A stretch of 64,000 bases of DNA, from the NCBI RefSeq assembly GCF_015477805.1, contig NZ_JADLQL010000001.1, positions 310,001 through 374,000 of the forward strand, given 5' to 3'. Positions 1 through 64,000 of the stretch are shown here, piece after piece. How positions within the stretch are numbered: position 1 is the first letter of the stretch; each line of letters opens with the position of its first letter. A program made the position numbers and the translations under genes. Origin of the DNA: Nocardia flavorosea. GTDB lineage: Bacteria > Actinomycetota > Actinomycetes > Mycobacteriales > Mycobacteriaceae. The notes beneath the pieces were generated by a model that saw nothing but the letters and a program-made list of their open reading frames with translations, was not told the origin of the DNA and searched no databases.

Positions 1-44
1 TGCTCCGGGGGCGTCAGGTCCGCCCTCACCATGGTGTCGGTCAC
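1..44 (-). CDS. possible 5' end of a leftward gene cut by the window edge
   Basis: Reading leftward from a GTG at 44 gives an open frame beginning MTDTMVRADLTPPE that runs off the left edge; an ATG at 32 is an alternative start. No clear ribosome site is visible. The support is the open frame plus a perfect inverted repeat (55-77) immediately upstream, which is where an operator for a leftward gene would sit. Too little is visible to name a family. Confidence 0.35.
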   Translation of the reverse strand, partial: MTDTMVRADLTPPE

Positions 45-54
45 GGGGGGCGAT

Positions 55-77
55 GGTAACGTGACGCATTCGTTACC
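55..77. promoter_or_regulatory. inverted repeat GGTAACG-N9-CGTTACC, putative operator
   Basis: Two perfect 7-bp arms (55-61 and 71-77) flank a 9-bp spacer. The geometry suits a dimeric TetR- or GntR-class repressor. It lies just upstream of the possible leftward gene at the window edge. The 10-mer GGTAACGTGA that starts the left arm recurs at 349-358, upstream of the P450 gene, so one regulator may control both directions (inference). Confidence 0.45.
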
Positions 78-448
78 GGCGAAGTCGGGCAAAACATCAC
101 GGTGGTCCGGTTCGGTCCCGGCCGTGTGAGCAGGGGGGATTCCGGATCGACGGTGTCACGGGCGGAATGCTCGCCGTGAACTCGGGCTTGAAACGAAACT
201 ATTTCTGTCCGCCCTGTTTCTTCCGGAAACGGCCCCGCTGTGGTTCATGCCCCGGCGGTTGTTGCCGAGTTCGGCGTATCACGGGTCCGCGGCCACCGGC
301 CGGATCGAGGCGGCTATCGCGATCCGGCGGCATGGAGTCGCGAGAATGGGTAACGTGATAGTCGCATAATGGAAATTGGGTTCTTAGATGAGCGGCCCCG
401 ATCGGGGAGGCCGGTGCCGGGGGCCCGCAGTGATCGAAGGAGTGCGCC
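78..448. other. noncoding stretch upstream of the P450 gene
   Basis: No convincing gene. The open frames here lack ribosome sites and resemble no known protein. It contains the 10-mer GGTAACGTGA at 349-358, repeated from the inverted repeat at 55-77, and the ribosome site GAAGGAG (436-442) of the P450 gene. Confidence 0.5.
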
Positions 449-1660
449 GTGGCCCGCGCCGACCGCATATATTGGGACCCCTTCGACCGGGATATCGCCC
501 GCGACCCCTATCCGGTCTACCGCCGGTTACGCCGCGAAGCGCCGCTCTACTACAACGACGAGCACGATTTCTACGTCCTGAGCCGCTACGACGATATCGA
601 CCGCGCCCTGCTGGATTGGCAGACCTTCTCGTCGTCGCGCGGTCCCATCCTGGAGATCATCAAGGCGGGAGTCGAGATCCCGCCGGGCACCCTGCTGATG
701 GAGGACCCGCCGGCGCACGATATCTACCGTGCGCTGCTCGCCCGCGTGTTCACGCCGCGGCGAGTGCTCTCACTCGAACCGCAGATCCGAAAGCTGTGCA
801 CGCGCTCGCTGGACCGCCTTGCAGGTGCGGGCCGCTTCGATCTCATGACCGCATTCGCGAACGAGGTGCCGATGCGGGTGATCGGCATGCTGCTCGGTAT
901 CCCGGAATCCGACCAGCAGGGTGTGCGCGATCGGGCCGACGCGAATCTGCGCACCGAACCCGGGCAGCAGATGCAGGTCTCGGACCAGGCCATCCCGCAC
1001 GCCGACAGCTTCGCCGAATACATCGACTGGCGCGCCGAACATCCTTCCGACGACCTGATGACCGAGTTGCTGAACGCGCAATTCGAGGACACCGAGGGAG
1101 TGACACGCACCCTCACCCGGCAGGAGATCCTGACCTATATCTCGGTGGTCGCCGGCGCCGGCAACGAGACCACCGCCCGGTTGCTCGGCTGGCTGGGGAC
1201 ACTGCTGGCCCGCCACCCGCAACAGCGCGCCGAACTGGTGGCGGATCCGCGGCTGATTCCCAATGCGATCGAGGAGACCCTGCGGTTCGAGCCCACCGGT
1301 CACGCGATCGCCCGCTATGTCACCACCGATGTCGAACTGCACGGCACCACGGTGCCGGCCGGTAGCGCCATGATGCTGCTGGTCGCCTCCGCCAACCGCG
1401 ACCCCGACCGCTGGGACGATCCGGACACCTACGATATCCGCCGCCGGATCGCCAATCTGCGGACCTTCGGTTTCGGCACCCACTATTGCCTCGGCGCCTC
1501 ACTGGCCCGGCTCGAGGCACGGGTGGCGCTGGAGGAGTTCCTGAAACGGTTCCCGGTCTGGGAGGTCGACTGGGACGCGCTGGAACTCTCCTCCACGTCC
1601 ACGATGCGCGGCTGGGAAACCGTGCCGATCGCCGTCGGCCGGCCCGCAGTCCACGCCTGA
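449..1660 (+). CDS. cytochrome P450 monooxygenase
   Basis: A soluble bacterial class I P450 of 403 residues, the usual size. It would insert one oxygen atom into a lipophilic substrate using electrons from a ferredoxin and its reductase, neither of which is adjacent. The I-helix oxygen-activation motif AGAGNETT lies at about 235-242, the K-helix ExxR at E276-R279, and the heme-thiolate loop FGFGTHYCLG places the cysteine ligand at C347. The GTG start at 449 is chosen because GAAGGAG ends 6 bases upstream. An acyl-CoA ligase follows after 202 bases on the same strand, which hints at lipid or sterol-like substrates (inference). The CYP family cannot be assigned by eye. Confidence 0.95.
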   Translation: MARADRIYWDPFDRDIARDPYPVYRRLRREAPLYYNDEHDFYVLSRYDDIDRALLDWQTFSSSRGPILEIIKAGVEIPPGTLLMEDPPAHDIYRALLARVFTPRRVLSLEPQIRKLCTRSLDRLAGAGRFDLMTAFANEVPMRVIGMLLGIPESDQQGVRDRADANLRTEPGQQMQVSDQAIPHADSFAEYIDWRAEHPSDDLMTELLNAQFEDTEGVTRTLTRQEILTYISVVAGAGNETTARLLGWLGTLLARHPQQRAELVADPRLIPNAIEETLRFEPTGHAIARYVTTDVELHGTTVPAGSAMMLLVASANRDPDRWDDPDTYDIRRRIANLRTFGFGTHYCLGASLARLEARVALEEFLKRFPVWEVDWDALELSSTSTMRGWETVPIAVGRPAVHA

Positions 1661-1862
1661 CTGCGCCGAACCGCACATTGCGCAGACCGGAGGAGCGGCC
1701 TCTGCTGTACGGCCGGGGAAACGCATCGTCGGCGGGCTGTCGTCCGGGCAACCTGCTCCGGGCGATCCGCCGGAATGCGCCTCGAGAATGCCGAATACGC
1801 TACGAAGGCATGCAGTCCGGGCGTAGTCTTCGGATTCGATCGATCCGAGTCTGGAGTGCAAT

Positions 1863-3452
1863 ATGGCCGGTGCTGCGGAAATGATGTCCCGAGGAATGAG
1901 CGCAGGCGATCAGCTCGCCCGCCATGCACGCAAGATCCCGGAGACGCCGGCGTTGCGGTTCGGTGGAATTTCGCGTAACTACCGTCAATTGGACGAGCGG
2001 GTTTCCCGGTTGGCGAACGCATTACGGGAACGCGGTGTCGGTGCCGGTGACAGGGTGGCCGTGCTGGGCTTGAACTCGATGGAGATCATCGAGGCGTTTC
2101 TCGCGCCGATGCGGGTCGGCGCGATCTGTGTGCCGATCAATTTCCGGCTGACCGCCGCCGAGATGGCCTATCTGCTGGAGGATTCCGGTGCGGTGGCGGC
2201 CGTGGTGGATTCCCGGTTCGCCGGCGTTCTGGCCGATGCCCGCCGGAACGCTTCGGGGTTGGGGTCCATTCTGGTGATCGGTGCGGAACCCGGCGCGGCG
2301 AGGGAGCACGGCGACGACTACGAGGCCGCGCTGGCCGCGGCCGCCCCGGTGTGCGCGGCGGTCTCCGTGGACGAGAGTTCGGCGGCCTACATCATGTACA
2401 CCTCGGGCACCACGGGGCGGCCCAAAGGGGCGGTGCTGACCCACACAAACCTGCTGCTGCACGCTTTCAGCGTCAGCATGCACCAGGGCACATCCGGTGA
2501 TGTCGACCCGGTGGCACTCAACGGTGCACCGCTGTTCCATATCGCCGGGTTGTCCAGTTATCTGATGTGCCTGCTGCCCGGCGGCACGTTCGTGATCACG
2601 GCGTCCGGTGGATTCGATCCCGCCGCCTCGGTTGAACTTCTGGCGCGGGAACGGGTTTCCAGCTGTTTCTTCGTCCCGGCGCAATGGCAGGCGATCTGTG
2701 CGCTGCCCGATATCGGGAACTACGATCTGTCCGCGCTGCGGCAGATCTCCTGGGGCGCGGCGCCCGCTTCGACCACGCTGCTGCGCACCATGATCGAGAC
2801 GTTCCCGCAGGCGGCGGTGTCGACGGCGTTCGGGCAAACCGAATGCAGCCCGGTGACCTGCACCTTGCGCGGAGAAGACGCCATCCGCAAGATCGGCTCG
2901 GTCGGCACGCCGATCCTGAACGTCGAGATCCGCATCGTCGACGACGAGATGAACGATGTGCCGGCCGGTGAGGTAGGCGAAATCGTCTACCGGGGCCCGA
3001 CGGTCATGCGGGAGTACTGGAACAAGCCGGAGGAGACGGAACGGGCTTTCGCCGGCGGCTGGTTCCACTCCGGCGATCTGGTGCGCCAGGACGAAGACGG
3101 TTATCTCTACGTCGTCGACCGCAAGAAAGACATGATCATCTCCGGCGGGGAGAACATCTACTGCGCAGAAGTGGAGAACGTCCTGGCCGCGCATCCCGGG
3201 ATCGCCGATATCGCGGTCATCGGTGTGCCGCATGCCACCTGGGGCGAAGCGCCGCTCGCGGTCATCGTCGCGGCCGACCCCGCGGTGCCCCCGGCCGCCG
3301 CGGACGTCGAGGCATTCGCCCGCACCCGGCTGGCCGGATACAAATGCCCGAAGGAGATCGCGGTGGTCGCGGAACTACCACGTAATCCCAGCGGCAAGGT
3401 GCTCAAAACTGTGCTTCGGGAGAAATATTCGACCGGTGCGCACGGGACCTGA
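1863..3452 (+). CDS. fatty acyl-CoA / carboxylate-CoA ligase (AMP-forming, FadD-like)
   Basis: An ANL-superfamily adenylating enzyme of 529 residues that would activate a carboxylic acid to its acyl-adenylate and then its CoA thioester. The phosphate-binding motif YTSGTTGRPKG starts at Y179. The adenine-site region (AFGQTECSP), the hinge GWFHSGDLVRQDEDGYLYVVDRKKD and the C-terminal catalytic lysine K512 in PSGKVLK are all present, so it should be active. The ATG at 1863 has GGAG 6 bases upstream; internal ATGs follow at residues 7-8. It probably works with the preceding P450, for example activating an oxidised lipid side chain (inference). Substrate cannot be told from sequence alone. Confidence 0.93.
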   Translation: MAGAAEMMSRGMSAGDQLARHARKIPETPALRFGGISRNYRQLDERVSRLANALRERGVGAGDRVAVLGLNSMEIIEAFLAPMRVGAICVPINFRLTAAEMAYLLEDSGAVAAVVDSRFAGVLADARRNASGLGSILVIGAEPGAAREHGDDYEAALAAAAPVCAAVSVDESSAAYIMYTSGTTGRPKGAVLTHTNLLLHAFSVSMHQGTSGDVDPVALNGAPLFHIAGLSSYLMCLLPGGTFVITASGGFDPAASVELLARERVSSCFFVPAQWQAICALPDIGNYDLSALRQISWGAAPASTTLLRTMIETFPQAAVSTAFGQTECSPVTCTLRGEDAIRKIGSVGTPILNVEIRIVDDEMNDVPAGEVGEIVYRGPTVMREYWNKPEETERAFAGGWFHSGDLVRQDEDGYLYVVDRKKDMIISGGENIYCAEVENVLAAHPGIADIAVIGVPHATWGEAPLAVIVAADPAVPPAAADVEAFARTRLAGYKCPKEIAVVAELPRNPSGKVLKTVLREKYSTGAHGT

Positions 3453-3839
3453 GCTGTGCCGGCCGAATACTGCTTTGAGCACAGTACGACCCCCGCACCC
3501 GGATGCCGGCGCGCAGAACAGCACCGCACGGCAGTCCACGGAAGGCCGGTACAACTCGCCGCCGGGGCGATCGGGCCGTGCCTCCGGACGGCGACCGGGT
3601 CGGGCCCTGCGCGGACAGCGAATCACCATGACGACAGCGCTGCGCGGGTAGCGCGTGCCGACGCGTTGCCGCGCCCGCATCCCCCGGGTGAACCAGTTGC
3701 CGTGGTGGTTCGGCAGCCGGCCGACCGCGCGCCGAACCCGGCCCGGCACCCGGATTTCGGATACTGTTGGCGACTCGCGCGTCTGTGAGTTCGCGCGGAC
3801 CGGTGCCGGGCCGGCCCGCCGTCGACGAGGGGAATCCCC
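3453..3839. other. intergenic region upstream of the osmoprotectant transporter operon
   Basis: 387 bases without a supportable gene. A -10-like GGATACTG at about 3759-3766 is the only promoter candidate I can point to for the transporter operon. No riboswitch-like structure was recognised. Confidence 0.4.
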
Positions 3840-4484
3840 GTGAATCTGTGGAGTTATATCCAGGGGCGAGGTGAGACGCTGGCGTTCCTTACTTATCAGC
3901 ATGCGTCACTGGCCTTCCAGACCGTGCTGGCCGGCAGTATCGTCGCGGTCCTCATCGCGGTCGCGGTCTACCGGCTGCCGCTGCTGTCGGCGCTGTCGCT
4001 GACCTCGAGCCGGGTCGCGCTGACCATTCCCTCACTGGCGCTGCTGGCGCTGCTGCTGGTGCCGTTCGGGCTCGGTGTGGTCCCTTCCTTCCTGATGCTG
4101 GCCTTCTTCGCAGCGCTGCCGGTGATCGGCAATGCGATCGTGGGATTGCGTTCGGTTCCGCCCTCGGTGGTCGAATCGGCCCGGGGGATCGGGTTTTCCC
4201 GATGGCGGATCCTGCTGACCGTCGAACTGCCTATCGCCTGGCCGGTGATCCTCACCGGTATCCGGGTGTCCACGCAGATGATCGTCGGCGTCGCCGCCAT
4301 CGTCGCCTATGTGCTCGGCCCGGGCCTGGGCTCGCTGATCTTCAACGGCCTCTCCCGGCTCGGTGGTGCGAACGCGCTGGAGATGGCGTTGACCGGCACG
4401 ATTCTCATCGTCGCCGTCGCCCTGGTCTTCGACGCGCTGCTCGTCGCGCTCGGACGTTTCACTATCGCAAAGGGATTGTCATGA
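3840..4484 (+). CDS. osmoprotectant (glycine betaine/choline) ABC transporter permease, ProW/OpuCB-like
   Basis: An integral membrane permease of 214 residues with five to six hydrophobic segments. The cytoplasmic coupling loop of the BPD_transp_1 fold is clear around residues 105-140 (SVVESARGIGFSRWRILLTVELP), matching OpuB/OpuC/ProW permeases. The GTG start at 3840 follows GAGGGGA. It is the first gene of a four-gene operon: permease, ATPase, second permease, binding lipoprotein, as in mycobacterial proXVWZ but in a different order. Its role is passage of compatible solutes across the membrane under hyperosmotic stress. Confidence 0.93.
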   Translation: MNLWSYIQGRGETLAFLTYQHASLAFQTVLAGSIVAVLIAVAVYRLPLLSALSLTSSRVALTIPSLALLALLLVPFGLGVVPSFLMLAFFAALPVIGNAIVGLRSVPPSVVESARGIGFSRWRILLTVELPIAWPVILTGIRVSTQMIVGVAAIVAYVLGPGLGSLIFNGLSRLGGANALEMALTGTILIVAVALVFDALLVALGRFTIAKGLS

Positions 4485-4548
4485 TGCGATACCGCCGCCT
4501 CCGCTGCGGCCTCCGCGGACCGCACGACCCCGCTTCGAAGGAGGCACC

Positions 4549-6021
4549 GTGACCGAGGCTGTCACCGGCCGGCCCGGGCCGGCGATATCGGAGCGGGCGG
4601 TGACCGGTGCGTCCATCACCCTGGATTCGGTCGTCAAACGCTACCGGGGCCAGGACACTCCCGCGGTGGCCTGCCTGGACCTGCATATCGCCGCGGGCGA
4701 GATCGTCGCGTTCGTCGGGCCGTCGGGCTGCGGTAAGACGACCACGCTGAAAATGATCAACCGGCTGATCGAGCCGACCGAGGGCCGGATCCTCATCGGC
4801 GACCGCGATGTGACCCGGGAGGACCCGGACAAACTGCGGCAGTCCATCGGCTACGTCATCCAGTCCGGCGGGCTGTTCCCGCACTGGACGGTCGCCAAGA
4901 ACATCGGCGCGATACCCCGGGTGCTGGGCTGGGACAAGAAGCGGATCGCCGAACGCACCGAATACCTGCTCGACCTGGTCGGTCTCGACCCTGTCGAATT
5001 CGCCGGCCGCCTCCCCAAAGATATGTCCGGCGGCCAGCAACAACGGGTCGGGGTGGCGCGCGCGCTGGCGGCCGACCCGCCGGTGCTGCTGATGGACGAA
5101 CCGTTCGGCGCGGTCGACCCGATCACCCGGGCCCGCCTGCAGGACAGCCTGCTGGCCATCCAGCAGGAACTCGGCAAAACCATCGTGGTCGTCACCCACG
5201 ATTTCGAAGAGGCCACCAAACTCGGCGACCGGGTGCTCATCCTGTCCGAGGGCGGGCATATCGAGCAGTACGCGACGCCGGAGGAAATCCTCACCGATCC
5301 CGCGACTCCGTTCGTGGAGGAATTCGTCGGCTCCGGCGCGAAACTCGCCTACCTGACCGTCTCCCGGGTTCGCGATGTCGAAATCCGTGAGGTGATCACC
5401 GCCCGCATCGGGGAGCCGGCGCCCGCCGTGATCGAACGCGCGAAAGCCGCCGGGCACACCTGGGTGGTCGTGGTCGACAGTGCCGGCCGGCCGCGATCCT
5501 GGCCGACCCTCACGGAGATGGCGACCAAACCCGAGATCTCCGATTTCCTGGACCGGCGGCTGCCGGTGGTGGCCCGGTCCTCGACCTTGAACGATGCGCT
5601 GGACGCCATGCTCGCGACCAGTCAGGGCGCCGCACTGGTCACCGACGGCCGCGGAGCGGTGGTCGGCTCGCTGAGCATCGCTTCGGTGACCGAGTTGATC
5701 CGGGACAAACTCGCCGAAGTGCGCGAGGAGGAAACCGAGGTCTCCTACACAACCTATGTCGACGGAACCGATCCGGCGCCGACACCCGTGGTCGCGGCCG
5801 ATGACGAACTCTCGGGGGCCGATGGCCAACCCGCCGGCCCCGGAACCGTCACGCAACCATCGGCGACCGGTACTGCGGCCCCCGGGGCAACCGGCACCGC
5901 GCCGCCCGGCTCGGCCGGCGATGCGGGGAATAAAGCGGTCGGCTCCGGGCCCGCCGCCCGCGACGGCGGCGAGCATCCGGAGCCCGGCGATGCCGACAGC
6001 GATCCGGCCGGTCCGTCATGA
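4549..6021 (+). CDS. proV: osmoprotectant ABC transporter ATP-binding protein (ProV/OpuCA) with CBS region and disordered tail
   Basis: The energising ATPase of the compatible-solute importer. Walker A GPSGCGKTT is at 57-65, the signature MSGGQQQRVGVARAL near 159-173, Walker B VLLMDEP near 178-184 and the switch histidine in VVVTHD just after. Residues of about 275-385 form the CBS-domain region that in OpuA-type ATPases senses ionic strength. The last hundred residues are an unusually long Pro/Ala/Gly/Thr-rich tail, probably disordered and not conserved. The GTG at 4549 follows GAAGGAGGC. The stop overlaps the next start (ATGA), so translation is probably coupled to the second permease. Confidence 0.95.
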   Translation: MTEAVTGRPGPAISERAVTGASITLDSVVKRYRGQDTPAVACLDLHIAAGEIVAFVGPSGCGKTTTLKMINRLIEPTEGRILIGDRDVTREDPDKLRQSIGYVIQSGGLFPHWTVAKNIGAIPRVLGWDKKRIAERTEYLLDLVGLDPVEFAGRLPKDMSGGQQQRVGVARALAADPPVLLMDEPFGAVDPITRARLQDSLLAIQQELGKTIVVVTHDFEEATKLGDRVLILSEGGHIEQYATPEEILTDPATPFVEEFVGSGAKLAYLTVSRVRDVEIREVITARIGEPAPAVIERAKAAGHTWVVVVDSAGRPRSWPTLTEMATKPEISDFLDRRLPVVARSSTLNDALDAMLATSQGAALVTDGRGAVVGSLSIASVTELIRDKLAEVREEETEVSYTTYVDGTDPAPTPVVAADDELSGADGQPAGPGTVTQPSATGTAAPGATGTAPPGSAGDAGNKAVGSGPAARDGGEHPEPGDADSDPAGPS

Positions 6022-6755
6022 ACCGGCTGCGCCGGCTTCCGCTCGACGCCTGGTTCGAACCGCTCATCATCGTGGTCGTCGGCGCCGGCTACATCCTGTG
6101 GTATCGGTCGACGACCTTCACACCGACCGAGCAGGCATCGCTGAGCTGGGCGAATCTGCAGACCACAATCCTCGAGCACATAAAATTGACCGTGGTGGCG
6201 ACGGTGATCGTGGTCTCGGTGGCGATCCCGCTGGGTATCGCGCTCACCCGGCCTGCGCTGAAACGGTTCGAACCCCTCGCCGTCAATATCGCCAATATCG
6301 GCCAGGCCGCGCCCGCGGTCGGCCTGCTGGTGCTGTTCACCTTCTGGCTGGGCACCGGATTCCGGACGGCGATCGTGGGCCTGGTCGTGTACGCGGTGCT
6401 GCCGATTCTGCAGAACACGATCGTGGGCCTGCGGCAGGTGGATCAGCGCACGATCGAGGCATCGCGCGGGATCGGTTTCTCGGGCGCCCGCACCCTGCTG
6501 CAGGTGGAACTACCGCTGGCGGTGCCGGTGATCCTCAACGGGGTGCGCACCGCACTGGTGATCCTGGTGGGCACCGCGACCCTGAGCACCTTCATCGGCG
6601 CCACCAGTCTCGGCACGCTGATCACCACCGGCGTCACCCTGTTCCTGCCGAAACTGCTCGTCTCCGGCGCGATCCTGGTCGCGCTGCTGGCATTGATCAT
6701 CGATTGGCTGGGCCGGCTCGTGGAACTGGCCGCCACTGCGCGAGGTATCTCATGA
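6018..6755 (+). CDS. osmoprotectant ABC transporter permease, ProZ/OpuCD-like
   Basis: The second permease of the importer, 245 residues, larger than the first because of an N-terminal extension before the first membrane segment. The coupling-loop sequence TIEASRGIGFSGARTLLQVELP near 150-172 parallels that of the first permease, so the two probably form the heterodimeric channel. The ATG overlaps the ATPase stop (ATGA), and its own stop overlaps the next start in the same way. Confidence 0.93.
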   Translation: MNRLRRLPLDAWFEPLIIVVVGAGYILWYRSTTFTPTEQASLSWANLQTTILEHIKLTVVATVIVVSVAIPLGIALTRPALKRFEPLAVNIANIGQAAPAVGLLVLFTFWLGTGFRTAIVGLVVYAVLPILQNTIVGLRQVDQRTIEASRGIGFSGARTLLQVELPLAVPVILNGVRTALVILVGTATLSTFIGATSLGTLITTGVTLFLPKLLVSGAILVALLALIIDWLGRLVELAATARGIS

Positions 6756-7729
6756 CCGCGCCACGCGCCCGGCTGCTCGCCCTGGCCGCCGCGCTGGCGC
6801 TGCTGCTCGCCGGGTGCGGTCTGGTGAGCTCGTCGGGCACCTTCCACGATGCGACCCTGCCCGGCGGCGCCCGACCGCTGGACGGTGCGCGGCTCACCGT
6901 CACCTCCAAGAGCTTCACCGAAGGGGTGCTGCTGGGCAAGATCACCGCCACCTATCTGGCCGCGGCGGGTGCCGAGGTCACCGATCTCACCGGTGCCCCG
7001 GGATCGGCGTCGTCGCGGCAGGCCCAGCTGAACGGTGACGCCGATGTGCTCTGGGAGTACACCGGCACCGGCTGGGTGAACTACCACAATCAGACCGAGA
7101 TCATCCCCGATCCCCAGGAACTGTGGCAGGCCGTCCACGATATCGAGAAAAGCGAGTACGACCTGGAATGGTTGCCGCCGGCCAACTTCGACAACACTTA
7201 CGCGTTCGCCGCGTCGGCGCCGACAGCCGAACGGCTGGGCGTGCGCTCACTGTCCGATGTGGCCGCGCTTCCGGTCGCCGACCGCACCTTCTGCGTCGAC
7301 GACGAATTCTTCAGCCGCTCCGACGGTTTCCTGCCGATGCTGGAGAAATACGGGATCCCCTACAACGACCCGAACGGAGTACCCGCCGCCAATGTCACCC
7401 GGATGGACGCGGGTGTCGTCTATACGGCGACGGCTCAGGGTGCCCCCTGTAACTTCGGGATGGTCTACACCACCGACGGCCGGGTGAAGAACCTGAACCT
7501 GGTTGTCCTCGAAGACGACCGGAAGTTCTTTCTGCCCTACAGCGGGACCGCGGTGGTGCGCAGCGAGATCATCGAACGGTATCCACCGCTGCGTGAACTG
7601 CTGGGCACGATCTCCGAACGCCTCACCGACGATCTCATGCAGGACCTCAACGGCCGCGTCGATATCGACGGGGAGGACCCGGCCGACGTCGCCTACGACT
7701 GGCTGAAGAGCGAGGGCCTGGTCGAATAG
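6752..7729 (+). CDS. proX: osmoprotectant-binding lipoprotein (ProX/OpuCC-like)
   Basis: The extracytoplasmic solute receptor of the importer. The N-terminus is a lipoprotein signal with lipobox LLAGC (cysteine near residue 23), so it is tethered to the membrane. The mature part carries the OpuAC-type fold signature LTVTSKSFTEGVLLGKI, typical of quaternary-amine binding proteins. The ATG at 6752 overlaps the preceding stop (ATGA); a much longer frame open upstream is antisense-like noise, since the signal peptide begins exactly here. A perfect 17-bp hairpin ends the operon just downstream. Confidence 0.95.
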   Translation: MTAPRARLLALAAALALLLAGCGLVSSSGTFHDATLPGGARPLDGARLTVTSKSFTEGVLLGKITATYLAAAGAEVTDLTGAPGSASSRQAQLNGDADVLWEYTGTGWVNYHNQTEIIPDPQELWQAVHDIEKSEYDLEWLPPANFDNTYAFAASAPTAERLGVRSLSDVAALPVADRTFCVDDEFFSRSDGFLPMLEKYGIPYNDPNGVPAANVTRMDAGVVYTATAQGAPCNFGMVYTTDGRVKNLNLVVLEDDRKFFLPYSGTAVVRSEIIERYPPLRELLGTISERLTDDLMQDLNGRVDIDGEDPADVAYDWLKSEGLVE

Positions 7730-7766
7730 CCGGCCGGTGACCCGGTTCAGTCGCGGTGGTACGCCC

Positions 7767-7803
7767 GGGTCCTTCACCCCGCGATCCGCGGGGTGAAGGA
7801 CCC
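7767..7803. terminator. strong bidirectional hairpin terminator overlapping a coding end
   Basis: A perfect 17-bp stem (7767-7783 with 7787-7803) around a 3-base loop, between convergent genes. The leftward gene's stop (7774-7776) and its last nine codons lie inside the hairpin. No T-run follows, as is common in actinobacteria. Confidence 0.85.
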
Positions 7804-9279
7804 GTGTAGTCCCATCGGCAGATGATGACGTAACCCGCCCACATAGACCGGGCCTCGATCGGGATACCGTGCATCCAGCACCAACAACCGGGACCGATGT
7901 TCGTCGCGCAGGTACTCGACGGTGAGCAGCCAGCCGTCTCCTTCCGGAGCGCCGGGCGACCGCGGCGCGAACACCGCTTCGCAGACGGAACCGTAGTTCG
8001 GTACTTCGTAGGTCGATTCGGCACCGCGCTCGTGGTCGAGGACAGTGATCCCGCTCGGGACCGCCTCGTGGCCGGCGTCCTGCCCGCTGCCGCCGGTGAT
8101 CGTGCGATGGTGGGCCACATCGACGGAATAGGAGTAGCGGTGCCGGTGGCCGGTCATCCGCGCGTCGATCTGCGGGAACTCTGAGATCCGGTCGGTGAGA
8201 TCCTCCCGGGTGACACGGCCCGTCCGGGTGACCCGCAGTCTGGTGAGCGGGCCGCCGAACGCGGGTTGTCCGGGTGCGGTGCGGAACTTGTCCTGGAAAT
8301 GATCCCAGAGGATATCGAAATCCGCTGTATAGCGGACCAGTTCGATCACTGTGTCGGTACCGTCGTCGTAGCAGTTGGTGAAATGGAAATGCAGTAGCGC
8401 GTCGGTGTGCAGATGTGTCGGACGGCCCCCGTCGCGCGGGACGAGCACGATCTCGGTGCCGATCTCGGGGCGGAACCCGAGCGCGCTGCCGAGTGGTCGC
8501 AGGCCCAGGAAAACGGGCAGCATACCGACGGCCGAGACGGTCATCGGCGGTACGACGAATACCAGGTACCGGCCGGTGAGCCCTACGTCGTGGTTGAGCC
8601 GCGGTACCGGGGTGCGCCAGCGGGCGAGGGTGTGCAGGGCGCCGCCGGGATCGACACGGTAGGCGGCTATACCGGGAAACGGCAGGAATGTGGTGCCGAA
8701 ATTGAACAGTTCACCGGTGCGTGCGTCGATCTTCGGATGGGCGGAAAAGGATCCGAATCCCCGCAAGCGGCGGGCGAAATCGTGAATACCCTTGGTTTCC
8801 AGTGTGTCCGGGTCGATGGCGTGGGGTTTCCCGCCTTCCCACAGTGCCAGGAGCTCACCGGCATGCCAGACGACGTTCGTATTCGCCTGGTTCGACAGCG
8901 GCCAGCGGAAGGCGTTCGCGCGGAAGCCGCCGTCCCCGCGCAGGGTCCCCGTGCCGCGGCCGGCCGGGCCACCGGTGAGCTGACCGCGTAGGTAATGGGT
9001 GGTGCGGACATAGCGGTTGCGGAACCGGACGCGCTGCCCGTCGAAGACGAATACCGACAGCATGCCGTCGCCGTCGAAGATATGCCCGACCGGCGAGCCG
9101 CCCGATTCCCAGCGGCCCATCCCGTTGCGGTAGAGCGTTCCACGCAGCTCCGGCGGTAGGACGCCCGATTCGTCGGTGAGCACGTAGTCGTATTCGGTCT
9201 CGAGAGTTTCGAATTCGCGCAGCGGCATACCGGGGACCATCGGTGTCCCGGCGGCGGTGACAGGGGTCTTCGGAGCCAT
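7774..9279 (-). CDS. carotenoid cleavage / lignostilbene-type dioxygenase
   Basis: A non-heme iron oxygenase of 501 residues with the seven-blade propeller family signature. Candidates for the four iron-binding histidines are in FSAHPKID, LNHDVGLTG, HFHFTNCYDDG and near the C-terminus in GLHGSFTPR. It would cleave a double bond in a carotenoid, apocarotenoid or stilbene. The ATG at 9279 is chosen over a longer open frame because GGGAGG precedes it and homology (LETEYDY, LRGTLYRNG) starts soon after. It diverges from a TetR gene with a palindrome between them, which suggests substrate-inducible expression. Its final codons lie inside the terminator hairpin. Confidence 0.92.
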   Translation of the reverse strand: MAPKTPVTAAGTPMVPGMPLREFETLETEYDYVLTDESGVLPPELRGTLYRNGMGRWESGGSPVGHIFDGDGMLSVFVFDGQRVRFRNRYVRTTHYLRGQLTGGPAGRGTGTLRGDGGFRANAFRWPLSNQANTNVVWHAGELLALWEGGKPHAIDPDTLETKGIHDFARRLRGFGSFSAHPKIDARTGELFNFGTTFLPFPGIAAYRVDPGGALHTLARWRTPVPRLNHDVGLTGRYLVFVVPPMTVSAVGMLPVFLGLRPLGSALGFRPEIGTEIVLVPRDGGRPTHLHTDALLHFHFTNCYDDGTDTVIELVRYTADFDILWDHFQDKFRTAPGQPAFGGPLTRLRVTRTGRVTREDLTDRISEFPQIDARMTGHRHRYSYSVDVAHHRTITGGSGQDAGHEAVPSGITVLDHERGAESTYEVPNYGSVCEAVFAPRSPGAPEGDGWLLTVEYLRDEHRSRLLVLDARYPDRGPVYVGGLRHHLPMGLHGSFTPRIAG

Positions 9280-9293
9280 CGCGGCCTCCCTCG

Positions 9294-9323
9294 CTACTCT
9301 GGTAACAGGTGTTGCCAGAGTAG
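9294..9323. promoter_or_regulatory. TetR operator between the dioxygenase and its regulator
   Basis: An inverted repeat of two 14-base arms (9294-9307 and 9310-9323, read as CTACTCTGGTAACA and TGTTGCCAGAGTAG) that match at 13 of 14 positions around a 2-base centre. It sits 15 bases upstream of the dioxygenase start and 60 bases upstream of the divergent TetR start, ideal for controlling both. Confidence 0.7.
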
Positions 9324-9383
9324 TCGCCGGTGCGGGTCTCGGCAATGGTGATCCGTGCGCGCAAAGCAGAGGAGGTCCGCGAG

Positions 9384-10007
9384 ATGACCGGTCCCGAGGT
9401 GTCCGGCCAGTCCTACGGTGGCGTTCCGTTTCCCGATCGGCAGCACGCACGGCGGGAAAGATTGCTGGATGCCGCACTGCATCTGCTGGACTCCGGGGGA
9501 GTGTCTGCGGTGACCGTCCGCGGCGTATGCCGGGAAGCCGGGCTGAACAATCGCTACTTCTACGAGAACTTCGCCGATCTCGACGCTCTGCTGGACGCGG
9601 TGGTGGATCGGCTCGAACAGGGCATCGCCGGACGGGTGGCCGAACTACTGGCGGCCGACGCAACGGCGCCGCCCGACCGGGCCATTGCCATCCTGGTATC
9701 GGCGTTCCTCGACGATCCGCGCCTGTTGCGCATCCTGCACACTGCGGGCGATCCGGCGCTGGCCCGGCGTCGTGAGGCGCTGCTGCTCCGTTCGGTCGCC
9801 GCCCTGCGTCCGTATCTCGCCGCGGCGGCCGGAAGGTTCGGCCGGGCGGATCCGTGCCTGCTCGATACCGCGGGGTACCTGCTGATCGGTGGCTGGTCCG
9901 ATGCCCTGTGGGCCTTCTCTGCCGGGAAATTGGAGCTGGACCGTTCCGAACTGGTCGAGCAGTTGACGGCGTTGTTCCTGGGGGTCGCGCGGACTGTCGC
10001 CCGGTGA
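9384..10007 (+). CDS. TetR family transcriptional regulator
   Basis: A 207-residue one-component repressor. The N-terminal helix-turn-helix domain includes RRERLLDAALHLLDSGGVSAVTVRGVCREAGLNNRYFYENF, a classical TetR pattern; the rest is an all-helical ligand domain. The ATG at 9384 is chosen because AGAGGAGG ends 8 bases upstream; a longer in-frame GTG would run close to the operator. It is divergent from the carotenoid-type dioxygenase and probably represses both genes through the 9294-9323 palindrome (inference). Confidence 0.9.
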   Translation: MTGPEVSGQSYGGVPFPDRQHARRERLLDAALHLLDSGGVSAVTVRGVCREAGLNNRYFYENFADLDALLDAVVDRLEQGIAGRVAELLAADATAPPDRAIAILVSAFLDDPRLLRILHTAGDPALARRREALLLRSVAALRPYLAAAAGRFGRADPCLLDTAGYLLIGGWSDALWAFSAGKLELDRSELVEQLTALFLGVARTVAR

Positions 10008-10077
10008 ACGCGACCGGCCGGGCGGTTCGGATCCGATCGGGCGAAACGAGGCCGCGCCGCGCCCGTCCGTAGTACTT

Positions 10078-10095
10078 TTCAATCAGTTGATTGAA
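10078..10095. promoter_or_regulatory. perfect 8-bp-arm inverted repeat upstream of the DUF3556-like gene
   Basis: TTCAATCA and TGATTGAA separated by GT. It lies 20 bases upstream of the next start and directly before its ribosome site, so a bound repressor would block expression. It does not resemble the neighbouring TetR operator, so another regulator is likely. Confidence 0.5.
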
Positions 10096-10115
10096 CGAAG
10101 AAGGATCGGGCGCCC

Positions 10116-11864
10116 GTGGGTACATCGGATCGGTTGTTCGGCATGCTCCGGCCGGAGCTTCCCGTGGTGGATTTGGCGGAATGGAGCCGCGGCACCAGGG
10201 CGGAGAAAATCCGGCCGATGGCTCGGCATTGGGCCGAGGTCGGCTTCGGCACCCCGCCGCCACTGCATCTGTTCTACGTGGTGAAGATCGCCCTCTACAT
10301 CCTGGGCGGAATGCTGTTCGCGCTGACCACCACCGGAATCGACGGGGTCACCGCGGTCGGGTCGTGGTGGCCGGAACCGATCGTCTTCCAGAAGGTCGTG
10401 CTGTTCACGATGCTGTTCGAAGTCGTCGGTCTCGGCTGCGGTTTCGGGCCGCTGAACAACCGCTTCTTCCCGCCGATGGGGTCGATCCTGTACTGGTTGC
10501 GGCCCGGCACGATCCGGCTGCCACCGTGGCCGGGGCGCGTGCCGCTGACCCGGGGTACGACCCGGACCGCGTTCGACGCCGTGCTGTACGCGGCACTGCT
10601 GGTCATGCTGCTGGTCGGGTTGTTCTCCGACGGTACCGGACCGATACCCGAGATCGGGTCGTCGGTGGGCCTGCTGCCGGTCTGGGAGATCGCGGCGGTT
10701 CTCGTCCTGCTGGCCGTGCTCGGGTTGCGCGACAAGGTGATCTTCCTGGCGGCGCGCGGTGAGGTATACGGGGCGCTCGCGGTCACCTTCCTGTTCGGCG
10801 GTGCCGATACGATCGTCGCCGCGAAGGTCGTGTTCGTCGTCATCTGGGTCGGCGCGGCGGTATCGAAGCTGAACAAGCACTTCCCGTTCGTGGTGTCGAC
10901 GATGATGTCCAACAGTCCGGTGGTGCGGCCGCGGGCGCTCAAACGCCTGTTCTTCGAACGGTTCCCGGACGATCTGCGACCGGGACGGCTGTCGCGGCTG
11001 TTCGCCCACGGTGGTACTGCAGTCGAGATGCTGGCCCCGCTGGTGTTGTTCTTCAGTGACGGGGGTCTGCCGACCACGGTCGCCGCGATCGCCCTCATCT
11101 GCTTCCACCTGGTGATCCTGACCGCGATACCGATGGGAGTGCCGCTCGAGTGGAACGTCTTCATGATTTTCGGGTTGCTGACGTTGTTCGTCGGGCATGC
11201 GGATGTGGGTCCGGCCGATCTGGGTAATCCGTTACCGGTGGTGCTCCTGTTCTCGGTTCTCGCGGGGACGGTCGCGATCGGGAACATGTTCCCGCGCAAG
11301 GTCTCCTTCCTGCCCGGAATGCGGTACTACGCCGGGAACTGGGACACCACCCTCTGGTGCATCAAACCGTCGGCCGATGCCAAGATCCGCGCCGGAATCA
11401 CCGCCGTGGCCGCCATGCCGGCCGCCCAGCTCGAGCGGTACTACGGCAGCCGGGAGGCGGCCCAGATCCCGCTGTATCTGGGATACGCGTTCCGCGCGTT
11501 CAACACCCACGGTAAAGCGTTGTTCACCCTCGCGCATCGAGCAATGGCCGGGCACGACGAGAAGGACTACGTCCTCACCGACGGCGAACGTATCTGTTCG
11601 ACAGCCCTGGGCTGGAACTTCGGTGACGGCCATCTGCACAACGAGCAACTGATCGCCGCCCTGCAGCAGCGCTGCGGTTTCGAACCCGGTGAGGTGCGGG
11701 TGGTGCTGCTGGACGCCCAGCCGATCCAGCGGCAGCAGCAGAACTACCGCCTGGTGGACGCCGCGACCGGTGAATTCGAACGTGGGTATGTGCGGGTCGC
11801 CGATATGGTGGTCCGCCAGCCGTGGGACGACGACGTACCCGTGTATCCCGAGGACAGGAGCTGA
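10116..11864 (+). CDS. DUF3556-like multi-pass membrane protein
   Basis: A 582-residue protein with about eight to ten hydrophobic segments in residues 50-400 and a soluble C-terminal third (from about 410). Length and layout match the mycobacterial DUF3556 family, whose function is unknown. Recognisable blocks include LNKHFPFVVSTMMSNSPVV and MRYYAGNWDTTLWCIKP. The GTG at 10116 follows GAAGAAGGA. It stands alone, with a palindrome immediately upstream and a convergent aminotransferase only 9 bases downstream. I cannot give a biochemical role. Confidence 0.85.
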   Translation: MGTSDRLFGMLRPELPVVDLAEWSRGTRAEKIRPMARHWAEVGFGTPPPLHLFYVVKIALYILGGMLFALTTTGIDGVTAVGSWWPEPIVFQKVVLFTMLFEVVGLGCGFGPLNNRFFPPMGSILYWLRPGTIRLPPWPGRVPLTRGTTRTAFDAVLYAALLVMLLVGLFSDGTGPIPEIGSSVGLLPVWEIAAVLVLLAVLGLRDKVIFLAARGEVYGALAVTFLFGGADTIVAAKVVFVVIWVGAAVSKLNKHFPFVVSTMMSNSPVVRPRALKRLFFERFPDDLRPGRLSRLFAHGGTAVEMLAPLVLFFSDGGLPTTVAAIALICFHLVILTAIPMGVPLEWNVFMIFGLLTLFVGHADVGPADLGNPLPVVLLFSVLAGTVAIGNMFPRKVSFLPGMRYYAGNWDTTLWCIKPSADAKIRAGITAVAAMPAAQLERYYGSREAAQIPLYLGYAFRAFNTHGKALFTLAHRAMAGHDEKDYVLTDGERICSTALGWNFGDGHLHNEQLIAALQQRCGFEPGEVRVVLLDAQPIQRQQQNYRLVDAATGEFERGYVRVADMVVRQPWDDDVPVYPEDRS

Positions 11865-11873
11865 CGACCCGGC

Positions 11874-13043
11874 TCAGCGGTCGGGTGTGAGCCGGCGCAC
11901 CGCCTCGTCCAGGGTTTCCGGGCGCTTGCAGAAGGTGAACCGGACGAGGTAGCGCCACGACCCGGGATCATCGGTGAAAACACTGACCGGCACCGCCGCC
12001 ACACCCAGCCGTTCGGGCAGTTCACGGCAGAACCGGATATCGTCGTCCGCGCCGAGCGGGCGGATATCGGCGCAGACGAAATAGCTACCGGCACTCGGAT
12101 GCACACGGAACCCGGTATCGGCCAGCGCCGCGGACAACCGCAACCGGCGTTCGGCCAGCGAATCCCGCAGCGCGGCCACCCACCCGAGTTCGTGGGTGAG
12201 GGCATGGGCGACAGCCGGCTGGAACGGGCCACCGCCGACGAAGGTGAGGAACTGTTTGGCGGCCAAGACGCCGTCGATCAATGCGGCCGGTCCGCAGATC
12301 CAGCCGATCTTCCAGCCGGTGACGCTGAACGTTTTCGCCGCACTGGAGACGACCAGTGTCCGCTCCGCCATCCCCGGCAGGGTGGCGATACTGATGTGTT
12401 CGGCGCCGTCGTACACCAGATGCTCGTACACCTCGTCGGCCAGCACCAGCAGATCGTGCTCGCAGGCGATCTCGGCGATGGCGGTCAGATCCGCGCGATC
12501 CAGGACGGTACCGGTGGGATTGTGCGGTGAATTCAGGATCAGCATGCGGGTGGCCGGGGTGATCGCGGCGCGCAGACTGTCGTGGTCGAGAACGAACCGG
12601 TCACCGTCGGCGGTGAGCCGGGCGGTACGGCGGCGGGCACCGGCCAGCGCTATTGCCGCGGGATAGGAGTCGTAGTACGGCTCGATCAGTACCACTTCGG
12701 CACCCGGCTCGACCAGACCGAGTACCGCAGCGGTCACGGCTTCGGTCGCGCCGACGGTCACCAGCACTTCGCTATCGGGGTCGTACCGGGTGCCGTAGCG
12801 CCGGGCCCGGTCCGCGGCGATCGCGCGCCGCAGCGCCGGCACACCCCGGCCCGGCGGGTACTGGTTACCGCCACCGGCGATGGCCTCGCGGGCGACCTCG
12901 AGCATGGCCGCGGGGCCGTCGCTGTCCGGGAAACCCTGCCCGAGATTGACCGCCTCGTGCCGGACGGCGAGTTCGGTCATCTCGGCGAAGATCGTGGCCG
13001 CGAACGGCCGCAACCGGGTGACGGTGGGGGACGGGTCAGGCAT
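11874..13043 (-). CDS. dapC: PLP-dependent aminotransferase, DapC (N-succinyldiaminopimelate aminotransferase)-like
   Basis: A fold-type I class I/II aminotransferase of 389 residues. The substrate-loop NLGQGFPDSDGP, the PYYDSYP block, NSPHNPTG and the PLP-lysine region SSAAKTFSVTGWKIGW closely follow M. tuberculosis Rv0858c, annotated DapC of the lysine/diaminopimelate pathway. Close relatives include kynurenine and methionine aminotransferases, so the substrate is not certain. The product, meso-diaminopimelate, feeds peptidoglycan and lysine synthesis; a penicillin-binding lipoprotein lies divergently next door. The ATG is at 13043. Confidence 0.9.
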   Translation of the reverse strand: MPDPSPTVTRLRPFAATIFAEMTELAVRHEAVNLGQGFPDSDGPAAMLEVAREAIAGGGNQYPPGRGVPALRRAIAADRARRYGTRYDPDSEVLVTVGATEAVTAAVLGLVEPGAEVVLIEPYYDSYPAAIALAGARRRTARLTADGDRFVLDHDSLRAAITPATRMLILNSPHNPTGTVLDRADLTAIAEIACEHDLLVLADEVYEHLVYDGAEHISIATLPGMAERTLVVSSAAKTFSVTGWKIGWICGPAALIDGVLAAKQFLTFVGGGPFQPAVAHALTHELGWVAALRDSLAERRLRLSAALADTGFRVHPSAGSYFVCADIRPLGADDDIRFCRELPERLGVAAVPVSVFTDDPGSWRYLVRFTFCKRPETLDEAVRRLTPDR

Positions 13044-13220
13044 GAGACGAGGGTAGACGGCGGTTCAGGTGCCGCGGGCGGCTCGGTGCCGGCGAGCGCG
13101 GTCGCGGCCCGGCGGCGTAACAGTGTGCGGCCGGGCGCCGCGCTTTCCGGCACGACGCGTAGGCGCCGTTCGGCAGGGATGCGACGTGCCGCCGGACCGC
13201 GGTCGATACAGTCGCAGGTG

Positions 13221-14966
13221 ATGCGCATCGATCGGAAAGTCCTCGTACTGCTGACGATCCTCGGTCTGGCCCTGGCCGGTTGCTCCTCCGGGCCGCCCGA
13301 GCCCGAAACCACGGCCGGCAGTTTCGCCGACGCGCTGAACCGCGACGATGTCGCCGCGGCGGCGCAGCTCACCGACGACCCCGCCCGCGCGGAGAAGACC
13401 GTCGGCGCACTGTACGACGGTCTGGGCAAGGAGGTGACCTACACGGTCGCCGGGACCGAAGACGATACGTTCACCCTCGAGGCCACCTGGAAGCTGGGAA
13501 AACAGGGCGCCGAATGGAAGTACACGACTACCGGCACCGCCGTGGAGACCGACGCGGGCCATCGCATCCGCTGGAACCCGGCCGTGCTCGCGCCCGGCCT
13601 CGACCAGGGGGAACTGACCTATGCGCCGGTGTATCCGGAACCGGCGCGCGTTCTCGACGCGTCGGGCGGGGAACTGCTGACCGAGCAGGTGGTGACCCTG
13701 GTCCAGCTCGCGCCCGGCGCCGATACCGCGGCGGTGGCGAATCTGGTCTCGCCGATCGCGCCGGGCATCACCGCGGCCGCACTGGACGCCGATCTGGCCG
13801 CGGCCAACGGCGGCTCCGTAACGGCGATCAGCTTGCGGGAATCCGATATCGCGCCGATCCGGGAAGCGCTGACCGGCACTGCCGGGGTCACCTTGGCCCC
13901 GCAGACCCGACTGCTCACCACCGACCGCGATCTGTCTGCGCAGACCCTGTCCGGTCCGGCCGAACTGTGGCAGGAGCAGGCCGACGCTGCCGCCGGTTGG
14001 GTGGTCCAGGCCCGCACCCCGGAAGGTCCGGTCCGGATCGCCGGCCGGGACCCCGGGCAGACCGCCGATATCCACACCACCATCGACGCGGGCCTGCAAC
14101 GTGCCGCGGAAACCGCGCTGGACCCGCTCGACCGGACGGCGGCGATCGTGGCGATCCGGCCGTCCACCGGTGAAATCGTGGCCGCCGGCCAGAACTCCGC
14201 CGCCGACGCCGAAGGACCCATCGCGTTCACCGGTCTCTACCCGCCCGGTTCGACCTTCAAGACGGTGACCACCGCCGCGGTGCTGGACGCCGGAATCGCG
14301 AACCCCGATACCGTGCTGCCGTGCCCCGGCGTCGCCGATATCGAGGGTCGCCGGATCCCGAACGACGACAGTTTCGACCTGGGCCAGGTACCGCTGCACA
14401 CCGCCTTCGCGCGGTCCTGCAATACGACCATGGCCGGGCTGGCAGTCCAGTTGCCGCAGGGAGCGCTCACCACCACCGCCGAACGCCTCGGCCTCGGCGT
14501 CGACTATGTGACACCCGGACTGACCACGGTGACCGGCAGTGTGCCGGTCCCGCAGAACTCCGCCGAACGGGTGGAGGCCAGTATCGGCCAGGGCGCGGTG
14601 ACGGCGAGTCCGTTCGGGATGGCGCTGGTCGCCGCCTCGATCGCGGACGGTACGACGCCGGCGCCGGTGATGATCGCCGGGCAACCCGGCTCCCCGGATC
14701 GCACCCCGCCGCCGCTGCCCGCCACCGTGACCGACCAGCTGAAGACCATGATGCGCGAGACCGTGACCGCGGGTACCGCCACCCAGTTGGCCGATATCCC
14801 TGGTCTGCTCGGCAAAACCGGCACCGCCGAATACGGTGACAACACGAATGCCCACGGTTGGTTCGTGGGCATTCGCGGGGATCTCGCCTTCGCGGTATTC
14901 GTTGCCGACGCCGGTAGTTCGGGTCCGGCCGTGCAGGCCGCGGGGCGCATGCTGCGGAGTTCGTGA
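13221..14966 (+). CDS. penicillin-binding lipoprotein (class B-type transpeptidase with MecA_N-like domain)
   Basis: A membrane-anchored D,D-transpeptidase of 581 residues, related to M. tuberculosis Rv2864c. Lipoprotein signal with lipobox LALAGC; then an NTF2-like domain (about 30-140), a PBP dimer region, and a transpeptidase domain with all active-site motifs: STFK at S344, SCN at S399 and KTG at K532. It should crosslink peptidoglycan stems and bind beta-lactams. The ATG at 13221 directly follows a GTG that could serve instead; a much longer upstream frame overlaps the aminotransferase antisense and is rejected. Confidence 0.93.
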   Translation: MRIDRKVLVLLTILGLALAGCSSGPPEPETTAGSFADALNRDDVAAAAQLTDDPARAEKTVGALYDGLGKEVTYTVAGTEDDTFTLEATWKLGKQGAEWKYTTTGTAVETDAGHRIRWNPAVLAPGLDQGELTYAPVYPEPARVLDASGGELLTEQVVTLVQLAPGADTAAVANLVSPIAPGITAAALDADLAAANGGSVTAISLRESDIAPIREALTGTAGVTLAPQTRLLTTDRDLSAQTLSGPAELWQEQADAAAGWVVQARTPEGPVRIAGRDPGQTADIHTTIDAGLQRAAETALDPLDRTAAIVAIRPSTGEIVAAGQNSAADAEGPIAFTGLYPPGSTFKTVTTAAVLDAGIANPDTVLPCPGVADIEGRRIPNDDSFDLGQVPLHTAFARSCNTTMAGLAVQLPQGALTTTAERLGLGVDYVTPGLTTVTGSVPVPQNSAERVEASIGQGAVTASPFGMALVAASIADGTTPAPVMIAGQPGSPDRTPPPLPATVTDQLKTMMRETVTAGTATQLADIPGLLGKTGTAEYGDNTNAHGWFVGIRGDLAFAVFVADAGSSGPAVQAAGRMLRSS

Positions 14967-14998
14967 GACCACCGAACAGGTGCACGGCGGCCGGATGC

Positions 14999-15517
14999 TC
15001 AGACCGACTGTTCCCGGGCTGCGTCGAGCAGCAGTTCCACCGCGTAGACGACCACCTGATCGAGGATTTCGGCGGGCTCGCCGGGAAAGTGCCGATGGTG
15101 CGTCCGCACCGAACCGTCCACCGATACGGCGAACCACACCGATCCCGGCTCGTGTCCGTCCTGCGAGTCGGGGCCACCGGCACCCGTGACGCCCACGGCC
15201 AGGGACGCTTCGAACAGCGTGCGTACCCCTTCGGCCATCGCGGCCGCCGCCGCAGCGGACACCACCGGCCCGTCCGGTACGCCGAGTACATGGTGTTTGA
15301 CGGCTCTGCTGTAGGCGACCACGGCCCCCCGGAACCATTCACCGGATTTGCTCGCCGCGCCGAGCGCCGCCGCGAGCTGCCCCGAGGTCAGCGATTCCGC
15401 GACCGCGACCTGCAGCCCGCCGCGCCCCGCGATTTCCGCCAGCTCCTCGGCCTGTTCGTGCGCTCGCCCCAAAACAGAGGGCACCAGCAGTTCATCGGAA
15501 TCAGATCCGGAAGGCAT
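14999..15517 (-). CDS. CinA C-terminal domain protein (PncC-type nicotinamide-nucleotide amidase)
   Basis: A stand-alone CinA C-terminal domain of 172 residues. The motifs VAVAESLTSGQLAAAL, VVAYSRAVKHHVLGV and VGVTGAGGPD are those of PncC amidases, which deamidate nicotinamide mononucleotide to nicotinate mononucleotide in NAD salvage. The ATG at 15517 is preferred over ATG 15523 and GTG 15532 because GGAGG lies 6 bases before it. It converges on the PBP gene with a 32-base gap. Confidence 0.9.
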   Translation of the reverse strand: MPSGSDSDELLVPSVLGRAHEQAEELAEIAGRGGLQVAVAESLTSGQLAAALGAASKSGEWFRGAVVAYSRAVKHHVLGVPDGPVVSAAAAAAMAEGVRTLFEASLAVGVTGAGGPDSQDGHEPGSVWFAVSVDGSVRTHHRHFPGEPAEILDQVVVYAVELLLDAAREQSV

Positions 15518-15806
15518 CGGCATCCTCCGCACGGTCCCGGCCGACCACTACGACGGCCGCAGCTCCCAGCGTTCGGTCGCAGAACATGGACGCCATCGTA
15601 GACCGATCGGCGACGACCGGACCCGCCCACACGGTCGTACCGGCCGGCCGGTGCCAGGAGAAACCCGCACCCCACGGCAACAGGGGCAGGACGAAGCTGC
15701 CGGAGCGCCGACCACCGCGGCGGCTATCACGGCAACCAGGTTCCCGGTCCAGCGATCCGATTCCTCGGTAGCGATCTCCACACCGCCCGGTATGGACGTC
15801 ATCGGC
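15501..15806 (-). pseudogene. possible frameshifted small gene upstream of cinA
   Basis: On the minus strand, an open frame starting MTSIPGGVEIATEESDRW with a hydrophobic stretch (NLVAVIAAAVVGAPA) gives way in another frame to SFVLPLLPWGAGFSW and continues to a stop at 15501, overlapping the cinA start. The two halves read as one plausible membrane-associated protein of about 100 residues if one frameshift near 15700 is allowed. There is no ribosome site before the ATG, and the third-position GC is lower than in neighbouring genes, so it may be chance. Confidence 0.3.
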
Positions 15807-15978
15807 GAGGAGGACGGGGGCCGGGCGCATCTCTCGGGCCGCATCCGGCCGAGCGGGTGTGTTGCTGATCCGGTCGACCGGTCGGTGAGGACCGCCGACC
15901 GAGGGGGTACGGGCACAATGCGTACCCACCGGTGCGAGCCGTACGGCGGTACACCCGCCGGCCTGCTATACACGCCAG
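15533..15978. other. stretch without an intact gene
   Basis: 446 bases between cinA and the flavin reductase gene. Apart from the possible frameshifted frame noted on the minus strand I see no supported gene or clear promoter. Confidence 0.4.
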
Positions 15979-16467
15979 ATGCCGGAGAATTTCTTCGACG
16001 CCATGATCGCGGCGGCCGACCCGCCGGTGTTCGTGGTGACTCTTGCCGCCGCCGGGCAAAGGTCCGGATGCCTGGTGGGTTTCGCGGCTCAGGTGGCGAT
16101 CGAACCGCGGCGGTTCCTGGTGTGCCTGTCCAAGGCGAACCACACCTACCGTCTTGCGCAGGGAACCCAATTCGTGGCCGTGCACCTGATCGGTACCGGC
16201 CATACCTCCCTCGCGACCCTCTTCGGCGGTGAGACGGGTGACGAGATCGACAAGTTCGCGCACTGCTCATGGCGGGCCGGACCGCACGGCGTTCCGGTGC
16301 TGGACGACGCCGCGGCCTGGTTCTGCGGCCGGGTTCTCGCCCGCCATGATTTCGGCGATCACGCCGGCCTGATCCTGGGACCCGAGGCGGGGGAGTTCCG
16401 GTGGCCGGAGCCCGCGGCACTGCGGTATCACCACGTCGCGGATCTGGAACCGGGGCATCCTGCCTGA
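15979..16467 (+). CDS. flavin reductase-like (FMN-binding split barrel) protein
   Basis: 162 residues with the flavin_reduct fold: an N-terminal strand region DPPVFVVTLAAAGQRSGCLVGFAAQVAIEPRRFLVCLSKANHTY that matches the FMN-binding segment of small NAD(P)H:flavin oxidoreductases. It probably binds FMN and either supplies reduced flavin or acts as a small flavoprotein oxidoreductase. No partner monooxygenase is next to it. ATG at 15979 with no strong ribosome site. It is followed by the csbD-like gene on the same strand, which has its own promoter. Confidence 0.85.
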   Translation: MPENFFDAMIAAADPPVFVVTLAAAGQRSGCLVGFAAQVAIEPRRFLVCLSKANHTYRLAQGTQFVAVHLIGTGHTSLATLFGGETGDEIDKFAHCSWRAGPHGVPVLDDAAAWFCGRVLARHDFGDHAGLILGPEAGEFRWPEPAALRYHHVADLEPGHPA

Positions 16468-16544
16468 TGACGTGGAAGTGGCAGGTCAGCGAAAGGACCG
16501 CGTGGCGCGGCCGTCGCGGGCTGCCGGCTCCATTCGGCTGCTCG

Positions 16545-16569
16545 GTTTACCCGGGCGGTCGATGGTTAT
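16545..16569 (+). promoter_or_regulatory. SigF/SigB-type promoter of the csbD-like gene
   Basis: GTTT at 16545-16548 and GGTTAT at 16564-16569, separated by 15 bases. This matches the general-stress sigma consensus GTTT-N15-17-GGGTAT at all but one base. It lies 60 bases upstream of a CsbD-family gene, a classical SigB/SigF target. Confidence 0.6.
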
Positions 16570-16628
16570 CCGTGCGGCAGACCGGCCGGATCGGGCAGGC
16601 CGGTCGACCCGACGAGAGGAGTCCGGCT

Positions 16629-16802
16629 GTGAGCGGAACCGACAAGGTCAGCAACAAGGCCGAGGAGCTCGCCGGTCAGGCCAAGGAGAAGTACGGCGAG
16701 GCCGCCGGTGACGAGGACAAGAAGAACGAAGGCAAGGCCGATCAGGTCAAATCGAATCTGAAGGATGCCGGCGAGAAGGTGAAGGACGCCTTCCGCGACT
16801 GA
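16629..16802 (+). CDS. CsbD-like general stress protein
   Basis: A 57-residue hydrophilic, charged protein (about a third Lys/Glu/Asp) with repeated amphipathic segments KAEELAGQAKEKYGEAAGD and KVKDAF, the CsbD/YjbJ pattern. These accumulate in stationary phase and stress; their molecular role is not settled. GTG at 16629 follows GAGAGGAG. A longer open frame upstream has no homology and is ignored. The SigF-type promoter upstream links it to the sigma factor gene at 25485. Confidence 0.9.
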   Translation: MSGTDKVSNKAEELAGQAKEKYGEAAGDEDKKNEGKADQVKSNLKDAGEKVKDAFRD

Positions 16803-17065
16803 CCGCCTCGGCCGCGGTGGCCGGGATCGGCAAAGGCTCGTTCGATCCCGGCGCCGCGCTCGCGGTACCGCCCGTGCTGTCTGCCGTGGCAGGCCGTGAT
16901 CGCGATCGGTCGAACCGAATGCGTGTGCGGCTTCGATGGCCGTGGCAATTTTGTGGCGAATAGCATTGCGGCGAACTGTCTTTGCCGCTTCGTGTGAACA
17001 CCGCGCCCCCAGCCGTAATTCATGCTACTTTTCGTCACATATACCCCGGCTGGTGTGGAGGTCCA
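16803..17065. other. intergenic, relatively AT-rich leader of the four-gene membrane operon
   Basis: 263 bases. The second half (about 16930-17060) is clearly richer in A/T than its surroundings and holds -10-like ATATAC at about 17039-17044. It probably contains the promoter of the operon starting at 17066. Confidence 0.4.
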
Positions 17066-18925
17066 GTGCCGTACAACGTGCACGAAGTGATCGGGCGGTC
17101 GCTTGCCCAAGGGAACGAGGGCGGCGGCGCGGCGCTGGATCAGGTCGCCATCATGACCGGGTCCGCCGGGGTGATCGCCCTCGGATTGATGTGGGTGGGC
17201 TACCTCCACCGCACCCGCCGCATCACCTGGTTACAGCGGACAGCGGACCGGCTCGGAAGCTGGTTCGATCAGCCGGGCTGGGTGGCGCTACCGCTGGCGA
17301 TGTTCCTGGCCACCATCCTCACCGCGCTGCTCGGCTTCATCTGGGATGTGAGCCTGCACATCGGTAACGGCCGCGACGAGGGCCCGCTGGCCAATCCGGC
17401 GCACTATTTCATCCTCGCGGGTCTGTTCTTCCTGTTCACGGCCGGAATGACGGCGATCGTGCTGCCACTCGACGAGAAACCCGGCCCGGCGGCGGTGCGG
17501 ATCACCCGTGCCTGGTACGCGCCCGTCGGCGGGATCCTGCTGGCCGGCGCCGGATTGTATGCCTTGATCGGGTTCCCGCTCGATGATCTGTGGCACCGCA
17601 TATTCGGGCAGGACGTCACGCTGTGGGGCCCGACGCATCTGATGCTCATCGGCGGAGCGGGGCTATCGCTGGTGGGTGTGCTGCTGCTCGAATTCGAGGG
17701 CCGGCACAGCCGGCCCGATACCGACCAGCCGCGGCCGCGCCGGATGTGGTGGATGCGTGCCTTCGCCTTCGGTGGCCTGCTCATCGGGCTGTCGGTATTC
17801 CAGGTGGAGTACGACTTCGGCGTCGAACAATTCCGGCTGGTGCTGCAGCCCATGCTGATGGTGGCGGCGGCGACCGTTGCCCTGATCGCCGCCCGGATGA
17901 CCCTCGGAACGGGCGCGGCGCTGGTGGTGGCGTGTTTCGCCGCCGTGGTCCGTCTCGTGGTGGCCTGGCTGGTCGGCGGGCCGATCATCGACGCGCCGCG
18001 TAATGTCTTCCCGCTCTATCTCGGGATCGCCGTGATGGTGGAGGTCCTCTGCCTGCTGCCGGCGGCCCGGCGCCGGATCCGGTGGGGCGCGCTGACGGGT
18101 GTGGTGGCGGCAACGGCGGGGATCTGGCTGGAATCCCTGTGGGTCGCTGCAGTATTCGTCGATCCGTGGCCCACGGCGATGTGGCCGGAGCTGTTGCTGA
18201 TGACGATCCCGACCGGAATTGCGGGCGGTGTGGTCGGCGCGCTGCTCGCGACCGTGCTGCTGGGTGAACCGTTACCGCGTCCGGCCGTGCGGCGCACACT
18301 GATAACCGCCGCCGTGGTCGTGGTCGCAGCGGCCACCGCCAACGGTTTGATGATCGATATCCCGCAGGACGCCCGGGCAACGGTGCAGTTGCGGGAAGCC
18401 CCGCCCGACGGCGGCCGCATGGTGCACGCCGATATCCGCATCACACCGGCCGATCTGGCCGGCGACGATCCGGAATGGGTCCAGATCCTGGCCTGGCAGG
18501 GCGGCGTGGGCAGTGACAGTCCCGGGCGCGGGCTCGTGGTGGATCAGCTACGCCGCGTGGGCGAGGGACATTACGTGACCACGGAGGCTGTTCCGGCCCA
18601 CGGCACCTGGAAGACGGTCCTGCGCATCCAGGACGGGCGCACACAGACCGCGCTGCCGATCTTCATGGCCGCCGACCCCGGTATCGGTGCCGGGGAGGTG
18701 CCGGCGCTGGGCGAATTCACCCGCCCGTTCGTCGCCGAGATCACGGTATTGCAGCGGGAGCGTTCATTCGATCATCCCGCCTGGCTCTTCACCGCGGCCT
18801 CGCTGATCGTGCTGCTGTGCAGCCTGGCGTTGATCGCCGCGTTGTCCTGGGGCGCTGCCCGGATCAACGACCGTTATCCGCGGTCATCCGGCGTGCGGGC
18901 GCCGGAGCAGGCACCGGTTTCGTGA
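17066..18925 (+). CDS. multi-pass membrane protein with C-terminal YtkA-like extracytoplasmic domain
   Basis: 619 residues. Roughly ten to twelve hydrophobic helices occupy residues 30-430, with histidines near membrane faces (DVSLHIGNG, NPAHYF, GPTHLMLIGG). Residues of about 440-565 form a soluble beta-rich domain whose GHYVTTEAVPAHGTWKTVLRI segment looks like the YtkA/FixH-type Ig-like fold found beside copper proteins, followed by a final membrane helix. GTG at 17066 follows GTGGAGG; a longer frame from 16982 lacks support. First of four overlapping genes (GTGA with the next). Function unknown; a copper or redox role is inference from the domain and the cupredoxin-like partner. Confidence 0.85.
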   Translation: MPYNVHEVIGRSLAQGNEGGGAALDQVAIMTGSAGVIALGLMWVGYLHRTRRITWLQRTADRLGSWFDQPGWVALPLAMFLATILTALLGFIWDVSLHIGNGRDEGPLANPAHYFILAGLFFLFTAGMTAIVLPLDEKPGPAAVRITRAWYAPVGGILLAGAGLYALIGFPLDDLWHRIFGQDVTLWGPTHLMLIGGAGLSLVGVLLLEFEGRHSRPDTDQPRPRRMWWMRAFAFGGLLIGLSVFQVEYDFGVEQFRLVLQPMLMVAAATVALIAARMTLGTGAALVVACFAAVVRLVVAWLVGGPIIDAPRNVFPLYLGIAVMVEVLCLLPAARRRIRWGALTGVVAATAGIWLESLWVAAVFVDPWPTAMWPELLLMTIPTGIAGGVVGALLATVLLGEPLPRPAVRRTLITAAVVVVAAATANGLMIDIPQDARATVQLREAPPDGGRMVHADIRITPADLAGDDPEWVQILAWQGGVGSDSPGRGLVVDQLRRVGEGHYVTTEAVPAHGTWKTVLRIQDGRTQTALPIFMAADPGIGAGEVPALGEFTRPFVAEITVLQRERSFDHPAWLFTAASLIVLLCSLALIAALSWGAARINDRYPRSSGVRAPEQAPVS

Positions 18926-19116
18926 ACGACCGGTACGACGATGTGGTGGTCCTGGCGGACCACTCGATCCTCTTGGCCGTCCCCGCTTTCCTGCCCGCCT
19001 TTCTCATCGCCGGAGTCGTCCTGTTCATCGCGGTGCGCGACCGCAGGAACGGCCCGGACGAATCGGCTCCGCCGCATGAAGCGGATACCGCGCCCGACAC
19101 CGACGAGGAGAACTGA
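18922..19116 (+). CDS. small single-pass membrane protein
   Basis: 64 residues starting VNDRYDDVVV at a GTG that overlaps the previous stop (GTGA). One membrane helix (SILLAVPAFLPAFLIAGVVLFIAV) is followed by a charged, acidic tail (EADTAPDTDEEN). The tail codons end in GACGAGGAG, which doubles as the ribosome site of the next gene. Probably a small subunit of a membrane complex with the flanking gene products; no family recognised. Confidence 0.8.
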   Translation: MNDRYDDVVVLADHSILLAVPAFLPAFLIAGVVLFIAVRDRRNGPDESAPPHEADTAPDTDEEN

Positions 19117-19505
19117 TGCCCCTATCGCGGTTATGCGTGCCACTGCTCGTGGCAGGGCTGCTCACTGCCGGTTGCGCTGCCTCCGAACCGCAAGGTCCCG
19201 GTGTGGAGAAACCCCCCGGCGCGACCGAGTCGGCGGCGAGCGTGCGCCTGACGGTGCGGATCGCGGACGGGGTGGTGTCGCCGGTCGACAGCAGGCTGGA
19301 CGCGCGGGTCGGTCAGCCGGTCGAAGTCATCGTGGACAGTGATGTTTCCGACGAACTGCATGTGCACGCGAATCCCGACCATACGTTCGGCGTCGCCCCG
19401 GCTATCGGACAGCGTTTCCGGTTCGCCGTCGAGGTCCCGGGCCGGGTGGAGATCGAACTGCATCATGCCGGGGTCACGGTGGCGACCCTGCTCGTCCGCC
19501 CGTGA
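19116..19505 (+). CDS. cupredoxin-like lipoprotein
   Basis: 129 residues. Lipobox LTAGC at about residues 16-20 marks a lipoprotein. The mature domain (about 42-128) is all-beta and matches cupredoxin-like sequences of actinobacteria: VIVDSDVSDELHVHANPDHTF, then a final VPGRVEIELHHAGVTVATLLVRP. Several histidines (HVH, DHT, LHH) could bind metal, but there is no cysteine ligand in the mature part, so it may be a copper carrier of another type or metal-free. The ATG overlaps the upstream stop (TGATG) and its stop overlaps the next GTG. Confidence 0.85.
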   Translation: MPLSRLCVPLLVAGLLTAGCAASEPQGPGVEKPPGATESAASVRLTVRIADGVVSPVDSRLDARVGQPVEVIVDSDVSDELHVHANPDHTFGVAPAIGQRFRFAVEVPGRVEIELHHAGVTVATLLVRP

Positions 19506-20830
19506 CAACGCTGGCCCACGGGATCGGCGGTGCGTCGGACCTGCCGATCCCGCTGACCTATGCGTTGATCGGTGCGGCGTGGGCGCTGGCCTTCTCGTTC
19601 GCGGTGCTCGCCTTCGCCTGGCGCGAACCCCGGCTGGACCCGGCCCGGGGCGGGAAACCGGTACCGGCGGCGGTGCGTGCGGTCGTGGATTCGCCGGTCC
19701 TCCGTGCGGTTGTGGCCGTGGGGAGTGTCGCCGCGACCGTGCTGGTCCTGACGGCCGGCGTTCTCGGTTCCGCCGATCCCGCCGGGAATCCGGTGCCCGG
19801 TGTCGTCTACGTGCTCGTCTGGGTCGGGGTGATGGTGGCTTCGCTGGTCGCCGGACCGGTGTGGAAGCTGCTGTCCCCGGCGCGGGCCGTGCACCGCGGG
19901 CTGTGCGCGATCACCGGTCGTGCGCCCGAGTCCGGTCGGTTGCGGTATCCGCGGACGTGGGGCCGGTGGCCGGCGGCGTTCGGGCTGTTCACCTTCGTCT
20001 GGCTCGAACTGGCCTCCCCCGACCCCGGTTCGGTGACCGCCGTGACTGTGTGGGTGGCCGGGTATCTGATCGTCACTGTGGCGGGTTTATGCGTTTTCGG
20101 CACCGAATGGGCCGAAAACGCCGACCCGCTGGAGGTGTACAGCAGCCTGCTCGGCCGGTTGAGCCTGCTCGACCGGGGCTCCGGCGGTGTGTTCGTCGTG
20201 CGCTCGCCGCTGGCGAACCTGGCGGGCACTCCGGTGGGACCCGGGTCGGTGGCGGTCGCGGCGACGCTGCTGGGTTCCACCGCGTTCGACAGTTTCTCGC
20301 TGTTCGAATGGTGGCGGGGTCTGCTCGCCGAGGCGGGCGGCGTCCTCGGGCGCACTCTGGTGAGTACCGCCGGTCTGCTGGTGTTCATCGTCGTCGTGGG
20401 AGTGAGTTTCCGCCTCGCCGCCGCGGCCACCGGTGGGCTCGCCCGCGCCGAACGCCGCCTGCTCCCGACCCGGCTCGCCTACACCCTGACACCGATCATC
20501 GCGGGTTATGTGGTCGCGCATTACCTGAGCTTCCTGGTCGAGAAGGGCCAGGCCACGGTGATTCTCTGCGCGGATCCGTTCGCCGCCGGGTGGAACCTGT
20601 TCGGCCTGGCCGACCGGGAGGTCGCCTACCTCTTGTCGGCGCATCCGGCGGTGCTGGGCACCATGAAGGTCGTGGCCGTGGTGACCGGTCATGTGCTGGG
20701 TGTCGCCGCCGCCCACGATCGTTGTCTGCGCCTGCTGCCGCCGGCGTATCGGCTCACCGGCCAACTCGCGCTCATGCTGCTCATGGTCGGCTACACCTTC
20801 ACCGGGCTCTATCTGCTGTTCGACGCTTGA
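19502..20830 (+). CDS. multi-pass membrane protein of unknown function
   Basis: 442 residues with about ten hydrophobic helices (for example 22-42, 68-90, 98-118, 165-200, 290-310, 330-350, 385-440). The GTG start at 19502 overlaps the lipoprotein stop (GTGA), so it is co-translated as the last gene of the four-gene operon. Conserved-looking blocks include LASPDPGSV, FGTEWAENADPLEVYSSLLGRLSLLDR and TPIIAGYVVAHYLSFLVEKGQ. No catalytic family recognised; it is probably the partner channel or scaffold of the first gene product (inference). Confidence 0.85.
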   Translation: MTTLAHGIGGASDLPIPLTYALIGAAWALAFSFAVLAFAWREPRLDPARGGKPVPAAVRAVVDSPVLRAVVAVGSVAATVLVLTAGVLGSADPAGNPVPGVVYVLVWVGVMVASLVAGPVWKLLSPARAVHRGLCAITGRAPESGRLRYPRTWGRWPAAFGLFTFVWLELASPDPGSVTAVTVWVAGYLIVTVAGLCVFGTEWAENADPLEVYSSLLGRLSLLDRGSGGVFVVRSPLANLAGTPVGPGSVAVAATLLGSTAFDSFSLFEWWRGLLAEAGGVLGRTLVSTAGLLVFIVVVGVSFRLAAAATGGLARAERRLLPTRLAYTLTPIIAGYVVAHYLSFLVEKGQATVILCADPFAAGWNLFGLADREVAYLLSAHPAVLGTMKVVAVVTGHVLGVAAAHDRCLRLLPPAYRLTGQLALMLLMVGYTFTGLYLLFDA

Positions 20831-20872
20831 GCAGGTGACGCACGCTCCCGGATCGCCGCGGAACCGGCCGGC

Positions 20873-21796
20873 TCATCCGGTCAGCTGACGGCCCGGCACC
20901 GGTCGGCCGGCAGAATGATCCCAGTGGGCCGCGCCGGGAGCGTGCTCGTGCACCGGACGGATCGCTTCCACGGCATTGACGCAGGTCAGATGGTCGGCAG
21001 GATGGACGCCCGCCATACATTTGAATCGGACGTTCGCCGTGCCCTTCGCGGTATCGGTGGTCGTGGTGAGCCGGTAGCGCAGCGGCGCCCGGTCCGCAGT
21101 GGCCGCCGACCAGACGGATCGGTAGCTCAGCGCCGGGCCGAGTGCGCGGTCGACGATCACCTTTTGGATCACGCCCGTGCTGTCGGTGACCACGTCCACC
21201 GTCCCGGCCGGTGTCTCGCCGGCGCCTGTCACGCCGTCGAAAACCGCCTCGTCGAGGACGTGGAGTCCCGCCGCGTAGTAGCCGTCCGCCAGGGCCGCGG
21301 CCCGGGTAGCAAGGGCGGTGTCGACAGTGCCGATCCCGATTTCGCCCGGAGCGCCCCACGGGTAGACGCCGGTGCCGGTGAAGTCCAGTTCCTCCACCAG
21401 CTCCACCCGGCGGATATCGCGGGTGACCTCGGTGAGCGACCGGATGAGCCGGGCCGGGATGGTGGTCTGGAATGCACCGGTCGCGTGGAATGCCGAGTTC
21501 CCGGCGTGGCAAGCGTCGGCGAGCGCGGCCGGCGGGCCGTGCCCGTTCTGCGGTGCCGTGGAGATCACGTCGTACCCTTCGTGAAGCAGACGCGGCAGTA
21601 TCGCGGCCGGTGCGGCCGCGGCGATCTCGGCGAGCGACGGTACGTAGACGACACTTCCGGTACCCGCAGGTAGTACCCGCGCATCCGCGCTCCGGGCGGT
21701 GAGTTCCAGATCGGGCCGGGCGTCGATCCGGTCCGCTATCGGACCGGCGAGCAGGCCGGCGCCCAGCACCGCCACGGCGAGGGTGGGTGAACTCAT
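20873..21796 (-). CDS. DapB-fold NAD(P)-dependent dehydrogenase (dihydrodipicolinate reductase-like)
   Basis: 307 residues. The N-terminus TLAVAVLGAGLLAGPIADRI is a Rossmann nucleotide-binding turn, followed by a central segment (NSAFHATGAFQTTIPARLI) typical of the DapB N-terminal-like / 2,4-diaminopentanoate dehydrogenase superfamily. It probably oxidises or reduces an amine- or keto-containing substrate; true DapB catalytic motifs are not evident. ATG at 21796 has GGAG 5 bases upstream; a longer GTG frame to 21937 lacks a ribosome site. Stands alone. Confidence 0.75.
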   Translation of the reverse strand: MSSPTLAVAVLGAGLLAGPIADRIDARPDLELTARSADARVLPAGTGSVVYVPSLAEIAAAAPAAILPRLLHEGYDVISTAPQNGHGPPAALADACHAGNSAFHATGAFQTTIPARLIRSLTEVTRDIRRVELVEELDFTGTGVYPWGAPGEIGIGTVDTALATRAAALADGYYAAGLHVLDEAVFDGVTGAGETPAGTVDVVTDSTGVIQKVIVDRALGPALSYRSVWSAATADRAPLRYRLTTTTDTAKGTANVRFKCMAGVHPADHLTCVNAVEAIRPVHEHAPGAAHWDHSAGRPVPGRQLTG

Positions 21797-22056
21797 GCGG
21801 GCTCCAGACGATAGTGCCGACGCTGGTCCGGTGTCAGGGCATTCGATACCGGTCGGGCCGCCCTCGAGGGTGATCACTGGCTCACCGGCGAGGCTGCTCC
21901 GCGTACAGAGCGTAGGCAACATCGCCGAGTACGGCACCGGAATCGCCGTGTTGCCCCGAATCGGCCGTTCGGCGCCTCGGAACCGGTCGCCTGAACGGAA
22001 TCGACTGTGCCGGCGGTATTCCGGACGGAGTTGCGCCGGGCGTCATGCCGGGAATC

Positions 22057-22087
22057 GTGTGGCCTCGACCGGGGGACGAGGCCACAC
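22057..22087. terminator. hairpin terminator downstream of the LppU-like gene
   Basis: A perfect 11-bp stem (GTGTGGCCTCG at 22057-22067 with CGAGGCCACAC at 22077-22087) around a 9-base loop, 16 bases beyond the leftward gene's stop. No T-run. Confidence 0.65.
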
Positions 22088-22103
22088 ATCGGCGTCGGGG
22101 CCG

Positions 22104-22691
22104 CTAGACCTCGGCGACGCAGGTGACGAGTTTGCGCTCGTCGTAGGTGTAGTAGCTGGTGGCCTCGCCGGGGCAGCCGGCCGCATCGGTGGTGCCGGGC
22201 AGGATCGCGAGCACCCGGACGGTATCAGGCTTGCCCGCGGTGCACGGGCTGTGCGAGGGGCTGTCCATACCGGTCGGAATGGTCATGCACTGGCCTACGA
22301 CCCAGTCGATATCGAGGCACAGGGCGCCCTGTTCCTCGCCGCCGAGGGTGACGTAGTAGGTCTGGTCGACGTCGGCGGCGCAGCCGTCCTGGGTCGGTGC
22401 CTTGGCGACGACCTTGTAGTTGGACTTCTCGCTACCGCACTCGGCGTGGTCGATCTCGGCGTCCATCATGGTCCCCGACAGGTTCACGCATTGGCCGATC
22501 TCGGCGTCGAAGTAGACATCGCCACCTTCGTCGGTGCCGTTCTGCCCGGGAACGGTTGTCTCGGGCGCCGGGCTCGCCGAACTCGACGACTCCGCGCCGG
22601 AGCACCCCGACAGAGCGAGTACGGCGCAACCGGCCACGACGAACCCGGTGAGCAGGTTCCGGACCCGGAAAACGGGTGCGCGTCTGGACAT
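22104..22691 (-). CDS. LppU-like secreted lipoprotein
   Basis: 195 residues. Signal peptide with lipobox LALSGC, then a Ser/Pro-rich linker and a small cysteine-rich domain. Block DAEIGQCVNLSGT and the paired cysteines in GCAADVDQTYY, GALCLDIDW and CMTIPTG follow the mycobacterial LppU family; disulfides are likely. Function unknown in the family. ATG at 22691 (MSRRAPVF) is chosen because GGAGG lies 7 bases upstream; a start 17 codons earlier lacks this. Confidence 0.8.
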   Translation of the reverse strand: MSRRAPVFRVRNLLTGFVVAGCAVLALSGCSGAESSSSASPAPETTVPGQNGTDEGGDVYFDAEIGQCVNLSGTMMDAEIDHAECGSEKSNYKVVAKAPTQDGCAADVDQTYYVTLGGEEQGALCLDIDWVVGQCMTIPTGMDSPSHSPCTAGKPDTVRVLAILPGTTDAAGCPGEATSYYTYDERKLVTCVAEV

Positions 22692-22917
22692 GGCAATTCC
22701 TCCATCGAAATCGATCGCATGAGCGGGTGGGGGAGAACTCATGAATCGTTCGACGAGGCGCCACGGTGTATGCGCTGCTCGCCACCCCTACCCGATCAAG
22801 ATCATATCCGGTGGCTGCGCGGTGCCGGAGCGCACTGGTCCGGGAGCGGTGGAACCCGCCGAGTGACCCGCCCACGTGGGGCAGGGCACCCGGCCGATCA
22901 CCGTGGTCCCGGCCGGA

Positions 22918-23070
22918 CTATTCGGAATCGGCCGATCGGTTCGGATCCTCGGCCGCCCGCAGGGCGGTCTCCAGTTCCCGCCGGAGCCGGGCCGCTTCGG
23001 CCTCGTTCCCGGCGTCCTCGGCGGTGGTGATGTCCTGGTTCAGCTGGGCGATCGTATCGCGGCTACTCAT
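22918..23070 (-). CDS. small coiled-coil hypothetical protein
   Basis: 50 residues beginning MSSRDTIAQLNQDITTAEDAG, mostly Glu/Ala/Arg/Leu heptads (RLRRELETALRAAEDP), so probably one amphipathic helix or short coiled coil. ATG at 23070 is preceded by GGGAGG with 4 bases spacing, which is the main reason to call it real. Divergent from the LtrA gene. No family recognised. Confidence 0.6.
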   Translation of the reverse strand: MSSRDTIAQLNQDITTAEDAGNEAEAARLRRELETALRAAEDPNRSADSE

Positions 23071-23221
23071 AGGGCCTCCCTTCTCGTCGCCGATGCCGGG
23101 TCGTAGCTCCGCTCCGGCATCCTCCATCCACCGCGTGACCGGTTTCCGGCGGTCGAAACATGGCCGTGTCGCAGGTCCGGTGGTGCTGCGACCGGCGTCG
23201 CGTGGTGCCAGTATTCGGCGT

Positions 23222-24436
23222 ATGAGTGGATCCGAGCGTATGCGACTGCAGCCGGTGGCCCAGGGAGCCGCGGTTACCCAACTCGAGCTGTTCTTCGATC
23301 TGGTGGTGGTCTTCGCACTCACCAAGGTGACCGATCTGGCCGCCGAGGACACCTCCGCCGTGAATATGGTGCGCGCGTTACTGGTGCTGGCTGTGATGTG
23401 GTGGGTGTGGATCTCCTACAGCTGGCTGGGCAATGTGGTGCGCGCCGACGAAGGTCTGGCGCGGGTGGCCGTGTTCACCGCCATGGGTGCCGGGTTCATT
23501 GCCGCGCTGACCATTCCGGAAGCATTCCACGATCTGCCCGGTGGCTGGTCGGGACCACTGGTGTTCGCGCTGGCCTATCTGGTGGCCCGGCTCGTCCATC
23601 TGGGCATGTTCTGGCTGGCCAGCGCACAGGATCCGCAACTGCGCACGCAGGTGATCCGCTGGGGGTTGGGGTCGATCACCATCGGCACCGCGCTGCTGGT
23701 GGTGGCGGCGACGACCTCGGGGGCGGTACAGATCGGTTTGTGGATCGCCGCGGTGGCCGGCGATATGGCGTGGACGCTGCTGTCCGGTAACGGCTGGCGG
23801 GTGAACTCGGCACGGCATTTTTCCGAACGCTACGGGCTGATCGTCATCGTTGCGCTGGGCGAATCGATTGTCTCGATCGGTATCGGGGTGGCCGCGCTGC
23901 CCATCTCATGGCCGATCGCCGTGGGTGCATTGCTGGGCCTGGCGATCTCCGGCCTGCTGTGGTGGGCGTATTTCGATGTCGCCGCGCTGTCGGTCGAGCG
24001 CGCGCTGGCCGCGGCCGACGGAGAACGGCAGATCAAGATCGCTCGCAATTGCTACACCTACTGGCATTTCCCGATGATCGCCGGGATCATCGCGCTGTCG
24101 CTCGGCCTCAAGAAGGTGCTCTACTACGTCGGGGACAGTTCGCACCACCGGCTCACCGACGCGCTCTACGGAATCCCGCTGTACGCGCTGTACGGCGGTG
24201 TCGTGCTGTTCCTGATCGGGCTCGTGGGCAGCAAGGCCTATGCCACCGGGGAGGTCACCGTATCCCGCGTTGTCGCGATCGTGGTGCTGGTCGCCCTCAC
24301 TCCGCCGGCGTCGGCGCTGCCCGCGCTCGCCGCCCTGGCGATCCTGTGCGCGGTCCTGTTGTCGCTGATCGTCTGGGAGACCGTCCGCTTCGCCGTGCCG
24401 CGCGACGAGATCCGGCACGCCGGACACCATTCGTGA
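23222..24436 (+). CDS. low temperature requirement A (LtrA) family membrane protein
   Basis: 404 residues, all-helical, with about eleven membrane segments. The LtrA signature is clear: VTQLELFFDLVVVFALTKVT at the first helix, HFSERYGLIVIVALGESIVSIG in the middle, and CYTYWHFPMIAGIIALSLGLKK later. The family is widespread but its transport or enzymatic role is not established. ATG at 23222 gives the canonical N-terminus; there is no strong ribosome site and ATG 23240 is possible. Confidence 0.9.
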   Translation: MSGSERMRLQPVAQGAAVTQLELFFDLVVVFALTKVTDLAAEDTSAVNMVRALLVLAVMWWVWISYSWLGNVVRADEGLARVAVFTAMGAGFIAALTIPEAFHDLPGGWSGPLVFALAYLVARLVHLGMFWLASAQDPQLRTQVIRWGLGSITIGTALLVVAATTSGAVQIGLWIAAVAGDMAWTLLSGNGWRVNSARHFSERYGLIVIVALGESIVSIGIGVAALPISWPIAVGALLGLAISGLLWWAYFDVAALSVERALAAADGERQIKIARNCYTYWHFPMIAGIIALSLGLKKVLYYVGDSSHHRLTDALYGIPLYALYGGVVLFLIGLVGSKAYATGEVTVSRVVAIVVLVALTPPASALPALAALAILCAVLLSLIVWETVRFAVPRDEIRHAGHHS

Positions 24437-24585
24437 CGTGTACGGCACCGGCCCCGCGAAACATCGCGGCAGCCGGGCCGCTACCCGGATGCAGCCGTCC
24501 GGCGCGTATGTTCGCCGGGAGACGGCCGGGGCCAGTGTTGCGCGCTCCGGCCGGGTTGTGCCGCACCGGAACGAAGGAGGCTGCT

Positions 24586-25242
24586 GTGCCGAGGGAACTG
24601 GACCTGACCACAGACGAACTGCTGACGACCACACGAGCGGTGCGTAAACGACTCGACCTCGAGCGCGCGGTGCCGCTCGAGGTCATCCGGGAATGTATCG
24701 AACTGGCGGTGCAGGCGCCGAGCGGGTCGAACCGGCAGGGCTGGCACTGGGTCGTCGTCACCGACCCCGGACAGCGCCGGTCGCTGGGCGAGTTGTACCG
24801 CAAGGCGTTCGAGGAATACGCCTCCTCCCGGAGTTTCCCGGGTAACCAGCTCAGCGGTGATTCCGAAGCGGATGCGGCCCGGCAGCGCGTCGCGGATTCC
24901 GCGCGGTATCTGGCCGAGAAGATGGGCGCGGTGCCGACTCTGGTGATCCCGTGTCAGTGGGGCCGGCTGGACAACGCGTCGAGCGCGGCGAGCGCGGCGT
25001 ACTGGGGATCGCTGTTTCCCGCGGTATGGAGTTTCTGCCTGGCGGCGCGTTCGCGAGGTCTCGGAACCTCCTGGACCACACTGCATTTGCGATACGAGCG
25101 GGATGCGGCCGAGATTCTCGGCATTCCCTACGAGAAGGTGTCCCAGGGCGCGCTGTTGCCGGTGGCCTACACGCTGGGCACCGATTTCAAACCCGCCGCG
25201 CGGACCGATCTGGATCGGATCGTGCATATCGGCGGCTGGTAG
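24586..25242 (+). CDS. nitroreductase family protein
   Basis: An FMN-dependent nitroreductase-fold protein of 218 residues. RAVRKRLDLERAVPLEVIRECIELAVQAPSGSNRQGWHWVVV is the FMN-binding N-terminal region, and the later SLFPAVWSFCLAARSRGLGTSWTTLHL is the dimer/FMN loop. It would use NAD(P)H to reduce nitro or other electron-poor compounds. GTG at 24586 follows AAGGAGG with 5 bases spacing. The upstream open frame overlapping ltrA is noise. Confidence 0.92.
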   Translation: MPRELDLTTDELLTTTRAVRKRLDLERAVPLEVIRECIELAVQAPSGSNRQGWHWVVVTDPGQRRSLGELYRKAFEEYASSRSFPGNQLSGDSEADAARQRVADSARYLAEKMGAVPTLVIPCQWGRLDNASSAASAAYWGSLFPAVWSFCLAARSRGLGTSWTTLHLRYERDAAEILGIPYEKVSQGALLPVAYTLGTDFKPAARTDLDRIVHIGGW

Positions 25243-25284
25243 CCGACCGGGGCCTGCCTCGTTTCGTCCCCCGGCCGCGTCGGT

Positions 25285-25305
25285 GACACCGATCCTTCGG
25301 GTGTC
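25285..25305 (+). terminator. short hairpin after the nitroreductase gene
   Basis: GACACC (25285-25290) pairs with GGTGTC (25300-25305) over a 9-base loop, 42 bases past the stop. Short stem, so only a moderate terminator candidate. Confidence 0.4.
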
Positions 25306-25402
25306 CCGAACCGATTGTGAAACAGTCCTGGTTACAGGGTATTTCGCGACGCCTGCAGGCGGTGTGCGAACGCCCGGTGCCGAGTACTCACCGGTAGGTC
25401 AC

Positions 25403-25427
25403 GTTTCGATCACGCCGAATCGGGTAG
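25403..25427 (+). promoter_or_regulatory. SigF-type promoter of the sigma factor gene (probable autoregulation)
   Basis: GTTT at 25403-25406, 15-base spacer, GGGTAG at 25422-25427. This fits the SigF/SigB-class consensus (GTTT-N15-17-GGGTAT) and lies 58 bases upstream of a SigF-class gene. The csbD-like gene at 16629 has the same arrangement with the same spacing. Confidence 0.65.
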
Positions 25428-25484
25428 TTCTGAAGGAAGTCGAGCCGATCAGCGAGCCGATTGGGAAGACCCGAGGAGCCCCCG

Positions 25485-26354
25485 ATGAACGAAACGACCG
25501 CAGTCACCACCGATAAGCTTGCCGCCGCGAGCCGGACCGCACGACCCGGGCGGACACGCGGTGGGGACAGCTACGACAATCTCGAACCCTGGTTCGACAA
25601 ACTGGCCGGCCTGGAACCCGGCGATCCACACCGGCAGGAGATCCGCACCGAAATCGTGCATCTGGGCCTGCCGCTGGCCGACCATATCGCACGCCGGTTC
25701 AGCGGCCGCGGGGAAACGTTCGACGATCTGCTGCAAATCGCCCGGATGGGATTGGTACAGGCCGTGGACCGCTTCGATGTGAGCCGGGGCAGTTCGTTCC
25801 TGTCCTTCGCCGTGCCCACGATCATGGGCGAGGTACGCCGGCATTTCCGCGACCACACCTGGGACGTACGGGTCCCGCGCGGTACCAAGGAACTGCATCT
25901 GCGTATCGGCCCGGCGTCCGAGGCCCTGTTCCAGCGGCTCGGCCGGACGCCGACCGCCCGCGAGATCGCCGCGGAACTCGACGTCGAACTGACCGAGGTC
26001 ACCCAGGCCCTGATCGCCGGTAACGGCCACACCAGCAACTCCCTGGACGCCGCGGTCCGCGAACACGACGACGAAACCCCGCCCCCGGCCGTGCTCACCC
26101 GCCTGGGCACCGAAGAACCGTGCTACCGGCTGCTCGAGGACGCCATGGCGGTACGCCCGCTGATCGAACAGCTGCCGCGGCGCGAACGTCAGGTACTCGT
26201 CTGGCGTTATTTCGGGTCCATGACGCAGAACCAGATCGCCGAGCGGCTGGGCATTTCACAGATGCAGGTCTCCCGGATTCTCACCAAAACACTGAAAACT
26301 CTGCGCGAACAGGCTCTCGCCGAACCGGCCGCCGCCGGCCCGATGGCCGCCTGA
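25485..26354 (+). CDS. SigB/SigF/SigG-class RNA polymerase sigma factor
   Basis: 289 residues. Region 2 core LGLPLADHIARRFSGRGETFDDLLQIARMGLVQAVDRFD and SFLSFAVPTIMGEVRRHFRDHTWDVRVPRG are diagnostic of group 3 stress/sporulation-type sigma factors; region 4 with RERQVLVWRYFGSMTQNQIAERLGISQMQVSRILTKTLKTLRE follows near 240-280. It would redirect RNA polymerase to GTTT/GGGTA promoters. ATG at 25485 has GAGGAG 6 bases upstream. Notably no anti-sigma (RsbW) or antagonist gene is adjacent, so control must be encoded elsewhere or be transcriptional. Confidence 0.93.
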   Translation: MNETTAVTTDKLAAASRTARPGRTRGGDSYDNLEPWFDKLAGLEPGDPHRQEIRTEIVHLGLPLADHIARRFSGRGETFDDLLQIARMGLVQAVDRFDVSRGSSFLSFAVPTIMGEVRRHFRDHTWDVRVPRGTKELHLRIGPASEALFQRLGRTPTAREIAAELDVELTEVTQALIAGNGHTSNSLDAAVREHDDETPPPAVLTRLGTEEPCYRLLEDAMAVRPLIEQLPRRERQVLVWRYFGSMTQNQIAERLGISQMQVSRILTKTLKTLREQALAEPAAAGPMAA

Positions 26355-26381
26355 GCGACGGTGACCGGCACCGCGCGGCGC

Positions 26382-27950
26382 TCAGCGGGGCAGCGGGATC
26401 GTGACGATGAAACGGGCCCCGGCGGGTACCCCGTCCTCGACCCGGATCGACCCGCCGTGGCGTTCGACCACATCGCGGACGATGGCCAATCCCAGACCGG
26501 CTCCGCCCTCGTCGCGGCTGCGGGCCTCGTCGAGCCGGACGAAACGCTGGAATATGCGTTCCCGATCCGCTGCGGGTACTCCGGCGCCGTCGTCGGCGAC
26601 CACGAGTACCGCGGCCCCGTCCACACATTCCAGCGAGACCAGGACCAGGGTCGAGGTATGCCGCTGCGCGTTGTCGACCAGGTTGCCCAGGACCCGGGCG
26701 AGCTGGGTGCCGCTGCCGGTGAGGAGGACGGGCTCGTCCGGGAGCGCGGTTTCGACCGGTACGCGGTCACCGGTGCGCCGGGACAGCTCGCCGGCGACGA
26801 GCGCGGCCATATCGACCCGTCCGGGCCGGGGCCGTTCCCCGGCGTCGAGGCGGGCCAGCAGCAGCAGATCCGTCGCCAGATGTTCCAGGCGTACGGTATC
26901 GCCGAGCAGGCCGTCGAGCTCGAGCAGATCCGGGTGCGCCTGCGCCACCTCCAGCTGGGCCCGCAGACTGGCGATCGGGCTGCGCAATTCGTGTGCCGCG
27001 TCGGCGATGAACCGGCGCTGCCGGTCGGCGGATTGCTCCAGGGCCGCCAGGGTGTCGTTGGTGGTTGCCGCGAGCAGGGCGATCTCGTCGCGCGCCGGTG
27101 GCTCGGGGACCCGCCGGGACAGATCACCGTGCATGATCTCGGCGAGTTCGCGGCGAATGGCCTCCACCGGGCGTAATGCGCGCCGGGTGACGAACCAGGT
27201 CACCACGGCCACCACCGAAAGCACCGGGAGCAGCCCCAGCAGCATGGCCCGCCGGGCGTCGGCGACCGCACTGTCGGCGGTATCGAGCGCGGCGCCCGCG
27301 TAAACGGTGACGGGCTGCCCGCCGGCGGTGCTCGCGGCGAGGGCGGCCACCCGATAATGGTCGGGAGTCGTGGCGTCGCCGACCCGCAGGTACGCCTCGC
27401 CCAAGACTGCCTCGGTGGTCGATGGCGCCGCTGCGGTAACGGTGTCCGGTGATACCGCGACGCCCGCGGCGTTTCCGGCCTCCGGGGCTGCGCGGGTGTC
27501 GCCGTCGTCATCGGATTCCTCGTCGGAATCGTCGTCGTCTTCTTCTGTGTCCTCGTCGTCCTGGTCCTCGTCGGCCTCCGGATCGTCGTCGCGGCCCGAT
27601 TCCTCCGCCGCGTACGGACCGAAATCGGCCATCGGGGGCCGGCCGCGCAGCTCCTCGTCGGCGGCGAGCACTCGGCCGTCCGATGCGACGATCTGCACCG
27701 GTTCGTCGTCCGGATCGGGGAACCGCAGGGCCGTGAGATCGGTGCCGCGACCGAGTTGGTCGGCGATACCGCGGGCGGTGTGCTCGGCCTGGGTGCTCGC
27801 GCTCTCGACGAGGTTGTCACGCAGCACCACGAGCACGATCAGGCCCGCCGCCACCAAGGCCACGGCCACGACCGCGGTAGCGGCGGTGGTGGTGCGGGCC
27901 CGCACCGAACTCCACCACCGGCGGCGCGGGGCGCGCTCAGCCACGTTCAC
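26382..27950 (-). CDS. sensor histidine kinase with acidic extracytoplasmic domain
   Basis: 522 residues. TM1 is near 20-43; an extracytoplasmic region (about 45-230) holds a run of some 30 residues that is almost all Asp/Glu (around 125-155); TM2 and HAMP follow near 235-290. The HisKA box FIADAAHELRSP puts the phosphorylated histidine at H320; the ATPase domain has LGNLVDNAQRH, DDGAGVP and GGAGLGLAIV. The acidic loop suggests sensing of cations, metals or cationic peptides (inference). GTG 27950 overlaps the response-regulator stop by 14 bases; GTG 27944 is an alternative. It converges on the sigma factor gene. Confidence 0.92.
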   Translation of the reverse strand: MNVAERAPRRRWWSSVRARTTTAATAVVAVALVAAGLIVLVVLRDNLVESASTQAEHTARGIADQLGRGTDLTALRFPDPDDEPVQIVASDGRVLAADEELRGRPPMADFGPYAAEESGRDDDPEADEDQDDEDTEEDDDDSDEESDDDGDTRAAPEAGNAAGVAVSPDTVTAAAPSTTEAVLGEAYLRVGDATTPDHYRVAALAASTAGGQPVTVYAGAALDTADSAVADARRAMLLGLLPVLSVVAVVTWFVTRRALRPVEAIRRELAEIMHGDLSRRVPEPPARDEIALLAATTNDTLAALEQSADRQRRFIADAAHELRSPIASLRAQLEVAQAHPDLLELDGLLGDTVRLEHLATDLLLLARLDAGERPRPGRVDMAALVAGELSRRTGDRVPVETALPDEPVLLTGSGTQLARVLGNLVDNAQRHTSTLVLVSLECVDGAAVLVVADDGAGVPAADRERIFQRFVRLDEARSRDEGGAGLGLAIVRDVVERHGGSIRVEDGVPAGARFIVTIPLPR

Positions 27951-28614
27951 CCGCCAACCGGTAACCCGCGCCGCGCACGGTGTGAATGGTGCGGCAGCCG
28001 AAGGGCGCGTCGATCTTGCGGCGCAGGGCGCTGATGTAGACCTCCACGATGTTGGGGTCGCCGTCGTAGGCGAAATCCCATACATGGCAGAGGATATCGG
28101 CCTTGGAGACCACCTCCCCGGCCCGCACCGCGAGATGTTCGAGTACCGCGAATTCCTTGGCGGTGAGCGTGACGTCCCGATCACCGCGGCGGCAGGTGTG
28201 GCTACCGGGGTCCACCAGCAGATCGCCCACCCGCAACACCCGGGCGCCCCCGCGGGTCCGGCGGCGCAGCAGCGCCCGGATCCGGGCCACCAGCACCACG
28301 TACGAGAACGGTTTGCGCAGATAATCGTCCGCTCCGGTATCGAGTCCCTCGGCCTCGTCGTATTCGCCGTCCTTGGCCGTGAGCATCAGCACGGGGGTCT
28401 CGTGCCCCGCGGCGCGCAGGCTTTCGCAGACCCGGTAGCCGTTCATCCCCGGCAGCATGATGTCGAGGACGATCAGGTCGTAGTCGGTGCCGGTGGCCCG
28501 ATGCAGGCCGGTGACTCCGTCGTGCACGACATCCACGGCGAAACCCTCGGCGGACAGGCCCTTTGCCAGTGTGTGGGCCAGCCGTTTCTCGTCCTCCACG
28601 ATCAGCAGACGCAT
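27937..28614 (-). CDS. OmpR/PhoB-family response regulator
   Basis: 225 residues. Receiver domain with acidic pocket D8/E9, phosphorylated D51 in LDIMLPG, T79 and K101, then a winged-helix DNA-binding domain (ending RKIDAPFGCRTIHTVRGAGYRLAGERG pattern). It is the cognate partner of the overlapping kinase gene. Divergent from the PepSY gene across a 111-base region with TTCAG repeats that are probably its binding site. Confidence 0.95.
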   Translation of the reverse strand: MRLLIVEDEKRLAHTLAKGLSAEGFAVDVVHDGVTGLHRATGTDYDLIVLDIMLPGMNGYRVCESLRAAGHETPVLMLTAKDGEYDEAEGLDTGADDYLRKPFSYVVLVARIRALLRRRTRGGARVLRVGDLLVDPGSHTCRRGDRDVTLTAKEFAVLEHLAVRAGEVVSKADILCHVWDFAYDGDPNIVEVYISALRRKIDAPFGCRTIHTVRGAGYRLAGERG

Positions 28615-28637
28615 TCACCAAGAGTGTCAGATCTTTG

Positions 28638-28674
28638 CTGAAACGATCTTCAGGTGGCTTCAGGGGAGTTTCAG
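28638..28674. promoter_or_regulatory. TTCAG repeats, putative response-regulator binding region
   Basis: TTCAG occurs at 28649, 28659 and 28670, spaced 10 and 11 bases (one helical turn), with CTGAA in the opposite sense at 28638. Direct repeats with one-turn phasing are typical of OmpR-family regulators. The cluster lies between the divergent response regulator and PepSY genes. Confidence 0.55.
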
Positions 28675-28725
28675 CATCGGGTTGCCACAGTGGTGCAACA
28701 TTCGCTCACACAGGAGGTTTGCACC

Positions 28726-29082
28726 ATGGGAACATTTTTCCGCCACGCGGTTTCGGCCATGCGCTGGTTACTGGTCGGCGCGGTGGTGGCGGCCGTGGTG
28801 GCCGGCGCGTGCCTCGCAGTCGCCGCGGTCGCCCTCGACCCCGGCGACCGTTCCGGCAGTGCGCAATGGTCGCTGGTGGCCGACCCGGGGATCGATCGGC
28901 AGCAGGCCATGGACGCGGCGGTAACCGCGGTCCCGGGGAGTACCCCGGTCTCGGCGGAACTCGATTCCGAACGGCACACCACGGTGTGGGAGGTGGAGGT
29001 CGTGACCCCGTCCGGGGTGGAGTACGAGGTGACGATCGACGCGAACACCGGCGCCGTCCTCGGATCCGCCGAACACGATTGA
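28726..29082 (+). CDS. membrane-anchored PepSY domain protein
   Basis: 118 residues: one N-terminal membrane helix (about 12-36) followed by a single extracytoplasmic PepSY domain with the pattern DRQQAMDAAVTAVPGSTPVSAELDSE and the closing YEVTIDANTGAVLG. PepSY domains often modulate proteases or accompany metal and two-component systems. ATG at 28726 is preceded by AGGAGG with 8 bases spacing. Divergent from the two-component operon and probably in its regulon. Confidence 0.88.
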   Translation: MGTFFRHAVSAMRWLLVGAVVAAVVAGACLAVAAVALDPGDRSGSAQWSLVADPGIDRQQAMDAAVTAVPGSTPVSAELDSERHTTVWEVEVVTPSGVEYEVTIDANTGAVLGSAEHD

Positions 29083-29464
29083 TCGCCGGTGCCCGCATCC
29101 CGGTAGTCCGCGAATACGCTGTGTCTGCAGCCTCGTCCGGCCGCCCGGTTCTCGCCGCGGCCGGGCACGAGGGCCGACGATGAGTCGGTAGCCCTACCGG
29201 GGAAAAGGTCCCGTAGCCGATATCGGCTACGGGACCTTCCGTATCCGGGGAGCTGCCCGGTGCCGGTCTGCCCTGGAGACCTACGGCGGTTGTTCGGTGG
29301 TGCCGGATGGAATCGCGGCATTCGAAAACGGTGAACAGATTCGATACTTACCGCCGCGGGGAAGCCCGCTGCCAGTTGTTTATCGATGGGTAACGTACCG
29401 TTGAATAGCGGCATGAAGTCGCACTGTGATGGGCGGGCACCGCGGAAAGTGAGAGGAGAGTGCG
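29083..29464. other. intergenic region between the PepSY gene and the micro-ORF
   Basis: 382 bases. It holds the 34-bp palindrome at 29205-29238 (terminator), then about 220 bases of less GC-rich sequence that must carry the promoter for the short methionine-rich ORF at 29465. A -35-like TTGTTT is at 29376-29381, but no convincing -10 at standard spacing. Confidence 0.4.
29205..29238. terminator. perfect 34-bp palindrome, terminator
   Basis: Two 17-base halves (29205-29221 and 29222-29238) are exact reverse complements with no loop bases, 122 bases past the PepSY stop. On the plus strand it ends in CTTCC and on the minus strand in a short T-run (AAAA at 29203-29206 read in reverse). Likely a terminator or a regulatory cruciform. 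Confidence 0.6.
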
Positions 29465-29527
29465 ATGGGATACGGATTCCTGGGTTTCATGATGTTGATG
29501 ATGTTCGGCGCGATGATGATGATGTAG
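29465..29527 (+). CDS. 20-residue methionine-rich hydrophobic micropeptide
   Basis: ATG to TAG encodes 20 residues: MGYGFLGF, then MMLMMFGA, then MMMM. Nine of twenty are Met and the rest nearly all hydrophobic, so it would be a membrane micropeptide, perhaps one short helix with a thioether-rich face able to bind Cu(I). The main evidence for translation is the strong purine-rich ribosome site GAGAGGAGA about 5-8 bases before the ATG in otherwise noncoding sequence. No homolog recognised; its own promoter is uncertain. Confidence 0.55.
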   Translation: MGYGFLGFMMLMMFGAMMMM

Positions 29528-29741
29528 CGGGTGCCGCGGTGCAGCCGCGGCGCCCGGAGTCCGTCGCTCGGCGCGCGTGGGCCGAGCCCCCGCGCGGCGT
29601 CGGATAGTGATGGTGGGACAGGGCACCGGATCTCACCGCTGCGGACATTCCGGACCCGGCCGGGTGTGGCTCACCGGGACGCCGGCGCAGGTCCGGCGGG
29701 CGGGGGCTGGGCAGGCCGTTCGTAACGGATACCCTCGAAAG

Positions 29742-30320
29742 ATGGGTGACGAGAAGTCGATGCGGGAACGCATGCTCGCCGGTGAGCTGTATCTGGCCGA
29801 CGATCCCGACCTCAGGGAGCGGAGCCTGCGGGCAATGGAGTTGATGGAGGCCTACAACAGCACACCTGCCCGGGATGCGGCGCGACAGCGCACAATACTG
29901 AGCGAACTGTTCGCAGCGGTGGGAGACAATACCGATATCCGCCCGCCGCTGCGGGTCGATTACGGCAGCAATATCACCATCGGATCGGGGTGTTTCGCCA
30001 ATTTCGGGCTGGTCGCCCTCGATGTCGCCGCCATCACCCTCGGCGACGACGTCCAGATCGGGCCGAACGTTCAACTGCTGACGCCCACCCACCCCCTGGA
30101 TCCGGGCCTGCGCCGTGCGAAATGGGAAGCCGCCGAACCGATCACGATCGGTGACAATGTCTGGCTCGGTGGCGGCGCCATCGTGCTCGGCGGGGTTTCG
30201 ATCGGCGAGAACACCGTGGTGGGCGCTGGTGCCGTGGTCACCCGCGACCTACCCGCGAATGTGGTCGCGGTGGGCAACTCGGCTCGGGTGATCCGCACCC
30301 TCGACCCCACCCGCGACTGA
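29742..30320 (+). CDS. hexapeptide-repeat sugar O-acetyltransferase (maltose/galactoside acetyltransferase-like)
   Basis: 192 residues of the left-handed beta-helix acetyltransferase family. N-terminal Mac domain (MRERMLAGELYLADDPDL) then hexapeptide repeats with the motif NFGLVALDVAAITLGDDVQIGPNVQLLTPTHPLDP and the catalytic histidine in that PTHPL loop; the C-terminus GAVVTRDLPANVVAVGNSARVIR is standard. It transfers an acetyl group from acetyl-CoA to a sugar hydroxyl. ATG at 29742; ATG 29760 is an alternative. Monocistronic. Confidence 0.92.
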   Translation: MGDEKSMRERMLAGELYLADDPDLRERSLRAMELMEAYNSTPARDAARQRTILSELFAAVGDNTDIRPPLRVDYGSNITIGSGCFANFGLVALDVAAITLGDDVQIGPNVQLLTPTHPLDPGLRRAKWEAAEPITIGDNVWLGGGAIVLGGVSIGENTVVGAGAVVTRDLPANVVAVGNSARVIRTLDPTRD

Positions 30321-30355
30321 GCGGGTGCCGAACCGAACCGGCACCCGCCCCGGTA

Positions 30356-31177
30356 CTACATCTGCGGCAACCGGTCGCCTTGCACCACCTGGATGTCCAG
30401 GTCGAGCTTGACGGTGGTACCCACCGCCGCCACGCCGGCACGTACCATCGCGTTGTAGTCGATCGCGAAATCATCCCGGCGCAGCACGGTTTCGGCGTGG
30501 AAGGCGGCACGTACACCGCCCCAGGGGTCCGGGCCGAAGCCACCGTAGGTGATATCGAGATCGACGGTCCGGCGCTGGCCGTGCAGGGCGAGCTCGCCCG
30601 GCATGATCCAGGTGTCGCTGCCCGTGCGTCGGAGGCCGTTGCCGGTGAAGGAGATCAGCGGAAAACGTTCGACATCGAGGAAATCGGCCGACCGCAGATG
30701 GTCGTCGCGCATGGCGATACCGGTGTCGATACACGCCGCTTTGATCTCGGCGTAACCAGTGGACCGCTCGAACGGCTCACCGATATCGAGACGTCCGCTG
30801 ACCTCGGCGAACCGCGCTTTGATACTGGAGATCCCGAGGTGCCGGGCGGTGGCGATCACCGTCGAATGCACCGGGTCGATCGTCCACGGACCCGACAGCG
30901 GCAGCGCCACCGTTTCCGCCACCGCCACCAGGGTGATATCGCCGAGCGTCCCCGTGCCGGTGGACGAGATCTGCGCAGTGCGGGCCACCGGCTGATAACC
31001 CGGCGCGGTCAGCACGGCCGTATGCAGCCCTGGGGGCAGCGATCCCGTGGCGACTGCGCCGGTATCGTCGGCGACCGCCCGGCCGATCTGGCTGCCGGTG
31101 CTGTCGGTCACGGTCAGTACCGCCTCCGGTACCGGCCAGTTCTCGGCGTTGCGAATACGAGCGGTGAGTCCGGTCAT
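30356..31177 (-). CDS. YceI-family protein with N-terminal carboxypeptidase-regulatory-like domain
   Basis: 273 residues. Residues 1-90 form a CarboxypepD_reg-like beta-sandwich (VPEAVLTVTDSTGSQIGRAV ... GLHTAVLTAPGY), the same fold as the repeats at the end of the upstream pump. From about 95 the YceI lipocalin-like domain begins with WTIDPVHSTV and continues through GRLDIGEPFERST and FPLISFTGN; YceI proteins bind isoprenoid-type lipids in a barrel. No signal peptide, so it appears cytoplasmic or is exported otherwise. ATG overlaps the pump stop (ATGA), so it is translationally coupled to it. Confidence 0.88.
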   Translation of the reverse strand: MTGLTARIRNAENWPVPEAVLTVTDSTGSQIGRAVADDTGAVATGSLPPGLHTAVLTAPGYQPVARTAQISSTGTGTLGDITLVAVAETVALPLSGPWTIDPVHSTVIATARHLGISSIKARFAEVSGRLDIGEPFERSTGYAEIKAACIDTGIAMRDDHLRSADFLDVERFPLISFTGNGLRRTGSDTWIMPGELALHGQRRTVDLDITYGGFGPDPWGGVRAAFHAETVLRRDDFAIDYNAMVRAGVAAVGTTVKLDLDIQVVQGDRLPQM

Positions 31178-33759
31178 GAGCGCTCCTCGGTGTCGTAGCC
31201 GAGCCGCACGTCGAAATCCGCTTGGGCGCCGGTCACCGAAACCTGGCCGGTGATCGGCGGATAACCGCGGGCGACGACCGTGTACTGCCCTTCCGGCAGA
31301 TCGGTCACGACGTAGCGGCCGTTTTCGTCGGTCCGCACGGTGGCGTTCACCTCGCCCGCGGCGTCGAGCACGGTGATCTGGATATCTTCCAGCGACCGGC
31401 CGCTGTCCGTCCGCGCCGATCCGGTGAGCACCGCCATCGGCGAGAGCTCGATATCGTGGCGCAGCAGGCCGCTGTCGGGAACGGTCAGGGCGGTGGCACT
31501 GGGTCGCATATGGTCCGCGACGGCGACCAGGGTATAGGTCCCCGGGACCACGCCGTGGCACAGGTAGGAACCGTTGCCGTCGGAGGTGGCCGAGGCCACG
31601 ACCTCACCACGCTGATCGGTCACCGTCACGGTCGCGGCGGCCAGCGGCTCCCCGGTGGGCGCGCGGCGGACGGTACCCGACAGTTCGCCGAGCCCGGTGA
31701 GCGTGAGATCGGTGTGGACCGTACGGTCGGCCACGGCCACGTTGACCGCGATGGGCCCGTGCCCGGCGGCAGAGGCGATCAGGACGTAGTTCCCGGGGCC
31801 GGGTGCGTCGATCGAATAGCCGCCGTCGGAGGTGCCGATCGCCCGCGCGACCTGCTGGCCGCGCTGGTCGATCAGGGTGAGCGCGGCACCCGGCACCGGA
31901 TGTCCGTCCGCACGGGTGATCCGCCCCGCCACCGGCGCCCGGCCCGAACCGTCTTCGGAGAATCCGGCGATGGGTAGCGTCTTCGCCATTCCGGCGGCCG
32001 TGTAGGTGCCGTGCCCGTTCCGGTCGGCCGGTGCGGGCCCGGCCGGTGCGCCGACGGCGACCGGCACGCGGTCGGTCCGCGGCGCGGTGTCCTCGGCATT
32101 GTCGGTATCGCGGGCGGCGGATTCGGTGACGGCGTACGCCGCGGTGTCGAGTTCGGCGAGATCGTCGGGAATTTCCGTGTTCGCCGCCATATCGGTGAGG
32201 GTGGCGGGATCGTTGTCGGGCTGGATATCGATCGTGCGGCGCAGCGGACGGTTCGGCAGCAGAACGGCGGCCAGTAGTGCCACCGCGGTGGCGAAGGCCG
32301 CGATCAGGAAGATCCGGCCGGTGGCGTCGCCGTAGGCGAAGCGCACGATCTCGGCGATCGGCGCCGGCAGGGCGCCGAGATCGAGATTGCTGCCACCGGA
32401 GGAATCGGCGTGGATACCGAGTTCGGCGAACCGTGCACTGGACAGCTCGCCGACGCGGGTGGCCAGTACCGAACCGAGTACGGAGACGCCGATAGCGCCG
32501 CCGAAGGTGCGGAAGAACGCGACGCTGCTGGACGCCGCGCCGATGTTCTGCACGCTCACAGTGTTCTGCACGGCCAGCACGAGGTTCTGCATCATCATGC
32601 CGACACCGAGCCCGGTGACCGTGATGAAGAGGCCGATCAACCAGATGTTGGTGGCGTGGTCGACGGTCGCCAGCAGGGCGAAACCGATGACCAGCAGGGT
32701 AGCGCCGGCGACGACGAACGGCTTCCACTTGCCGAACCGGGTGATCAGCAGGCCGGAGGTGACCGAGGCGACCAGCATCCCGGCGACCATCGGCGAGGAG
32801 AGCAGGCCGGCGGCGGTGGGGGAGTAGCCGCGTGCGGTCTGCAGGTACTGGCCCAGGAAGGTGGTGGCGCCGAACATCCCGACACCCACGGCGATCGAGG
32901 CGAGGATGGCCAGGGCGGTGGTGCGTTCGGTGACGATCTTCAGCGGGATGACCGGGTCTTTGACCTTGGCCTCCACCAGCACGGTGGCGATCAGCAGCGC
33001 GACGCCGCCGCCGACGTAGAGCGCCGTTTCGGTGGACCACCACTCGTAGTAGCCGGCTTTACCGGCGAACGAGACCCAGATCAGCAGGACCGAGACACCG
33101 GCGGTGAGCAGCGTTGCCCCCAGCCAGTCGATGGACACGTTCTCTTTGCGGATGGTCGGCAGCTTCAGTGTCCGCTGCAGCAGGAACAGGGCGATCAATG
33201 CCAGCGGAACGCAGATGTAGAAGCACCAGCGCCAGCCCAGCGGGCTGTCGACGATGACACCGCCGAGGATCGGTCCGCCGGTCATCGATACGGCCATCAC
33301 CGCACCCATATAGCCGGAATAACGGCCGCGTTCGCGCGGCGGGATGATACTTCCGATGATCGCCTGCACGAGGGCGGTGAGCCCGCCCATGCCGATACCC
33401 TGCAGGGCCCGGGCGGCCAGCAGTAGCCCGACATTGTGACTGAGACCGGCGATCACCGATCCGATGACGAAGATGACGATGGCGGATTGCACCAGCGTCT
33501 TCTTGTTGAACAGGTCGGCGAGTTTGCCCCAGATGGGTGTGGAGGCGGCGTTGGTGAGCAGTGCCGTGGTGATGACCCAGGCATAGGCCGTCTGCGACCC
33601 CTGCAGGTCGCCGATGATGGTGGGTAGCGCGTTGGCGACGATAGTGGTGCTGAGCAGCGCCGTGAACAGTGCGGCCAGCAGCCCGGTCATCGCTTCGAGG
33701 ATCTGGCGATGGCTCATGGCGAGCGGATCGCGAGATGGCGGTGCCTCGGTGTCAGACAT
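31174..33759 (-). CDS. DHA2-family MFS efflux pump fused to carboxypeptidase-regulatory-like repeats
   Basis: 861 residues, far longer than the usual 450-550. Residues of about 15-520 are a 14-helix drug:proton antiporter of the EmrB/QacA type (motif GKLADLFNKKTLVQ between helices 2 and 3, and motif C region around TGGPILGG). After an acidic linker come three beta-sandwich repeats (about 605-860), each with the pattern P(V/L)xGAxxTLxDQxG...GxYxxxGxxPGxYTLVA. ATG at 33759 overlaps the MarR stop. MarR control implies an inducible lipid or drug exporter. Confidence 0.92.
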   Translation of the reverse strand: MSDTEAPPSRDPLAMSHRQILEAMTGLLAALFTALLSTTIVANALPTIIGDLQGSQTAYAWVITTALLTNAASTPIWGKLADLFNKKTLVQSAIVIFVIGSVIAGLSHNVGLLLAARALQGIGMGGLTALVQAIIGSIIPPRERGRYSGYMGAVMAVSMTGGPILGGVIVDSPLGWRWCFYICVPLALIALFLLQRTLKLPTIRKENVSIDWLGATLLTAGVSVLLIWVSFAGKAGYYEWWSTETALYVGGGVALLIATVLVEAKVKDPVIPLKIVTERTTALAILASIAVGVGMFGATTFLGQYLQTARGYSPTAAGLLSSPMVAGMLVASVTSGLLITRFGKWKPFVVAGATLLVIGFALLATVDHATNIWLIGLFITVTGLGVGMMMQNLVLAVQNTVSVQNIGAASSSVAFFRTFGGAIGVSVLGSVLATRVGELSSARFAELGIHADSSGGSNLDLGALPAPIAEIVRFAYGDATGRIFLIAAFATAVALLAAVLLPNRPLRRTIDIQPDNDPATLTDMAANTEIPDDLAELDTAAYAVTESAARDTDNAEDTAPRTDRVPVAVGAPAGPAPADRNGHGTYTAAGMAKTLPIAGFSEDGSGRAPVAGRITRADGHPVPGAALTLIDQRGQQVARAIGTSDGGYSIDAPGPGNYVLIASAAGHGPIAVNVAVADRTVHTDLTLTGLGELSGTVRRAPTGEPLAAATVTVTDQRGEVVASATSDGNGSYLCHGVVPGTYTLVAVADHMRPSATALTVPDSGLLRHDIELSPMAVLTGSARTDSGRSLEDIQITVLDAAGEVNATVRTDENGRYVVTDLPEGQYTVVARGYPPITGQVSVTGAQADFDVRLGYDTEERS

Positions 33760-34243
33760 CAGTGCTCGCTTTCGGAATCTGCGGGTTCTCGCCCGTCGAG
33801 GCGCAGCGGGAACGGGCATTGAGGGAATTGCGGAGTCGTCGTACGGCCAGGTAGGCCCGTTCGGCATCGTCCTCGGACCAGTCGTCCAGGGTTTCCTGAA
33901 GGTGGCGGGTGTGGGTTTCCCGCGCCCGGTTCAGCAGGTCCAGCCCCGCGCTGGTGAGTTGGACCAGGGCGGCGCGTCCGTCACTGGGGTCGGCCCGGCG
34001 GACGATGTATCCGGCGGCGGCCAGTTCGGTGATATGCCTGCTCAGCGCCGACTGGGTAATGCGCATATCGGTGGCGAGGTCGACCTGCCGGCAGGGGCCG
34101 GATGCGTCGAGGGTGGTGAGGACGGCGAGCCCGCCGGGCGGTAGCTGACCTGCGTCGGTGAAGAACAGGGCGCTGCGGAGGGCACGGCCGATATGGAACA
34201 TCTCACCGAGCAGGTGCTGAGCGGTTTCGGATGAGATGGGCAC
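33752..34243 (-). CDS. MarR family transcriptional regulator
   Basis: 163 residues with the MarR winged helix: GLAVLTTLDASGPCRQVDLATDMRITQSALSRHITELAAAGYIVRRADPSDGRAALVQLT. It heads a three-gene operon (MarR, MFS pump, YceI) with an 8-base overlap into the pump gene. GTG at 34243 is chosen because GGAG lies 5 bases before it; a TTG start further upstream would overlap the promoter. It probably represses its own operon through the direct repeats at 34269-34312. Confidence 0.9.
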   Translation of the reverse strand: MPISSETAQHLLGEMFHIGRALRSALFFTDAGQLPPGGLAVLTTLDASGPCRQVDLATDMRITQSALSRHITELAAAGYIVRRADPSDGRAALVQLTSAGLDLLNRARETHTRHLQETLDDWSEDDAERAYLAVRRLRNSLNARSRCASTGENPQIPKASTDV

Positions 34244-34268
34244 TGGGACTCCAAGAGGTGAATAGTTT

Positions 34269-34312
34269 CTTTCGCTAATCAACTTTAGAGCAGTTGCTTT
34301 CGCTAATCAACT
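34269..34312 (-). promoter_or_regulatory. promoter and duplicated operator of the MarR-pump operon
   Basis: The 16-mer CTTTCGCTAATCAACT is repeated exactly at 34269-34284 and 34297-34312 (28 bases apart). On the minus strand a -35 TTGATT (34305-34310) and a -10 TAAAGT (34282-34287) are separated by 17 bases. One repeat covers the -35 and the other covers the -10/start region, the textbook arrangement for repression. Confidence 0.65.
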
Positions 34313-34832
34313 AAAGGAGGGGTGTCGATCCGGTGCGCCTGGGTGTGGTGTCGTGCACAACGGGAGACTTGGGAGGTGTCACACATCGCTCGTCAAGAGC
34401 GGAAGGGGCCTCCGGGAGGAAGAGAATAGTACGCGCCTCGCGGATCATCGTCGCCGGGGGGCGGTATAAAAGTGTGGCCGCCGGTGAGTTGTCCATCGAT
34501 CGGAGAATGGGCGGTCGAAATGCGAAAACAACGGCGTACGAACCATTTCGGACATTACGGACTTATTCTAGCTGGTTCCCACCCGGACCGCGGTTCCGGC
34601 GTGCCGATGCGTCCGGTGCTCCGGTCAGGAGGGGACATGCCCGCGGCACGCACGACTCGAGGGATCCGGAACACCACGAAACCGCCCGTGGACCCGGGAC
34701 GTCCGGGTCCACGGCCCTGTATGCGCCGTGGTGAGAACCGGGCCGCGCACATTTCGTACCTGCCCGCGTGGGGCAGCGTGCCACGTTGAACCGGGACCAC
34801 CGTGTCACGGCGCCGGACTAGCATCGGCGAGC
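34313..34832. other. intergenic region, partly AT-richer than its surroundings
   Basis: 520 bases between the MarR promoter and the flavoprotein gene. It includes an AT-richer part around 34460-34575 (TATAAAA at 34465) and overlapping short open frames with no convincing ribosome site or homology. I do not support a gene here. Confidence 0.4.
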
Positions 34833-35969
34833 ATGGTGACCGAGGCAGCAGGCCCGGACGGACCGGACTTCCAGATCCTGGTGATCGGGGCCGGTCAGTC
34901 CGGTCTGTCCGCCGGTTACCATCTGCAGCGGCGCGGGCTGACTCCCGGGCGCGATTTCCTCGTCGTGGATCACGCTCCGGGGCCCGGTGGCGCCTGGCAG
35001 TTCCGCTGGCCGTCGCTCACCCTGAGCACCGTCAACGGGGTGCACGATCTGCCGGGTATGTCGTTCGCCGCGAACCTGCCGCCCGGCGCCACGGAGCGCG
35101 CCGATGTACCGGCCGCGGTGGCGGTCCCGTACTACTACCGGCGCTACGAACAACATTTCGGGTTGCGGGTACGCCGGCCGGTCACCGTCCGCGTGGTCTG
35201 TGATCGCCGCGAACGCGACGGCCTGCTGCACGCCGAAACCGATAATGCCGGCACCCTGCGCGTCCGGGGCCTGATCAACGGCACCGGTACCTGGGAGCGC
35301 CCCTTCATACCGCACTATCGCGGCGCCGAAGTCTTCGCCGGCCGTCAGCTGCACACCCGTGACTACCGCGAACCGGAGGAGTTCGCCGGGCAGCACGTCG
35401 TCGTGGTCGGCGGTGGTATCTCCGCCGTCCAGTTGCTCGACGAAATCTCCCGGGTGACCACCACGACGTGGGTGACGCGGTCCGCACCGGTGTTCCGCGA
35501 AACACCGTTCGACCAGGACGCGGGCAGGCGCGCCGTCGCCATTGTCGAAGACCGGGTACGGCGCGGCCTGCCGCCGGGTTCGGTCGTCTCGGTGACCGGG
35601 CTACCGTTGAACAAACGACTCCGCGCCGCACGCGACCGCGGCGTCCTGCACCGGCTGCCGATGTTCGAGCATATCGAGCCGGACGGTGTGCGCTGGCCCG
35701 ACGGGACCTTCCGAGCGGCGCAGGTGATCCTGTGGGCCACCGGATTCCGCAGCGCCCTCGACCATCTGGCCCCGCTGGCGCTACGGGGCCCGGGCGGCGG
35801 GATCACCATGACCGGCCGCTCCGCGACCCGGGTCGCGGCGGATCCGCGGATCCATCTGATCGGCTACGGTCCGTCCGCCAGCACGGTCGGCGCGAACCGG
35901 GCAGGTCGTTCGGCGGCCGTCGAACTGACCGGCCACCTCGGTCTCCGTGCGGATCCTGCCCGAACCTGA
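34833..35969 (+). CDS. FAD/NAD(P)-binding flavoprotein monooxygenase-like protein
   Basis: 378 residues. Residues 10-45 carry the FAD-binding Rossmann motif ILVIGAGQSGLSAGYHL, and VVVVGGGISAVQLLDEI near 190 is a second dinucleotide site for NADPH; late LWATGFRSALDHLAPL is the usual ATG motif. The layout is that of YUCCA/CzcO-type N- or S-oxygenating flavoproteins rather than thioredoxin reductases. ATG at 34833 gives the natural N-terminus; no strong ribosome site is present. Stands alone. Confidence 0.88.
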   Translation: MVTEAAGPDGPDFQILVIGAGQSGLSAGYHLQRRGLTPGRDFLVVDHAPGPGGAWQFRWPSLTLSTVNGVHDLPGMSFAANLPPGATERADVPAAVAVPYYYRRYEQHFGLRVRRPVTVRVVCDRRERDGLLHAETDNAGTLRVRGLINGTGTWERPFIPHYRGAEVFAGRQLHTRDYREPEEFAGQHVVVVGGGISAVQLLDEISRVTTTTWVTRSAPVFRETPFDQDAGRRAVAIVEDRVRRGLPPGSVVSVTGLPLNKRLRAARDRGVLHRLPMFEHIEPDGVRWPDGTFRAAQVILWATGFRSALDHLAPLALRGPGGGITMTGRSATRVAADPRIHLIGYGPSASTVGANRAGRSAAVELTGHLGLRADPART

Positions 35970-36391
35970 GCGTGTGCCCGCATCCCGGAGTCCGGCCGGG
36001 TCCGGACCTGGCCGGTGAGGAGGAACCGATACCGTCGGCCGCTGCGATGCGCCGGCGCCTGGCGCGCGTTCACCTGGCCGACCACGATCGAGGTGCGATC
36101 TTCGCATGCGGTTGCGGTCGAGTCGGGACGGCGCGTGAGTCGTACGGATATCGCCGACACGGATGTTCGGCAGGTCTTCCGGCCGCGTGGGCCTCGGCAG
36201 TTGCGAGCACCGGTGCTCGGACCGGAATACAACGGAGAAGGTTGCGGACACGTCGTTCGTAGCGGGAGCGCTACCGGCGTCCGCCCGCCATTTCGGGCGG
36301 CGGTTGGTGCGACCGTCCGTACCCGTGCCCCGCGGCACTGCGGTAGGCATCGTGGGTTGTGTTCGCGGGAGTCGTCTCTAGGGTGGGCAGG
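35970..36391. other. gene-free stretch
   Basis: 422 bases with no supported gene. A hairpin with 7-bp arms (CCGCCCG at 36281-36287, CGGGCGG at 36294-36300) is the only structured element noticed. Confidence 0.4.
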
Positions 36392-36694
36392 ATGGCTTCG
36401 CGAAACGATATCGGAGGCAGTGGCCGGTCGGTGCGGGTCGCGGTGGGTGATGAGCTGCTGGTCATCGACGACCGCTACGAGACGGCCTCCATCGTCAACG
36501 ACGTCCTGATCGCCGTATGGTTCACGGTGGGAAGTCTCCTGTTCTTCTCCGAATCGACCCATATCGCGGCGACGTGGCTGTTCCTGGTCGGTTCGGTGCA
36601 GTTCCTGATCCGTCCGCTCATCCGGCTGACCCGCCGGGTCCACCTGCGGCGGCTCGGCGATTCCGGCCATCGGCGCGCCGACTACGATTACTGA
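36392..36694 (+). CDS. YrhK-like small membrane protein
   Basis: 100 residues with two hydrophobic segments (VLIAVWFTVGSLLFF and TWLFLVGSVQFLIRPLIRL) after a soluble N-terminus containing RYETASIVNDV, the YrhK-domain pattern. The domain's function is unknown. ATG at 36392 (MASRNDIGG) is preferred; an upstream in-frame ATG at 36359 adds eleven residues and has no better ribosome site. Confidence 0.75.
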   Translation: MASRNDIGGSGRSVRVAVGDELLVIDDRYETASIVNDVLIAVWFTVGSLLFFSESTHIAATWLFLVGSVQFLIRPLIRLTRRVHLRRLGDSGHRRADYDY

Positions 36695-36868
36695 CCGGCT
36701 GCGGTCGCGGCTCCTCGGAACAGGCCGTGACCTCGGATCCTGCTGTCCACGGCGCGGGCAGCCGAGCACCGGACGAGCCGCATTCCGCCCGGGCGTGCGC
36801 CCGATCGGCCGGTGCTCGTGCGGGTGCCTACCGGTTTGTCCGGCGGCCGGGCGGGTAAGTGCCGGGAC

Positions 36869-39328
36869 ATGGTGGCCAAGGATCGTATTGCAGACCCGTG
36901 GGGCACGCGGACACCGTACGGGCGAGGTGAGCAGTGGCCGACCCGGGTGGATACGCACTTACGCGAAGGTTTCGCGGCGCAGGCCGTCGATCAGTGGGTA
37001 CAGACTGCGTCGATCATGCACTCCAACGGCGACGCCTTCGACGTCGCAGTCGCGGACGGCCGCATGGTGGGCGTGCGGGGGCGGGCCGCCGACCGGGTCA
37101 ACCGGGGACGGCTGGGGCCGAAGGATCTGTTCGGCTGGCAGGCCAATTCGTCGCCGGATCGGCTCACCCGGCCCTTGGTAAGGGAGAACGGCGAACTGGT
37201 ACCCGCCGATTGGGACACCGCGATGGAACGCATTGTGGCCCACAGCAAATACCTGTTGTCCGAGCAGGGGCCCAGCGCCATCGGTTTCTACACCAGCGGC
37301 CAGTTGTTCCTGGAGGAGTACTACACCCTCGGTGTGATCGCGCACGGCGCCATCGGCACCAACCATGTCGACGGCAATACGCGCCTGTGCACGGCCACGG
37401 CGGCCGAGGCCCTGAAGGAATCGTTCGCCTGCGACGGACAACCGGGCTCCTATGCCGATATCGACCACGCGGATGTGATCGCGCTGTACGGCCACAATAT
37501 GGCGGAAACCCAGCCGATGCTGTGGGCCCGGGTCCTGGACCGGATGGCCGGCGACGACCCGCCGGCCATCGTCTGCGTCGATCCTCGCCCGACCAAGGTC
37601 GCGCAGTACGCCACCGTGCACCTCGCACCGCTACCGGGAACCAACGTCGCGTTGATGAACGGGCTGCTGCACGAGATCATCGGCAACGACTGGATCGACC
37701 ACGACTACATCGACCGGCACACCGTCGGATTCGACGAACTGCGGGATCGAGTCGCCGAATATCCACCCGAGAAGGTGGCCGGGATCTGTGATGTACCCGC
37801 CGACGATATCCGGCGCGCCGCTCGATTGCTGGGTACCGCCGAAGCCCTCCTGTCGACCGTGCTACAGGGGTTCTATCAATCGCACCAGGCGACGGCAGCG
37901 TCCGTGCAGGTCAACAATCTGCACCTGATTCGCGGGATGCTGGGCGAACCCGGCTGCGGGCTGTTGCAGATGAACGGGCAGCCGACCGCGGAGAACACCC
38001 GCGAATGCGGCGCCGACGGTGATCTCGCCGGGTTCCGGAACTGGAACAACGACGCACATATCGCCGAGCTGGCGCAATTGTGGAATATCGATGTCAACCA
38101 GATTCCGCACTATGCGCCGCCCACCCATGCCATGCAGATGATGCGCTACGCCGAACAGGGCTCATTGCGGATGTTGTGGATCAGTGCCACCAACCCGGCT
38201 GCCTCCTTGCCCGAACTCGAACGGATCCGTTCGATCTTGAGTCAGGACCGCCTGTTCGTGGTCGTCCAGGACATCTTCCCCACCGAGACGACAGCGCTCG
38301 CCGACGTCGTCCTGCCGGCGGCGACCTGGGGCGAGAAGACCGGAACCTTCACCAATGTCGACCGCACCGTGCATTTGTCGGACAAGGCGGTCGAGCCGCC
38401 CGGCGAGGCGAAAGCCGACCTCGACATCTTCCTGGACTACGCGCGGCGGATGGATTTCCGTGACCGGGACAGCCGGCCCCTGCCGCCGTGGCAGGATCCG
38501 GAATCCGCGTTCGAGGCATGGAAGAAATGCAGTGCCGGCCGCCCGTGCGACTACACCGGGCTGAGCTACGACAAGCTCCGCGGCGGCAGCGGAATCCAAT
38601 GGCCCTGTAATGCCGAACATCCCGAGGGAACCGAACGCCTCTACACCGGTGGGGCGTTCTTCGCCGCACCGCAGTACTGCGAGTCCTTCGGAAAGGATCT
38701 GGTCACCGGTGCGCCGCTCGAGCCCACTGCGTACCGGGCGATGAATCCCGCCGGTAAGGCGATCATCAAGGCGGCCCGGTACCTGACACCGCACGAGTCT
38801 CCCCGGCCGGACTATCCGTTCGCCCTCATCACCGGCCGGACCCTCTATCAATTCCACACCCGCACGAAAACGGCCCGCGCACCACAGTTGGACGCGGCCG
38901 CACCGCAGGTGTGGGTGGAGATCTCCCAGCAGGACGCCGACGCCCTGAACATCGCGGAGGGCGATCTGCTGAAAGTTTCCTCCCCCCGCGGCGGCCTGCA
39001 CGCGAAAGCCCGGGTCAGCGGTATCCGGCCCGGGGTGCTGTTCGTGCCGTTCCACTACGGCTACTGGGACGCCGCCCCGGAAACGAGGGCCGATCACGAT
39101 CGGGCCGCGAACGAATTGACACTCACCGACTGGGATCCCGCTTCCAAACAACCGATCTTCAAAACCGCGGCCGCACGAGTCGAGGTACTGACCAAAGGCA
39201 CCGGCAGTCCGGCCCCCGCTCCGACGACAACAGCTTCCGGCCCCCTCGGTGCCGATATTCCGGCGACCGTGGGTGGTGCGACCGCCTCGGCCACCGAAAC
39301 ACTCGACACCGCGGGAGAACGACCATGA
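36869..39328 (+). CDS. molybdopterin (bis-MGD) oxidoreductase lacking the N-terminal 4Fe-4S ligands
   Basis: A large molybdenum enzyme of 819 residues in the nitrate reductase/formate dehydrogenase branch. The molybdenum-ligand cysteine is at C174 (RLCTATAAEALKESFACDG) and the pterin-binding block NGQPTAENTRECGADGDLAGFRNWNN is intact, as is the C-terminal dinucleotide-binding domain (ALITGRTLYQFHTRTKT). In relatives the first 60 residues hold a CxxCxxxC...C cluster and GRLCPKG; here these positions read ASIMHSNGDAF and GRLGPKD, so all four cysteines are gone. ATG 36869 has a weak ribosome site. A Pro/Thr/Ala tail ends the protein. Its stop overlaps the next start. Confidence 0.92.
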   Translation: MVAKDRIADPWGTRTPYGRGEQWPTRVDTHLREGFAAQAVDQWVQTASIMHSNGDAFDVAVADGRMVGVRGRAADRVNRGRLGPKDLFGWQANSSPDRLTRPLVRENGELVPADWDTAMERIVAHSKYLLSEQGPSAIGFYTSGQLFLEEYYTLGVIAHGAIGTNHVDGNTRLCTATAAEALKESFACDGQPGSYADIDHADVIALYGHNMAETQPMLWARVLDRMAGDDPPAIVCVDPRPTKVAQYATVHLAPLPGTNVALMNGLLHEIIGNDWIDHDYIDRHTVGFDELRDRVAEYPPEKVAGICDVPADDIRRAARLLGTAEALLSTVLQGFYQSHQATAASVQVNNLHLIRGMLGEPGCGLLQMNGQPTAENTRECGADGDLAGFRNWNNDAHIAELAQLWNIDVNQIPHYAPPTHAMQMMRYAEQGSLRMLWISATNPAASLPELERIRSILSQDRLFVVVQDIFPTETTALADVVLPAATWGEKTGTFTNVDRTVHLSDKAVEPPGEAKADLDIFLDYARRMDFRDRDSRPLPPWQDPESAFEAWKKCSAGRPCDYTGLSYDKLRGGSGIQWPCNAEHPEGTERLYTGGAFFAAPQYCESFGKDLVTGAPLEPTAYRAMNPAGKAIIKAARYLTPHESPRPDYPFALITGRTLYQFHTRTKTARAPQLDAAAPQVWVEISQQDADALNIAEGDLLKVSSPRGGLHAKARVSGIRPGVLFVPFHYGYWDAAPETRADHDRAANELTLTDWDPASKQPIFKTAAARVEVLTKGTGSPAPAPTTTASGPLGADIPATVGGATASATETLDTAGERP

Positions 39329-39804
39329 AACTCGGACTCGCCATCAGGGAACTACACCGCTCGGAACGCAAACTCGCGCTCGATCTGGCCACCCTCGCCG
39401 CCCGTCACAGCACCGATCACGAGGTGTGTCATGTCGCTCGTGATATCGCCGCGTGGTCCGGGGAACACGTGCGCGAACTCGCGCGGGCCGGACAGGGTTA
39501 CGGGCTCGACCTGAAGAGCGAACCCCATACGAAACCGATCACCGGGCCGGTACAGGAGCGGCTCAGCACCTTGCTGGGGCGCAGACCCGAACCGGCACTG
39601 CTGCTGCTCATCGATCTGCGCCACGTGCACCGGGTCGCCGCCGGTGTCTCCCTCGACTGGGAACTGCTCGCTCAAGGAGCGCAGGGCGCCAAAGACGTGG
39701 GTCTGCTCGAACTGGCCGAGCGCTGCCATCCCGAAACCCTGCGGCAGATGCGGTGGGCCAACTCCATGCTCAAGATTCTTTCCCCGCAGTTCCTCGCCAG
39801 CTGA
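39325..39804 (+). CDS. small helical protein coupled to the molybdopterin oxidoreductase
   Basis: 159 residues, nearly all predicted helix, with conserved-looking His and Glu residues (RHSTDHEVCHVARDIAAWSGEHVRELAR, LRHVHRVAAGVSLDWELLAQGAQGAKD). The composition suggests a four-helix bundle, possibly a ferritin-like or chaperone-like partner. ATG overlaps the upstream stop (ATGA), so stoichiometric co-synthesis is likely. No family recognised; a subunit or maturation factor for the molybdenum enzyme is the obvious inference. Confidence 0.8.
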   Translation: MKLGLAIRELHRSERKLALDLATLAARHSTDHEVCHVARDIAAWSGEHVRELARAGQGYGLDLKSEPHTKPITGPVQERLSTLLGRRPEPALLLLIDLRHVHRVAAGVSLDWELLAQGAQGAKDVGLLELAERCHPETLRQMRWANSMLKILSPQFLAS

Positions 39805-39830
39805 CCGCAGGCCATACCGGGCCCTGCGGT
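39804..39830 (+). terminator. hairpin terminator ending the molybdenum enzyme operon
   Basis: ACCGCAGG (39804-39811) pairs perfectly with CCTGCGGT (39823-39830) over an 11-base loop, starting at the last base of the stop codon. Confidence 0.55.
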
Positions 39831-40105
39831 ACCGGGCCGCCCCGCGCCTGCGTTCCGGCGACGGTACGCACGAAACCGATGGTACGGCAACGGTTCCGGG
39901 ACCGTCCTCGGCGCGATATCTGCGATTCCGCAGTGCCCGGCGCCGCTGAGCGCTACTTTTCGGGGCATTGCACGCGTCGATCCCGGCCGGTATCCGCCGC
40001 GGGATGGCGCAGTCGGGACGCACTACTGCGTTCGCACGACATAGTTCGCAAGGTCTGTGTAGTGTCTCTGCAATCTGAAACGCACACGAACAAGGCAGAG
40101 GCGCA

Positions 40106-40549
40106 GTGATCGGAATCGATGGATGTCTGGAACGGATCATGGGCATCCCGGGCGCGCGCAGTGTGACCTTGGTCGACGGGGCGAGTGGACTCGCGGTGGC
40201 CGGGGCCGGGCGCCACGACCTGGTGGATCAGCACGAGGACGCGGCCACCACAACCGATGTCGTACGTGCGGTACTCGGCTGTCCGGCGCTCGCGACCGGC
40301 GGAAACGACGACATCACCGAGATCATCGTGTGCGGCAGCGGCGGATACCACCTGATCGACCTGGTGCGTGGAGATTTCGAGGGCCGGCTGTTCGTACACG
40401 CGCTGTTCGACGAGGATTCCGGCAACCTGGCGATGGCCCGATTCCGGCTACGCGGCATCCTCGCGGAACTGACCGGGGACGGGCAGGACACACAACCGGC
40501 CGCGGGCGGTCCCCGGGTGGAACCGGCCGGGGACGGTCATGGGAATTGA
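40106..40549 (+). CDS. roadblock/LC7-like protein 1
   Basis: 147 residues. The core (about 1-115) has the roadblock fold pattern: N-terminal helix IDGCLERIMGIPGARSVTLVDGASGLAVAGAG, a central helix, then strands GGYHLIDLVRGDFEGRLFVHALFDEDSGNLAMARFRLRGI. Such proteins dimerise and bind Ras-like GTPases. GTG at 40106 follows GGCAGAGG. First of four genes; its stop overlaps the next start by 11 bases. The last thirty residues are a disordered Gly/Pro tail. Confidence 0.85.
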   Translation: MIGIDGCLERIMGIPGARSVTLVDGASGLAVAGAGRHDLVDQHEDAATTTDVVRAVLGCPALATGGNDDITEIIVCGSGGYHLIDLVRGDFEGRLFVHALFDEDSGNLAMARFRLRGILAELTGDGQDTQPAAGGPRVEPAGDGHGN

Positions 40550-41315
40550 TCTTGCGGACGAGCTGCGGCGCCTGGAAGACGCGGGAAGCACCGGCCTGCT
40601 GCATGCGGGCGACGGGGTTTTCCATCTCGCGGACGGCACTGTCGCCGCCGCCGAATGCCGCCGCACCACCGGGCTCGATCGGCTGGCTCTGGCGGCCGGG
40701 GTAGCCGGCACCGATGATTGGCAGCGCGCGGCCGCGGGCGATCCCGGGACTGTTCTGCGCCGGCCGCACCTCGAAACGCTGGCCCTGCTTTCGGTTTTCG
40801 ACGCCGCATATTTCCTGCTGTCGGCCCCGGCCGTCCCGGAATTCCGGCCCGCCCCGCCGCATTGGCTGGCTCCGGTCTGCCATATCCCGCCGCGGGTACT
40901 GGTCCGCGAATGCGCACGACGCGGCGACCCGGAGGCCGGGCCGTGGCCGGCCCGGCTGGTCGATCGGGCGACCGTGGTGCCGGTACGCCGGGTACGCCGG
41001 AACCGTGTCGTGCTCACCGGAGGCCAAGCCGAGGTGCTGGCAGCGGCGGATTCCCGGCGCAGTGTCACCGTTATCGCCCGCGACCTCGGACGCACCGCGT
41101 ACGGCTGCCTCGAGGCGGTTCGCGATCTCACTGCGGCCGGGTTGATCGAACCACCGGGCGACGGCCGGCCGCAGGCGGCCTCCCGACTCACCGGCGACCC
41201 GCTTCTGCGACGCCGGACGCGGCAGCCGGTACCGGTTCCGGAGGGCGGCGATTGGGAGCCGGTGGATCAGGAACTGCTCCTGCGGCTCCGCTCGGCGCTG
41301 GAGGATCTCGCATGA
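40539..41315 (+). CDS. winged-helix protein of the roadblock module (DUF4388/DUF742-like)
   Basis: 258 residues. The N-terminal half (DELRRLEDAGSTGLLHAGDGVFHLADGTVAAAECRRTTG) resembles DUF4388/PATAN-type modules found in signalling proteins. The C-terminal third, TGGQAEVLAAADSRRSVTVIARDLGRTAYGCLEAVRDLTAAGLIEPP, is a winged-helix-like block similar to the DUF742 (CvnC) proteins of Streptomyces conservons. ATG at 40539 lies within the end of the previous gene; its stop overlaps the next start (ATGA). Assignment is by pattern only. Confidence 0.75.
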   Translation: MGIDLADELRRLEDAGSTGLLHAGDGVFHLADGTVAAAECRRTTGLDRLALAAGVAGTDDWQRAAAGDPGTVLRRPHLETLALLSVFDAAYFLLSAPAVPEFRPAPPHWLAPVCHIPPRVLVRECARRGDPEAGPWPARLVDRATVVPVRRVRRNRVVLTGGQAEVLAAADSRRSVTVIARDLGRTAYGCLEAVRDLTAAGLIEPPGDGRPQAASRLTGDPLLRRRTRQPVPVPEGGDWEPVDQELLLRLRSALEDLA

Positions 41316-41785
41316 CGCCGCGCAGGAAGCTGCTCGGCGATCTGATGGGGAGGTTGACGAAGGTGCCGATGCGCGAACCCGGGCCGAATCCGGCGGTACA
41401 GGCGGAGCTCGCCGGGCTAAGGGCCCGGGTGCCCGGACTGATCGGGGCGCTGGTCGCCTCCAGCGACGGCCTGCTGGTCACCCACGATCTACCCGGCCAT
41501 ATCGAACCCACCGGAATGGCCGCGCTCGCCGCGGCGCAACTATCGCTGTCGAACCGGCTGGCGGGTGTCGCGCACGGCGGCGGGTTCCAGGAGGTCGTGG
41601 TGGACGGGTCGCGCGGGCATGTCGTCATCTACGCGGCCGGCTGGGCATCGTTGACGGTCCTCGCCGAACCGGACGTGAATATCGGCCGGTTACATCTCGA
41701 ATCGCGTCCGGCGGCGCGCACTATCGCCGAACATCTGGCGGGCACCGCCCGTGAACCCGGCAGAACCGATGCAAGACCCGGATAA
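41312..41785 (+). CDS. roadblock/LC7-like protein 2
   Basis: 157 residues. After a basic N-terminus (TPRRKLLGDLMGRL) the roadblock fold follows: AELAGLRARVPGLIGALVASSDGLLVTHDLPGHIEPTGMAALAAAQLSLSNRLAGVA, then strands GGFQEVVVDGSRGHVVIYAAGWASLTVLAEPDVNIGRLHLE. This is the closest of the three to CvnB/MglB proteins. ATG at 41312 overlaps the preceding stop. An upstream frame that overlaps the winged-helix gene is noise. Confidence 0.88.
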   Translation: MTPRRKLLGDLMGRLTKVPMREPGPNPAVQAELAGLRARVPGLIGALVASSDGLLVTHDLPGHIEPTGMAALAAAQLSLSNRLAGVAHGGGFQEVVVDGSRGHVVIYAAGWASLTVLAEPDVNIGRLHLESRPAARTIAEHLAGTAREPGRTDARPG

Positions 41786-41805
41786 CCCATCGAAAGGAAA
41801 TACCT

Positions 41806-42177
41806 GTGTCCGATATGGACTTGGCGCTGAAAGATATGATGACGATCGACGGTGCGATCGGCGCGGCCGTCGTCGATTACAACAGCGGTATGGCGCTGGG
41901 CATGCTCGGCAGCTCCAAAGCGCTCGACCTGCACGTTGCTGCCGCCGGTAACACCGAGGTGGTGCGCGCGAAACTGCGGACCATCGAACAGCTCGGCCTG
42001 CAGGAGGGTATCGAGGACATCCTGATCACGCTGACCGGCCAGTACCACCTCATCCGCCCGATGAGCGGCCGGAAATCGAAGGGCTTGTTCCTCTATCTCG
42101 CGCTCGACCGTGGCCGCGCGAATCTGGCGCTGGCCCGGCACAAGCTGCGCGGTATCGAAGAAGACCTCGAGGTGTGA
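41806..42177 (+). CDS. roadblock/LC7-like protein 3
   Basis: 123 residues, the most compact of the set: MDLALKDMMTIDGAIGAAVVDYNSGMALGMLG, a helix (DLHVAAAGNTEVVRAKLRTIEQL) and strands EDILITLTGQYHLIRPMSGRKSKGLFLYLALDR. It aligns in layout with protein 1 (both end in NLALARHKLRGI / NLAMARFRLRGI), so these two are probably a duplicated pair. GTG at 41806 follows GAAAGGAAA. Last gene of the module. Confidence 0.88.
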   Translation: MSDMDLALKDMMTIDGAIGAAVVDYNSGMALGMLGSSKALDLHVAAAGNTEVVRAKLRTIEQLGLQEGIEDILITLTGQYHLIRPMSGRKSKGLFLYLALDRGRANLALARHKLRGIEEDLEV

Positions 42178-42222
42178 CCCGGTATCGGGCAGCGGTGCGT
42201 GGCCGCGCCCCGGCACTCGGTT

Positions 42223-44046
42223 CTACCGTTGCGCCGGTACCGGTCCGGCTGCCGGTTCAGCGACCCCGGCGGGTGGTTCGGCGCGGTAGAGATCGGCGAT
42301 GCGGCCGGCGTATTTCTCGGCCACCGCCGCGCGTTTCAGCTTCATGGTGAGGGTGATCTCGTCGCCGCCGGCTTCCCAGAACACCGGGAGCACAGTGAAA
42401 CGTTTGATCTGTTCCACCCGGGCCAGCCGCGCGTTCCCGGCGGCGATACCCGCGGCGATGGCCGCCAGCACCTCCGGGTCGGCGGCGAGTGCGGCGGGTG
42501 AGGCATCGGAAAGGCCGTGCCGTTCGGCGTAGGGGCCGGCGGTTTCGGCGTCGAGGACCACGAGCGCGGTGTTGTAGGGACGGCCGTCGCCGATCACCGC
42601 CATGGCACCGATGAGCGGTGTGGCAGCCTTGATCGTGTTCTCGATATGCGCCGGGGACATGTTCTTCCCGGATGCGTTGATGATGATTTCCTTCTTGCGG
42701 TCGACGACGGTGAAATAACCGTCCGCATCGACGATGACGATATCGCCGGTGGACAGCCAGCCATCGGCGTCGATCGTTTCGGCGGTTTTCTCCGGCAGTC
42801 CGCGATAGCCTTTCATCACCAGTGGCCCACGAACCTGGAGCTCACCGTCGGCTGCCGTCCGCGCTTCCATACCCGGTAGCAGCGTCCCGACCGTTCCCAG
42901 CCGGGCCTCGCGGGGATGACTCACGGTGCATATACACGACAGTTCCGACATTCCCCAGATCTCGGTGATCGGCACCCCGAGCCCGGCGAAGAAACCCAGC
43001 GTCGCCGGGGGAATCGGTGCGGCACCCGACATCGCCCAGCGCATCCGGTCGAACCCGAGTGCCGCCCGCAGGCCCCGCAGCACGAGTTCGTCGGCGCGCT
43101 GCCATTCGGCGGCCAGATCGGCGGGGAGTTCGCGGCCCGACAGGGCGTATTCGCCGCGGGTGGCGGCCACCGACAGCGCCCACTGCAAGGCGGTGCGCCG
43201 TTCGTCGTCGGGTTCGGCGGACACCTTGAATTCGATGCCGGCCCGGATCTTCTCCCACACCCGGGGCACCGCGCCCCAGATGGTCGGGTGCAGATCGGCC
43301 AATGCGGCCGCGATCTCCGACGGGTCGGGGACACAGGTCACCTGAACTCCCAGCACCTCCTGCGCGTACAGCGCGGTGAGCCGGTCGGCGATATGCGCCG
43401 AGGGCATATACGAGGTGATGGTGTCGCCGTATTCGATACCGAGCACCTCGGCGACCCCGTAGACCTGGAACAACAGGTTGGCGTGGGTGGTCTCCACACC
43501 TTTCGGGGCGCCGGTGGTGCCGGAGGTGTAGATCAGAGTCGCCACATCGCCTGGTCGCACAGCGCGCCAGGCCGCCTCGAAATCGAAATCGGTTGCGCCC
43601 GCGGCGCGCAATCCGGCCACCGGCACAGTTCCCGCCGGAGCGTCGTCGAGGCAGACCAGCTGCTCGAGCGCGAGTCCGCAGTCGCGCAACCGCGGAACGT
43701 ACTGCGGTTCGCAGATCACCACGCGGGCACCGGCATTGCCGAGAACGTACCCGAGCTGATCGCCCGGCAGTGTGTTGTACACCGAGAACGAGGTCGCGCC
43801 GAGGTGCTGGGCAGCCACCTCCAGCGGATAGAAGTCCAGGCGGTTGCCCATCATCAGCGCCACCGTATCGCCGCGGCGGACCCCGAGAGCGGCCAGCCCG
43901 GCCGCGAATTCGCGGACCTGTTGCGCATACTCGGCCCAGGTCAGTGTCCGGGTGCCGCCAGGGGTGCGGAGCGCAACCGCGGCCGGGTCCACCGCGGCGA
44001 TGTGCTGAAATGCGGCGGGCAGGGTTTCGAAACGAACTGTGCTCAC
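42223..44046 (-). CDS. long-chain fatty acyl-CoA ligase (FadD15-like)
   Basis: 607 residues, AMP-forming. TLIYTSGTTGAPKGVETTHANL is the phosphate loop, AMSGAAPIPPATLGFFAGLGVPITEIWGMSELSC the adenylate region, GWLSTGDIVIVDADGYFTVVDRKKEIIINASGKNMSP the hinge, and ITLTMKLKRAAVAEKYA the C-terminal lysine region. Length and motifs fit bubblegum/FadD15-type long-chain ligases. GTG at 44046 overlaps the upstream stop (GTGA). It is the last gene of the seven-gene leftward operon and would feed an oxidised or released acid into CoA metabolism. Confidence 0.92.
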   Translation of the reverse strand: MSTVRFETLPAAFQHIAAVDPAAVALRTPGGTRTLTWAEYAQQVREFAAGLAALGVRRGDTVALMMGNRLDFYPLEVAAQHLGATSFSVYNTLPGDQLGYVLGNAGARVVICEPQYVPRLRDCGLALEQLVCLDDAPAGTVPVAGLRAAGATDFDFEAAWRAVRPGDVATLIYTSGTTGAPKGVETTHANLLFQVYGVAEVLGIEYGDTITSYMPSAHIADRLTALYAQEVLGVQVTCVPDPSEIAAALADLHPTIWGAVPRVWEKIRAGIEFKVSAEPDDERRTALQWALSVAATRGEYALSGRELPADLAAEWQRADELVLRGLRAALGFDRMRWAMSGAAPIPPATLGFFAGLGVPITEIWGMSELSCICTVSHPREARLGTVGTLLPGMEARTAADGELQVRGPLVMKGYRGLPEKTAETIDADGWLSTGDIVIVDADGYFTVVDRKKEIIINASGKNMSPAHIENTIKAATPLIGAMAVIGDGRPYNTALVVLDAETAGPYAERHGLSDASPAALAADPEVLAAIAAGIAAGNARLARVEQIKRFTVLPVFWEAGGDEITLTMKLKRAAVAEKYAGRIADLYRAEPPAGVAEPAAGPVPAQR

Positions 44047-44996
44047 GAAAATCTTTCGGATCGGACCGCGGCTGCGGTGGTATCGAGAAGGGCGGCGACG
44101 AACCGTGCCGCGGACCGGTAGGCGAGCCGCGATTCCGGGATCAGCACCGGCAGCACCGGGAAGGCGTGGATCTGGTCGGGCCACACCTGTAGATCGCAGA
44201 CCGCGCCGGTGGCCCTCCACCGCCGCGCCAGGGCGACGGCGTCACCGCCGAAGAATTCGGTATCGCCGGCGTGGATGAGCGCCGGTGGCAGCGGTTCACC
44301 GTCGGCCGGCAGCAATTCGTAGGGGTCCGCCGTGAAATGGGTGACCGCACGGCGCGACAACCCGGCCGAGAGCAGTCCGCATGCGCGCGCCCCCTCGTAA
44401 CCGGTGGCCACACCGAGGCTCAGATCCGCCATCGGCGAGAACAGCACTACCCCGCCGGGGGCAGTCAGACCGGTGCCGGCCCGGGTGATGGCGAAATCCG
44501 CGGCGAGAAATCCGCCCGCGGAATCACCGGCGACGATGATCCGGCCGGGGGCGTGACCACGGTCGGCCAGCCACCGAAAGGCGTATTCGATATCCTGCGC
44601 CGCCGCGGGATGCGGGTGTTCGGGCGCGAGCCGGTAGTCCAGGGTGAGAACCGGCAGCCGGGTCGCGGTGGACAGCCGCGAGGCCACCCCGCGATATCCG
44701 GCCGCGGAACCGGCGACGAATCCGCCGCCGTGCACGTACAGCACCACGGCATCGGTCCGGCCGGCGCGCGGCCCCCGCACCCATTCGCCGGTGACCCCGC
44801 CGCCGCGAAGCTGTTCGACCGTGGTGCCGGCCAACGCCGGTGCGACCGTGCGCAATGCCTGATCGATCAGCGTGCGCGCGAGCGGGAGCGTCCAGGCGTT
44901 CACCGGCGCGGCCGCGGCGAGCCGGCGCGCGGTGAGCGCCGATACCTGCCGGACGGTGCGGGCCTGCCACGAACCCCGCATCGGCGGTGCGGTCAT
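44043..44996 (-). CDS. alpha/beta-hydrolase, hormone-sensitive-lipase family esterase (LipR-like)
   Basis: 317 residues. HGGGF oxyanion motif near 90-95, nucleophile serine in GDSAGG, then the acid in HAGDTEFF and the histidine in DQIHAFP: a complete catalytic triad of HSL-type esterases. It resembles LipR of the M. tuberculosis mymA operon and would hydrolyse an ester such as a Baeyer-Villiger product. ATG overlaps the SDR stop (ATGA), and its stop overlaps the ligase start. Confidence 0.92.
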   Translation of the reverse strand: MTAPPMRGSWQARTVRQVSALTARRLAAAAPVNAWTLPLARTLIDQALRTVAPALAGTTVEQLRGGGVTGEWVRGPRAGRTDAVVLYVHGGGFVAGSAAGYRGVASRLSTATRLPVLTLDYRLAPEHPHPAAAQDIEYAFRWLADRGHAPGRIIVAGDSAGGFLAADFAITRAGTGLTAPGGVVLFSPMADLSLGVATGYEGARACGLLSAGLSRRAVTHFTADPYELLPADGEPLPPALIHAGDTEFFGGDAVALARRWRATGAVCDLQVWPDQIHAFPVLPVLIPESRLAYRSAARFVAALLDTTAAAVRSERFS

Positions 44997-45868
44997 CGGC
45001 GTTTCTCGATGGCGCGCACGATATCGTGCACCGACGAATCGGCGGCCAGCCGGCCGTCGAGCACGGTGTTGATCACCCCGCGCAGCAACGCATAGGGCTG
45101 CCAGCCGCTGGGCGCGATGGTGCGCGGCGCGCGCCGGGAGATCCCGTCGGCGATGGTGCGCGCGGCGTGTTCGGCGGTGATCCGCACGCTCAGCGGCCAC
45201 GGCAGTAGATCGTTGATCCGGCGCCCCAGATCGTCGGCGTCGAGCATCGCATGGGTCATCGGTGTCTCCACCAGACCGAAATAGGCGATCCCCGCGGTGG
45301 CGCCGGAGGCGGCCAGTTCCACTCGCAGCGCCCGGCCCAGTTGTTCGACCGCGGCCTTGCTGATCATGTACGGCGAACCGCCCATCCCCGGGGCGAACGC
45401 CGCGCACGACGACACCACCACCACATGCCCGCCGCTGCGGATGATCTCGTCGAGTGCCGGATGCACGGTATTGAACACACCGGTGAGATTGATGTTCAGC
45501 ACCCGGTCGAAATCGCCGGGTTCGATGGTGCGCAGCGTCGCCGGCACCGGCGTGACCCCGGCATTGGCGACGACGATATCGAGCCGGCCGAACCGATCGG
45601 CCACCTCCCCGATCACCTGCTCCATCCGGTCCCGGTCGGTGACATCGGCCCCGATCCCGCACGCCCGCGACCCCAGTTCGCTCGCGGCGCGCCGGGCCGC
45701 GGCCTCGTCGATATCGACCGCTGCGATGACAGCGCCGCGCCGGTGCAGGATACCCACGAGTTCCCGGCCGATACCCTGTCCCGCCCCGGTGACCAATACG
45801 ACCTTGCCTCGCACATCGAAGACCGGCCCGGTGAGCCGGTCCAGCGGAGCGGGTAGCGGCGACTTCAT
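44993..45868 (-). CDS. short-chain dehydrogenase/reductase
   Basis: 291 residues of the classical SDR type. Cofactor motif VTGAGQGIG near 27-35, NAG in VVANAGVTP, and the catalytic Ser-Tyr-Lys set in VVSSCAAFAPGMGGSPYMISKAA (YxxxK present). D50 after the second strand (VDIDE) suggests NAD rather than NADP preference. The counterpart of Rv3085 in the mymA operon. Its ATG overlaps the monooxygenase stop (ATGA). Confidence 0.92.
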   Translation of the reverse strand: MKSPLPAPLDRLTGPVFDVRGKVVLVTGAGQGIGRELVGILHRRGAVIAAVDIDEAAARRAASELGSRACGIGADVTDRDRMEQVIGEVADRFGRLDIVVANAGVTPVPATLRTIEPGDFDRVLNINLTGVFNTVHPALDEIIRSGGHVVVVSSCAAFAPGMGGSPYMISKAAVEQLGRALRVELAASGATAGIAYFGLVETPMTHAMLDADDLGRRINDLLPWPLSVRITAEHAARTIADGISRRAPRTIAPSGWQPYALLRGVINTVLDGRLAADSSVHDIVRAIEKRR

Positions 45869-47343
45869 GAGCTCACCTCGTAGGCTTCGGCGTCGAAATG
45901 CTTGGTACGGCGGCGGTATTCGAAACTCCAGCTCGGGTACAGCCCGGCGTTGCGGCCGTCGGGAGTGGTGTAGTAGGTCTGGCAGCCCCCGGTCAGCCAG
46001 ACCGTATCCGCGCTGCGCCGTTCCATTTCCCCGACGAAGGCGTCCTGGGTTTCCCGGCGCACCTCCACCCGGCGGGCGCCGCGGTCGCGCAGGGTGCGCA
46101 GCGCGTCGACGATATAGGCGATCTGCGATTCGAGCATGAAGATGGCGGACTGGTTGCCGGCCGCCCCGAACGGGCCCAGGGTGCAGAAGAAGTTCGGGAA
46201 TCCCGCCATCGCCGTGCCCAGATAGGTCTGGGGCTCCTCGTAATAGAGTTCGGCGATCGAGCGGCCGTCGCGTCCGGTGATCCGCTCGAACGCGGTGGGG
46301 ATGGGGGTGAACCCGGTGCCGTAGATGATCGTGTCGACCTCGATCTCGTCCCCGCCGCGGGTGACGATCGACCGCGGCCGCACCTCCGCGATACCGTCGG
46401 TGACCACCTCCACGTTGTCCTGGTCCAGTGCGGGCAGGTAGGCGTCGGAGAAGATCGCGCGTTTACAGCCGATGATGTAGTCCGGGGTGGCCGTGCGGCG
46501 CAGCCGCGGATCCCGGATCTGGCGCAGCAACTGCAGGCGGCCCAGAACCTCGAAGGGGTGCCGGAACCGGTTGTCGACGAAGCCGACCAGCCCGAAACTC
46601 TCGATCAGGCCGTACCAGGTGCCACGGACGGCCTTCTGTGCCAACGGCAGCCGGCGCAGCAAGCTGCGTTCCAGGCCGAGGGTGGGGCGGTCCATCCTCG
46701 GCACGATCCACGGCGCCGAACGCTGGAACACCGTCAGAGCGGACACCTGCGGCTGGATCTCGGGAATGAACTGCACCGCGGACGCGCCGGTACCGATCAC
46801 CGCGACCCGTTCGCCGGTCAGATCGTGCTCGTGATCCCAGTGCAGCGAATGGAACGCGGTGCCGGTGAAACTGTCCAGACCGGGCAGGTCCGGGTACTTC
46901 GCTTCCGCGAAGATACCCGCGGCGGACAGGAAATAGTCCGCGGTGAGCGCGCCGCGAGAGGTGTCGATCCGCCAGACGCTGTTCGCCTCGTCCCAGTGTG
47001 CGCCGGTCAGTTCGGTGTTCAGCCGGATATGGCGCACCACATCGTGTTCGGTGGCGACGCGGCGGAGATAATCGAGGATCTCCGGTTGCCGGCCGTAGGT
47101 TCGCGACCAATCCGGATTCGGGGCGAACGAATAGCTGTACAGGTGGGACGGGACATCGCAGGCACAACCCGGATAGGTGTTGGCCTGCCAGGTGCCGCCG
47201 AGATCGGCCGCCCGTTCCAGCAGCACCACATCGTCGAAACCGGCCTGCCGCAACGCAATCGCCAGCCCGATACCACCGAAGCCGGCGCCGAGCACGACAA
47301 TGCCGTGGTGTTCGGGGGCCGCGCCGGAATCCACCGGGTTCAT
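45865..47343 (-). CDS. Baeyer-Villiger-type flavin monooxygenase (MymA/EthA-like)
   Basis: 492 residues. FAD motif IVVLGAGFGGIGLAIAL near 15-31, LGGTWQANTYPGCACDVPSHLYSYSF, and the NADPH motif VAVIGTGASAVQFIPEI near 190 are typical of type I Baeyer-Villiger monooxygenases; the fingerprint FHSLHWDHEHD corresponds to FxGxxxHxxxW/D. It would insert oxygen next to a ketone carbonyl or oxidise a thio/amine group. Central gene of the operon; the MymA (Rv3083) equivalent. The ATG overlaps the SRPBCC stop. Confidence 0.93.
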   Translation of the reverse strand: MNPVDSGAAPEHHGIVVLGAGFGGIGLAIALRQAGFDDVVLLERAADLGGTWQANTYPGCACDVPSHLYSYSFAPNPDWSRTYGRQPEILDYLRRVATEHDVVRHIRLNTELTGAHWDEANSVWRIDTSRGALTADYFLSAAGIFAEAKYPDLPGLDSFTGTAFHSLHWDHEHDLTGERVAVIGTGASAVQFIPEIQPQVSALTVFQRSAPWIVPRMDRPTLGLERSLLRRLPLAQKAVRGTWYGLIESFGLVGFVDNRFRHPFEVLGRLQLLRQIRDPRLRRTATPDYIIGCKRAIFSDAYLPALDQDNVEVVTDGIAEVRPRSIVTRGGDEIEVDTIIYGTGFTPIPTAFERITGRDGRSIAELYYEEPQTYLGTAMAGFPNFFCTLGPFGAAGNQSAIFMLESQIAYIVDALRTLRDRGARRVEVRRETQDAFVGEMERRSADTVWLTGGCQTYYTTPDGRNAGLYPSWSFEYRRRTKHFDAEAYEVSS

Positions 47344-47849
47344 CGCCGCGCTCCTGCCGTTTCACGGCGGACCCGGCCGGTGATCCCCTCGGCGATGGAT
47401 TTGGTGACCAGGCGGTTCACCGGGCTCGCGGCGGCCAGTGCGGGCCGCAGCAACGGAGCGCCTTCGAGCGCGAAAGTCCACACCAGCCGGGTCGCGGTGC
47501 CCAGCGACAGCAGGGTGAGATCTTCGGCGAACCGGCGCAGGCCCGGGACCGAGGCGGAATCGACGGTGAAGGTCATCCGGGTGCCGTCTTCCCACCGGTA
47601 GAAACGTTCGTCGAGACGCAGCGCGCCACCGAGGGTCACCACCCGGGTGGTGCCGATACCGAACGGGCGCGGTGAGGTCCAGCGGGCGGTCGTGATAACC
47701 GGTGACCACGACACCAGCGCATCGTCGGCGGTCAGGGTTTCCCAGACGCGGTCCCGTGCGGCCGGGATATCGACGATATGGGTGTAGCGGCAGGCTGTGG
47801 TGTTCAGGAAGGTGTCGTCCGCCGGTTCGAGCGGGAAACTGGTACGCAT
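47340..47849 (-). CDS. SRPBCC (polyketide cyclase/START-like) family protein
   Basis: 169 residues. The opening TACRYTHIVDIPAARDRVWETLTADDALVSWSPVITTARWTSP and later LDERFYRWEDGTRMTFTVDSASVPGLRRFAEDLTL give the helix-grip SRPBCC fold, which binds hydrophobic ligands. It might hold the substrate for the adjacent monooxygenase. ATG at 47849 (MRTSFPLEP) leaves a 22-base gap to the reductase gene; a start 22 codons earlier would overlap that gene. Confidence 0.82.
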   Translation of the reverse strand: MRTSFPLEPADDTFLNTTACRYTHIVDIPAARDRVWETLTADDALVSWSPVITTARWTSPRPFGIGTTRVVTLGGALRLDERFYRWEDGTRMTFTVDSASVPGLRRFAEDLTLLSLGTATRLVWTFALEGAPLLRPALAAASPVNRLVTKSIAEGITGRVRRETAGARR

Positions 47850-47871
47850 AAGATTGGTGGACCTTTCGGCT

Positions 47872-48903
47872 TCAGAGATCGAGCACCAACGGCCCGCCCG
47901 CGGACCGGGAGACACACGGGAGCATGTGGCCGGGGCGTTCGGCGTCGGTGAGGGTGCGGTCGCGGTGGTCGATATCGCCGGCGAGAACCGGGGTCTTGCA
48001 GGTACCGCAGAACCCTTGACGGCAGGAGAACACGGCGTCGGGATGTATCCGGCGGATCGCGTCGAGCGCGGATTCCGTCGCGGCCACCCGGACGTGCTTA
48101 CCGGAGGCGGCGAGGGTCAGATCGAATTCCCGGCCGTCGACGATCGGTGGTGCCGAGAAACGTTCGGTATGCAGGGAGCCGGTCGGGTTCAGCGCGAAGA
48201 AGGCCCGCTGGGCGGTTTGCAGAACGGGCGGCGGGCCGCAGACGTACACCGCGGCACCGGGGGGTGCGGTCGCCAGGATCGCCGCGATATCGGGAGTGCC
48301 GGATTCGTCGTCGGGCCGGATTTCGGCGCCTCGGGGTAGTTCGCCGAGGAACGGCATGGTGTCGCGGGAACGGCCCAGGTAAACCAGTTGCCCGCGATCA
48401 CCCGCGGCGCGCGCCATGGGCAGGATCGGGGTGATACCGATTCCGGCGGCGACGAACAGGTAGGCGGGCGCGGTTTCCACGAAGGTGAACGCATTGCGCG
48501 GCCCGCGGATCCGCAGCGCATCACCGGGCGCGAGCGAATGCATCTCCGTCGACCCGCCGCCGCCGTCGGAAAGCCGGCGCACCGCAATACGATAGCGGGA
48601 GAGATCGTGTGGATCGCCGCACAGGGAGTACTGGCGTTGCCGCCCCGAGGGCAGGAATACATCCAGATGGGAACCGGGGCGCCAGGCGGGCAGCCGCTGC
48701 CCGCCCGGACGCCGCAGGGTCAGCGACACCACGTCCCGCGCCTCGGCACATACCGACTCCACTGTGACGTCGATATCGAAACCGCTGCGCCGCACCGGGT
48801 TCGGCGGCGACAGTGCGGGGTTGGTGAACACCTTCTTGTAGACATCCACGGCCACACCCAGCAGTCGCAGGCTCGCCGACGGTGCCGCGGTGGGGCCGTT
48901 CAT
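47872..48903 (-). CDS. ferredoxin-NAD(P)H reductase fused to 2Fe-2S ferredoxin (phthalate dioxygenase reductase type)
   Basis: 343 residues. The FMN/FAD-binding barrel has RQYSLCGDP (RxYS motif) near 95, the nucleotide domain has VAAGIGITPILPM and VCGPPP, and the C-terminal plant-type ferredoxin ligands are in SCRQGFCGTCKTPVL with a fourth cysteine in MLPCVS. It carries electrons from NADH to an oxygenase, most likely the adjacent di-iron protein or monooxygenase. Its ATG overlaps the stop of the PF10118 gene. Confidence 0.93.
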   Translation of the reverse strand: MNGPTAAPSASLRLLGVAVDVYKKVFTNPALSPPNPVRRSGFDIDVTVESVCAEARDVVSLTLRRPGGQRLPAWRPGSHLDVFLPSGRQRQYSLCGDPHDLSRYRIAVRRLSDGGGGSTEMHSLAPGDALRIRGPRNAFTFVETAPAYLFVAAGIGITPILPMARAAGDRGQLVYLGRSRDTMPFLGELPRGAEIRPDDESGTPDIAAILATAPPGAAVYVCGPPPVLQTAQRAFFALNPTGSLHTERFSAPPIVDGREFDLTLAASGKHVRVAATESALDAIRRIHPDAVFSCRQGFCGTCKTPVLAGDIDHRDRTLTDAERPGHMLPCVSRSAGGPLVLDL

Positions 48904-49781
48904 CCGCGGGCCGCGGGGGAGTGCGCCAGATAGCGCAGGGCGTTGTCCATCGCACCGAGTTGTGAGGGGTGGAAACCCGGCCGGAGATAGCGCGGCATCT
49001 CGGTGAAGAATGTGGTGAAGCTAGGGATCACACCGCGCACTGTCGCGCTGAGGAATTGCTGCCCCCAGAAGCGCCCCTTCGCCGGACTCGGATCCTTGCG
49101 ATACAAGTAGGCGGTGGAGACCACGAACAACGGCAACAGCAGCCCGCCGGCCAGCAGACCGGTGCGGACGCGGCGCGCGTAGCCACCGTCGACGTGCATA
49201 TAGGCGTCGAACACCACGCTGCGGTGTTCGACTTCCTCGGCTCCGTGCCAGCGCACCAGATCCAGCATCGTCGGATGCATCCCGAGTTCCTCGAGCACCT
49301 CCGATTCGAGCAGCCATTCACCGATCACCGCGGTGAAATGTTCCATTCCGGCGAACAGGCCGAGGCGTTCCTTGAGCCACTCCTGCCGGGCGCGGCCGGT
49401 GAGCCCTTGATCGCCGAGGACCCGGTCGACGAGCCAGGCGATCTTGGCGACATAGGACTCGACATCCAGTCCGATCGATTGCAGATGGTTGCGCGCGCCC
49501 TCGTGGCTGCCCGCGTGCATCGATTCCTGGCCGATGAACCCGGTGACCTCTTCGCGGAGTCGTTCGTCGTCGATATGAGCCAGCGCCTCGGCCAGGCACG
49601 CCGCCATGGCGCGTTCGCCCTCGGGGAGTACCAGGTGCATCACGTTGGTGACGTGGGTCGCCAGTACTTCGCCCGGGATGTAGTGCATCGGGACGCCGGA
49701 GAAGTCGAAGTGCACGTCCCGCGCGTGGATCGCGTGGGCTTCCTCGCGATAGGTGCGCGACGGTGCGCTGTCATCAGCCAT
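48900..49781 (-). CDS. PF10118-type metal-dependent hydrolase / di-iron ferritin-like protein
   Basis: 293 residues. Helical protein with carboxylate-histidine pairs TGFIGQESMHAGSH and WHGAEEVEHRSVVFDAY that look like di-iron ligands, and FDFSGVPMHYIPG at the N-terminus, as in the COG3687/PF10118 family. Such proteins are annotated as hydrolases but probably act as oxygen-dependent di-iron enzymes; an electron-transfer reductase right beside it supports that. ATG at 49781 is chosen over an ATG twelve codons upstream because the latter runs into the operator. First gene of the operon. Confidence 0.85.
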   Translation of the reverse strand: MADDSAPSRTYREEAHAIHARDVHFDFSGVPMHYIPGEVLATHVTNVMHLVLPEGERAMAACLAEALAHIDDERLREEVTGFIGQESMHAGSHEGARNHLQSIGLDVESYVAKIAWLVDRVLGDQGLTGRARQEWLKERLGLFAGMEHFTAVIGEWLLESEVLEELGMHPTMLDLVRWHGAEEVEHRSVVFDAYMHVDGGYARRVRTGLLAGGLLLPLFVVSTAYLYRKDPSPAKGRFWGQQFLSATVRGVIPSFTTFFTEMPRYLRPGFHPSQLGAMDNALRYLAHSPAARG

Positions 49782-49793
49782 GCCCTGAACCGT

Positions 49794-49820
49794 ACAATGC
49801 AACATATTCCCTTGCAATGT
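49794..49820. promoter_or_regulatory. operator 1 upstream of the mymA-like operon
   Basis: ACAATGCAA and TTGCAATGT separated by 9 bases; arms match at 8 of 9 positions. Adjacent to the start of the leftward operon and paired with a second repeat of the same spacer length. Confidence 0.55.
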
Positions 49821-49824
49821 GGTC

Positions 49825-49849
49825 GCAACAATTTCTTCCAGATTGTTGC
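49825..49849. promoter_or_regulatory. operator 2 upstream of the divergent TetR gene
   Basis: GCAACAAT and ATTGTTGC, perfect 8-base arms around a 9-base spacer. It lies 31 bases before the TetR start. Together with operator 1 it suggests that the TetR protein controls both divergent units. Confidence 0.6.
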
Positions 49850-49880
49850 CGATCGGGTGCCCGCTGCTAGCGTGTCCGGC

Positions 49881-50504
49881 GTGCCCGCTACCGCCTCCAC
49901 CTCGAAAGACCCTCTTCCCGACAAGATCGAAGAACGTATCCTCGACGCGGCTCGCCGCCAGTTCGAACGACTCGGCGTGAAGAAGACGACGATCGGGGAT
50001 ATCGCCCGGGAAGCGGCCGTCGACCGCGGCACCGTCTACCGGCGTATCGGGTCACGCGACGAGCTGGTCCGTGCGGTCACCGCGCGCGAGGTGCACACCC
50101 TGCTCGACGAACTCCACGCGATTCCCGCGCGGCACGCCACGGTCGATGCCGTCGTCGCCGATCTCTTCGTCACCGTGATCAGCCGGTGGCGTGGTCACCG
50201 GCTGGTGAATCGAATGCTCTCGCTGGAGCCCACCCGGTTGCTACCGCAGCTCACCACCGAGGGGGGCGCGTTCTTCGCCATGGCGATCACCACGGCCACC
50301 GCTGTGGTGGGCGATGCGCTGCGCCGGCTGCGGTCACCGGATATTCCCGACCTCGCGCCGCGTATCGAGATCGCCGCCCGGATCGTGCACTCGTTGATTC
50401 TGCAGCCGGTCGGCGCGGTCGACCTCGAATCCGAAGACCGGCTCGCCGAATTCGCCCACCGGCACATCGTCCCCCTGATCACCGGCGGATACCCGGCCTG
50501 CTGA
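49881..50504 (+). CDS. TetR family transcriptional regulator of the mymA-like operon
   Basis: 207 residues with the TetR helix-turn-helix RILDAARRQFERLGVKKTTIGDIAREAAVDRGTVYRRIGSRDELVRAV. It is divergent from the seven-gene operon and both units are flanked by inverted repeats, so it is probably their repressor. GTG at 49881 or GTG 49872 may be the start; no ribosome site is visible, and a TAGCGT -10-like element close by would make a leaderless transcript possible. In M. tuberculosis the mymA operon uses the unrelated AraC-type VirS, so the regulation differs. Confidence 0.88.
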   Translation: MPATASTSKDPLPDKIEERILDAARRQFERLGVKKTTIGDIAREAAVDRGTVYRRIGSRDELVRAVTAREVHTLLDELHAIPARHATVDAVVADLFVTVISRWRGHRLVNRMLSLEPTRLLPQLTTEGGAFFAMAITTATAVVGDALRRLRSPDIPDLAPRIEIAARIVHSLILQPVGAVDLESEDRLAEFAHRHIVPLITGGYPAC

Positions 50505-50570
50505 AGCCACGGGCGGTATCCGGCCATCCGTGGGGCTGCCGGGGTGTGCGTGCCGCCTGGAGGCGGTAGG

Positions 50571-50997
50571 CCGCGCCCGCGTCCGCGGTATTCGACTGGA
50601 TCAGCTACGCGCACAACTACACCCGCATACCGATGATCCTGCATGAGCGGCTGCGCGTGTGCGGTTCCGAGGCGCCGTACGGGCGAGGTGCGGTGCGAGT
50701 GCTGATCTGGGCGATCGGTATGTTCTGGGAACGCATCACCGAATACGATCCGCCCCGCATTCGTTCGAATACCATGTGTATCGCAGTATCCTGCAGTCCC
50801 GGCATGAAAAAGGCCGGGTGGAATTCAGCGTGACCGATACCGGCACCCGGGTGCGTTGGATCACGACAGTGCAGTTGGCAATTCCGTTCGCCGGTCCCGT
50901 GGTGACGCGAAGGGTGGCGCGGCCGCCGCTGGTCTATGGGTTCGACAGGGTGCTGCGGACGGTCGCGCACGACCTCACCGGGGCCGCCGACGGATAG
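50571..50997 (+). pseudogene. frameshifted SRPBCC-family gene remnant
   Basis: In one frame the DNA reads AAPASAVFDWISYAHNYTRIP through GSEAPYGRGAVRVLIWAIG to FWERITEYDPPR (about 50762). The matching continuation FEYHVYRSILQSRHEKGRVEFSV and TRVRWITTVQLAIPFAGPVVTR lies in another frame, after an apparent indel at about 50762-50766, and runs to a stop at 50997. Both halves fit one helix-grip SRPBCC protein. A TAG lies in frame just before the N-terminal part, so the start is lost as well. It is either a decayed gene or an assembly error. Confidence 0.65.
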
Positions 50998-51004
50998 GTA
51001 CCGC

Positions 51005-51044
51005 AAAAAAGGTGTGCGCCGGCCGAATCCGGCCGGCGCACACC
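51005..51044 (-). terminator. intrinsic terminator of the helix-turn-helix/coiled-coil gene
   Basis: A perfect 15-bp stem (51011-51025 with 51030-51044) and 4-base loop; on the minus strand the stem is followed by six T residues (A-run at 51005-51010). The classic intrinsic form, 43 bases beyond the stop. Confidence 0.85.
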
Positions 51045-51086
51045 CTGTCTGCGCAGAATCAGCCGCGCGGGCGTGGCCGATTTCGT

Positions 51087-51689
51087 TCAGCGGCTGGCGT
51101 ATACGACGAGAAGATCCCGCATGGCGCGGATTTCCCGATTCGCCTCGTTCAGCGCGGTACGCAAACGGAGATTCTCGTCGAGGAGATCGTCGAGATCGCC
51201 CGTGGTCTCCGCGGTCCGGTCGGCGGTGCGGACATGCACGAGTTCGGCGACGGACGCCGTCGCGGTTTCGGTGACCGGCTGGGCCTCCGCGCCGACTCCG
51301 GCTTCGGCCGACGGGCTCGCGGCACTCTCGGTTGCCGGAATCTCCGTGTGTTCGGTGACCGGTTCCCGCTCCGGTTCCTGTTCTGGCTCCGGCGCTTTCA
51401 CCTGGGTTTCCGGTGCCGAGATCGCCGCCGCCGGTGCGGGCTTGCGGGTGGTGGTCCGGCGGCGGCGTTTTTTCGGTGCCGCCACCGGTGCGGCCTCTTC
51501 CTGGACGGGTTCGGCTTCGGGGAGACCGGCCGCCTTCACCCAATTCGCCAGGGTGTTGGCCGCGGGCTGTCCACCTTCCCGTTCGGAAACCGAAGTGCAC
51601 GCGGCATTGACCGTTTTGCCTTGGGCGATAAGTTTTTTCACCCGATTGACGAGTTTGGTCTGTTCCCGTTTCGAGTAGCGCACTGCCAT
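51087..51689 (-). CDS. helix-turn-helix protein with Ala/Pro/Glu linker and C-terminal coiled coil
   Basis: 200 residues in three parts. Residues 1-55 (SKREQTKLVNRVKKLIAQGKTVNAACTSVS ... ANTLANWVKAAGL) look like a transposase OrfA-type or homeodomain-like helix-turn-helix. Residues 60-150 are a low-complexity linker with the basic patch APKKRRRRTTTRKPAP then many Glu/Pro/Ala. Residues 165-195 (DLDDLLDENLRLRTALNEANREIRAMRDLL) form a coiled coil. ATG has AGGAGG 6 bases upstream and the gene ends in an intrinsic terminator, so it is expressed. DNA binding is likely; target unknown. Confidence 0.8.
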   Translation of the reverse strand: MAVRYSKREQTKLVNRVKKLIAQGKTVNAACTSVSEREGGQPAANTLANWVKAAGLPEAEPVQEEAAPVAAPKKRRRRTTTRKPAPAAAISAPETQVKAPEPEQEPEREPVTEHTEIPATESAASPSAEAGVGAEAQPVTETATASVAELVHVRTADRTAETTGDLDDLLDENLRLRTALNEANREIRAMRDLLVVYASR

Positions 51690-52327
51690 CCTCTACCTCC
51701 TGCACTCCGAGCGCTTGCTGCGAGAATTGAACCATTGTGCAGTCGTTCTCGTTCGCCCGGGGCGAGGAATTTCCGTCGAACGGGGTGCGATCATTCGGCG
51801 GGTCCCGGCGTAGGACGTTTTTCCGCAATGATTTACGAAGGCGATGTGCCCTCGCCGTCGCCCGCGAGGATTGGCTGCAGACAGTGAATTCACCATGGCC
51901 CGCGCGGAAAACTCGGCGTCCGTCGCACTGCATGGGCTACCCGGTTCGGCCGAACGTTCCCGCCACGCAGGTCGCCACGACGAGCGCGGGCCACCGCGGA
52001 TCGTTACCGGATATTCGCCGCCCGGCGGCAGCCGATCGGTCCGCCCTGCCGGCCGGTCGACTCCCGGAGGTATTGCCGGGGCGCGGTACGCCCCGTTCCC
52101 GGCCGCGTTCCGGGGCCGGGCGGACCACGTCTTGTCTCGACAACGGACCTTCACCCCGTCGGACCCCGTGTTATTTTGGTGGCTGCTTTCCGTCGATCGC
52201 CCGCGTGACCAGCACGCAGAGGAGGCAGGTGGATGCACAACCAGGCCATTACGAGGGCAGGACAGCAGCTCGTTCGGTCCACCGGACGTCGGCCGCGGGC
52301 GGGTGCCCTCCAGGCGGGGAACATACG
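51690..52327. other. intergenic region upstream of zwf-like gene
   Basis: 638 bases with no supported gene. A promoter candidate for the following operon is TTCACC (52150-52155), 16-base spacer, TATTTT (52172-52177), about 150 bases before the start. Confidence 0.4.
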
Positions 52328-53701
52328 ATGATCACCAGGCTGATCGTGTTCGGCGGAACTGGTGACCTCGCGGGCCGTTATCTGCTGCCCGGATTGGCCG
52401 CGCTGCGCGCCGGCGGATATGTGGACGATGATTTCGAACTTGTCTGCGTGGACCTGAAGGAATGGGACGACGACCGATTCCGGGCCTGGGCGCTGGACCG
52501 GCTCGACCGGCATGCGGCCGATACGCCGGTCGAGGCGCGGCGCGCGCTCGTGGCCACCGCCCGGTATCGGCGTTCCGATATACGGAACGCGAACGAGGTG
52601 GCCGCACTGATCGCCGGGCCCGATCCGGTCGTGGTGTATCTCGCGCTGGCACCGAGCCTGTTCTCCGCGGCGATCCGGACCCTGCATGCCGCGAAGATGC
52701 CGGCGGGCAGCCGGATCGTGCTGGAGAAACCGTTCGGTGACGACCTCGCCTCGGCACAGCAGCTGAACCACCTGCTCGCGGATCTGGTGCCCGAACAGGC
52801 CGTGTTCCGGGTGGACCATTTCCTGGCCATGACCACCGTGCAGAACCTGCTCGGCAGCCGCCTGGCGAACCGGGTTCTCGAATCCATCTGGAACAGCGCG
52901 CATATCGCCAGAATCGAGATCGTCTGGGACGAGACCCTCACCCTCGAGGACCGGGCCGGCTACTACGACCGGGTCGGAGCGCTGAAAGATATGGTGCAGA
53001 ACCATCTGCTGCAGTTGATGTGCCTGGTGGCGATGGAGCCACCGATCTCGTTGTCCGAACGTGATCTGCGCGACCGCAAAGTGGATGTGCTGCGCACGGT
53101 GCGGCCACTGACCGATTCCGATATATCCCACCGGACCCGCCGTGGCCGCTACCGCGCGGGCACGATCGGCACCCGGGAAGTCCCCTCCTATGTCGACGAG
53201 CAGGGCGTCGACCCACAGCGGCAGACGGAAACCTTCGCCGAAGTCGAATTGAGCCTGGACAACTGGCGTTGGTCGGGAACCTCCTTCGTCCTCCGCAGCG
53301 GGAAGGCATTGGCCGAGGATCGTAAGGAGGTCGCGGTTCACTTCCGGCCCGTCCCGTCGATGCCGTTCGGCCGCGACGGCGCCACCCGGCCCAATGTGCT
53401 GCGATTCGGGCTGGATCCGGAATGCCTGACTCTGTCCCTCACCGCGGCGGGCACCAGCGCGGACACCCTGGAGCCGTTGACCATGACAGCGCAGATGGCG
53501 CCGCCCGAACTACCCGCCTATGGGACGCTGTTGCGCAACGTCCTGGCCGGCGATCCGGCGTTGTCGATCCGTGCCGACGAGGCCGAGGAAGCGTGGCGGG
53601 TGGTGGCCCCGGTGCTTGCTGGCTGGGCACGTGATCTGGCCCCACTGGAGGACTATCCCGCGGGTTCGCGCGGACCCGCCGATATCGGCCGGAGTGGATG
53701 A
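52328..53701 (+). CDS. zwf: glucose-6-phosphate 1-dehydrogenase, divergent paralog
   Basis: 457 residues. NADP-binding LIVFGGTGDLAGRYLLPGL at the N-terminus, EKPFG, and the C-terminal catalytic block AGYYDRVGALKDMVQNHLLQL are those of G6PD, the first step of the oxidative pentose phosphate pathway. However, the family signature DHYLGKE reads DHFLAMT, so the phosphate-binding lysine is replaced. ATG at 52328 follows AGGCGGGGA; a longer upstream frame is noise. It overlaps the gluconokinase gene (ATGA), forming a small sugar-acid operon. Either a shifted substrate or a second, low-activity G6PD. Confidence 0.88.
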   Translation: MITRLIVFGGTGDLAGRYLLPGLAALRAGGYVDDDFELVCVDLKEWDDDRFRAWALDRLDRHAADTPVEARRALVATARYRRSDIRNANEVAALIAGPDPVVVYLALAPSLFSAAIRTLHAAKMPAGSRIVLEKPFGDDLASAQQLNHLLADLVPEQAVFRVDHFLAMTTVQNLLGSRLANRVLESIWNSAHIARIEIVWDETLTLEDRAGYYDRVGALKDMVQNHLLQLMCLVAMEPPISLSERDLRDRKVDVLRTVRPLTDSDISHRTRRGRYRAGTIGTREVPSYVDEQGVDPQRQTETFAEVELSLDNWRWSGTSFVLRSGKALAEDRKEVAVHFRPVPSMPFGRDGATRPNVLRFGLDPECLTLSLTAAGTSADTLEPLTMTAQMAPPELPAYGTLLRNVLAGDPALSIRADEAEEAWRVVAPVLAGWARDLAPLEDYPAGSRGPADIGRSG

Positions 53702-54258
53702 GGCCGATGGATGCCTCCGGTACTCCGCCGCGTATACAGGCCCCGTATATCGTCGTGATGGGCGTGACGGGCAGCGGTAAGAGCTCGACGGCCCGGTTGC
53801 TCGCCCGGCGTCTCGGCGTTCCGTTCGCCGATGCCGACGATATGCATTCGCCCGCGAATATCAGCAAGATGCGCTCGGGTATCCCGCTCGACGACAGCGA
53901 CCGGGGGCCGTGGCTGGCGAAGGTCGGCCGGTGGTTGCGCGACCGTTCGATGGAAGGAACCGGCGCGGTGGTCGCTTGTTCGGCGCTGAAACGGCGTTAC
54001 CGCGACGGTCTGCGGTCTGCCGCGCCCGGCATATTTTTCGTGCTGCTGACCGCGGACCGCGACGAACTACTGAAACGAACGGCGCAGCGAGGCGAGCATT
54101 TCATGCCCGCCTCGCTGCTCGATTCCCAGCTCGCCGCCCTGGAACCGCTCGAACCGGGGGAATCCGGCGCGGTGCTGTACGACACCCGCGGCCCCGGCCA
54201 GGCCGTCGATATGGCGATCCGGCATCTGACCGAGGTCGGCGCGGACGACCAGAGCTAG
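53698..54258 (+). CDS. gntK: gluconokinase
   Basis: 186 residues of the GntK/IdnK P-loop family. Walker A GVTGSGKSS near 22-30, FADADDMHSPANISKM, GIPLDDSDRGPWL and VVACSALKRRYRDGLR are all diagnostic. It phosphorylates gluconate to 6-phosphogluconate with ATP, entering the pentose phosphate pathway beside the product of the coupled dehydrogenase gene. The ATG overlaps the previous stop (ATGA). Confidence 0.94.
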   Translation: MRPMDASGTPPRIQAPYIVVMGVTGSGKSSTARLLARRLGVPFADADDMHSPANISKMRSGIPLDDSDRGPWLAKVGRWLRDRSMEGTGAVVACSALKRRYRDGLRSAAPGIFFVLLTADRDELLKRTAQRGEHFMPASLLDSQLAALEPLEPGESGAVLYDTRGPGQAVDMAIRHLTEVGADDQS

Positions 54259-54264
54259 AACTGA

Positions 54265-54279
54265 CCTCCGTGCCGGAGG
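54265..54279. terminator. short hairpin between convergent genes
   Basis: CCTCCG (54265-54270) pairs with CGGAGG (54274-54279) over a 3-base loop, in the 27-base gap between gntK and the lipase gene. Confidence 0.4.
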
Positions 54280-54285
54280 GGCGCG

Positions 54286-55473
54286 TCAGCAGCCCATGGG
54301 GACGTCTTCGCCGCGGAATCGTGCCTCCACGAACGTCCAGGCATCGGCGAAGCCCGCGACCGCGGCGGTCATATGTTCGGCGATATCGTAGGTGGTCAGT
54401 TTGACCGGGGCACCGGCACGGCAGGCGCGGTCGGCGTATTCGGCCACGCCGTCGTACGGGGTCAGTGTGTCGTACCGGCCGTGCCAGAGGTAGGTGGGCA
54501 TCGTCGGCACCCCGTCGAAATAGCGCAGGCTGTTCTCGTGCAGTACTTCGCGGGCTTCGGGGCTGTCCATCAAGCTCTTGGAGGCCGCCATCTGTTCCGC
54601 GCTGCGGAAGGCGCCGTGGAACAGCAGGAAGCGGCGGCAGGCGTCATGGGTGAACTCGCGGAACCACAGGCCGTTCTCGTTGAGCTGATCCGATACCGGC
54701 AGCCGGTGCGGATATTCGCGTTCCAGTCCCATAGCCGCGGCGAACGCCAGCCCGAAACCGGGGTGCGGGGCGAAACCGAGCCCGAGTGCCATCTGCTCCA
54801 GATCGGCCGGGACCCCGCCCGCCACCGCCGCATCGATCTTCAACTCCGGAGCGTAGGTCGGTTGCAGCGCCGCGGCCCAGCCGGTGGCGAGCCCGCCGCC
54901 GGAATAGCCGGCGATCGCGACCGGGGCATCCGCCAGCCCGAGTTCGGCGACCTGCTGGACGGCGCGGATGCTGTCGAGGGTGATCATCCCGCTGAGCCGG
55001 CCCGCGGCGTAGGCGACGGTGGGGCCCAGGTAGTCGGGCACGGAGATGGCCCAGCCCCGGCCGATCGGCAGCATCGCCCCGACCGCGTCCTGGAGTTCGC
55101 CGTTGAACAGCGAACGCGACGGGTTGCAGCGGGTGCCGAGCGAATTGATCAGGGCCTGATAGGACACCAGCGGCGGGTCGGCCACTCCGACCGGCATGAG
55201 AACGGTGGTGACTCCGAGAATGGGCTCGCCGCGGGAATTGGTGGAACGGAAGGCGATCTGATGGCCTTCGGTGCCCAGGTAGAGGCCGGTATCGATGGTT
55301 CGGGTCCGGACCACGTCGCCGGGCCGGAGATCGCCCAGGTTGTCGGGTGCGGCGTAGAAGGGGTCCGGATCGGGCTGGGGATACAGCGGTTCGGCTTTCG
55401 CCTCGACGCCGAACAGCCCCACCGAGACGAGGGTCAGCAGCAGGATCAGGATTCGGGTGGAAACTCTGAACAC
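54286..55473 (-). CDS. secreted lipase (secretory lipase/LIP family)
   Basis: 395 residues. A Sec signal peptide (RVSTRILILLLTLVSVGLFGVEAKA) precedes the mature alpha/beta-hydrolase. The nucleophile is in AIAGYSGGGLATGWAAAL, with an Asp in HGRYDTLTPYD and a late His in YDIAEHMTAAV, as in actinobacterial and fungal secretory lipases. It hydrolyses extracellular acylglycerols. GTG at 55473 gives a proper signal peptide; the longer TTG frame adds nine charged residues and no ribosome site. Monocistronic. Confidence 0.9.
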   Translation of the reverse strand: MFRVSTRILILLLTLVSVGLFGVEAKAEPLYPQPDPDPFYAAPDNLGDLRPGDVVRTRTIDTGLYLGTEGHQIAFRSTNSRGEPILGVTTVLMPVGVADPPLVSYQALINSLGTRCNPSRSLFNGELQDAVGAMLPIGRGWAISVPDYLGPTVAYAAGRLSGMITLDSIRAVQQVAELGLADAPVAIAGYSGGGLATGWAAALQPTYAPELKIDAAVAGGVPADLEQMALGLGFAPHPGFGLAFAAAMGLEREYPHRLPVSDQLNENGLWFREFTHDACRRFLLFHGAFRSAEQMAASKSLMDSPEAREVLHENSLRYFDGVPTMPTYLWHGRYDTLTPYDGVAEYADRACRAGAPVKLTTYDIAEHMTAAVAGFADAWTFVEARFRGEDVPMGC

Positions 55474-55933
55474 GATCTTCTTTCGGACAGCAGGAAACAA
55501 CCCGGCGACGGGCCGGGCACTCGTGGTGCCGTTCGGCCCGTTGCCGAGGGACAGGCGAGGTATGCGGACGACTGCTGTCGCCGCGAAAGTCCGCCGCGGC
55601 GGCCCGGAGGCAGCGAGCGCGGTGATCGCTCGAACGAACTGTCTCCGTTGGCTTGTGGCCGTGGCCCCAGTTCCGCGCGTGGCGGCTTACTTTACGACGC
55701 GCACCGATGGTAGCGGTCGGCTCGGCCCGCGTATATGCCCGATTCTGCGCCAGATCACAAGGAACCGGCGCGATCTTCACCATCGGTCCCAAGATCGGCG
55801 GGCACCGGGTCCCGCAGGCCCGGCAGACCTCCGGTCCGGGCTCATGGCCGGTGGATTCCGGGAGAGATCGCCACTTCGGCGCGAACAGGCCGGCGCCGGC
55901 CGGGACAGATCACCGTGTGCCCGCCCGTAGTGA
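55474..55933. other. gene-free stretch
   Basis: 460 bases between the lipase start and the end of the next leftward gene. Short frames exist on both strands but none has homology or a ribosome site. It should hold the lipase promoter. Confidence 0.4.
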
Positions 55934-57424
55934 TCAGGCGATGGCGCCGTAGGCGTAGTCGTCCAGCGGGAACCGCACCGCCTCCCGGTGGGCGTTGACG
56001 GTACTGGTCGGGCGCAGCAGCGCCGCTTCGCCGTGCTGATTGAAGTAGTAGCTGCGCGCGCCGGCGCAGTCACCGCCGTAGAACACCGAGGAACCGAGCT
56101 TCCCGGTCACCCGCTCCAGGAATGCGGTATTGGCGCGTTCGGTGATCTCGAAGGTCGTTTCGCCGCGGCGCGCCAGCTCGCCGAAGAGCCGGCCCATATG
56201 CTTCATCTGCGCTTCGATGGTCGTGAAATACGATAGCCCACTGTAGGAATACGGGCTGTTCAGGCTCAGGAAGTTCGGGAATTTCGGCACGGTGATTCCC
56301 TCGTATGCCTGGAAGCGGTTCTCCCGCCAGAATCGCCCGAGGTCCACGCCGTCGCGGCCGATGATTTCGAAGGCCGGGAAGTTGACGTCCCACAGGTTGA
56401 ATCCGGTGGCCAGTATCAAGGTGTCGACGGTGGCCCGGCGACCGTCGGCGGTGACGATTGCGTCCGCCTCCACCCGCTCGATCGGATCGGTTTCCAATCG
56501 GACGTGGGGTTTGTTGAAAGTGGCGAAATAGTGGTTGGAGAAAGTCGGCCGCTTACATCCGAAATCGTAGCGGGGTGTCAGCTGCTCGCGGAGCCGTTCA
56601 TCATGGACCTGGGCGCGCAGATGGGCCTTGGCCAGCAGCGCCGCGGCTTTGTTCAGCGGCCGGGCCTGCTTGTAGTGCAGAACGCCGACCACCATCAACG
56701 CTTCCAGCATGGTCGTATTGACCATCCGGGCCGCCCGCTGTGTCGCCGGTATCCGTTCGAAGAGTCGCTGCACTGCGGCAGGGATCGCCGTATCGATCTT
56801 GGGCACCACCCAGATGGGGGTGCGCTGGAAAACGGTGAGCTCGCGGGCCCGCGCGGCGACCTCGGGCACCAGCTGCACACTCGTGGCGCCGGTGCCGACG
56901 ATCGCGACCCGGCGATCGGTGAGATCGTAGGTATCGTCCCAGGCGGTGGTGTGGATGATCTTGCCGGCGAAGGTGTCGATACCCGGGAACGGCGGGGTGT
57001 AGGGCTGGGAGAGAAATCCAGTTGCGGTCAGCAGATAGCGGGCGGTGAGTGTTTCCCCGCCGGCCGCGGTGACCACCCAGTATCGGCCGTGGCTGTCCCA
57101 GCGGGCGCTCTCGACGGTGGTGTCGAAGCGCATCCGCTCTCGGAGCCGGTACTTGTCCGCGATGTGATCGGCGTATTTCTTCAGTTCGGCGCCGGGCGCG
57201 AACAGACGCGACCAGAACGGATTGGGTTCGAAGGAGTACGAGTAGGTCACCGAGGCGATATCGACGGCGAGACCGGGGTAGTGGTTGACGAACCAGGTCC
57301 CACCGAGATCGGATTCGCGTTCGAGTATCACGAAATTGCCCAGGCCCAGACGGTCGAGCTGGATACCCGCCCCCATACCGCCGAATCCCGCACCGATCAC
57401 GACGGCGTCGTATCGAGGTGCCAC
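55934..57424 (-). CDS. Baeyer-Villiger-type flavin monooxygenase (second copy)
   Basis: 496 residues. FAD motif VVIGAGFGGMGAGIQL near 8-23, LGGTWFVNHYPGLAVDIASVTYSYSF, and NADPH motif VAIVGTGATSVQLVPEV near 180; the fingerprint IIHTTAWDDTYDL precedes it. Distinct from the enzyme at 45865 (for example DFGCKRPTFSNHYFATFNKP). GTG at 57424 is chosen because GGGAGG lies 6 bases upstream; the annotated-looking longer start at 57451 is nearer the operator. Divergent from a TetR gene with a palindrome between. Confidence 0.92.
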   Translation of the reverse strand: MAPRYDAVVIGAGFGGMGAGIQLDRLGLGNFVILERESDLGGTWFVNHYPGLAVDIASVTYSYSFEPNPFWSRLFAPGAELKKYADHIADKYRLRERMRFDTTVESARWDSHGRYWVVTAAGGETLTARYLLTATGFLSQPYTPPFPGIDTFAGKIIHTTAWDDTYDLTDRRVAIVGTGATSVQLVPEVAARARELTVFQRTPIWVVPKIDTAIPAAVQRLFERIPATQRAARMVNTTMLEALMVVGVLHYKQARPLNKAAALLAKAHLRAQVHDERLREQLTPRYDFGCKRPTFSNHYFATFNKPHVRLETDPIERVEADAIVTADGRRATVDTLILATGFNLWDVNFPAFEIIGRDGVDLGRFWRENRFQAYEGITVPKFPNFLSLNSPYSYSGLSYFTTIEAQMKHMGRLFGELARRGETTFEITERANTAFLERVTGKLGSSVFYGGDCAGARSYYFNQHGEAALLRPTSTVNAHREAVRFPLDDYAYGAIA

Positions 57425-57457
57425 GTCGAACCTCCCAGCGAACTGAACCACATGTCC

Positions 57458-57477
57458 CGGAATGACACGTCATTCCG
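57458..57477. promoter_or_regulatory. palindromic operator CGGAATGAC-AC-GTCATTCCG
   Basis: Perfect 9-base arms around 2 bases, between the divergent monooxygenase and TetR genes. A second short repeat, ATGAT-N6-ATCAT, lies just downstream at about 57481-57496. Probably the TetR binding site. Confidence 0.65.
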
Positions 57478-57503
57478 TTTATGATGACCGTATCATCGGG
57501 GAC

Positions 57504-58127
57504 GTGACGAAGCCACAGACGCGGGCCGAACGCCGCAAGGCCGAACTCCGGCGCGACATCATCGATACCGCCTTCGTCTGTTTCGCGGAAAAGGGGTATC
57601 ACGCCACCGGCATCGCAGATATCGCTGCGGAACTCGGAATCGGTCACGGCACCTTCTACCGATACTTCAGCAACAAACGCGACATCATCGACCATGTGAT
57701 CGACGATCTCGCCGCCCGGATCGCCGATACGCTCGGCACCGACAATGCCCCGGACGCGGCGCGCACGCTGGACGAGTACCGGCAGCAGATCGAACGGATC
57801 GGGGCCGCGCTGACGCATATCCTCCTCGCCGACCACCGGGTGGCGCAATTGCTGCTGTTCCACGCGCCCGGGATCGACGACGAGCTGACCCGGCGCCTGT
57901 ACGGGCTACTCGATACCGCCGACGCGCTCACGGCCGGATACCTCGACCACGGGGTGGAGCTGGGCTATCTACGTGCGGATCTGGACACCCTCAATACCGC
58001 CCGTGCGGTCACTGGCATGCTGCTCGCCGGCGTGGTCCACGGGCTCCGCGACCGAGACGAACAGGCCATCGCGGCGTTGAACCAGGCCATCCGCCGGCTG
58101 CTGATCGACGGGGTTGCCGAGAGGTGA
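57504..58127 (+). CDS. TetR family transcriptional regulator
   Basis: 207 residues. Helix-turn-helix RRDIIDTAFVCFAEKGYHATGIADIAAELGIGHGTFYRYFSNKRDIIDHVIDD. GTG at 57504 (TKPQTRAERR) is preferred because an ATG at 57462 would place the start inside the palindromic operator. It is divergent from the second Baeyer-Villiger-type gene and probably represses it in response to a ketone-like substrate (inference). Confidence 0.9.
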   Translation: MTKPQTRAERRKAELRRDIIDTAFVCFAEKGYHATGIADIAAELGIGHGTFYRYFSNKRDIIDHVIDDLAARIADTLGTDNAPDAARTLDEYRQQIERIGAALTHILLADHRVAQLLLFHAPGIDDELTRRLYGLLDTADALTAGYLDHGVELGYLRADLDTLNTARAVTGMLLAGVVHGLRDRDEQAIAALNQAIRRLLIDGVAER

Positions 58128-58192
58128 TCGACGCCCAGATCGGCCGATCGGCGCGCCGGGCGCGGCCCCGGTGAACGCATACAGTGGAGTCC

Positions 58193-59353
58193 ATGTCGCC
58201 GATGGACGAATGGCATCCGTCCACCGTCGCGGACTGGAGCGATGAACGCCGTCGGGCCCGGTTGCGCGAAACGCGCCCGGGACACCGGTGGAAGGCATTG
58301 TCACGCACCAGACAGGCGTTGTTGCGGGTTGCCGTACTACTGACGATCGCACTGGTCGCCTTCGCGCAGTACTGGGAGCACGATGTGGCCCCGGAGCGGG
58401 CGCGGCTGGCCCGCACCGAACCCGCGCTGCTGCCGGTCGCCGAACCGGCCACCCCCGGTCTGCGGGATACCGCGGTCGTCGATTTCGTCGGGCTCGGCGG
58501 ACTGAACGCCAGCGATACCGCGGCCGCGTTACCCGCGCTGCGGAAGATGGGGTCGGTCTGGGCGATCCGCTACGACAACCGCGGTATCGATACCGAAGTG
58601 ATCGCCGACCTGGTCATTCGTGCCGCCGTCATGTCGGGGGTGCGCAATATCGTGCTGGCCGGGCACAGTATGGGCGGAGTGATCGCGCTGGAGGTCGCGC
58701 GGCATATCCACACCGGCAGCGACCGGCGGCTGCTCGCGGTGCTGCTCGATTGCACACCCCTGGATCTCGACGCCGTGCGGCCGGAAAGTCGCGGCCTCGG
58801 CGAGGATATGGTCCGGTGGATGGGCTGGCTGCCCGGTGCCCGGGAGAGCCGCGGCCTGCGGATCGCGGTGGAGACCTATGCCCGGCGCGAACGGTTCCTC
58901 GACGACACCGGGGTCCCGGGGATCCGGCTCGACCAGCTGGGCGCCGCGGTCGAACAGGTATTGCGGGACAAGATCTTCAACGCCGATGCCGCCAGTAACG
59001 GACTCATCGAATCCCAGTTCCTGGCCATCGTCGCCGGCGGCGCCACCGATGATCTACGCCAACTCTCCCGTGCGGCCCGTGGCAAACCCCGCCCGGCCAT
59101 CGTTTTCCTCCGGCCGCACGACGCCACCCGCGACCGCGTGGTCGATGTGACGTATACCCATCAGGTGTTGATCGACGAGGTCGGCGGGGTGGACGGCAAC
59201 CTGCTTGTGGTGAAGCCGCGCGGGACCGGGCATGCCGATCCGCGGCAACATCCGGCCGAATACAACACGGTGATCGCCCAGCAGGTACTGCCCTTCGTCG
59301 AGCGGTACCGGGCGCAGATCACCGCCGTGAGTTCGGCGGCGCCGCCACGCTGA
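58193..59353 (+). CDS. alpha/beta-hydrolase-like protein with N-terminal membrane anchor
   Basis: 386 residues. A cytoplasmic N-terminus, one membrane helix (LLRVAVLLTIALVAFAQYW, about 44-62), then an alpha/beta-hydrolase domain with the nucleophile serine in LAGHSMGGVIALEVA. A His near GTGHADPRQHP could complete the triad. The domain would face the outside if the helix acts as a signal anchor. ATG at 58193 follows GGAG; ATG 58202 is possible. Its end overlaps the convergent TetR gene by 35 bases. Confidence 0.8.
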   Translation: MSPMDEWHPSTVADWSDERRRARLRETRPGHRWKALSRTRQALLRVAVLLTIALVAFAQYWEHDVAPERARLARTEPALLPVAEPATPGLRDTAVVDFVGLGGLNASDTAAALPALRKMGSVWAIRYDNRGIDTEVIADLVIRAAVMSGVRNIVLAGHSMGGVIALEVARHIHTGSDRRLLAVLLDCTPLDLDAVRPESRGLGEDMVRWMGWLPGARESRGLRIAVETYARRERFLDDTGVPGIRLDQLGAAVEQVLRDKIFNADAASNGLIESQFLAIVAGGATDDLRQLSRAARGKPRPAIVFLRPHDATRDRVVDVTYTHQVLIDEVGGVDGNLLVVKPRGTGHADPRQHPAEYNTVIAQQVLPFVERYRAQITAVSSAAPPR

Positions 59354-59912
59354 CCTCGGTCTCCGCAGTGCCGGTGAGGTAGCGCTGAACCGTCGGTCCC
59401 AGCCAGGCGATCACCTCGTGCCGGGGCATGGTGACCAGTGGCGGGAAACGCAGAACGAACCGGCACAGCGCCATGCCCAAGATCTGTGTGGCGGCCAGGC
59501 CGGCGCGGGCCGGGGTCTGGTCCGGGTCGTTGCCCGCTGCCGTGATCACGGGTCCGAGCTGGCCGGCGAAGATCGCGCGCATCCGTTCGGCCACAGCCTC
59601 GTTGGTGACTCCGGCGCGCAGCAGGATGAGCAGTGCCTCGTCGCGTTCCCAGCGTTCCAGGAAATGTGCGACGAGCGCGGTGCCCATCCGTTCGCGTGGA
59701 ACGGCCGACAGGTCCGGCAGTTCCAGATCGAATTCGGCGGCCGCGGCGAAGAGCCGTTCCTTGTTGCCGAAGTAGCGCATCACCATCGCTGGATCGATCG
59801 AGGCGTCGGCGGCGATCGCGCGGATGGTTGCGCGTTCGTATCCGTCGGCGGCGAACCGCTCGCGGGCCGCCGCGAGGATCGTTTCTTTGGTTTCCGCTGC
59901 CGATCGCTTCAT
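59319..59912 (-). CDS. TetR family transcriptional regulator
   Basis: 197 residues. Helix-turn-helix ETILAAARERFAADGYERATIRAIAADASIDPAMVMRYFGNKERLFAAAAEF. It is divergent from the FAD hydroxylase gene and each of the two units has a copy of the same 16-base repeat near its start, so it very probably represses itself and the hydroxylase. The ATG at 59912 is adjacent to the first repeat. Confidence 0.92.
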   Translation of the reverse strand: MKRSAAETKETILAAARERFAADGYERATIRAIAADASIDPAMVMRYFGNKERLFAAAAEFDLELPDLSAVPRERMGTALVAHFLERWERDEALLILLRAGVTNEAVAERMRAIFAGQLGPVITAAGNDPDQTPARAGLAATQILGMALCRFVLRFPPLVTMPRHEVIAWLGPTVQRYLTGTAETEVSVAAPPNSRR

Positions 59913-59926
59913 GTCAACGAGTGTAG

Positions 59927-59942
59927 GCCAACAAGTGTTGAC
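59927..59942. promoter_or_regulatory. operator copy A, GCCAAC-N3-TGTTGAC
   Basis: Contains the dyad CAAC-N4-GTTG. Identical to copy B at 59972 apart from the three variable bases; 15 bases from the TetR start. Confidence 0.65.
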
Positions 59943-59971
59943 AACGACGGGCGGGCGGTCTTATCGTTGAT

Positions 59972-59987
59972 GCCAACGGTTGTTGAC
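59972..59987. promoter_or_regulatory. operator copy B, GCCAAC-N3-TGTTGAC
   Basis: Second copy, 45 bases from copy A and 25 bases before the FAD hydroxylase start. The match over 13 fixed bases is unlikely by chance in one short intergenic region. Confidence 0.65.
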
Positions 59988-60011
59988 TTTGAGAAAGGGC
60001 AGGTGGGAGAC

Positions 60012-61157
60012 ATGTCCACACCCGATATCGACGTTATCGTCGTGGGCGCCGGCCCGGTCGGCCTCACCGCTGCGATCGTGCTCGCCGACCTCGGGCACCG
60101 GGTACGCATCGTCGACAACCAGGCCGCCGGTGCGAACACCTCCCGCGCCGCCGTCGTGCATTCGCGCACTCTGGAACTTCTCGAGCCCTACGGCGTCGTA
60201 CCGGCACTGACCGCCCGCGGACTGCCGATACCGCGCTTCACCATTCGTGACCGGGACCGGACCCTGATATCGGTGCCGTTCGACGGACTGCCCACCGCCT
60301 ACCCCTACACCCTGATGATCTCGCAGGCCGATACGGAGAAAATCCTGCTGGAGCGGGCGACCGAACTGGGCATCGTTGTCGCCCGTCCGGCGACGGTCGC
60401 CGCGATCGTCCAGGGCAATAATTCGGTCACCGCGACGTTGTCCGGCGGCGAGCGGATATCGGCCCGCTATCTGATCGGCGCGGACGGGATGCACAGCACG
60501 GTACGCGAGCAGGCGGGGATCGGATTCACCGGCGGCAGTTACGCGGAATCGTTCGGCCTGGCCGATATCCGGCTGACGGGAGGTATTCCCCGCGACGAGG
60601 TGATCCTCTACTTCTCCCCGGCGGGCCTGGTAGTGGTGGCCCCACTTCCCGACGATATGTACCGGGTCGTCGCGGTGGCGCAGGACGCCCCACACGATCC
60701 GGATACCGGTTTCGTGCAGCGGCTACTGGACGATCGTGGGCCGCGAGCTGTCCCGGGAGTGGTCACAGAGGTGGTGTGGGGTTCGCGGTTCCGCGTCCAC
60801 CACCGCCTCGCCGACAGCTTCCGGCGCGGCCGGATCCTGCTCGCCGGTGACGCCGCCCATGTGCATTCACCCGCCGGCGGGCAAGGGATGAACCTCGGTA
60901 TCGAGGATGCCGTGACGACCGGCCGGACGCTGTCGCGGGTGCTGCGCGGCGAAACGGCGGCGCTGCTCGACGAGCACGCGGCGGTGCGGCGCGGTACCGC
61001 CCGTTCGGTGATGTCCACCGCCGGGCGGCTCACCGATGCCGCCACGATACCGGCCGCCGCGCGGCCGTTACGCAATACCGGTCTGCGTATCGCCGGTGCC
61101 GCACCGGTGGTCCGGCGCCGGCTCGCCTACCGGTTGTCCGGGCTGGACCGCCGCTGA
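60012..61157 (+). CDS. FAD-dependent hydroxylase (UbiH/TfdB/PheA-type flavoprotein)
   Basis: 381 residues. FAD site VIVVGAGPVGLTAAIVLADLGHRVRIVD near 8-36, the DG motif YLIGADGMHSTVREQAG near 155-172, and the GD motif ILLAGDAAHVHSPAGGQGMNLGIEDA near 278-303: a class A aromatic or polyketide hydroxylase. ATG at 60012 follows AGGTGGGAGA. Regulated by the divergent TetR through twin operators, and followed after 35 bases by a gene of unknown function that is likely to act with it. Confidence 0.93.
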   Translation: MSTPDIDVIVVGAGPVGLTAAIVLADLGHRVRIVDNQAAGANTSRAAVVHSRTLELLEPYGVVPALTARGLPIPRFTIRDRDRTLISVPFDGLPTAYPYTLMISQADTEKILLERATELGIVVARPATVAAIVQGNNSVTATLSGGERISARYLIGADGMHSTVREQAGIGFTGGSYAESFGLADIRLTGGIPRDEVILYFSPAGLVVVAPLPDDMYRVVAVAQDAPHDPDTGFVQRLLDDRGPRAVPGVVTEVVWGSRFRVHHRLADSFRRGRILLAGDAAHVHSPAGGQGMNLGIEDAVTTGRTLSRVLRGETAALLDEHAAVRRGTARSVMSTAGRLTDAATIPAAARPLRNTGLRIAGAAPVVRRRLAYRLSGLDRR

Positions 61158-61192
61158 ACCGGAACAGAACCCGTCATCTCCAGGAGTCCGCC

Positions 61193-61933
61193 ATGCGCGT
61201 CGTCAACGAACACCAGGCAAGCAAAGCCCGCCTCATCTCCACCACCGCCGACGGATTCCTGCTGCTCGCCGCCGAGATCGGTGACTGGGCCGGGCCGCTA
61301 CCGCGGCCTTCGGCAGCTCGCCGCCGGATACCGGCCCGGATCGGCCGGCTGACCGAGCGGCTGGCCGCCCGGCACAATGTGCTCGAGGTGACCGCTTTTC
61401 GTGCCGCGTTCCGGCCTCCGGGGGAGGGCGCGCGGATCCTGCGGACCGCCGGTGTGGCGCCCGCCCGCTTCGACTTCGTCGTCCTCGTCAGAGTGGACTC
61501 GGTGGCCGGCGTCGATACCGTTCGCCGCGACCCGGCCTGGCTCGAGCTGGCCGGGCTGCTGGAGGCGTCGGCCCGGCGCACCCATATCGTCGCGGCGAGC
61601 AGCCCCGCCCGGATCGCCGATGTCGACCATGGACCCGGCCACTGGTTCCTGTTCAACTACTTCTACGGCGACGCCCCCGGGACGGTGCAGGATATCTGGG
61701 AGTACACCGCGGGCTGGTTCCAGCGGAAGACGGCACTGCCGAACTCGGTGCCCATGTGCCCGCTCCCGGGGGAGCCCGCCGATTACACGCTGATCAACCA
61801 CGCCTCCTGGCCGGCGCTGCGCACCTTTCTGCCCGGCCTGCTGTTCCGGCCGACATTCCGTTCGTTCGTCTTGGCGAACTTCGCCGCGAACAATGTTGCC
61901 GCGCAACCGATAATCTACCGGCGACTGCCCTGA
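61193..61933 (+). CDS. hypothetical protein cotranscribed with the FAD hydroxylase
   Basis: 246 residues, no signal peptide or membrane helix. The second half has conserved-looking blocks: WFLFNYFYGDAPGTVQDIWEYTAGWFQRKTALPNSVPMCP, DYTLINHASWP and FRSFVLANFAANNVAAQPIIYR. The composition (many Trp, Tyr, Asn, His) suggests an enzyme or ligand-binding alpha+beta protein, perhaps of the ferredoxin-like type, but I do not recognise the family. ATG at 61193 has AGGAG close upstream. Substrate detoxification with the hydroxylase is inference. Confidence 0.75.
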   Translation: MRVVNEHQASKARLISTTADGFLLLAAEIGDWAGPLPRPSAARRRIPARIGRLTERLAARHNVLEVTAFRAAFRPPGEGARILRTAGVAPARFDFVVLVRVDSVAGVDTVRRDPAWLELAGLLEASARRTHIVAASSPARIADVDHGPGHWFLFNYFYGDAPGTVQDIWEYTAGWFQRKTALPNSVPMCPLPGEPADYTLINHASWPALRTFLPGLLFRPTFRSFVLANFAANNVAAQPIIYRRLP

Positions 61934-61962
61934 CCCGGCGTTCCGCCGCGGGCGCGCCGGGT
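61933..61962. terminator. hairpin between convergent genes
   Basis: ACCCGGCG (61933-61940) pairs with CGCCGGGT (61955-61962) over a 14-base loop, just after the hydroxylase operon and just before the end of the leftward kinase gene. Confidence 0.45.
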
Positions 61963-61965
61963 GCG

Positions 61966-63399
61966 CTACACCGGCTCGGCTTCCGCACGGGTGAGTGGAA
62001 GCCAGACGGTGAACGTGGTGGTGCCGGGCCGTGATTCCACCCGGATATCGCCGCCGTGCTTGTTCACCACGATCCGGAAGGAGATATCCAGGCCGAGGCC
62101 CGTGCCCTCGCCGACCGGTTTGGTGGTGAAGAAGGGTTCGAAGATGCGGTCGCGTACCTCGGTCGCGATCCCGGGCCCGGTATCGGTGATCTCCACGACG
62201 GCACAGTCGTCGGCGTGGCGGGTGCGCAACGTCAGGGTGCCGCTGCCCTGCATCGCGTAGACGGCGTTGTCGATGAGGTTGGTCCAGACCTGGTTGAGTT
62301 CGGCGGCGTAACACGGCACCTGGGGGAGTGCGGGATCGTACTGCTTGACCACCGCGATCGAATCGCCGATCTTGCGGCTGAGCATGACCAGCGTGCTGTC
62401 CAGCAGTTCGTGCAGATCCACAACCTGGAACGGGGCACGGTCCATTTGCGAATACTGTTTGGCCGCGTCCACCAGGGTGGAGATCCGGCCGGTCGAATCG
62501 GCGATCTCGTTCATCAGCAGCTCGGTTTCGATGGTGTAGGTGAGCCACCGGAAGGCCCCCTCGAGTACCTGCTGCGCGGAACCCGCCAACGTCGCCGACA
62601 CCCGCTCGAGCCAGTCGGTGTCGAAACCGGCCTGCACGAAATTCGGCGCCAGTTCCCAGCCTCCGGCGATGCCGTGCTCCTCGAGCCAGTCGCCGAGCGC
62701 GTCCTCGCGGTCTGCGGCTTCCAGCGGCGACAGTTCCGGCGCCTTCGCCACCTGGGCCGCCGCCTCTTCCTGGAGCCGCACCAAGGTTTCGAGTACTTCG
62801 GTGCCGAACTTGCCCTGTGCCATCATGGCCAGTTTGTGCCGCATACCGGCGATACGGTCGCGGAGACCGGAGGTGGCGCGGACGGCGGCCGCGGCCGGAT
62901 TGTTCAGCTCGTGGGTGAGGCCGGCCGACAACGATCCGAGCGCCAGCAGCCGTTCCCGCTGGGCGATACGGGCATTGTTGTTGCGGTTACCGAAGAACGC
63001 ACCCTCGAGCAGGTGCACTGCCATGGGGAACCAGGCGTGCATCATCCGGGAGAACGTCTGTGCGTCGAGGACGAAGAACCGGGACGGCACGGTGACGTAG
63101 AGCGAACCGGTGTACTGGGTTTCGGCGTGCTCGCCGAGGTAGGCAGTCCACGCACCGGCATAGGATCCGCGGTGGGCGGTGCGCACCATCTCGATCTCCC
63201 GGCCCGCCGACAGTTTCGTGAGACGTACCTCGCCGTCCATCAATACGTAGAAGCACGTCGCCGGTTCGCCTTCGCGGTAGACGGGGCCGGGTTCGAGGTA
63301 TTCGATGCGGCCGTCGGCGCACAACCACGCCAGCTGGTCGTCGTCGAGCTTCTCGAACAGGAACAAGGTCCGCAATTCGGCCGGATCGCAGATACTCAC
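61966..63399 (-). CDS. histidine kinase with N-terminal cyclic nucleotide-binding domain
   Basis: 477 residues. Residues 5-125 form a cNMP-binding barrel (LFLFEKLDDDQLAWLCADGRIEYLEPGPVYREGEPATCFYVLMDGEVRLTKL). The kinase core follows: H163 in ALGSLSAGLTHELNNPAA, a long helical insert, and a HATPase domain with AELNQVWTNLIDNAVYAM, DTGPGI and GEGTGLGLDIS. No membrane helix, so cytoplasmic. GTG 63399 is 7 bases from AGGAG; GTG 63402 also possible. No response regulator is adjacent; instead it follows a thioredoxin-reductase-like gene by 10 bases. Confidence 0.92.
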   Translation of the reverse strand: MSICDPAELRTLFLFEKLDDDQLAWLCADGRIEYLEPGPVYREGEPATCFYVLMDGEVRLTKLSAGREIEMVRTAHRGSYAGAWTAYLGEHAETQYTGSLYVTVPSRFFVLDAQTFSRMMHAWFPMAVHLLEGAFFGNRNNNARIAQRERLLALGSLSAGLTHELNNPAAAAVRATSGLRDRIAGMRHKLAMMAQGKFGTEVLETLVRLQEEAAAQVAKAPELSPLEAADREDALGDWLEEHGIAGGWELAPNFVQAGFDTDWLERVSATLAGSAQQVLEGAFRWLTYTIETELLMNEIADSTGRISTLVDAAKQYSQMDRAPFQVVDLHELLDSTLVMLSRKIGDSIAVVKQYDPALPQVPCYAAELNQVWTNLIDNAVYAMQGSGTLTLRTRHADDCAVVEITDTGPGIATEVRDRIFEPFFTTKPVGEGTGLGLDISFRIVVNKHGGDIRVESRPGTTTFTVWLPLTRAEAEPV

Positions 63400-63409
63400 C
63401 ACTCGTCTC

Positions 63410-64000
63410 CTAAGCCAGGTACCGGTGTACGAGCATGACTGCCATGGCGCCCTCGCCGACCGCCGAGGCCACCCGTTTGGCGGATTCGGCATGCACATCG
63501 CCGGCGACGAACACGCCCGGCACACTGGTTTCCAGGTGATGGGGCGGGCGCGGTAGTTCCCACCCGGGCGGCCGGGCGCCGTCCACCAGCAGGTCGGGTC
63601 CGGCCAGGACGTAACCGGCGGTATCGCGGTGGACCACGCCGTCGAGCCATTCCGTCTGCGGCGCCGCCCCGATGAACAGGAACAGTCGTTCGGCGGGAGC
63701 CTTCTCCTCGGTGCCGGTCCGGTTGTCGCGCAGCACCACGGTGTGCAGATGGTCGGCACCGTCCACCGCAACGATCTCGGTCTCGGTGTGCACCACGATG
63801 CCGGGCACTTGCGCGATCTGCTGGACGAGGTAGTGCGACATGGATTTTTCCAGCGTGTCCGCCCGGACCACGAGATGGACCCGGCGGGCGTGCCGGGACA
63901 GGAACATCGCCGCCTGACCCGCGGAATTCGCGCCGCCGACGATATAGACGTCGTGTCCGGCGCATTCGGCCGCTTCGGTCATCGCCGATCCGTAGAAGAC
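63410..64000 (-). CDS. thioredoxin reductase-like FAD oxidoreductase (5' end beyond window)
   Basis: The visible C-terminal 196 residues include VYIVGGANSAGQAAMFLSRHARRVHLVVRADTLEKSMSHYLV, an NADPH-binding Rossmann segment, and the FAD-binding close LETSVPGVFVAGDVHAESAKRVASAVGEGAMAVMLVHRYL, both typical of thioredoxin reductase-like enzymes. The frame is open to the right edge, so the gene continues upstream. It is in an operon with the cNMP-domain kinase. A CxxC redox motif is not in the visible part, so its type cannot be fixed. Confidence 0.88.
   Translation of the reverse strand, partial: VFYGSAMTEAAECAGHDVYIVGGANSAGQAAMFLSRHARRVHLVVRADTLEKSMSHYLVQQIAQVPGIVVHTETEIVAVDGADHLHTVVLRDNRTGTEEKAPAERLFLFIGAAPQTEWLDGVVHRDTAGYVLAGPDLLVDGARPPGWELPRPPHHLETSVPGVFVAGDVHAESAKRVASAVGEGAMAVMLVHRYLA

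Follow-up and report, generated by a model that had tools for sequence, protein, structure and literature searches.

At positions 17066-20830 of the window, a stretch of 64,000 nucleotides from Nocardia flavorosea, lie four plus-strand open reading frames whose exact positions were confirmed. Gene 1 (P0001, 17066..18925), with a GTG start and a GGAGG just upstream, codes for a membrane protein of 619 aa. It is followed by gene 2 (P0002, 18922..19116), gene 3 (P0003, 19116..19505) and gene 4 (P0004, 19502..20830), which code respectively for a one-helix protein of 64 aa, a cupredoxin-like lipoprotein of 129 aa and a ten-helix protein of 442 aa.

Conservation and regulation of the operon

The overlap at every junction that the initial annotation had pointed out was confirmed as GTGA (4 nt), TGATG (1 nt) and GTGA (4 nt). 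Across 80 related loci, a start codon overlaps the preceding stop codon by 4 nt in 69 of 73 cases at the first junction, 52 of 69 at the second and 68 of 68 at the third, a recurrence that places these overlaps beyond chance. The complete order 1-2-3-4 is retained in about 70 of the 80 loci, all actinobacterial, with Nocardia, Rhodococcus and Mycolicibacterium as hosts; orthologues occur, for example, in Rhodococcus jostii and Mycolicibacterium neoaurum. The four overlapping genes are a real, discrete unit, and the conservation of the operon suggests that all four proteins could form a single complex. Gene 1 finds a match at E <= 0.001 in 82 of 200 genomes of the order, some of these being weak partial matches to a shorter family of ~400 aa. 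Neither Pfam nor NCBIfam yielded a family match for any of the four proteins, and the earlier statement that no known system has this composition holds after database and literature checks. The flanks vary between genera, which rules out the flanking genes as a clue to the substrate, and in most genomes no copper gene adjoins the operon.

Upstream of gene 1 is a dyad, TGCTACTTTTCGTCACA (TGnTAC-N5-GTnACA; 17023..17039, no strand assigned), which is conserved ahead of related operons: with at most one mismatch it precedes 29 of 80 of them, against 7 of 1600 random stretches. The operons that bear it are nearly all from Nocardia, with the dyad 46-67 nt upstream of the start. We regard it as a likely, putative operator of the operon. 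Its use in a regulon search of the whole genome recovered three sites, which is not above control. A RicR/CsoR-type copper operator was rejected, as TACC..GGTA-like sites are scattered over only 10 of the 80 loci.

A PmoC-like double metal motif in gene 1

Gene 1 combines a PmoC-like core with two metal sites, a YtkA/FixH-like extracytoplasmic domain and a C-terminal helix. The initial annotation recognized the YtkA-like domain, along with the cupredoxin lipoprotein of gene 3, and missed the main feature, namely a pair of PmoC-like metal motifs in the protein's N-terminal half. The AlphaFold model (pTM 0.83) has about twelve helices, a β domain at residues 437-555 and a last helix, with low confidence in the motif loops. 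For the β domain (residues 430-556; 18353..18733, plus strand), VIA-align gave matches to FixH in a cbb3 complex (9g6b, Z 6.7) and to CrdA (Z 5.5), on which YtkA-like is a fair description; the scores are low, and Pfam has no match, its FixH model reaching only E 0.2 in one member of the family. Positive-inside counts (15 K/R inside against 4 outside, the folded domain excluded) place both motif loops and the β domain on the outside. A search of PDB sequences with gene 1 returned no match, and Foldseek and VIA-align searches with its model gave no convincing match: generic helical bundles were on top, and PmoC was not among the matches listed.

Motif 1 (CuC-like; 17345..17404, plus strand) reads D94-x3-H98-x4-R103-D104-x6-P111-x-H113 and aligns with D-x3-H-x4-RD-x4-P-x-H of PmoC, while motif 2 (CuD-like, with Asp for Asn; 17582..17638, plus strand), likewise aligned with PmoC, reads D173-x3-H177-x5-D183-x5-P189-x-H191. 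The two hairpins therefore present D-x3-H-x14-H and then D-x3-H-x13-H, matching in order, and nearly in spacing, the ligands of CuC (D156/H160/H173) and CuD (N227/H231/H245) in PmoC/AmoC. Among 26 diverse members of the gene 1 superfamily, which extend to 19% identity, only ten residues are invariant, six of them at ligand positions; D94, H98 and H113 of motif 1 and D173, H177, D183, P189 and H191 of motif 2 are all invariant in this set. The first site is of the CuC type (Asp-x3-His-x12-His), with invariant ligands and a second spacing of x14; across the superfamily this spacing runs from x11 to x14 and is exactly x12, as in PmoC, in two relatives (L173 and L247). The second departs from the CuD pattern (Asn-x3-His-x13-His) by having Asp for Asn in all members, with both histidines and their spacing kept, and its spacing of 0, +4, +10, +16 and +18 is identical to that of N, H, E, P and H in PmoC. 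The motifs of intermediate relatives match those of PmoC almost letter for letter (e.g. DVAWHIDLGRDVVLFTPSH against DASWHQVIIRDTSFTPSH). The CuD site of pMMO is its proposed active site; Zn can also occupy D/H/H sites.

Comparison of the gene 1 core with PmoC/AmoC by hhalign gave a score of 39.0 (P 4.8e-5, HHalign probability 68%), a moderate result dominated by motif 1; the scores of 450 column shuffles averaged ~14 and peaked at 27.4, and the reversed profile scored 12.1. When PmoC was represented by just three sequences the match was weak (P 0.08), and the signal emerged with diverse sequences on both sides. The AmoC model PF04896 matched none of the 26 gene 1 members. In profile comparisons PmoA was matched by none of the four families and PmoB by none of the families of genes 1, 3 and 4; the signal of gene 1 is thus specific to PmoC. 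The same comparisons ruled out that gene 4 is a PmoA and that gene 3, or the β domain of gene 1, is a PmoB.

With neither PmoA nor PmoB among its proteins, with Asp for Asn at the second site and with PmoC not among the structural matches listed, the operon is by definition not a copper membrane monooxygenase (CuMMO). A role as accessory of a resident CuMMO is also rejected, because the genome of the window has no PF02461 (PmoA) and AmoC exceeds the cut-off in 0 of 200 genomes of the order, against 82 of 200 with a gene 1 match.

Genes 2 to 4 and the neighbourhoods of their relatives

The product of gene 2 starts with an N-terminal 'LADH', followed by RR and an acidic tail, and weakly resembles that of the small gene that follows hmoB in the operons of CuMMOs. 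Gene 3 has a lipobox (Cys20) and conserved H82-x-H84 and E114-x-H116 pairs, as well as a conserved D76. The lipobox cysteine is its only conserved Cys, and in place of a Cys-containing type 1 or CuA ligand set it has one of His, Glu and Asp. Its family profile matches both CuA domains and copper nitrite reductases, with a moderate E of 1e-4 to 1e-3, the latter matches resting partly on the signal-peptide region; with these matches and the conserved His/Asp/Glu residues, its earlier designation as a His-rich cupredoxin-like lipoprotein is reasonable. Gene 4, proposed earlier to be a ten-helix membrane protein, indeed has about ten helices in its AlphaFold model (pTM 0.88). It contains invariant H340, H397, H405, M428 and D263, the three histidines being intramembrane, and a conserved N-terminal H6. 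Its profile matched no PDB sequence, and Foldseek and VIA-align searches of the PDB with the model found no convincing fold match, with generic helical bundles on top.

The link to copper or respiration genes suggested earlier is found in the neighbourhoods of relatives, which adjoin genes for CuMMO, CopC and cytochrome oxidase, CopC/CopD/YcnI or copper ATPases; this part of the original interpretation stands, its omission being the PmoC-like motif. The gene 3-4 pair recurs at all four actinobacterial PmoC-type (CuMMO) plasmid loci found, and is also seen beside CopC/CopD/YcnI genes and alongside genes for copper ATPases and one multicopper oxidase. In one cluster that also has cytochrome oxidase and CtaG-like genes, a gene 1 relative comes after CopC. 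Distant relatives of gene 4 adjoin nicotinate degradation genes, with a PCu(A)C copper chaperone gene at one such locus, or an aldehyde ferredoxin oxidoreductase gene.

Proposed function and related systems

The co-occurrence of a PmoC-type paired motif with a lipoprotein of copper type and two other membrane proteins points to a possible undescribed copper-dependent membrane system where CuMMOs are absent. We propose, as a reading that is somewhat probable, a copper-loaded, extracytoplasmic-facing membrane complex around a divergent PmoC/AmoC relative with its own copper-handling module. In gene 1, each of two helical hairpins would bear a D/H/H metal site at its outer end, the two sites corresponding by sequence to CuC and CuD and standing beside the outer β domain. 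The metal is presumably copper. Genes 3 and 4 would be a portable copper-handling module, in which the lipoprotein captures copper at the outer face and, along with the His-rich gene 4, hands copper (or electrons) to the PmoC-type sites; transfer would run in this direction. Gene 2 may be a one-helix accessory subunit. That gene 1 activates O2 and oxidizes a substrate is a guess, which we would expect to prove right about one time in three. A bolder version, in which PmoC-type enzymes have a second branch, represented by gene 1 as a copper membrane oxygenase that is widespread among actinobacteria, operates with neither PmoA nor PmoB and has genes 3 and 4 as its loader, is speculative and on the whole unlikely.

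A possible, if somewhat doubtful, alternative is that the operon serves copper handling alone, with genes 3 and 4 importing or relaying copper and gene 1 in non-catalytic metal storage, sensing or transfer for cytochrome oxidase or other cuproenzymes. The CopC, CopD, YcnI, P-type ATPase, CtaG-like and cytochrome oxidase genes in the neighbourhoods would fit this, as would the resemblance of the β domain to the copper proteins FixH and CrdA and the Asp-His-His second site, which differs from the uncharged Asn site at the active centre of pMMO. However, two fully conserved PmoC-type sites with second-shell R, D and P seem excessive for storage, and most chromosomal operons have no adjoining oxidase or copper gene. 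It is rather improbable that gene 1 is an unrelated membrane family whose zinc or copper hairpins resemble PmoC by chance. The missing direct HMM match to AmoC and the lack of a fold match among the matches listed would be expected of such convergence, whereas the hairpins share order and nearly equal spacing with PmoC, R-D and P-x-H second-shell residues are common to both, the CuC spacing recurs exactly in some intermediates, and none of the 450 shuffles equals the score. Least probable is a redox relay made up of genes 3 and 4, a cupredoxin with a His-rich, possibly haem-binding membrane protein, that would feed PmoC-type oxygenases and also, among rhizobia and haloarchaea, Mo/W enzymes. 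The nicotinate degradation and aldehyde ferredoxin oxidoreductase loci and the three intramembrane histidines would accord with such a relay; against it, gene 3 has none of the cysteines that bind copper in blue or CuA sites, which makes rapid electron transfer unlikely, and a PCu(A)C copper chaperone is encoded at one of these loci.

To our knowledge, PmoC is known only within CuMMOs or as extra copies of true pmoC/amoC, some in phages, and the literature searched agrees. A diverged PmoC relative that keeps the two metal hairpins and occurs in common soil and clinical actinobacteria would offer an outgroup and a further test protein for the long debate on which pMMO copper site does the chemistry. 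The gene 3-4 pair, portable and present at the actinobacterial hydrocarbon monooxygenase (HMO) loci, offers a concrete candidate for the copper loader of HMO enzymes. Should the second-branch oxygenase be real, PmoC-type sites would have roles beyond methane, alkane and ammonia oxidation.

Among known systems, gene 1 resembles PmoC/AmoC (PF04896; pMMO 7s4h/7s4j) in its pair of helix-loop-helix metal motifs, which follow each other in the same order (first D-x3-H...P-x-H, then [D/N]-x3-H-x5-[D/E]-x5-P-x-H), and in the R-D after the first, but has 619 aa rather than about 250, a first loop two residues longer, an Asp in the second site where PmoC has Asn, additional helices and the YtkA/FixH-like domain, and no PmoA or PmoB partner. 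The outer-face β domains of YtkA, FixH and CrdA are of the same fold class as residues 430-556 by model comparison, although here the domain sits within a large polytopic protein and has no Pfam score. The CopC-CopD/YcnI copper systems, frequent neighbours of genes 3 and 4, similarly set outer-face copper proteins next to polytopic membrane proteins; however, neither gene 3 nor gene 4 is matched by the Pfam models for CopC, CopD or DUF1775. The actinobacterial HMO cluster (e.g. of Mycolicibacterium chubuense NBB4) includes genes related to 3 and 4, and its hmoB is followed by a small gene for a one-helix protein similar to that of gene 2; its monooxygenase, however, is a true HmoCAB, and no gene 1 relative is present.

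Architecture and conservation of the operon

The operon comprises four plus-strand ORFs encoding a 619-residue membrane protein (gene 1, 17066-18925), a 64-residue protein (gene 2, 18922-19116), a 129-residue lipoprotein (gene 3, 19116-19505) and a 442-residue membrane protein (gene 4, 19502-20830), joined at GTGA, TGATG and GTGA, respectively. The host is an actinobacterium with a 6.4 Mb genome, whose gene 1 is 95% identical to that of Nocardia carnea. None of the four proteins has a Pfam or NCBIfam match. A gene 1 scan of named bacterial genomes gave 568 relatives, and about 70 of the best 80 of these loci (from Nocardia, Rhodococcus, Antrihabitans, Mycolicibacterium, Williamsia and Kitasatospora) carry all four genes in the same order. 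The overlap at every junction proposed in the initial annotation was borne out by the exact ORFs and recurs across these 80 loci: a 4-nt overlap is present in 69 of 73 at junction 1-2, 52 of 69 at junction 2-3 and 68 of 68 at junction 3-4. No flanking gene is common across genera in the related loci compared. Given that order and overlaps are kept while the flanks differ between genera, genes 1-4 are one discrete unit. Putative genes lacking Pfam matches adjoin it (13065-15338, 757 aa; 21699-23030, 443 aa).

Upstream, at 17023-17039, lies a dyad of the form TGnTAC-N5-GTnACA (TGCTACTTTTCGTCACA), similarly placed in most Nocardia operons and present in 29/80 related loci versus 7/1600 random stretches; elsewhere in the host genome it occurs no more often than by chance. 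It is not of the typical copper operator type, and that reading was rejected. In other actinobacterial families, a divergent MerR-family regulator of about 245 residues adjoins gene 1 relatives (L060:8771-9535, L230:8923-9672 and L240:6315-7058, in coordinates of these related loci).

Genes 2, 3 and 4 and their copper contexts

Gene 3 is a lipoprotein (Cys20), and the cupredoxin-like domain initially ascribed to it is upheld by profile matches to CuA domains and copper nitrite reductases; unlike these, it lacks the Cys ligands and instead conserves H82, H84 and H116, along with D76 and E114. The AlphaFold model of gene 4 (pTM 0.88) retrieved no recognizable fold in a fold search. Even its rhizobial and haloarchaeal relatives keep H340, H397, H405, M428 and D263 without exception. 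By sequence reading, its conserved N-terminal H6 corresponds to the residue that directly follows a probable signal peptide (A|H) in rhizobial and Sulfitobacter relatives. The distant relatives from Neorhizobium (L033:7665-9128) and Sulfitobacter (L035:7602-9011), whose apparent signal peptides would leave an N-terminal histidine, adjoin nicotinate degradation genes, in Sulfitobacter also PCu(A)C, while that from Haladaptatus (L034:7584-8966) adjoins an aldehyde ferredoxin oxidoreductase gene. One genome has two copies of gene 4, the second of which (L257:8327-10787) is interrupted by a transposase-like ORF.

The gene 3-4 pair occurs apart from gene 1 in several settings: 1) each of the four actinobacterial copper membrane monooxygenase (CuMMO) loci in the plasmid collection (from M. 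chubuense NBB4, Rhodococcus ZPP and WAY2, and M. dioxanotrophicus); 2) clusters of copper genes in M. rufum and M. gallinarum, gene 3 being only weakly recognizable in the latter; 3) in other families, immediately next to CopC, CopC-CopD or YcnI (DUF1775). By hand count among the positions listed, at least 11 gene 4 places lie within 40 kb of CopC or DUF1775, which is suggestive at most because related genomes are over-represented in the count. The gene 1 relative found in M. vanbaalenii lies 3' of CopC; their cluster also holds ctaD, cytochrome oxidase subunit III and a gene for cytochrome c oxidase assembly. Thus, the copper and cytochrome oxidase genes that the initial annotation proposed to seek nearby do occur beside relatives (CopC, CopD, YcnI, the ctaD cluster and CuMMO). 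Genes 3 and 4 accompany PmoC-type proteins, whether HmoC or gene 1, as well as copper genes. On the simplest account, the pair would handle copper for PmoC-type sites, and in the chromosomal operon gene 1 would be the protein bearing such sites. For hydrocarbon monooxygenase, mutagenesis indicated an essential role for the metal center of subunit C rather than that of B (Liew et al. 2014, by its title as cited in PMC7674155).

Gene 2 encodes a one-helix protein with LADH/LAHH near its start. It shows weak profile similarity to a small gene 3' of hmoB in CuMMO operons, whose product has an N-terminal LAHGG, one helix and a basic then acidic tail. This short gene, found in actinobacterial hydrocarbon monooxygenase (HMO) operons (L031:10130-10345, L038:17640-17936, L228:15111-15392), is possibly an unrecognized small HMO subunit; small additional helical subunits are present in archaeal AMO as well (PMC10030591).

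Gene 1 and its likeness to PmoC

Two motifs, W93-D94-x3-H98-x4-R103-D104-x6-P111-x-H113 and D173-x3-H177-x5-D183-x5-P189-x-H191, are invariant in an alignment of 26 gene 1 relatives. In a 26-member all-branch alignment reaching down to 19% identity, the sole invariant residues are D94, H98, H113, G119, D173, H177, G181, D183, P189 and H191; no consistent Pfam match was found in 26 diverse relatives. A wider phylum search recovered further 600-residue relatives and a separate family of membrane proteins of about 400 residues from other actinobacteria (L160:1365-2561, L242:7365-8561, L245:7648-8988), which bears the same double PmoC-like motif, has no Pfam match and occurs in so far unrelated gene contexts.

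In the AlphaFold model (pTM 0.83), D94 and H98 sit at the end of one helix and H113 near the start of the following one, a pattern repeated by D173/H177 and H191; positive charges place the β-domain, the N-terminus and the loops of both motifs outside. Foldseek searches of the PDB and of viral models, together with VIA-align, found nothing convincing for the protein as a whole. The β-domain (430-556) matches FixH of a cbb3 complex at Z 6.7 and CrdA at Z 5.5, which the tool warns might reflect a mere common arrangement. In one relative a YtkA-like protein, read from sequence and lacking a Pfam match, is a separate neighboring gene (L248:9075-9599).

Homology of gene 1 to the CuMMO C subunit (PmoC/AmoC, PF04896) is likely, though not proven. 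In hhalign, the gene 1 core (residues 66-262, drawn from all branches without selection by motif) scored 39.0 against PmoC/AmoC, with P 4.8e-5 and a probability of 68%. Column shuffles of the PmoC alignment, 450 in number, had a mean score near 14 and a maximum of 27.4, so that none attained 39; the reversed profile scored 12.1 and gene 4 alignments 15.0 and 18.4. A previous core set, picked by means of the motif, scored 33.1 with the two motifs in register. The families of genes 1, 3 and 4 show no match to PmoA or PmoB. Counting against homology, the PF04896 model detected gene 1 in none of the 200 genomes scanned, and PmoC was not retrieved by the structure searches. With neither PmoA nor PmoB among its proteins and no PF04896 score, the system falls outside the CuMMO definition and does not merit that name.

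In PmoC of M. capsulatus, the CuC ligands are Asp156, His160 and His173 and the CuD ligands Asn227, His231 and His245 (PMC12576850); CuD has been proposed as the active site (PMC11194816). The PmoC/AmoC alignment has (nearly) invariant D-x3-H-x4-R-D-x4-P-x-H and N-x3-H-x5-E-x5-P-x-H motifs. The second is spaced as in gene 1; the spacing of the first differs by two residues from the gene 1 studied here and is exact in relatives at L173 and L247. Gene 1 may be catalytic; with Asp in its second motif, both of its sites are CuC-like, a point against simple pMMO chemistry. The intermediate L195 reads DVAWHIDLGRDVVLFTPSH, where PmoC has DASWHQVIIRDTSFTPSH.

Follow-up and report, generated by a model that had tools for sequence, protein, structure and literature searches.

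The window analyzed here, a stretch of 64,000 nucleotides from a 6.4-Mb Nocardia genome (G000, contig C10:310001-374000), contains a block of four short genes, P1 to P4, at positions 40106-42177 of the forward strand, all in one direction and with overlapping open reading frames. N. carnea and N. speluncae are the nearest relatives at this locus. The genes are tightly packed, as described in an earlier note on this DNA, with P2 overlapping P1 and an ATGA overlap between P2 and P3:

40106..40549, + strand: P1 (gene 1), 147 aa, roadblock-like protein, by sequence a diverged paralog of P4; gene 1 in 74 of the 80 loci discussed below
40539..41315, + strand: P2 (gene 2), 258 aa, overlaps P1; DUF4388/PATAN-like N-terminal part, winged helix, and conserved C-terminal helix
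41312..41785, + strand: P3 (gene 3), 157 aa, ATGA overlap with P2; Robl_LC7 roadblock protein of a clade distinct from CvnB
41806..42177, + strand: P4 (gene 4), 123 aa, the best conserved of the four; predicted roadblock fold, unnamed family

Of the flanking genes, one reads as a molybdopterin oxidoreductase from its Pfam match, and others were assigned by eye as encoding a ferritin-like protein, an acyl-CoA ligase, an SDR, and a monooxygenase. The earlier note had pointed out that no Ras-like GTPase is near, and this holds for the entire window, in which neither PF03029 nor an MglA-like GTPase was matched, that is, no CvnD/MglA-like protein was detected; likewise, there is no CvnC or CvnD between positions 35 and 50 kb of the window. 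PADLOC gave no match, so that an anti-phage defense reading was dropped, and a search of the operon against Rfam identified no RNA element.

Roadblock proteins and the PATAN-like winged-helix protein

The presence of three roadblock proteins, with the first and the third forming a duplicated pair, had been proposed from the sequence alone, and both proposals are borne out. P3 matches the Robl_LC7 profile (PF03259) at 4.2e-13 and 49.3 bits, the cut-off being 23. P4 has no match in Pfam or NCBIfam; its AlphaFold model (pLDDT 91, pTM 0.85) has the predicted topology H-E-E-H-E-E-E-H, which is that of the roadblock fold (alpha-beta-beta-alpha-beta-beta-beta-alpha), and in Foldseek comparisons it aligns with MglB of Thermus and Myxococcus with TM-scores of up to 0.83. 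Other Foldseek matches include Ragulator p14/LAMTOR, the Streptomyces roadblock protein 3kye, and MglC, with E-values of about 1e-6 and TM-scores mostly around 0.8. P3 and P4 are roadblock folds, the former by profile and the latter by predicted structure. On sequence grounds, P1 is a diverged paralog of P4 (37% identity; P4 HMM 4e-16), and its fold is called roadblock because of this homology; given the same likeness, the duplicated pair corresponds to roadblocks 1 and 3, that is, P1 and P4. A search of PDB sequences with P1 and P4 returned no meaningful match.

P4 is by far the best conserved: its median identity is 86% among Nocardia and 80% between Nocardia and Actinomadura, versus 64 and 42%, respectively, for P2. 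P4 is an unnamed roadblock family that is represented in at least four phyla, with homologs in Actinomycetota, Pseudomonadota, Deinococcota, and Bacteroidota.

Genes of the P4 family are also encountered outside the module. On Hymenobacter and Deinococcus plasmids (L157, L158, L159), distant P4 homologs lie alone amid unrelated genes, one Deinococcus copy, that in L159, coming after a DUF4388 gene. Streptomyces (L133, L134, L135, L138, L140) often carry an extra P4 gene outside the module; in three cases, the next gene encodes a short ArsR-like regulator, and in L134 and L138, a CvnD gene is located about 4 kb downstream of the extra P4. In Nocardia aurantia (L074, 5162-6369) and N. alni (L085, 4953-6369), P4 is adjacent to a second P4-like protein that is 52-54% identical to the P4 of the window, with neither P2 nor P3 present.

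P2 itself matches only a winged-helix model in Pfam, weakly, with DUF4388 below detection. Across the 23 P2 proteins that were scanned, DUF4388 (the PATAN domain) was matched in 7 and a winged-helix model in 14. The DUF4388 match in the Streptosporangium ortholog (L086; 7.2e-6, 26.5 bits) exceeds the cut-off of 25, and that in the Streptomyces ortholog (5.3e-5, 23.7 bits) lies just below it. Given these matches in orthologs, P2 can be described as a PATAN-like part plus a winged helix, the latter at approximately residues 160-210. In the AlphaFold model of P2 (pLDDT 85), both parts are confident, and a disordered stretch lies ahead of the C-terminal helix; with the whole-chain model, Foldseek found nothing significant, the matches to KICSTOR/SEA-complex proteins being weak, with E-values above 1.

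The winged helix recognized in the earlier note is thus retained, and the likeness of P2 to DUF742 that the same note suggested is not. None of the 23 P2 proteins was matched by PF05331 (DUF742); the best resemblance, in the Streptomyces ortholog, is sub-threshold (E 0.027) and involves the wHTH, and hhalign of P2 against the conservon protein CvnC yields a probability of 17%, for the wHTH alone. The identification of P2 as DUF742/CvnC is ruled out by the profile scans and hhalign, which indicate a weak wHTH resemblance at best. The P2 winged helix could nevertheless act in the manner of CvnC instead of binding DNA. MfpC, a CvnC homolog, has been reported as a likely GEF (PMC13343842). The recognition helix of P2 is rather hydrophobic, and the sequence of this region is RT(A/T)YGCL in one and RPAFHTL in the other of two clades that carry different upstream palindromes. 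In three Streptomyces genomes (G128, G572, G588), the P2 match in a six-frame search crosses one in-frame TGA, which could mark a frame boundary or a broken P2 gene, or stem from an error in the assembly.

Conservation of the module and its upstream sites

Using P4, we collected 80 loci from Nocardia, Actinomadura, and Streptosporangiaceae. The four-gene order, the search for which in related genomes had been suggested in the earlier note, is intact in 74 of these loci, where the median distances between consecutive genes are -11, -4, and +11 bp, and P1-P4 are also found in Streptomyces, on chromosomes as well as plasmids. Such an order, kept in 74 of 80 loci with such spacings, is not a chance arrangement. 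The neighbors beyond the four genes differ from one species group to another, and this variation around a conserved order with conserved overlaps indicates that the unit stands alone. P1-P4 is a real, conserved gene module. In Nocardia higoensis (L044), P3-P4 of one copy immediately precede a second P1-P2-P3-P4, so that the module appears to be duplicated in tandem.

The region upstream of gene 1 contains a palindrome that is new here; it is clade-specific and, in the Streptomyces and Actinomadura genomes tested, occurs at one place per genome. Among the Nocardia and Actinomadura upstream regions, 44 of 74 contain GGTAT-N1-4-ATACC (with at most one mismatch), 113-199 bp before the start of gene 1; the corresponding frequency is 2% for dinucleotide shuffles of these regions and 0.7% for stretches elsewhere in the loci. 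The genomes of N. niwae, N. pneumoniae, and N. gamkensis each contain two copies of the exact form GGTATTNAATACC, 17 bp apart and both at the module, and that of N. thailandica contains one, again at the module. The form GGTATTNATACC occurs once per genome, at the module, in each of the four Actinomadura genomes tested, the site positions matching those of the loci; in N. pseudovaccinii and N. aurea, the exact GGTATTNATACC site recurs at one or two additional places. The Streptomyces palindrome, GCATGTTCC-N3-GGAAAATGCC and close variants, in most cases lies some 100 bp ahead of gene 1. When one mismatch is allowed, this palindrome is found at a single place, the module, in all 11 module-bearing Streptomyces genomes and is absent from the three Streptomyces genomes without the module. 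Downstream of both palindromes there is a conserved TGTGTAG / GCGTAG motif, which we take as a putative promoter core. Because the site remains constant next to variable upstream neighbors, the simplest candidate for its binder is P2, the sole module protein with a DNA-binding-type domain.

The clade of the window itself has neither palindrome, the GGTAT site there showing 4 mismatches, and a scan for the sigma-70 consensus found none. Two elements precede gene 1:

40027..40050, + strand: TGCGTTCGCA with repeated GTTCGCA, just before the putative promoter core; kept in the N. carnea group (alignment, inverted repeats)
40056..40065, + strand: TGTGTAGTGT, putative promoter core containing TAGTGT, which is -10-like; conserved across an alignment of 11 Nocardia upstream regions

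At the position of the TGCGTTCGCA/GTTCGCA element, the N. fusca/jinanensis group has GCGTTC-N10-GAACGC, and the element is a possible candidate for a clade-specific control site.

GTPases, conservons, and the possible mode of action

Homologous clusters in more distant bacteria include a GTPase. In one deep actinobacterial locus (L147), the gene order is DUF4388-wHTH protein (580 aa), MglA-like GTPase, 219-aa protein, roadblock protein (1.8e-33 with the P3 HMM), P4-like protein, and P4; another (L164) consists of a GTPase, a roadblock protein, and P4, and two further actinobacterial genomes (L144, L150) have P4 beside a GTPase and a roadblock protein. The Comamonas cluster encodes a wHTH protein, a GTPase, a roadblock protein, and P4, and the Agarilytica cluster encodes P4, a BLUF protein, a GTPase, and a roadblock protein. 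On an Acinetobacter plasmid, a roadblock protein, a 321-aa protein, and P4 are encoded, with no GTPase annotated nearby.

The four Agarilytica genes are consecutive on plasmid pSU2 of A. rhodophyticola (L126, 5983-8054), and given that the BLUF protein is a blue-light sensor and the GTPase is MglA-like, the cluster is a possible light-gated small-GTPase system.

For the module itself, flanks of up to 6 kb on each side are free of GTPase genes in 78 of the 80 loci, the exceptions being L016 and L026. A search for CvnD homologs in the rest of the genome, also an idea of the earlier note, identified five CvnD-type GTPases outside the window, each within approximately 1.2 kb of a Robl_LC7 gene. 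Among 346 genomes of the class, CvnD-type GTPases are encoded in each of the 45 that have a strong P2 match versus 154 of the 301 others (Fisher 1.8e-12, uncorrected for kinship and involving few independent clades of large-genome Actinomycetes). Because the clades are few, the co-occurrence is consistent with a GTPase acting in trans and does not prove it. The suggestion that the module serves distant GTPases fits both the five CvnD genes and this distribution. P4 also exists by itself, and some genomes that have it lack a PF03029 match (for example, the 1.3-Mb G005).

In the maximum-likelihood tree of roadblock proteins, which includes several long branches and in which other deep joins are unsure, P3 belongs to a clade with 95/96 support that consists of 22 module rows and three GTPase-linked rows from deep Actinomycetota, whereas the CvnB proteins of the same genome form a separate clade (99/98). 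This tree, with P3 outside the CvnB clade, together with the gene content rules out a conservon fragment, an outcome that the earlier note had named as refuting its reading. Conservon genes, namely, CvnB, CvnC, CvnD, and two genes of one family that probably encode P450-type CvnE, immediately precede the module in N. pseudobrasiliensis and Nocardia sp. CDC159.

Elsewhere in G000, at approximately 564.7-568.7 kb of contig C22 (L162, 4747-8709), there are two CvnC-like ORFs and one CvnB-like roadblock gene of the conservon type, with no CvnD-like GTPase in the 16-kb stretch; this appears to be another roadblock locus without a GTPase, derived from a conservon.

The explanation that we favor, and to which we assign an even chance of being right, is that the module represents a stand-alone offshoot of the MglB/PATAN-type small-GTPase systems, one with no GTPase of its own at the locus, such that the roadblock proteins would control a self-regulating, DNA-binding P2, probably together with remote GTPases. 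P2 would bind the upstream palindrome and repress or activate its own operon. Roadblock proteins dimerize, and P1, P3, and P4 would form homo- or heterodimers that control P2 via its DUF4388/PATAN-like part. The signal would probably be the nucleotide state of a GTPase: in Nocardia, a CvnD-type protein encoded elsewhere, which the roadblock proteins may engage as MglB and CvnB do, and in the deep relatives, presumably the corresponding GTPase that sits in the cluster. A bolder and less probable reading is that the cross-phylum P4 family has, in actinomycetes, been drawn into a switch, either GTPase-less or with the GTPase in trans, whose roadblock heterodimers act directly on a PATAN-winged-helix repressor or activator that has a single dedicated operator in the genome, at its own promoter.

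A GTPase might not be involved at all, with dimers of P1/P4 and P3 serving purely to scaffold the DUF4388-wHTH protein or to sense a ligand for it, in a manner similar to MglC. The GTPase-free flanks, the Acinetobacter plasmid set, and the presence of P4 in genomes such as G005 all agree with this scheme, for which there is also a precedent in the MglC dimer sandwiched between MglB dimers (PMC7949163); however, the homologous sets retain the GTPase and CvnD-type GTPases are present in all 45 module-bearing genomes surveyed, and we consider GTPase independence doubtful. It is less probable still that the module is an accessory arm of conservons, relaying or buffering the signals of certain conservon GTPases, with P2 as the output or as a CvnC/GEF-like part, rather than forming a pathway of its own. 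Such a role would account for the loci in N. pseudobrasiliensis and Nocardia sp. CDC159 and for the weak resemblance of the P2 wHTH to DUF742, but this linkage is limited to 2 of the 80 loci, P3 is not a member of the CvnB clade, and neither CvnC nor CvnD is conserved with the module. That the module is a conservon decayed by loss of the kinase and the GTPase is highly improbable: GTPase-less conservons do exist, according to Wuichet and Sogaard-Andersen (PMC4316618), and one such locus is apparently present on contig C22 of the same genome, but P2 lacks DUF742, P1 and P4 are not conservon proteins, P3 belongs to a different clade, and the module is strongly conserved, in gene order as well as in the sequence of P4.

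Comparison with known roadblock systems

Our literature searches, on the module itself and on PATAN/DUF4388 or BLUF together with roadblock proteins, turned up no description of this module. The analysis extends the earlier note by identifying GTPase-bearing relatives, a palindromic site, and a cross-phylum P4 family. P4 is a highly conserved roadblock family that was missed by Pfam and NCBIfam and is found beside GTPases in other phyla; neither this family nor the single-place operators would be anticipated by a specialist.

The module resembles the conservons (CvnA-D) in being a tightly packed actinobacterial operon that combines a roadblock protein with a small wHTH-bearing protein. It differs in that there is no GTPase, P2 is DUF4388-like instead of DUF742-like, P3 is not placed among the CvnB proteins, and P1 and P4 are present as additional roadblock-like proteins; no kinase was seen beside the module, where the flanking genes read as other enzymes. 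MglC of Myxococcus xanthus is similarly a roadblock paralog that occurs alongside another roadblock protein, and the P4 model matches 7ct3 by fold; unlike the module, MglC acts in cell polarity, with MglA, MglB, and RomR.

GTPase-uncoupled roadblock proteins are common in bacteria, and the sections on orphan MglB in the work of Wuichet and Sogaard-Andersen report no characterized case as of 2014 (PMC4316618). The same sections describe a small actinobacterial clade of MglB that is exclusively orphan, without flanking conservon genes (PMC4316618). P3, with no adjacent MglA or conservon genes, matches this clade as described and may belong to it; partners and a DNA site are not given in the account of the clade (PMC4316618). 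With the module, an orphan MglB-type protein gains fixed partners, a probable DNA-binding output, and a reporter site, making its function testable in Streptomyces.

Further close parallels are MglA/MglB systems with PATAN and the Group 3 MglA systems, in which the partner is a receiver-like/wHTH protein; as described in the same work, these likewise place an MglB-like roadblock protein beside a PATAN or wHTH protein (PMC4316618). A role in transcription has been proposed there for the Group 3 systems, which the Comamonas cluster resembles (PMC4316618). The homologous clusters in deep Actinomycetota and in Comamonas and Agarilytica keep a GTPase along with P4; in contrast, the version seen from Nocardia to Streptomyces includes P1 and is without a GTPase at the locus. 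The module is a new version of the MglB/PATAN systems rather than a new kind of system.
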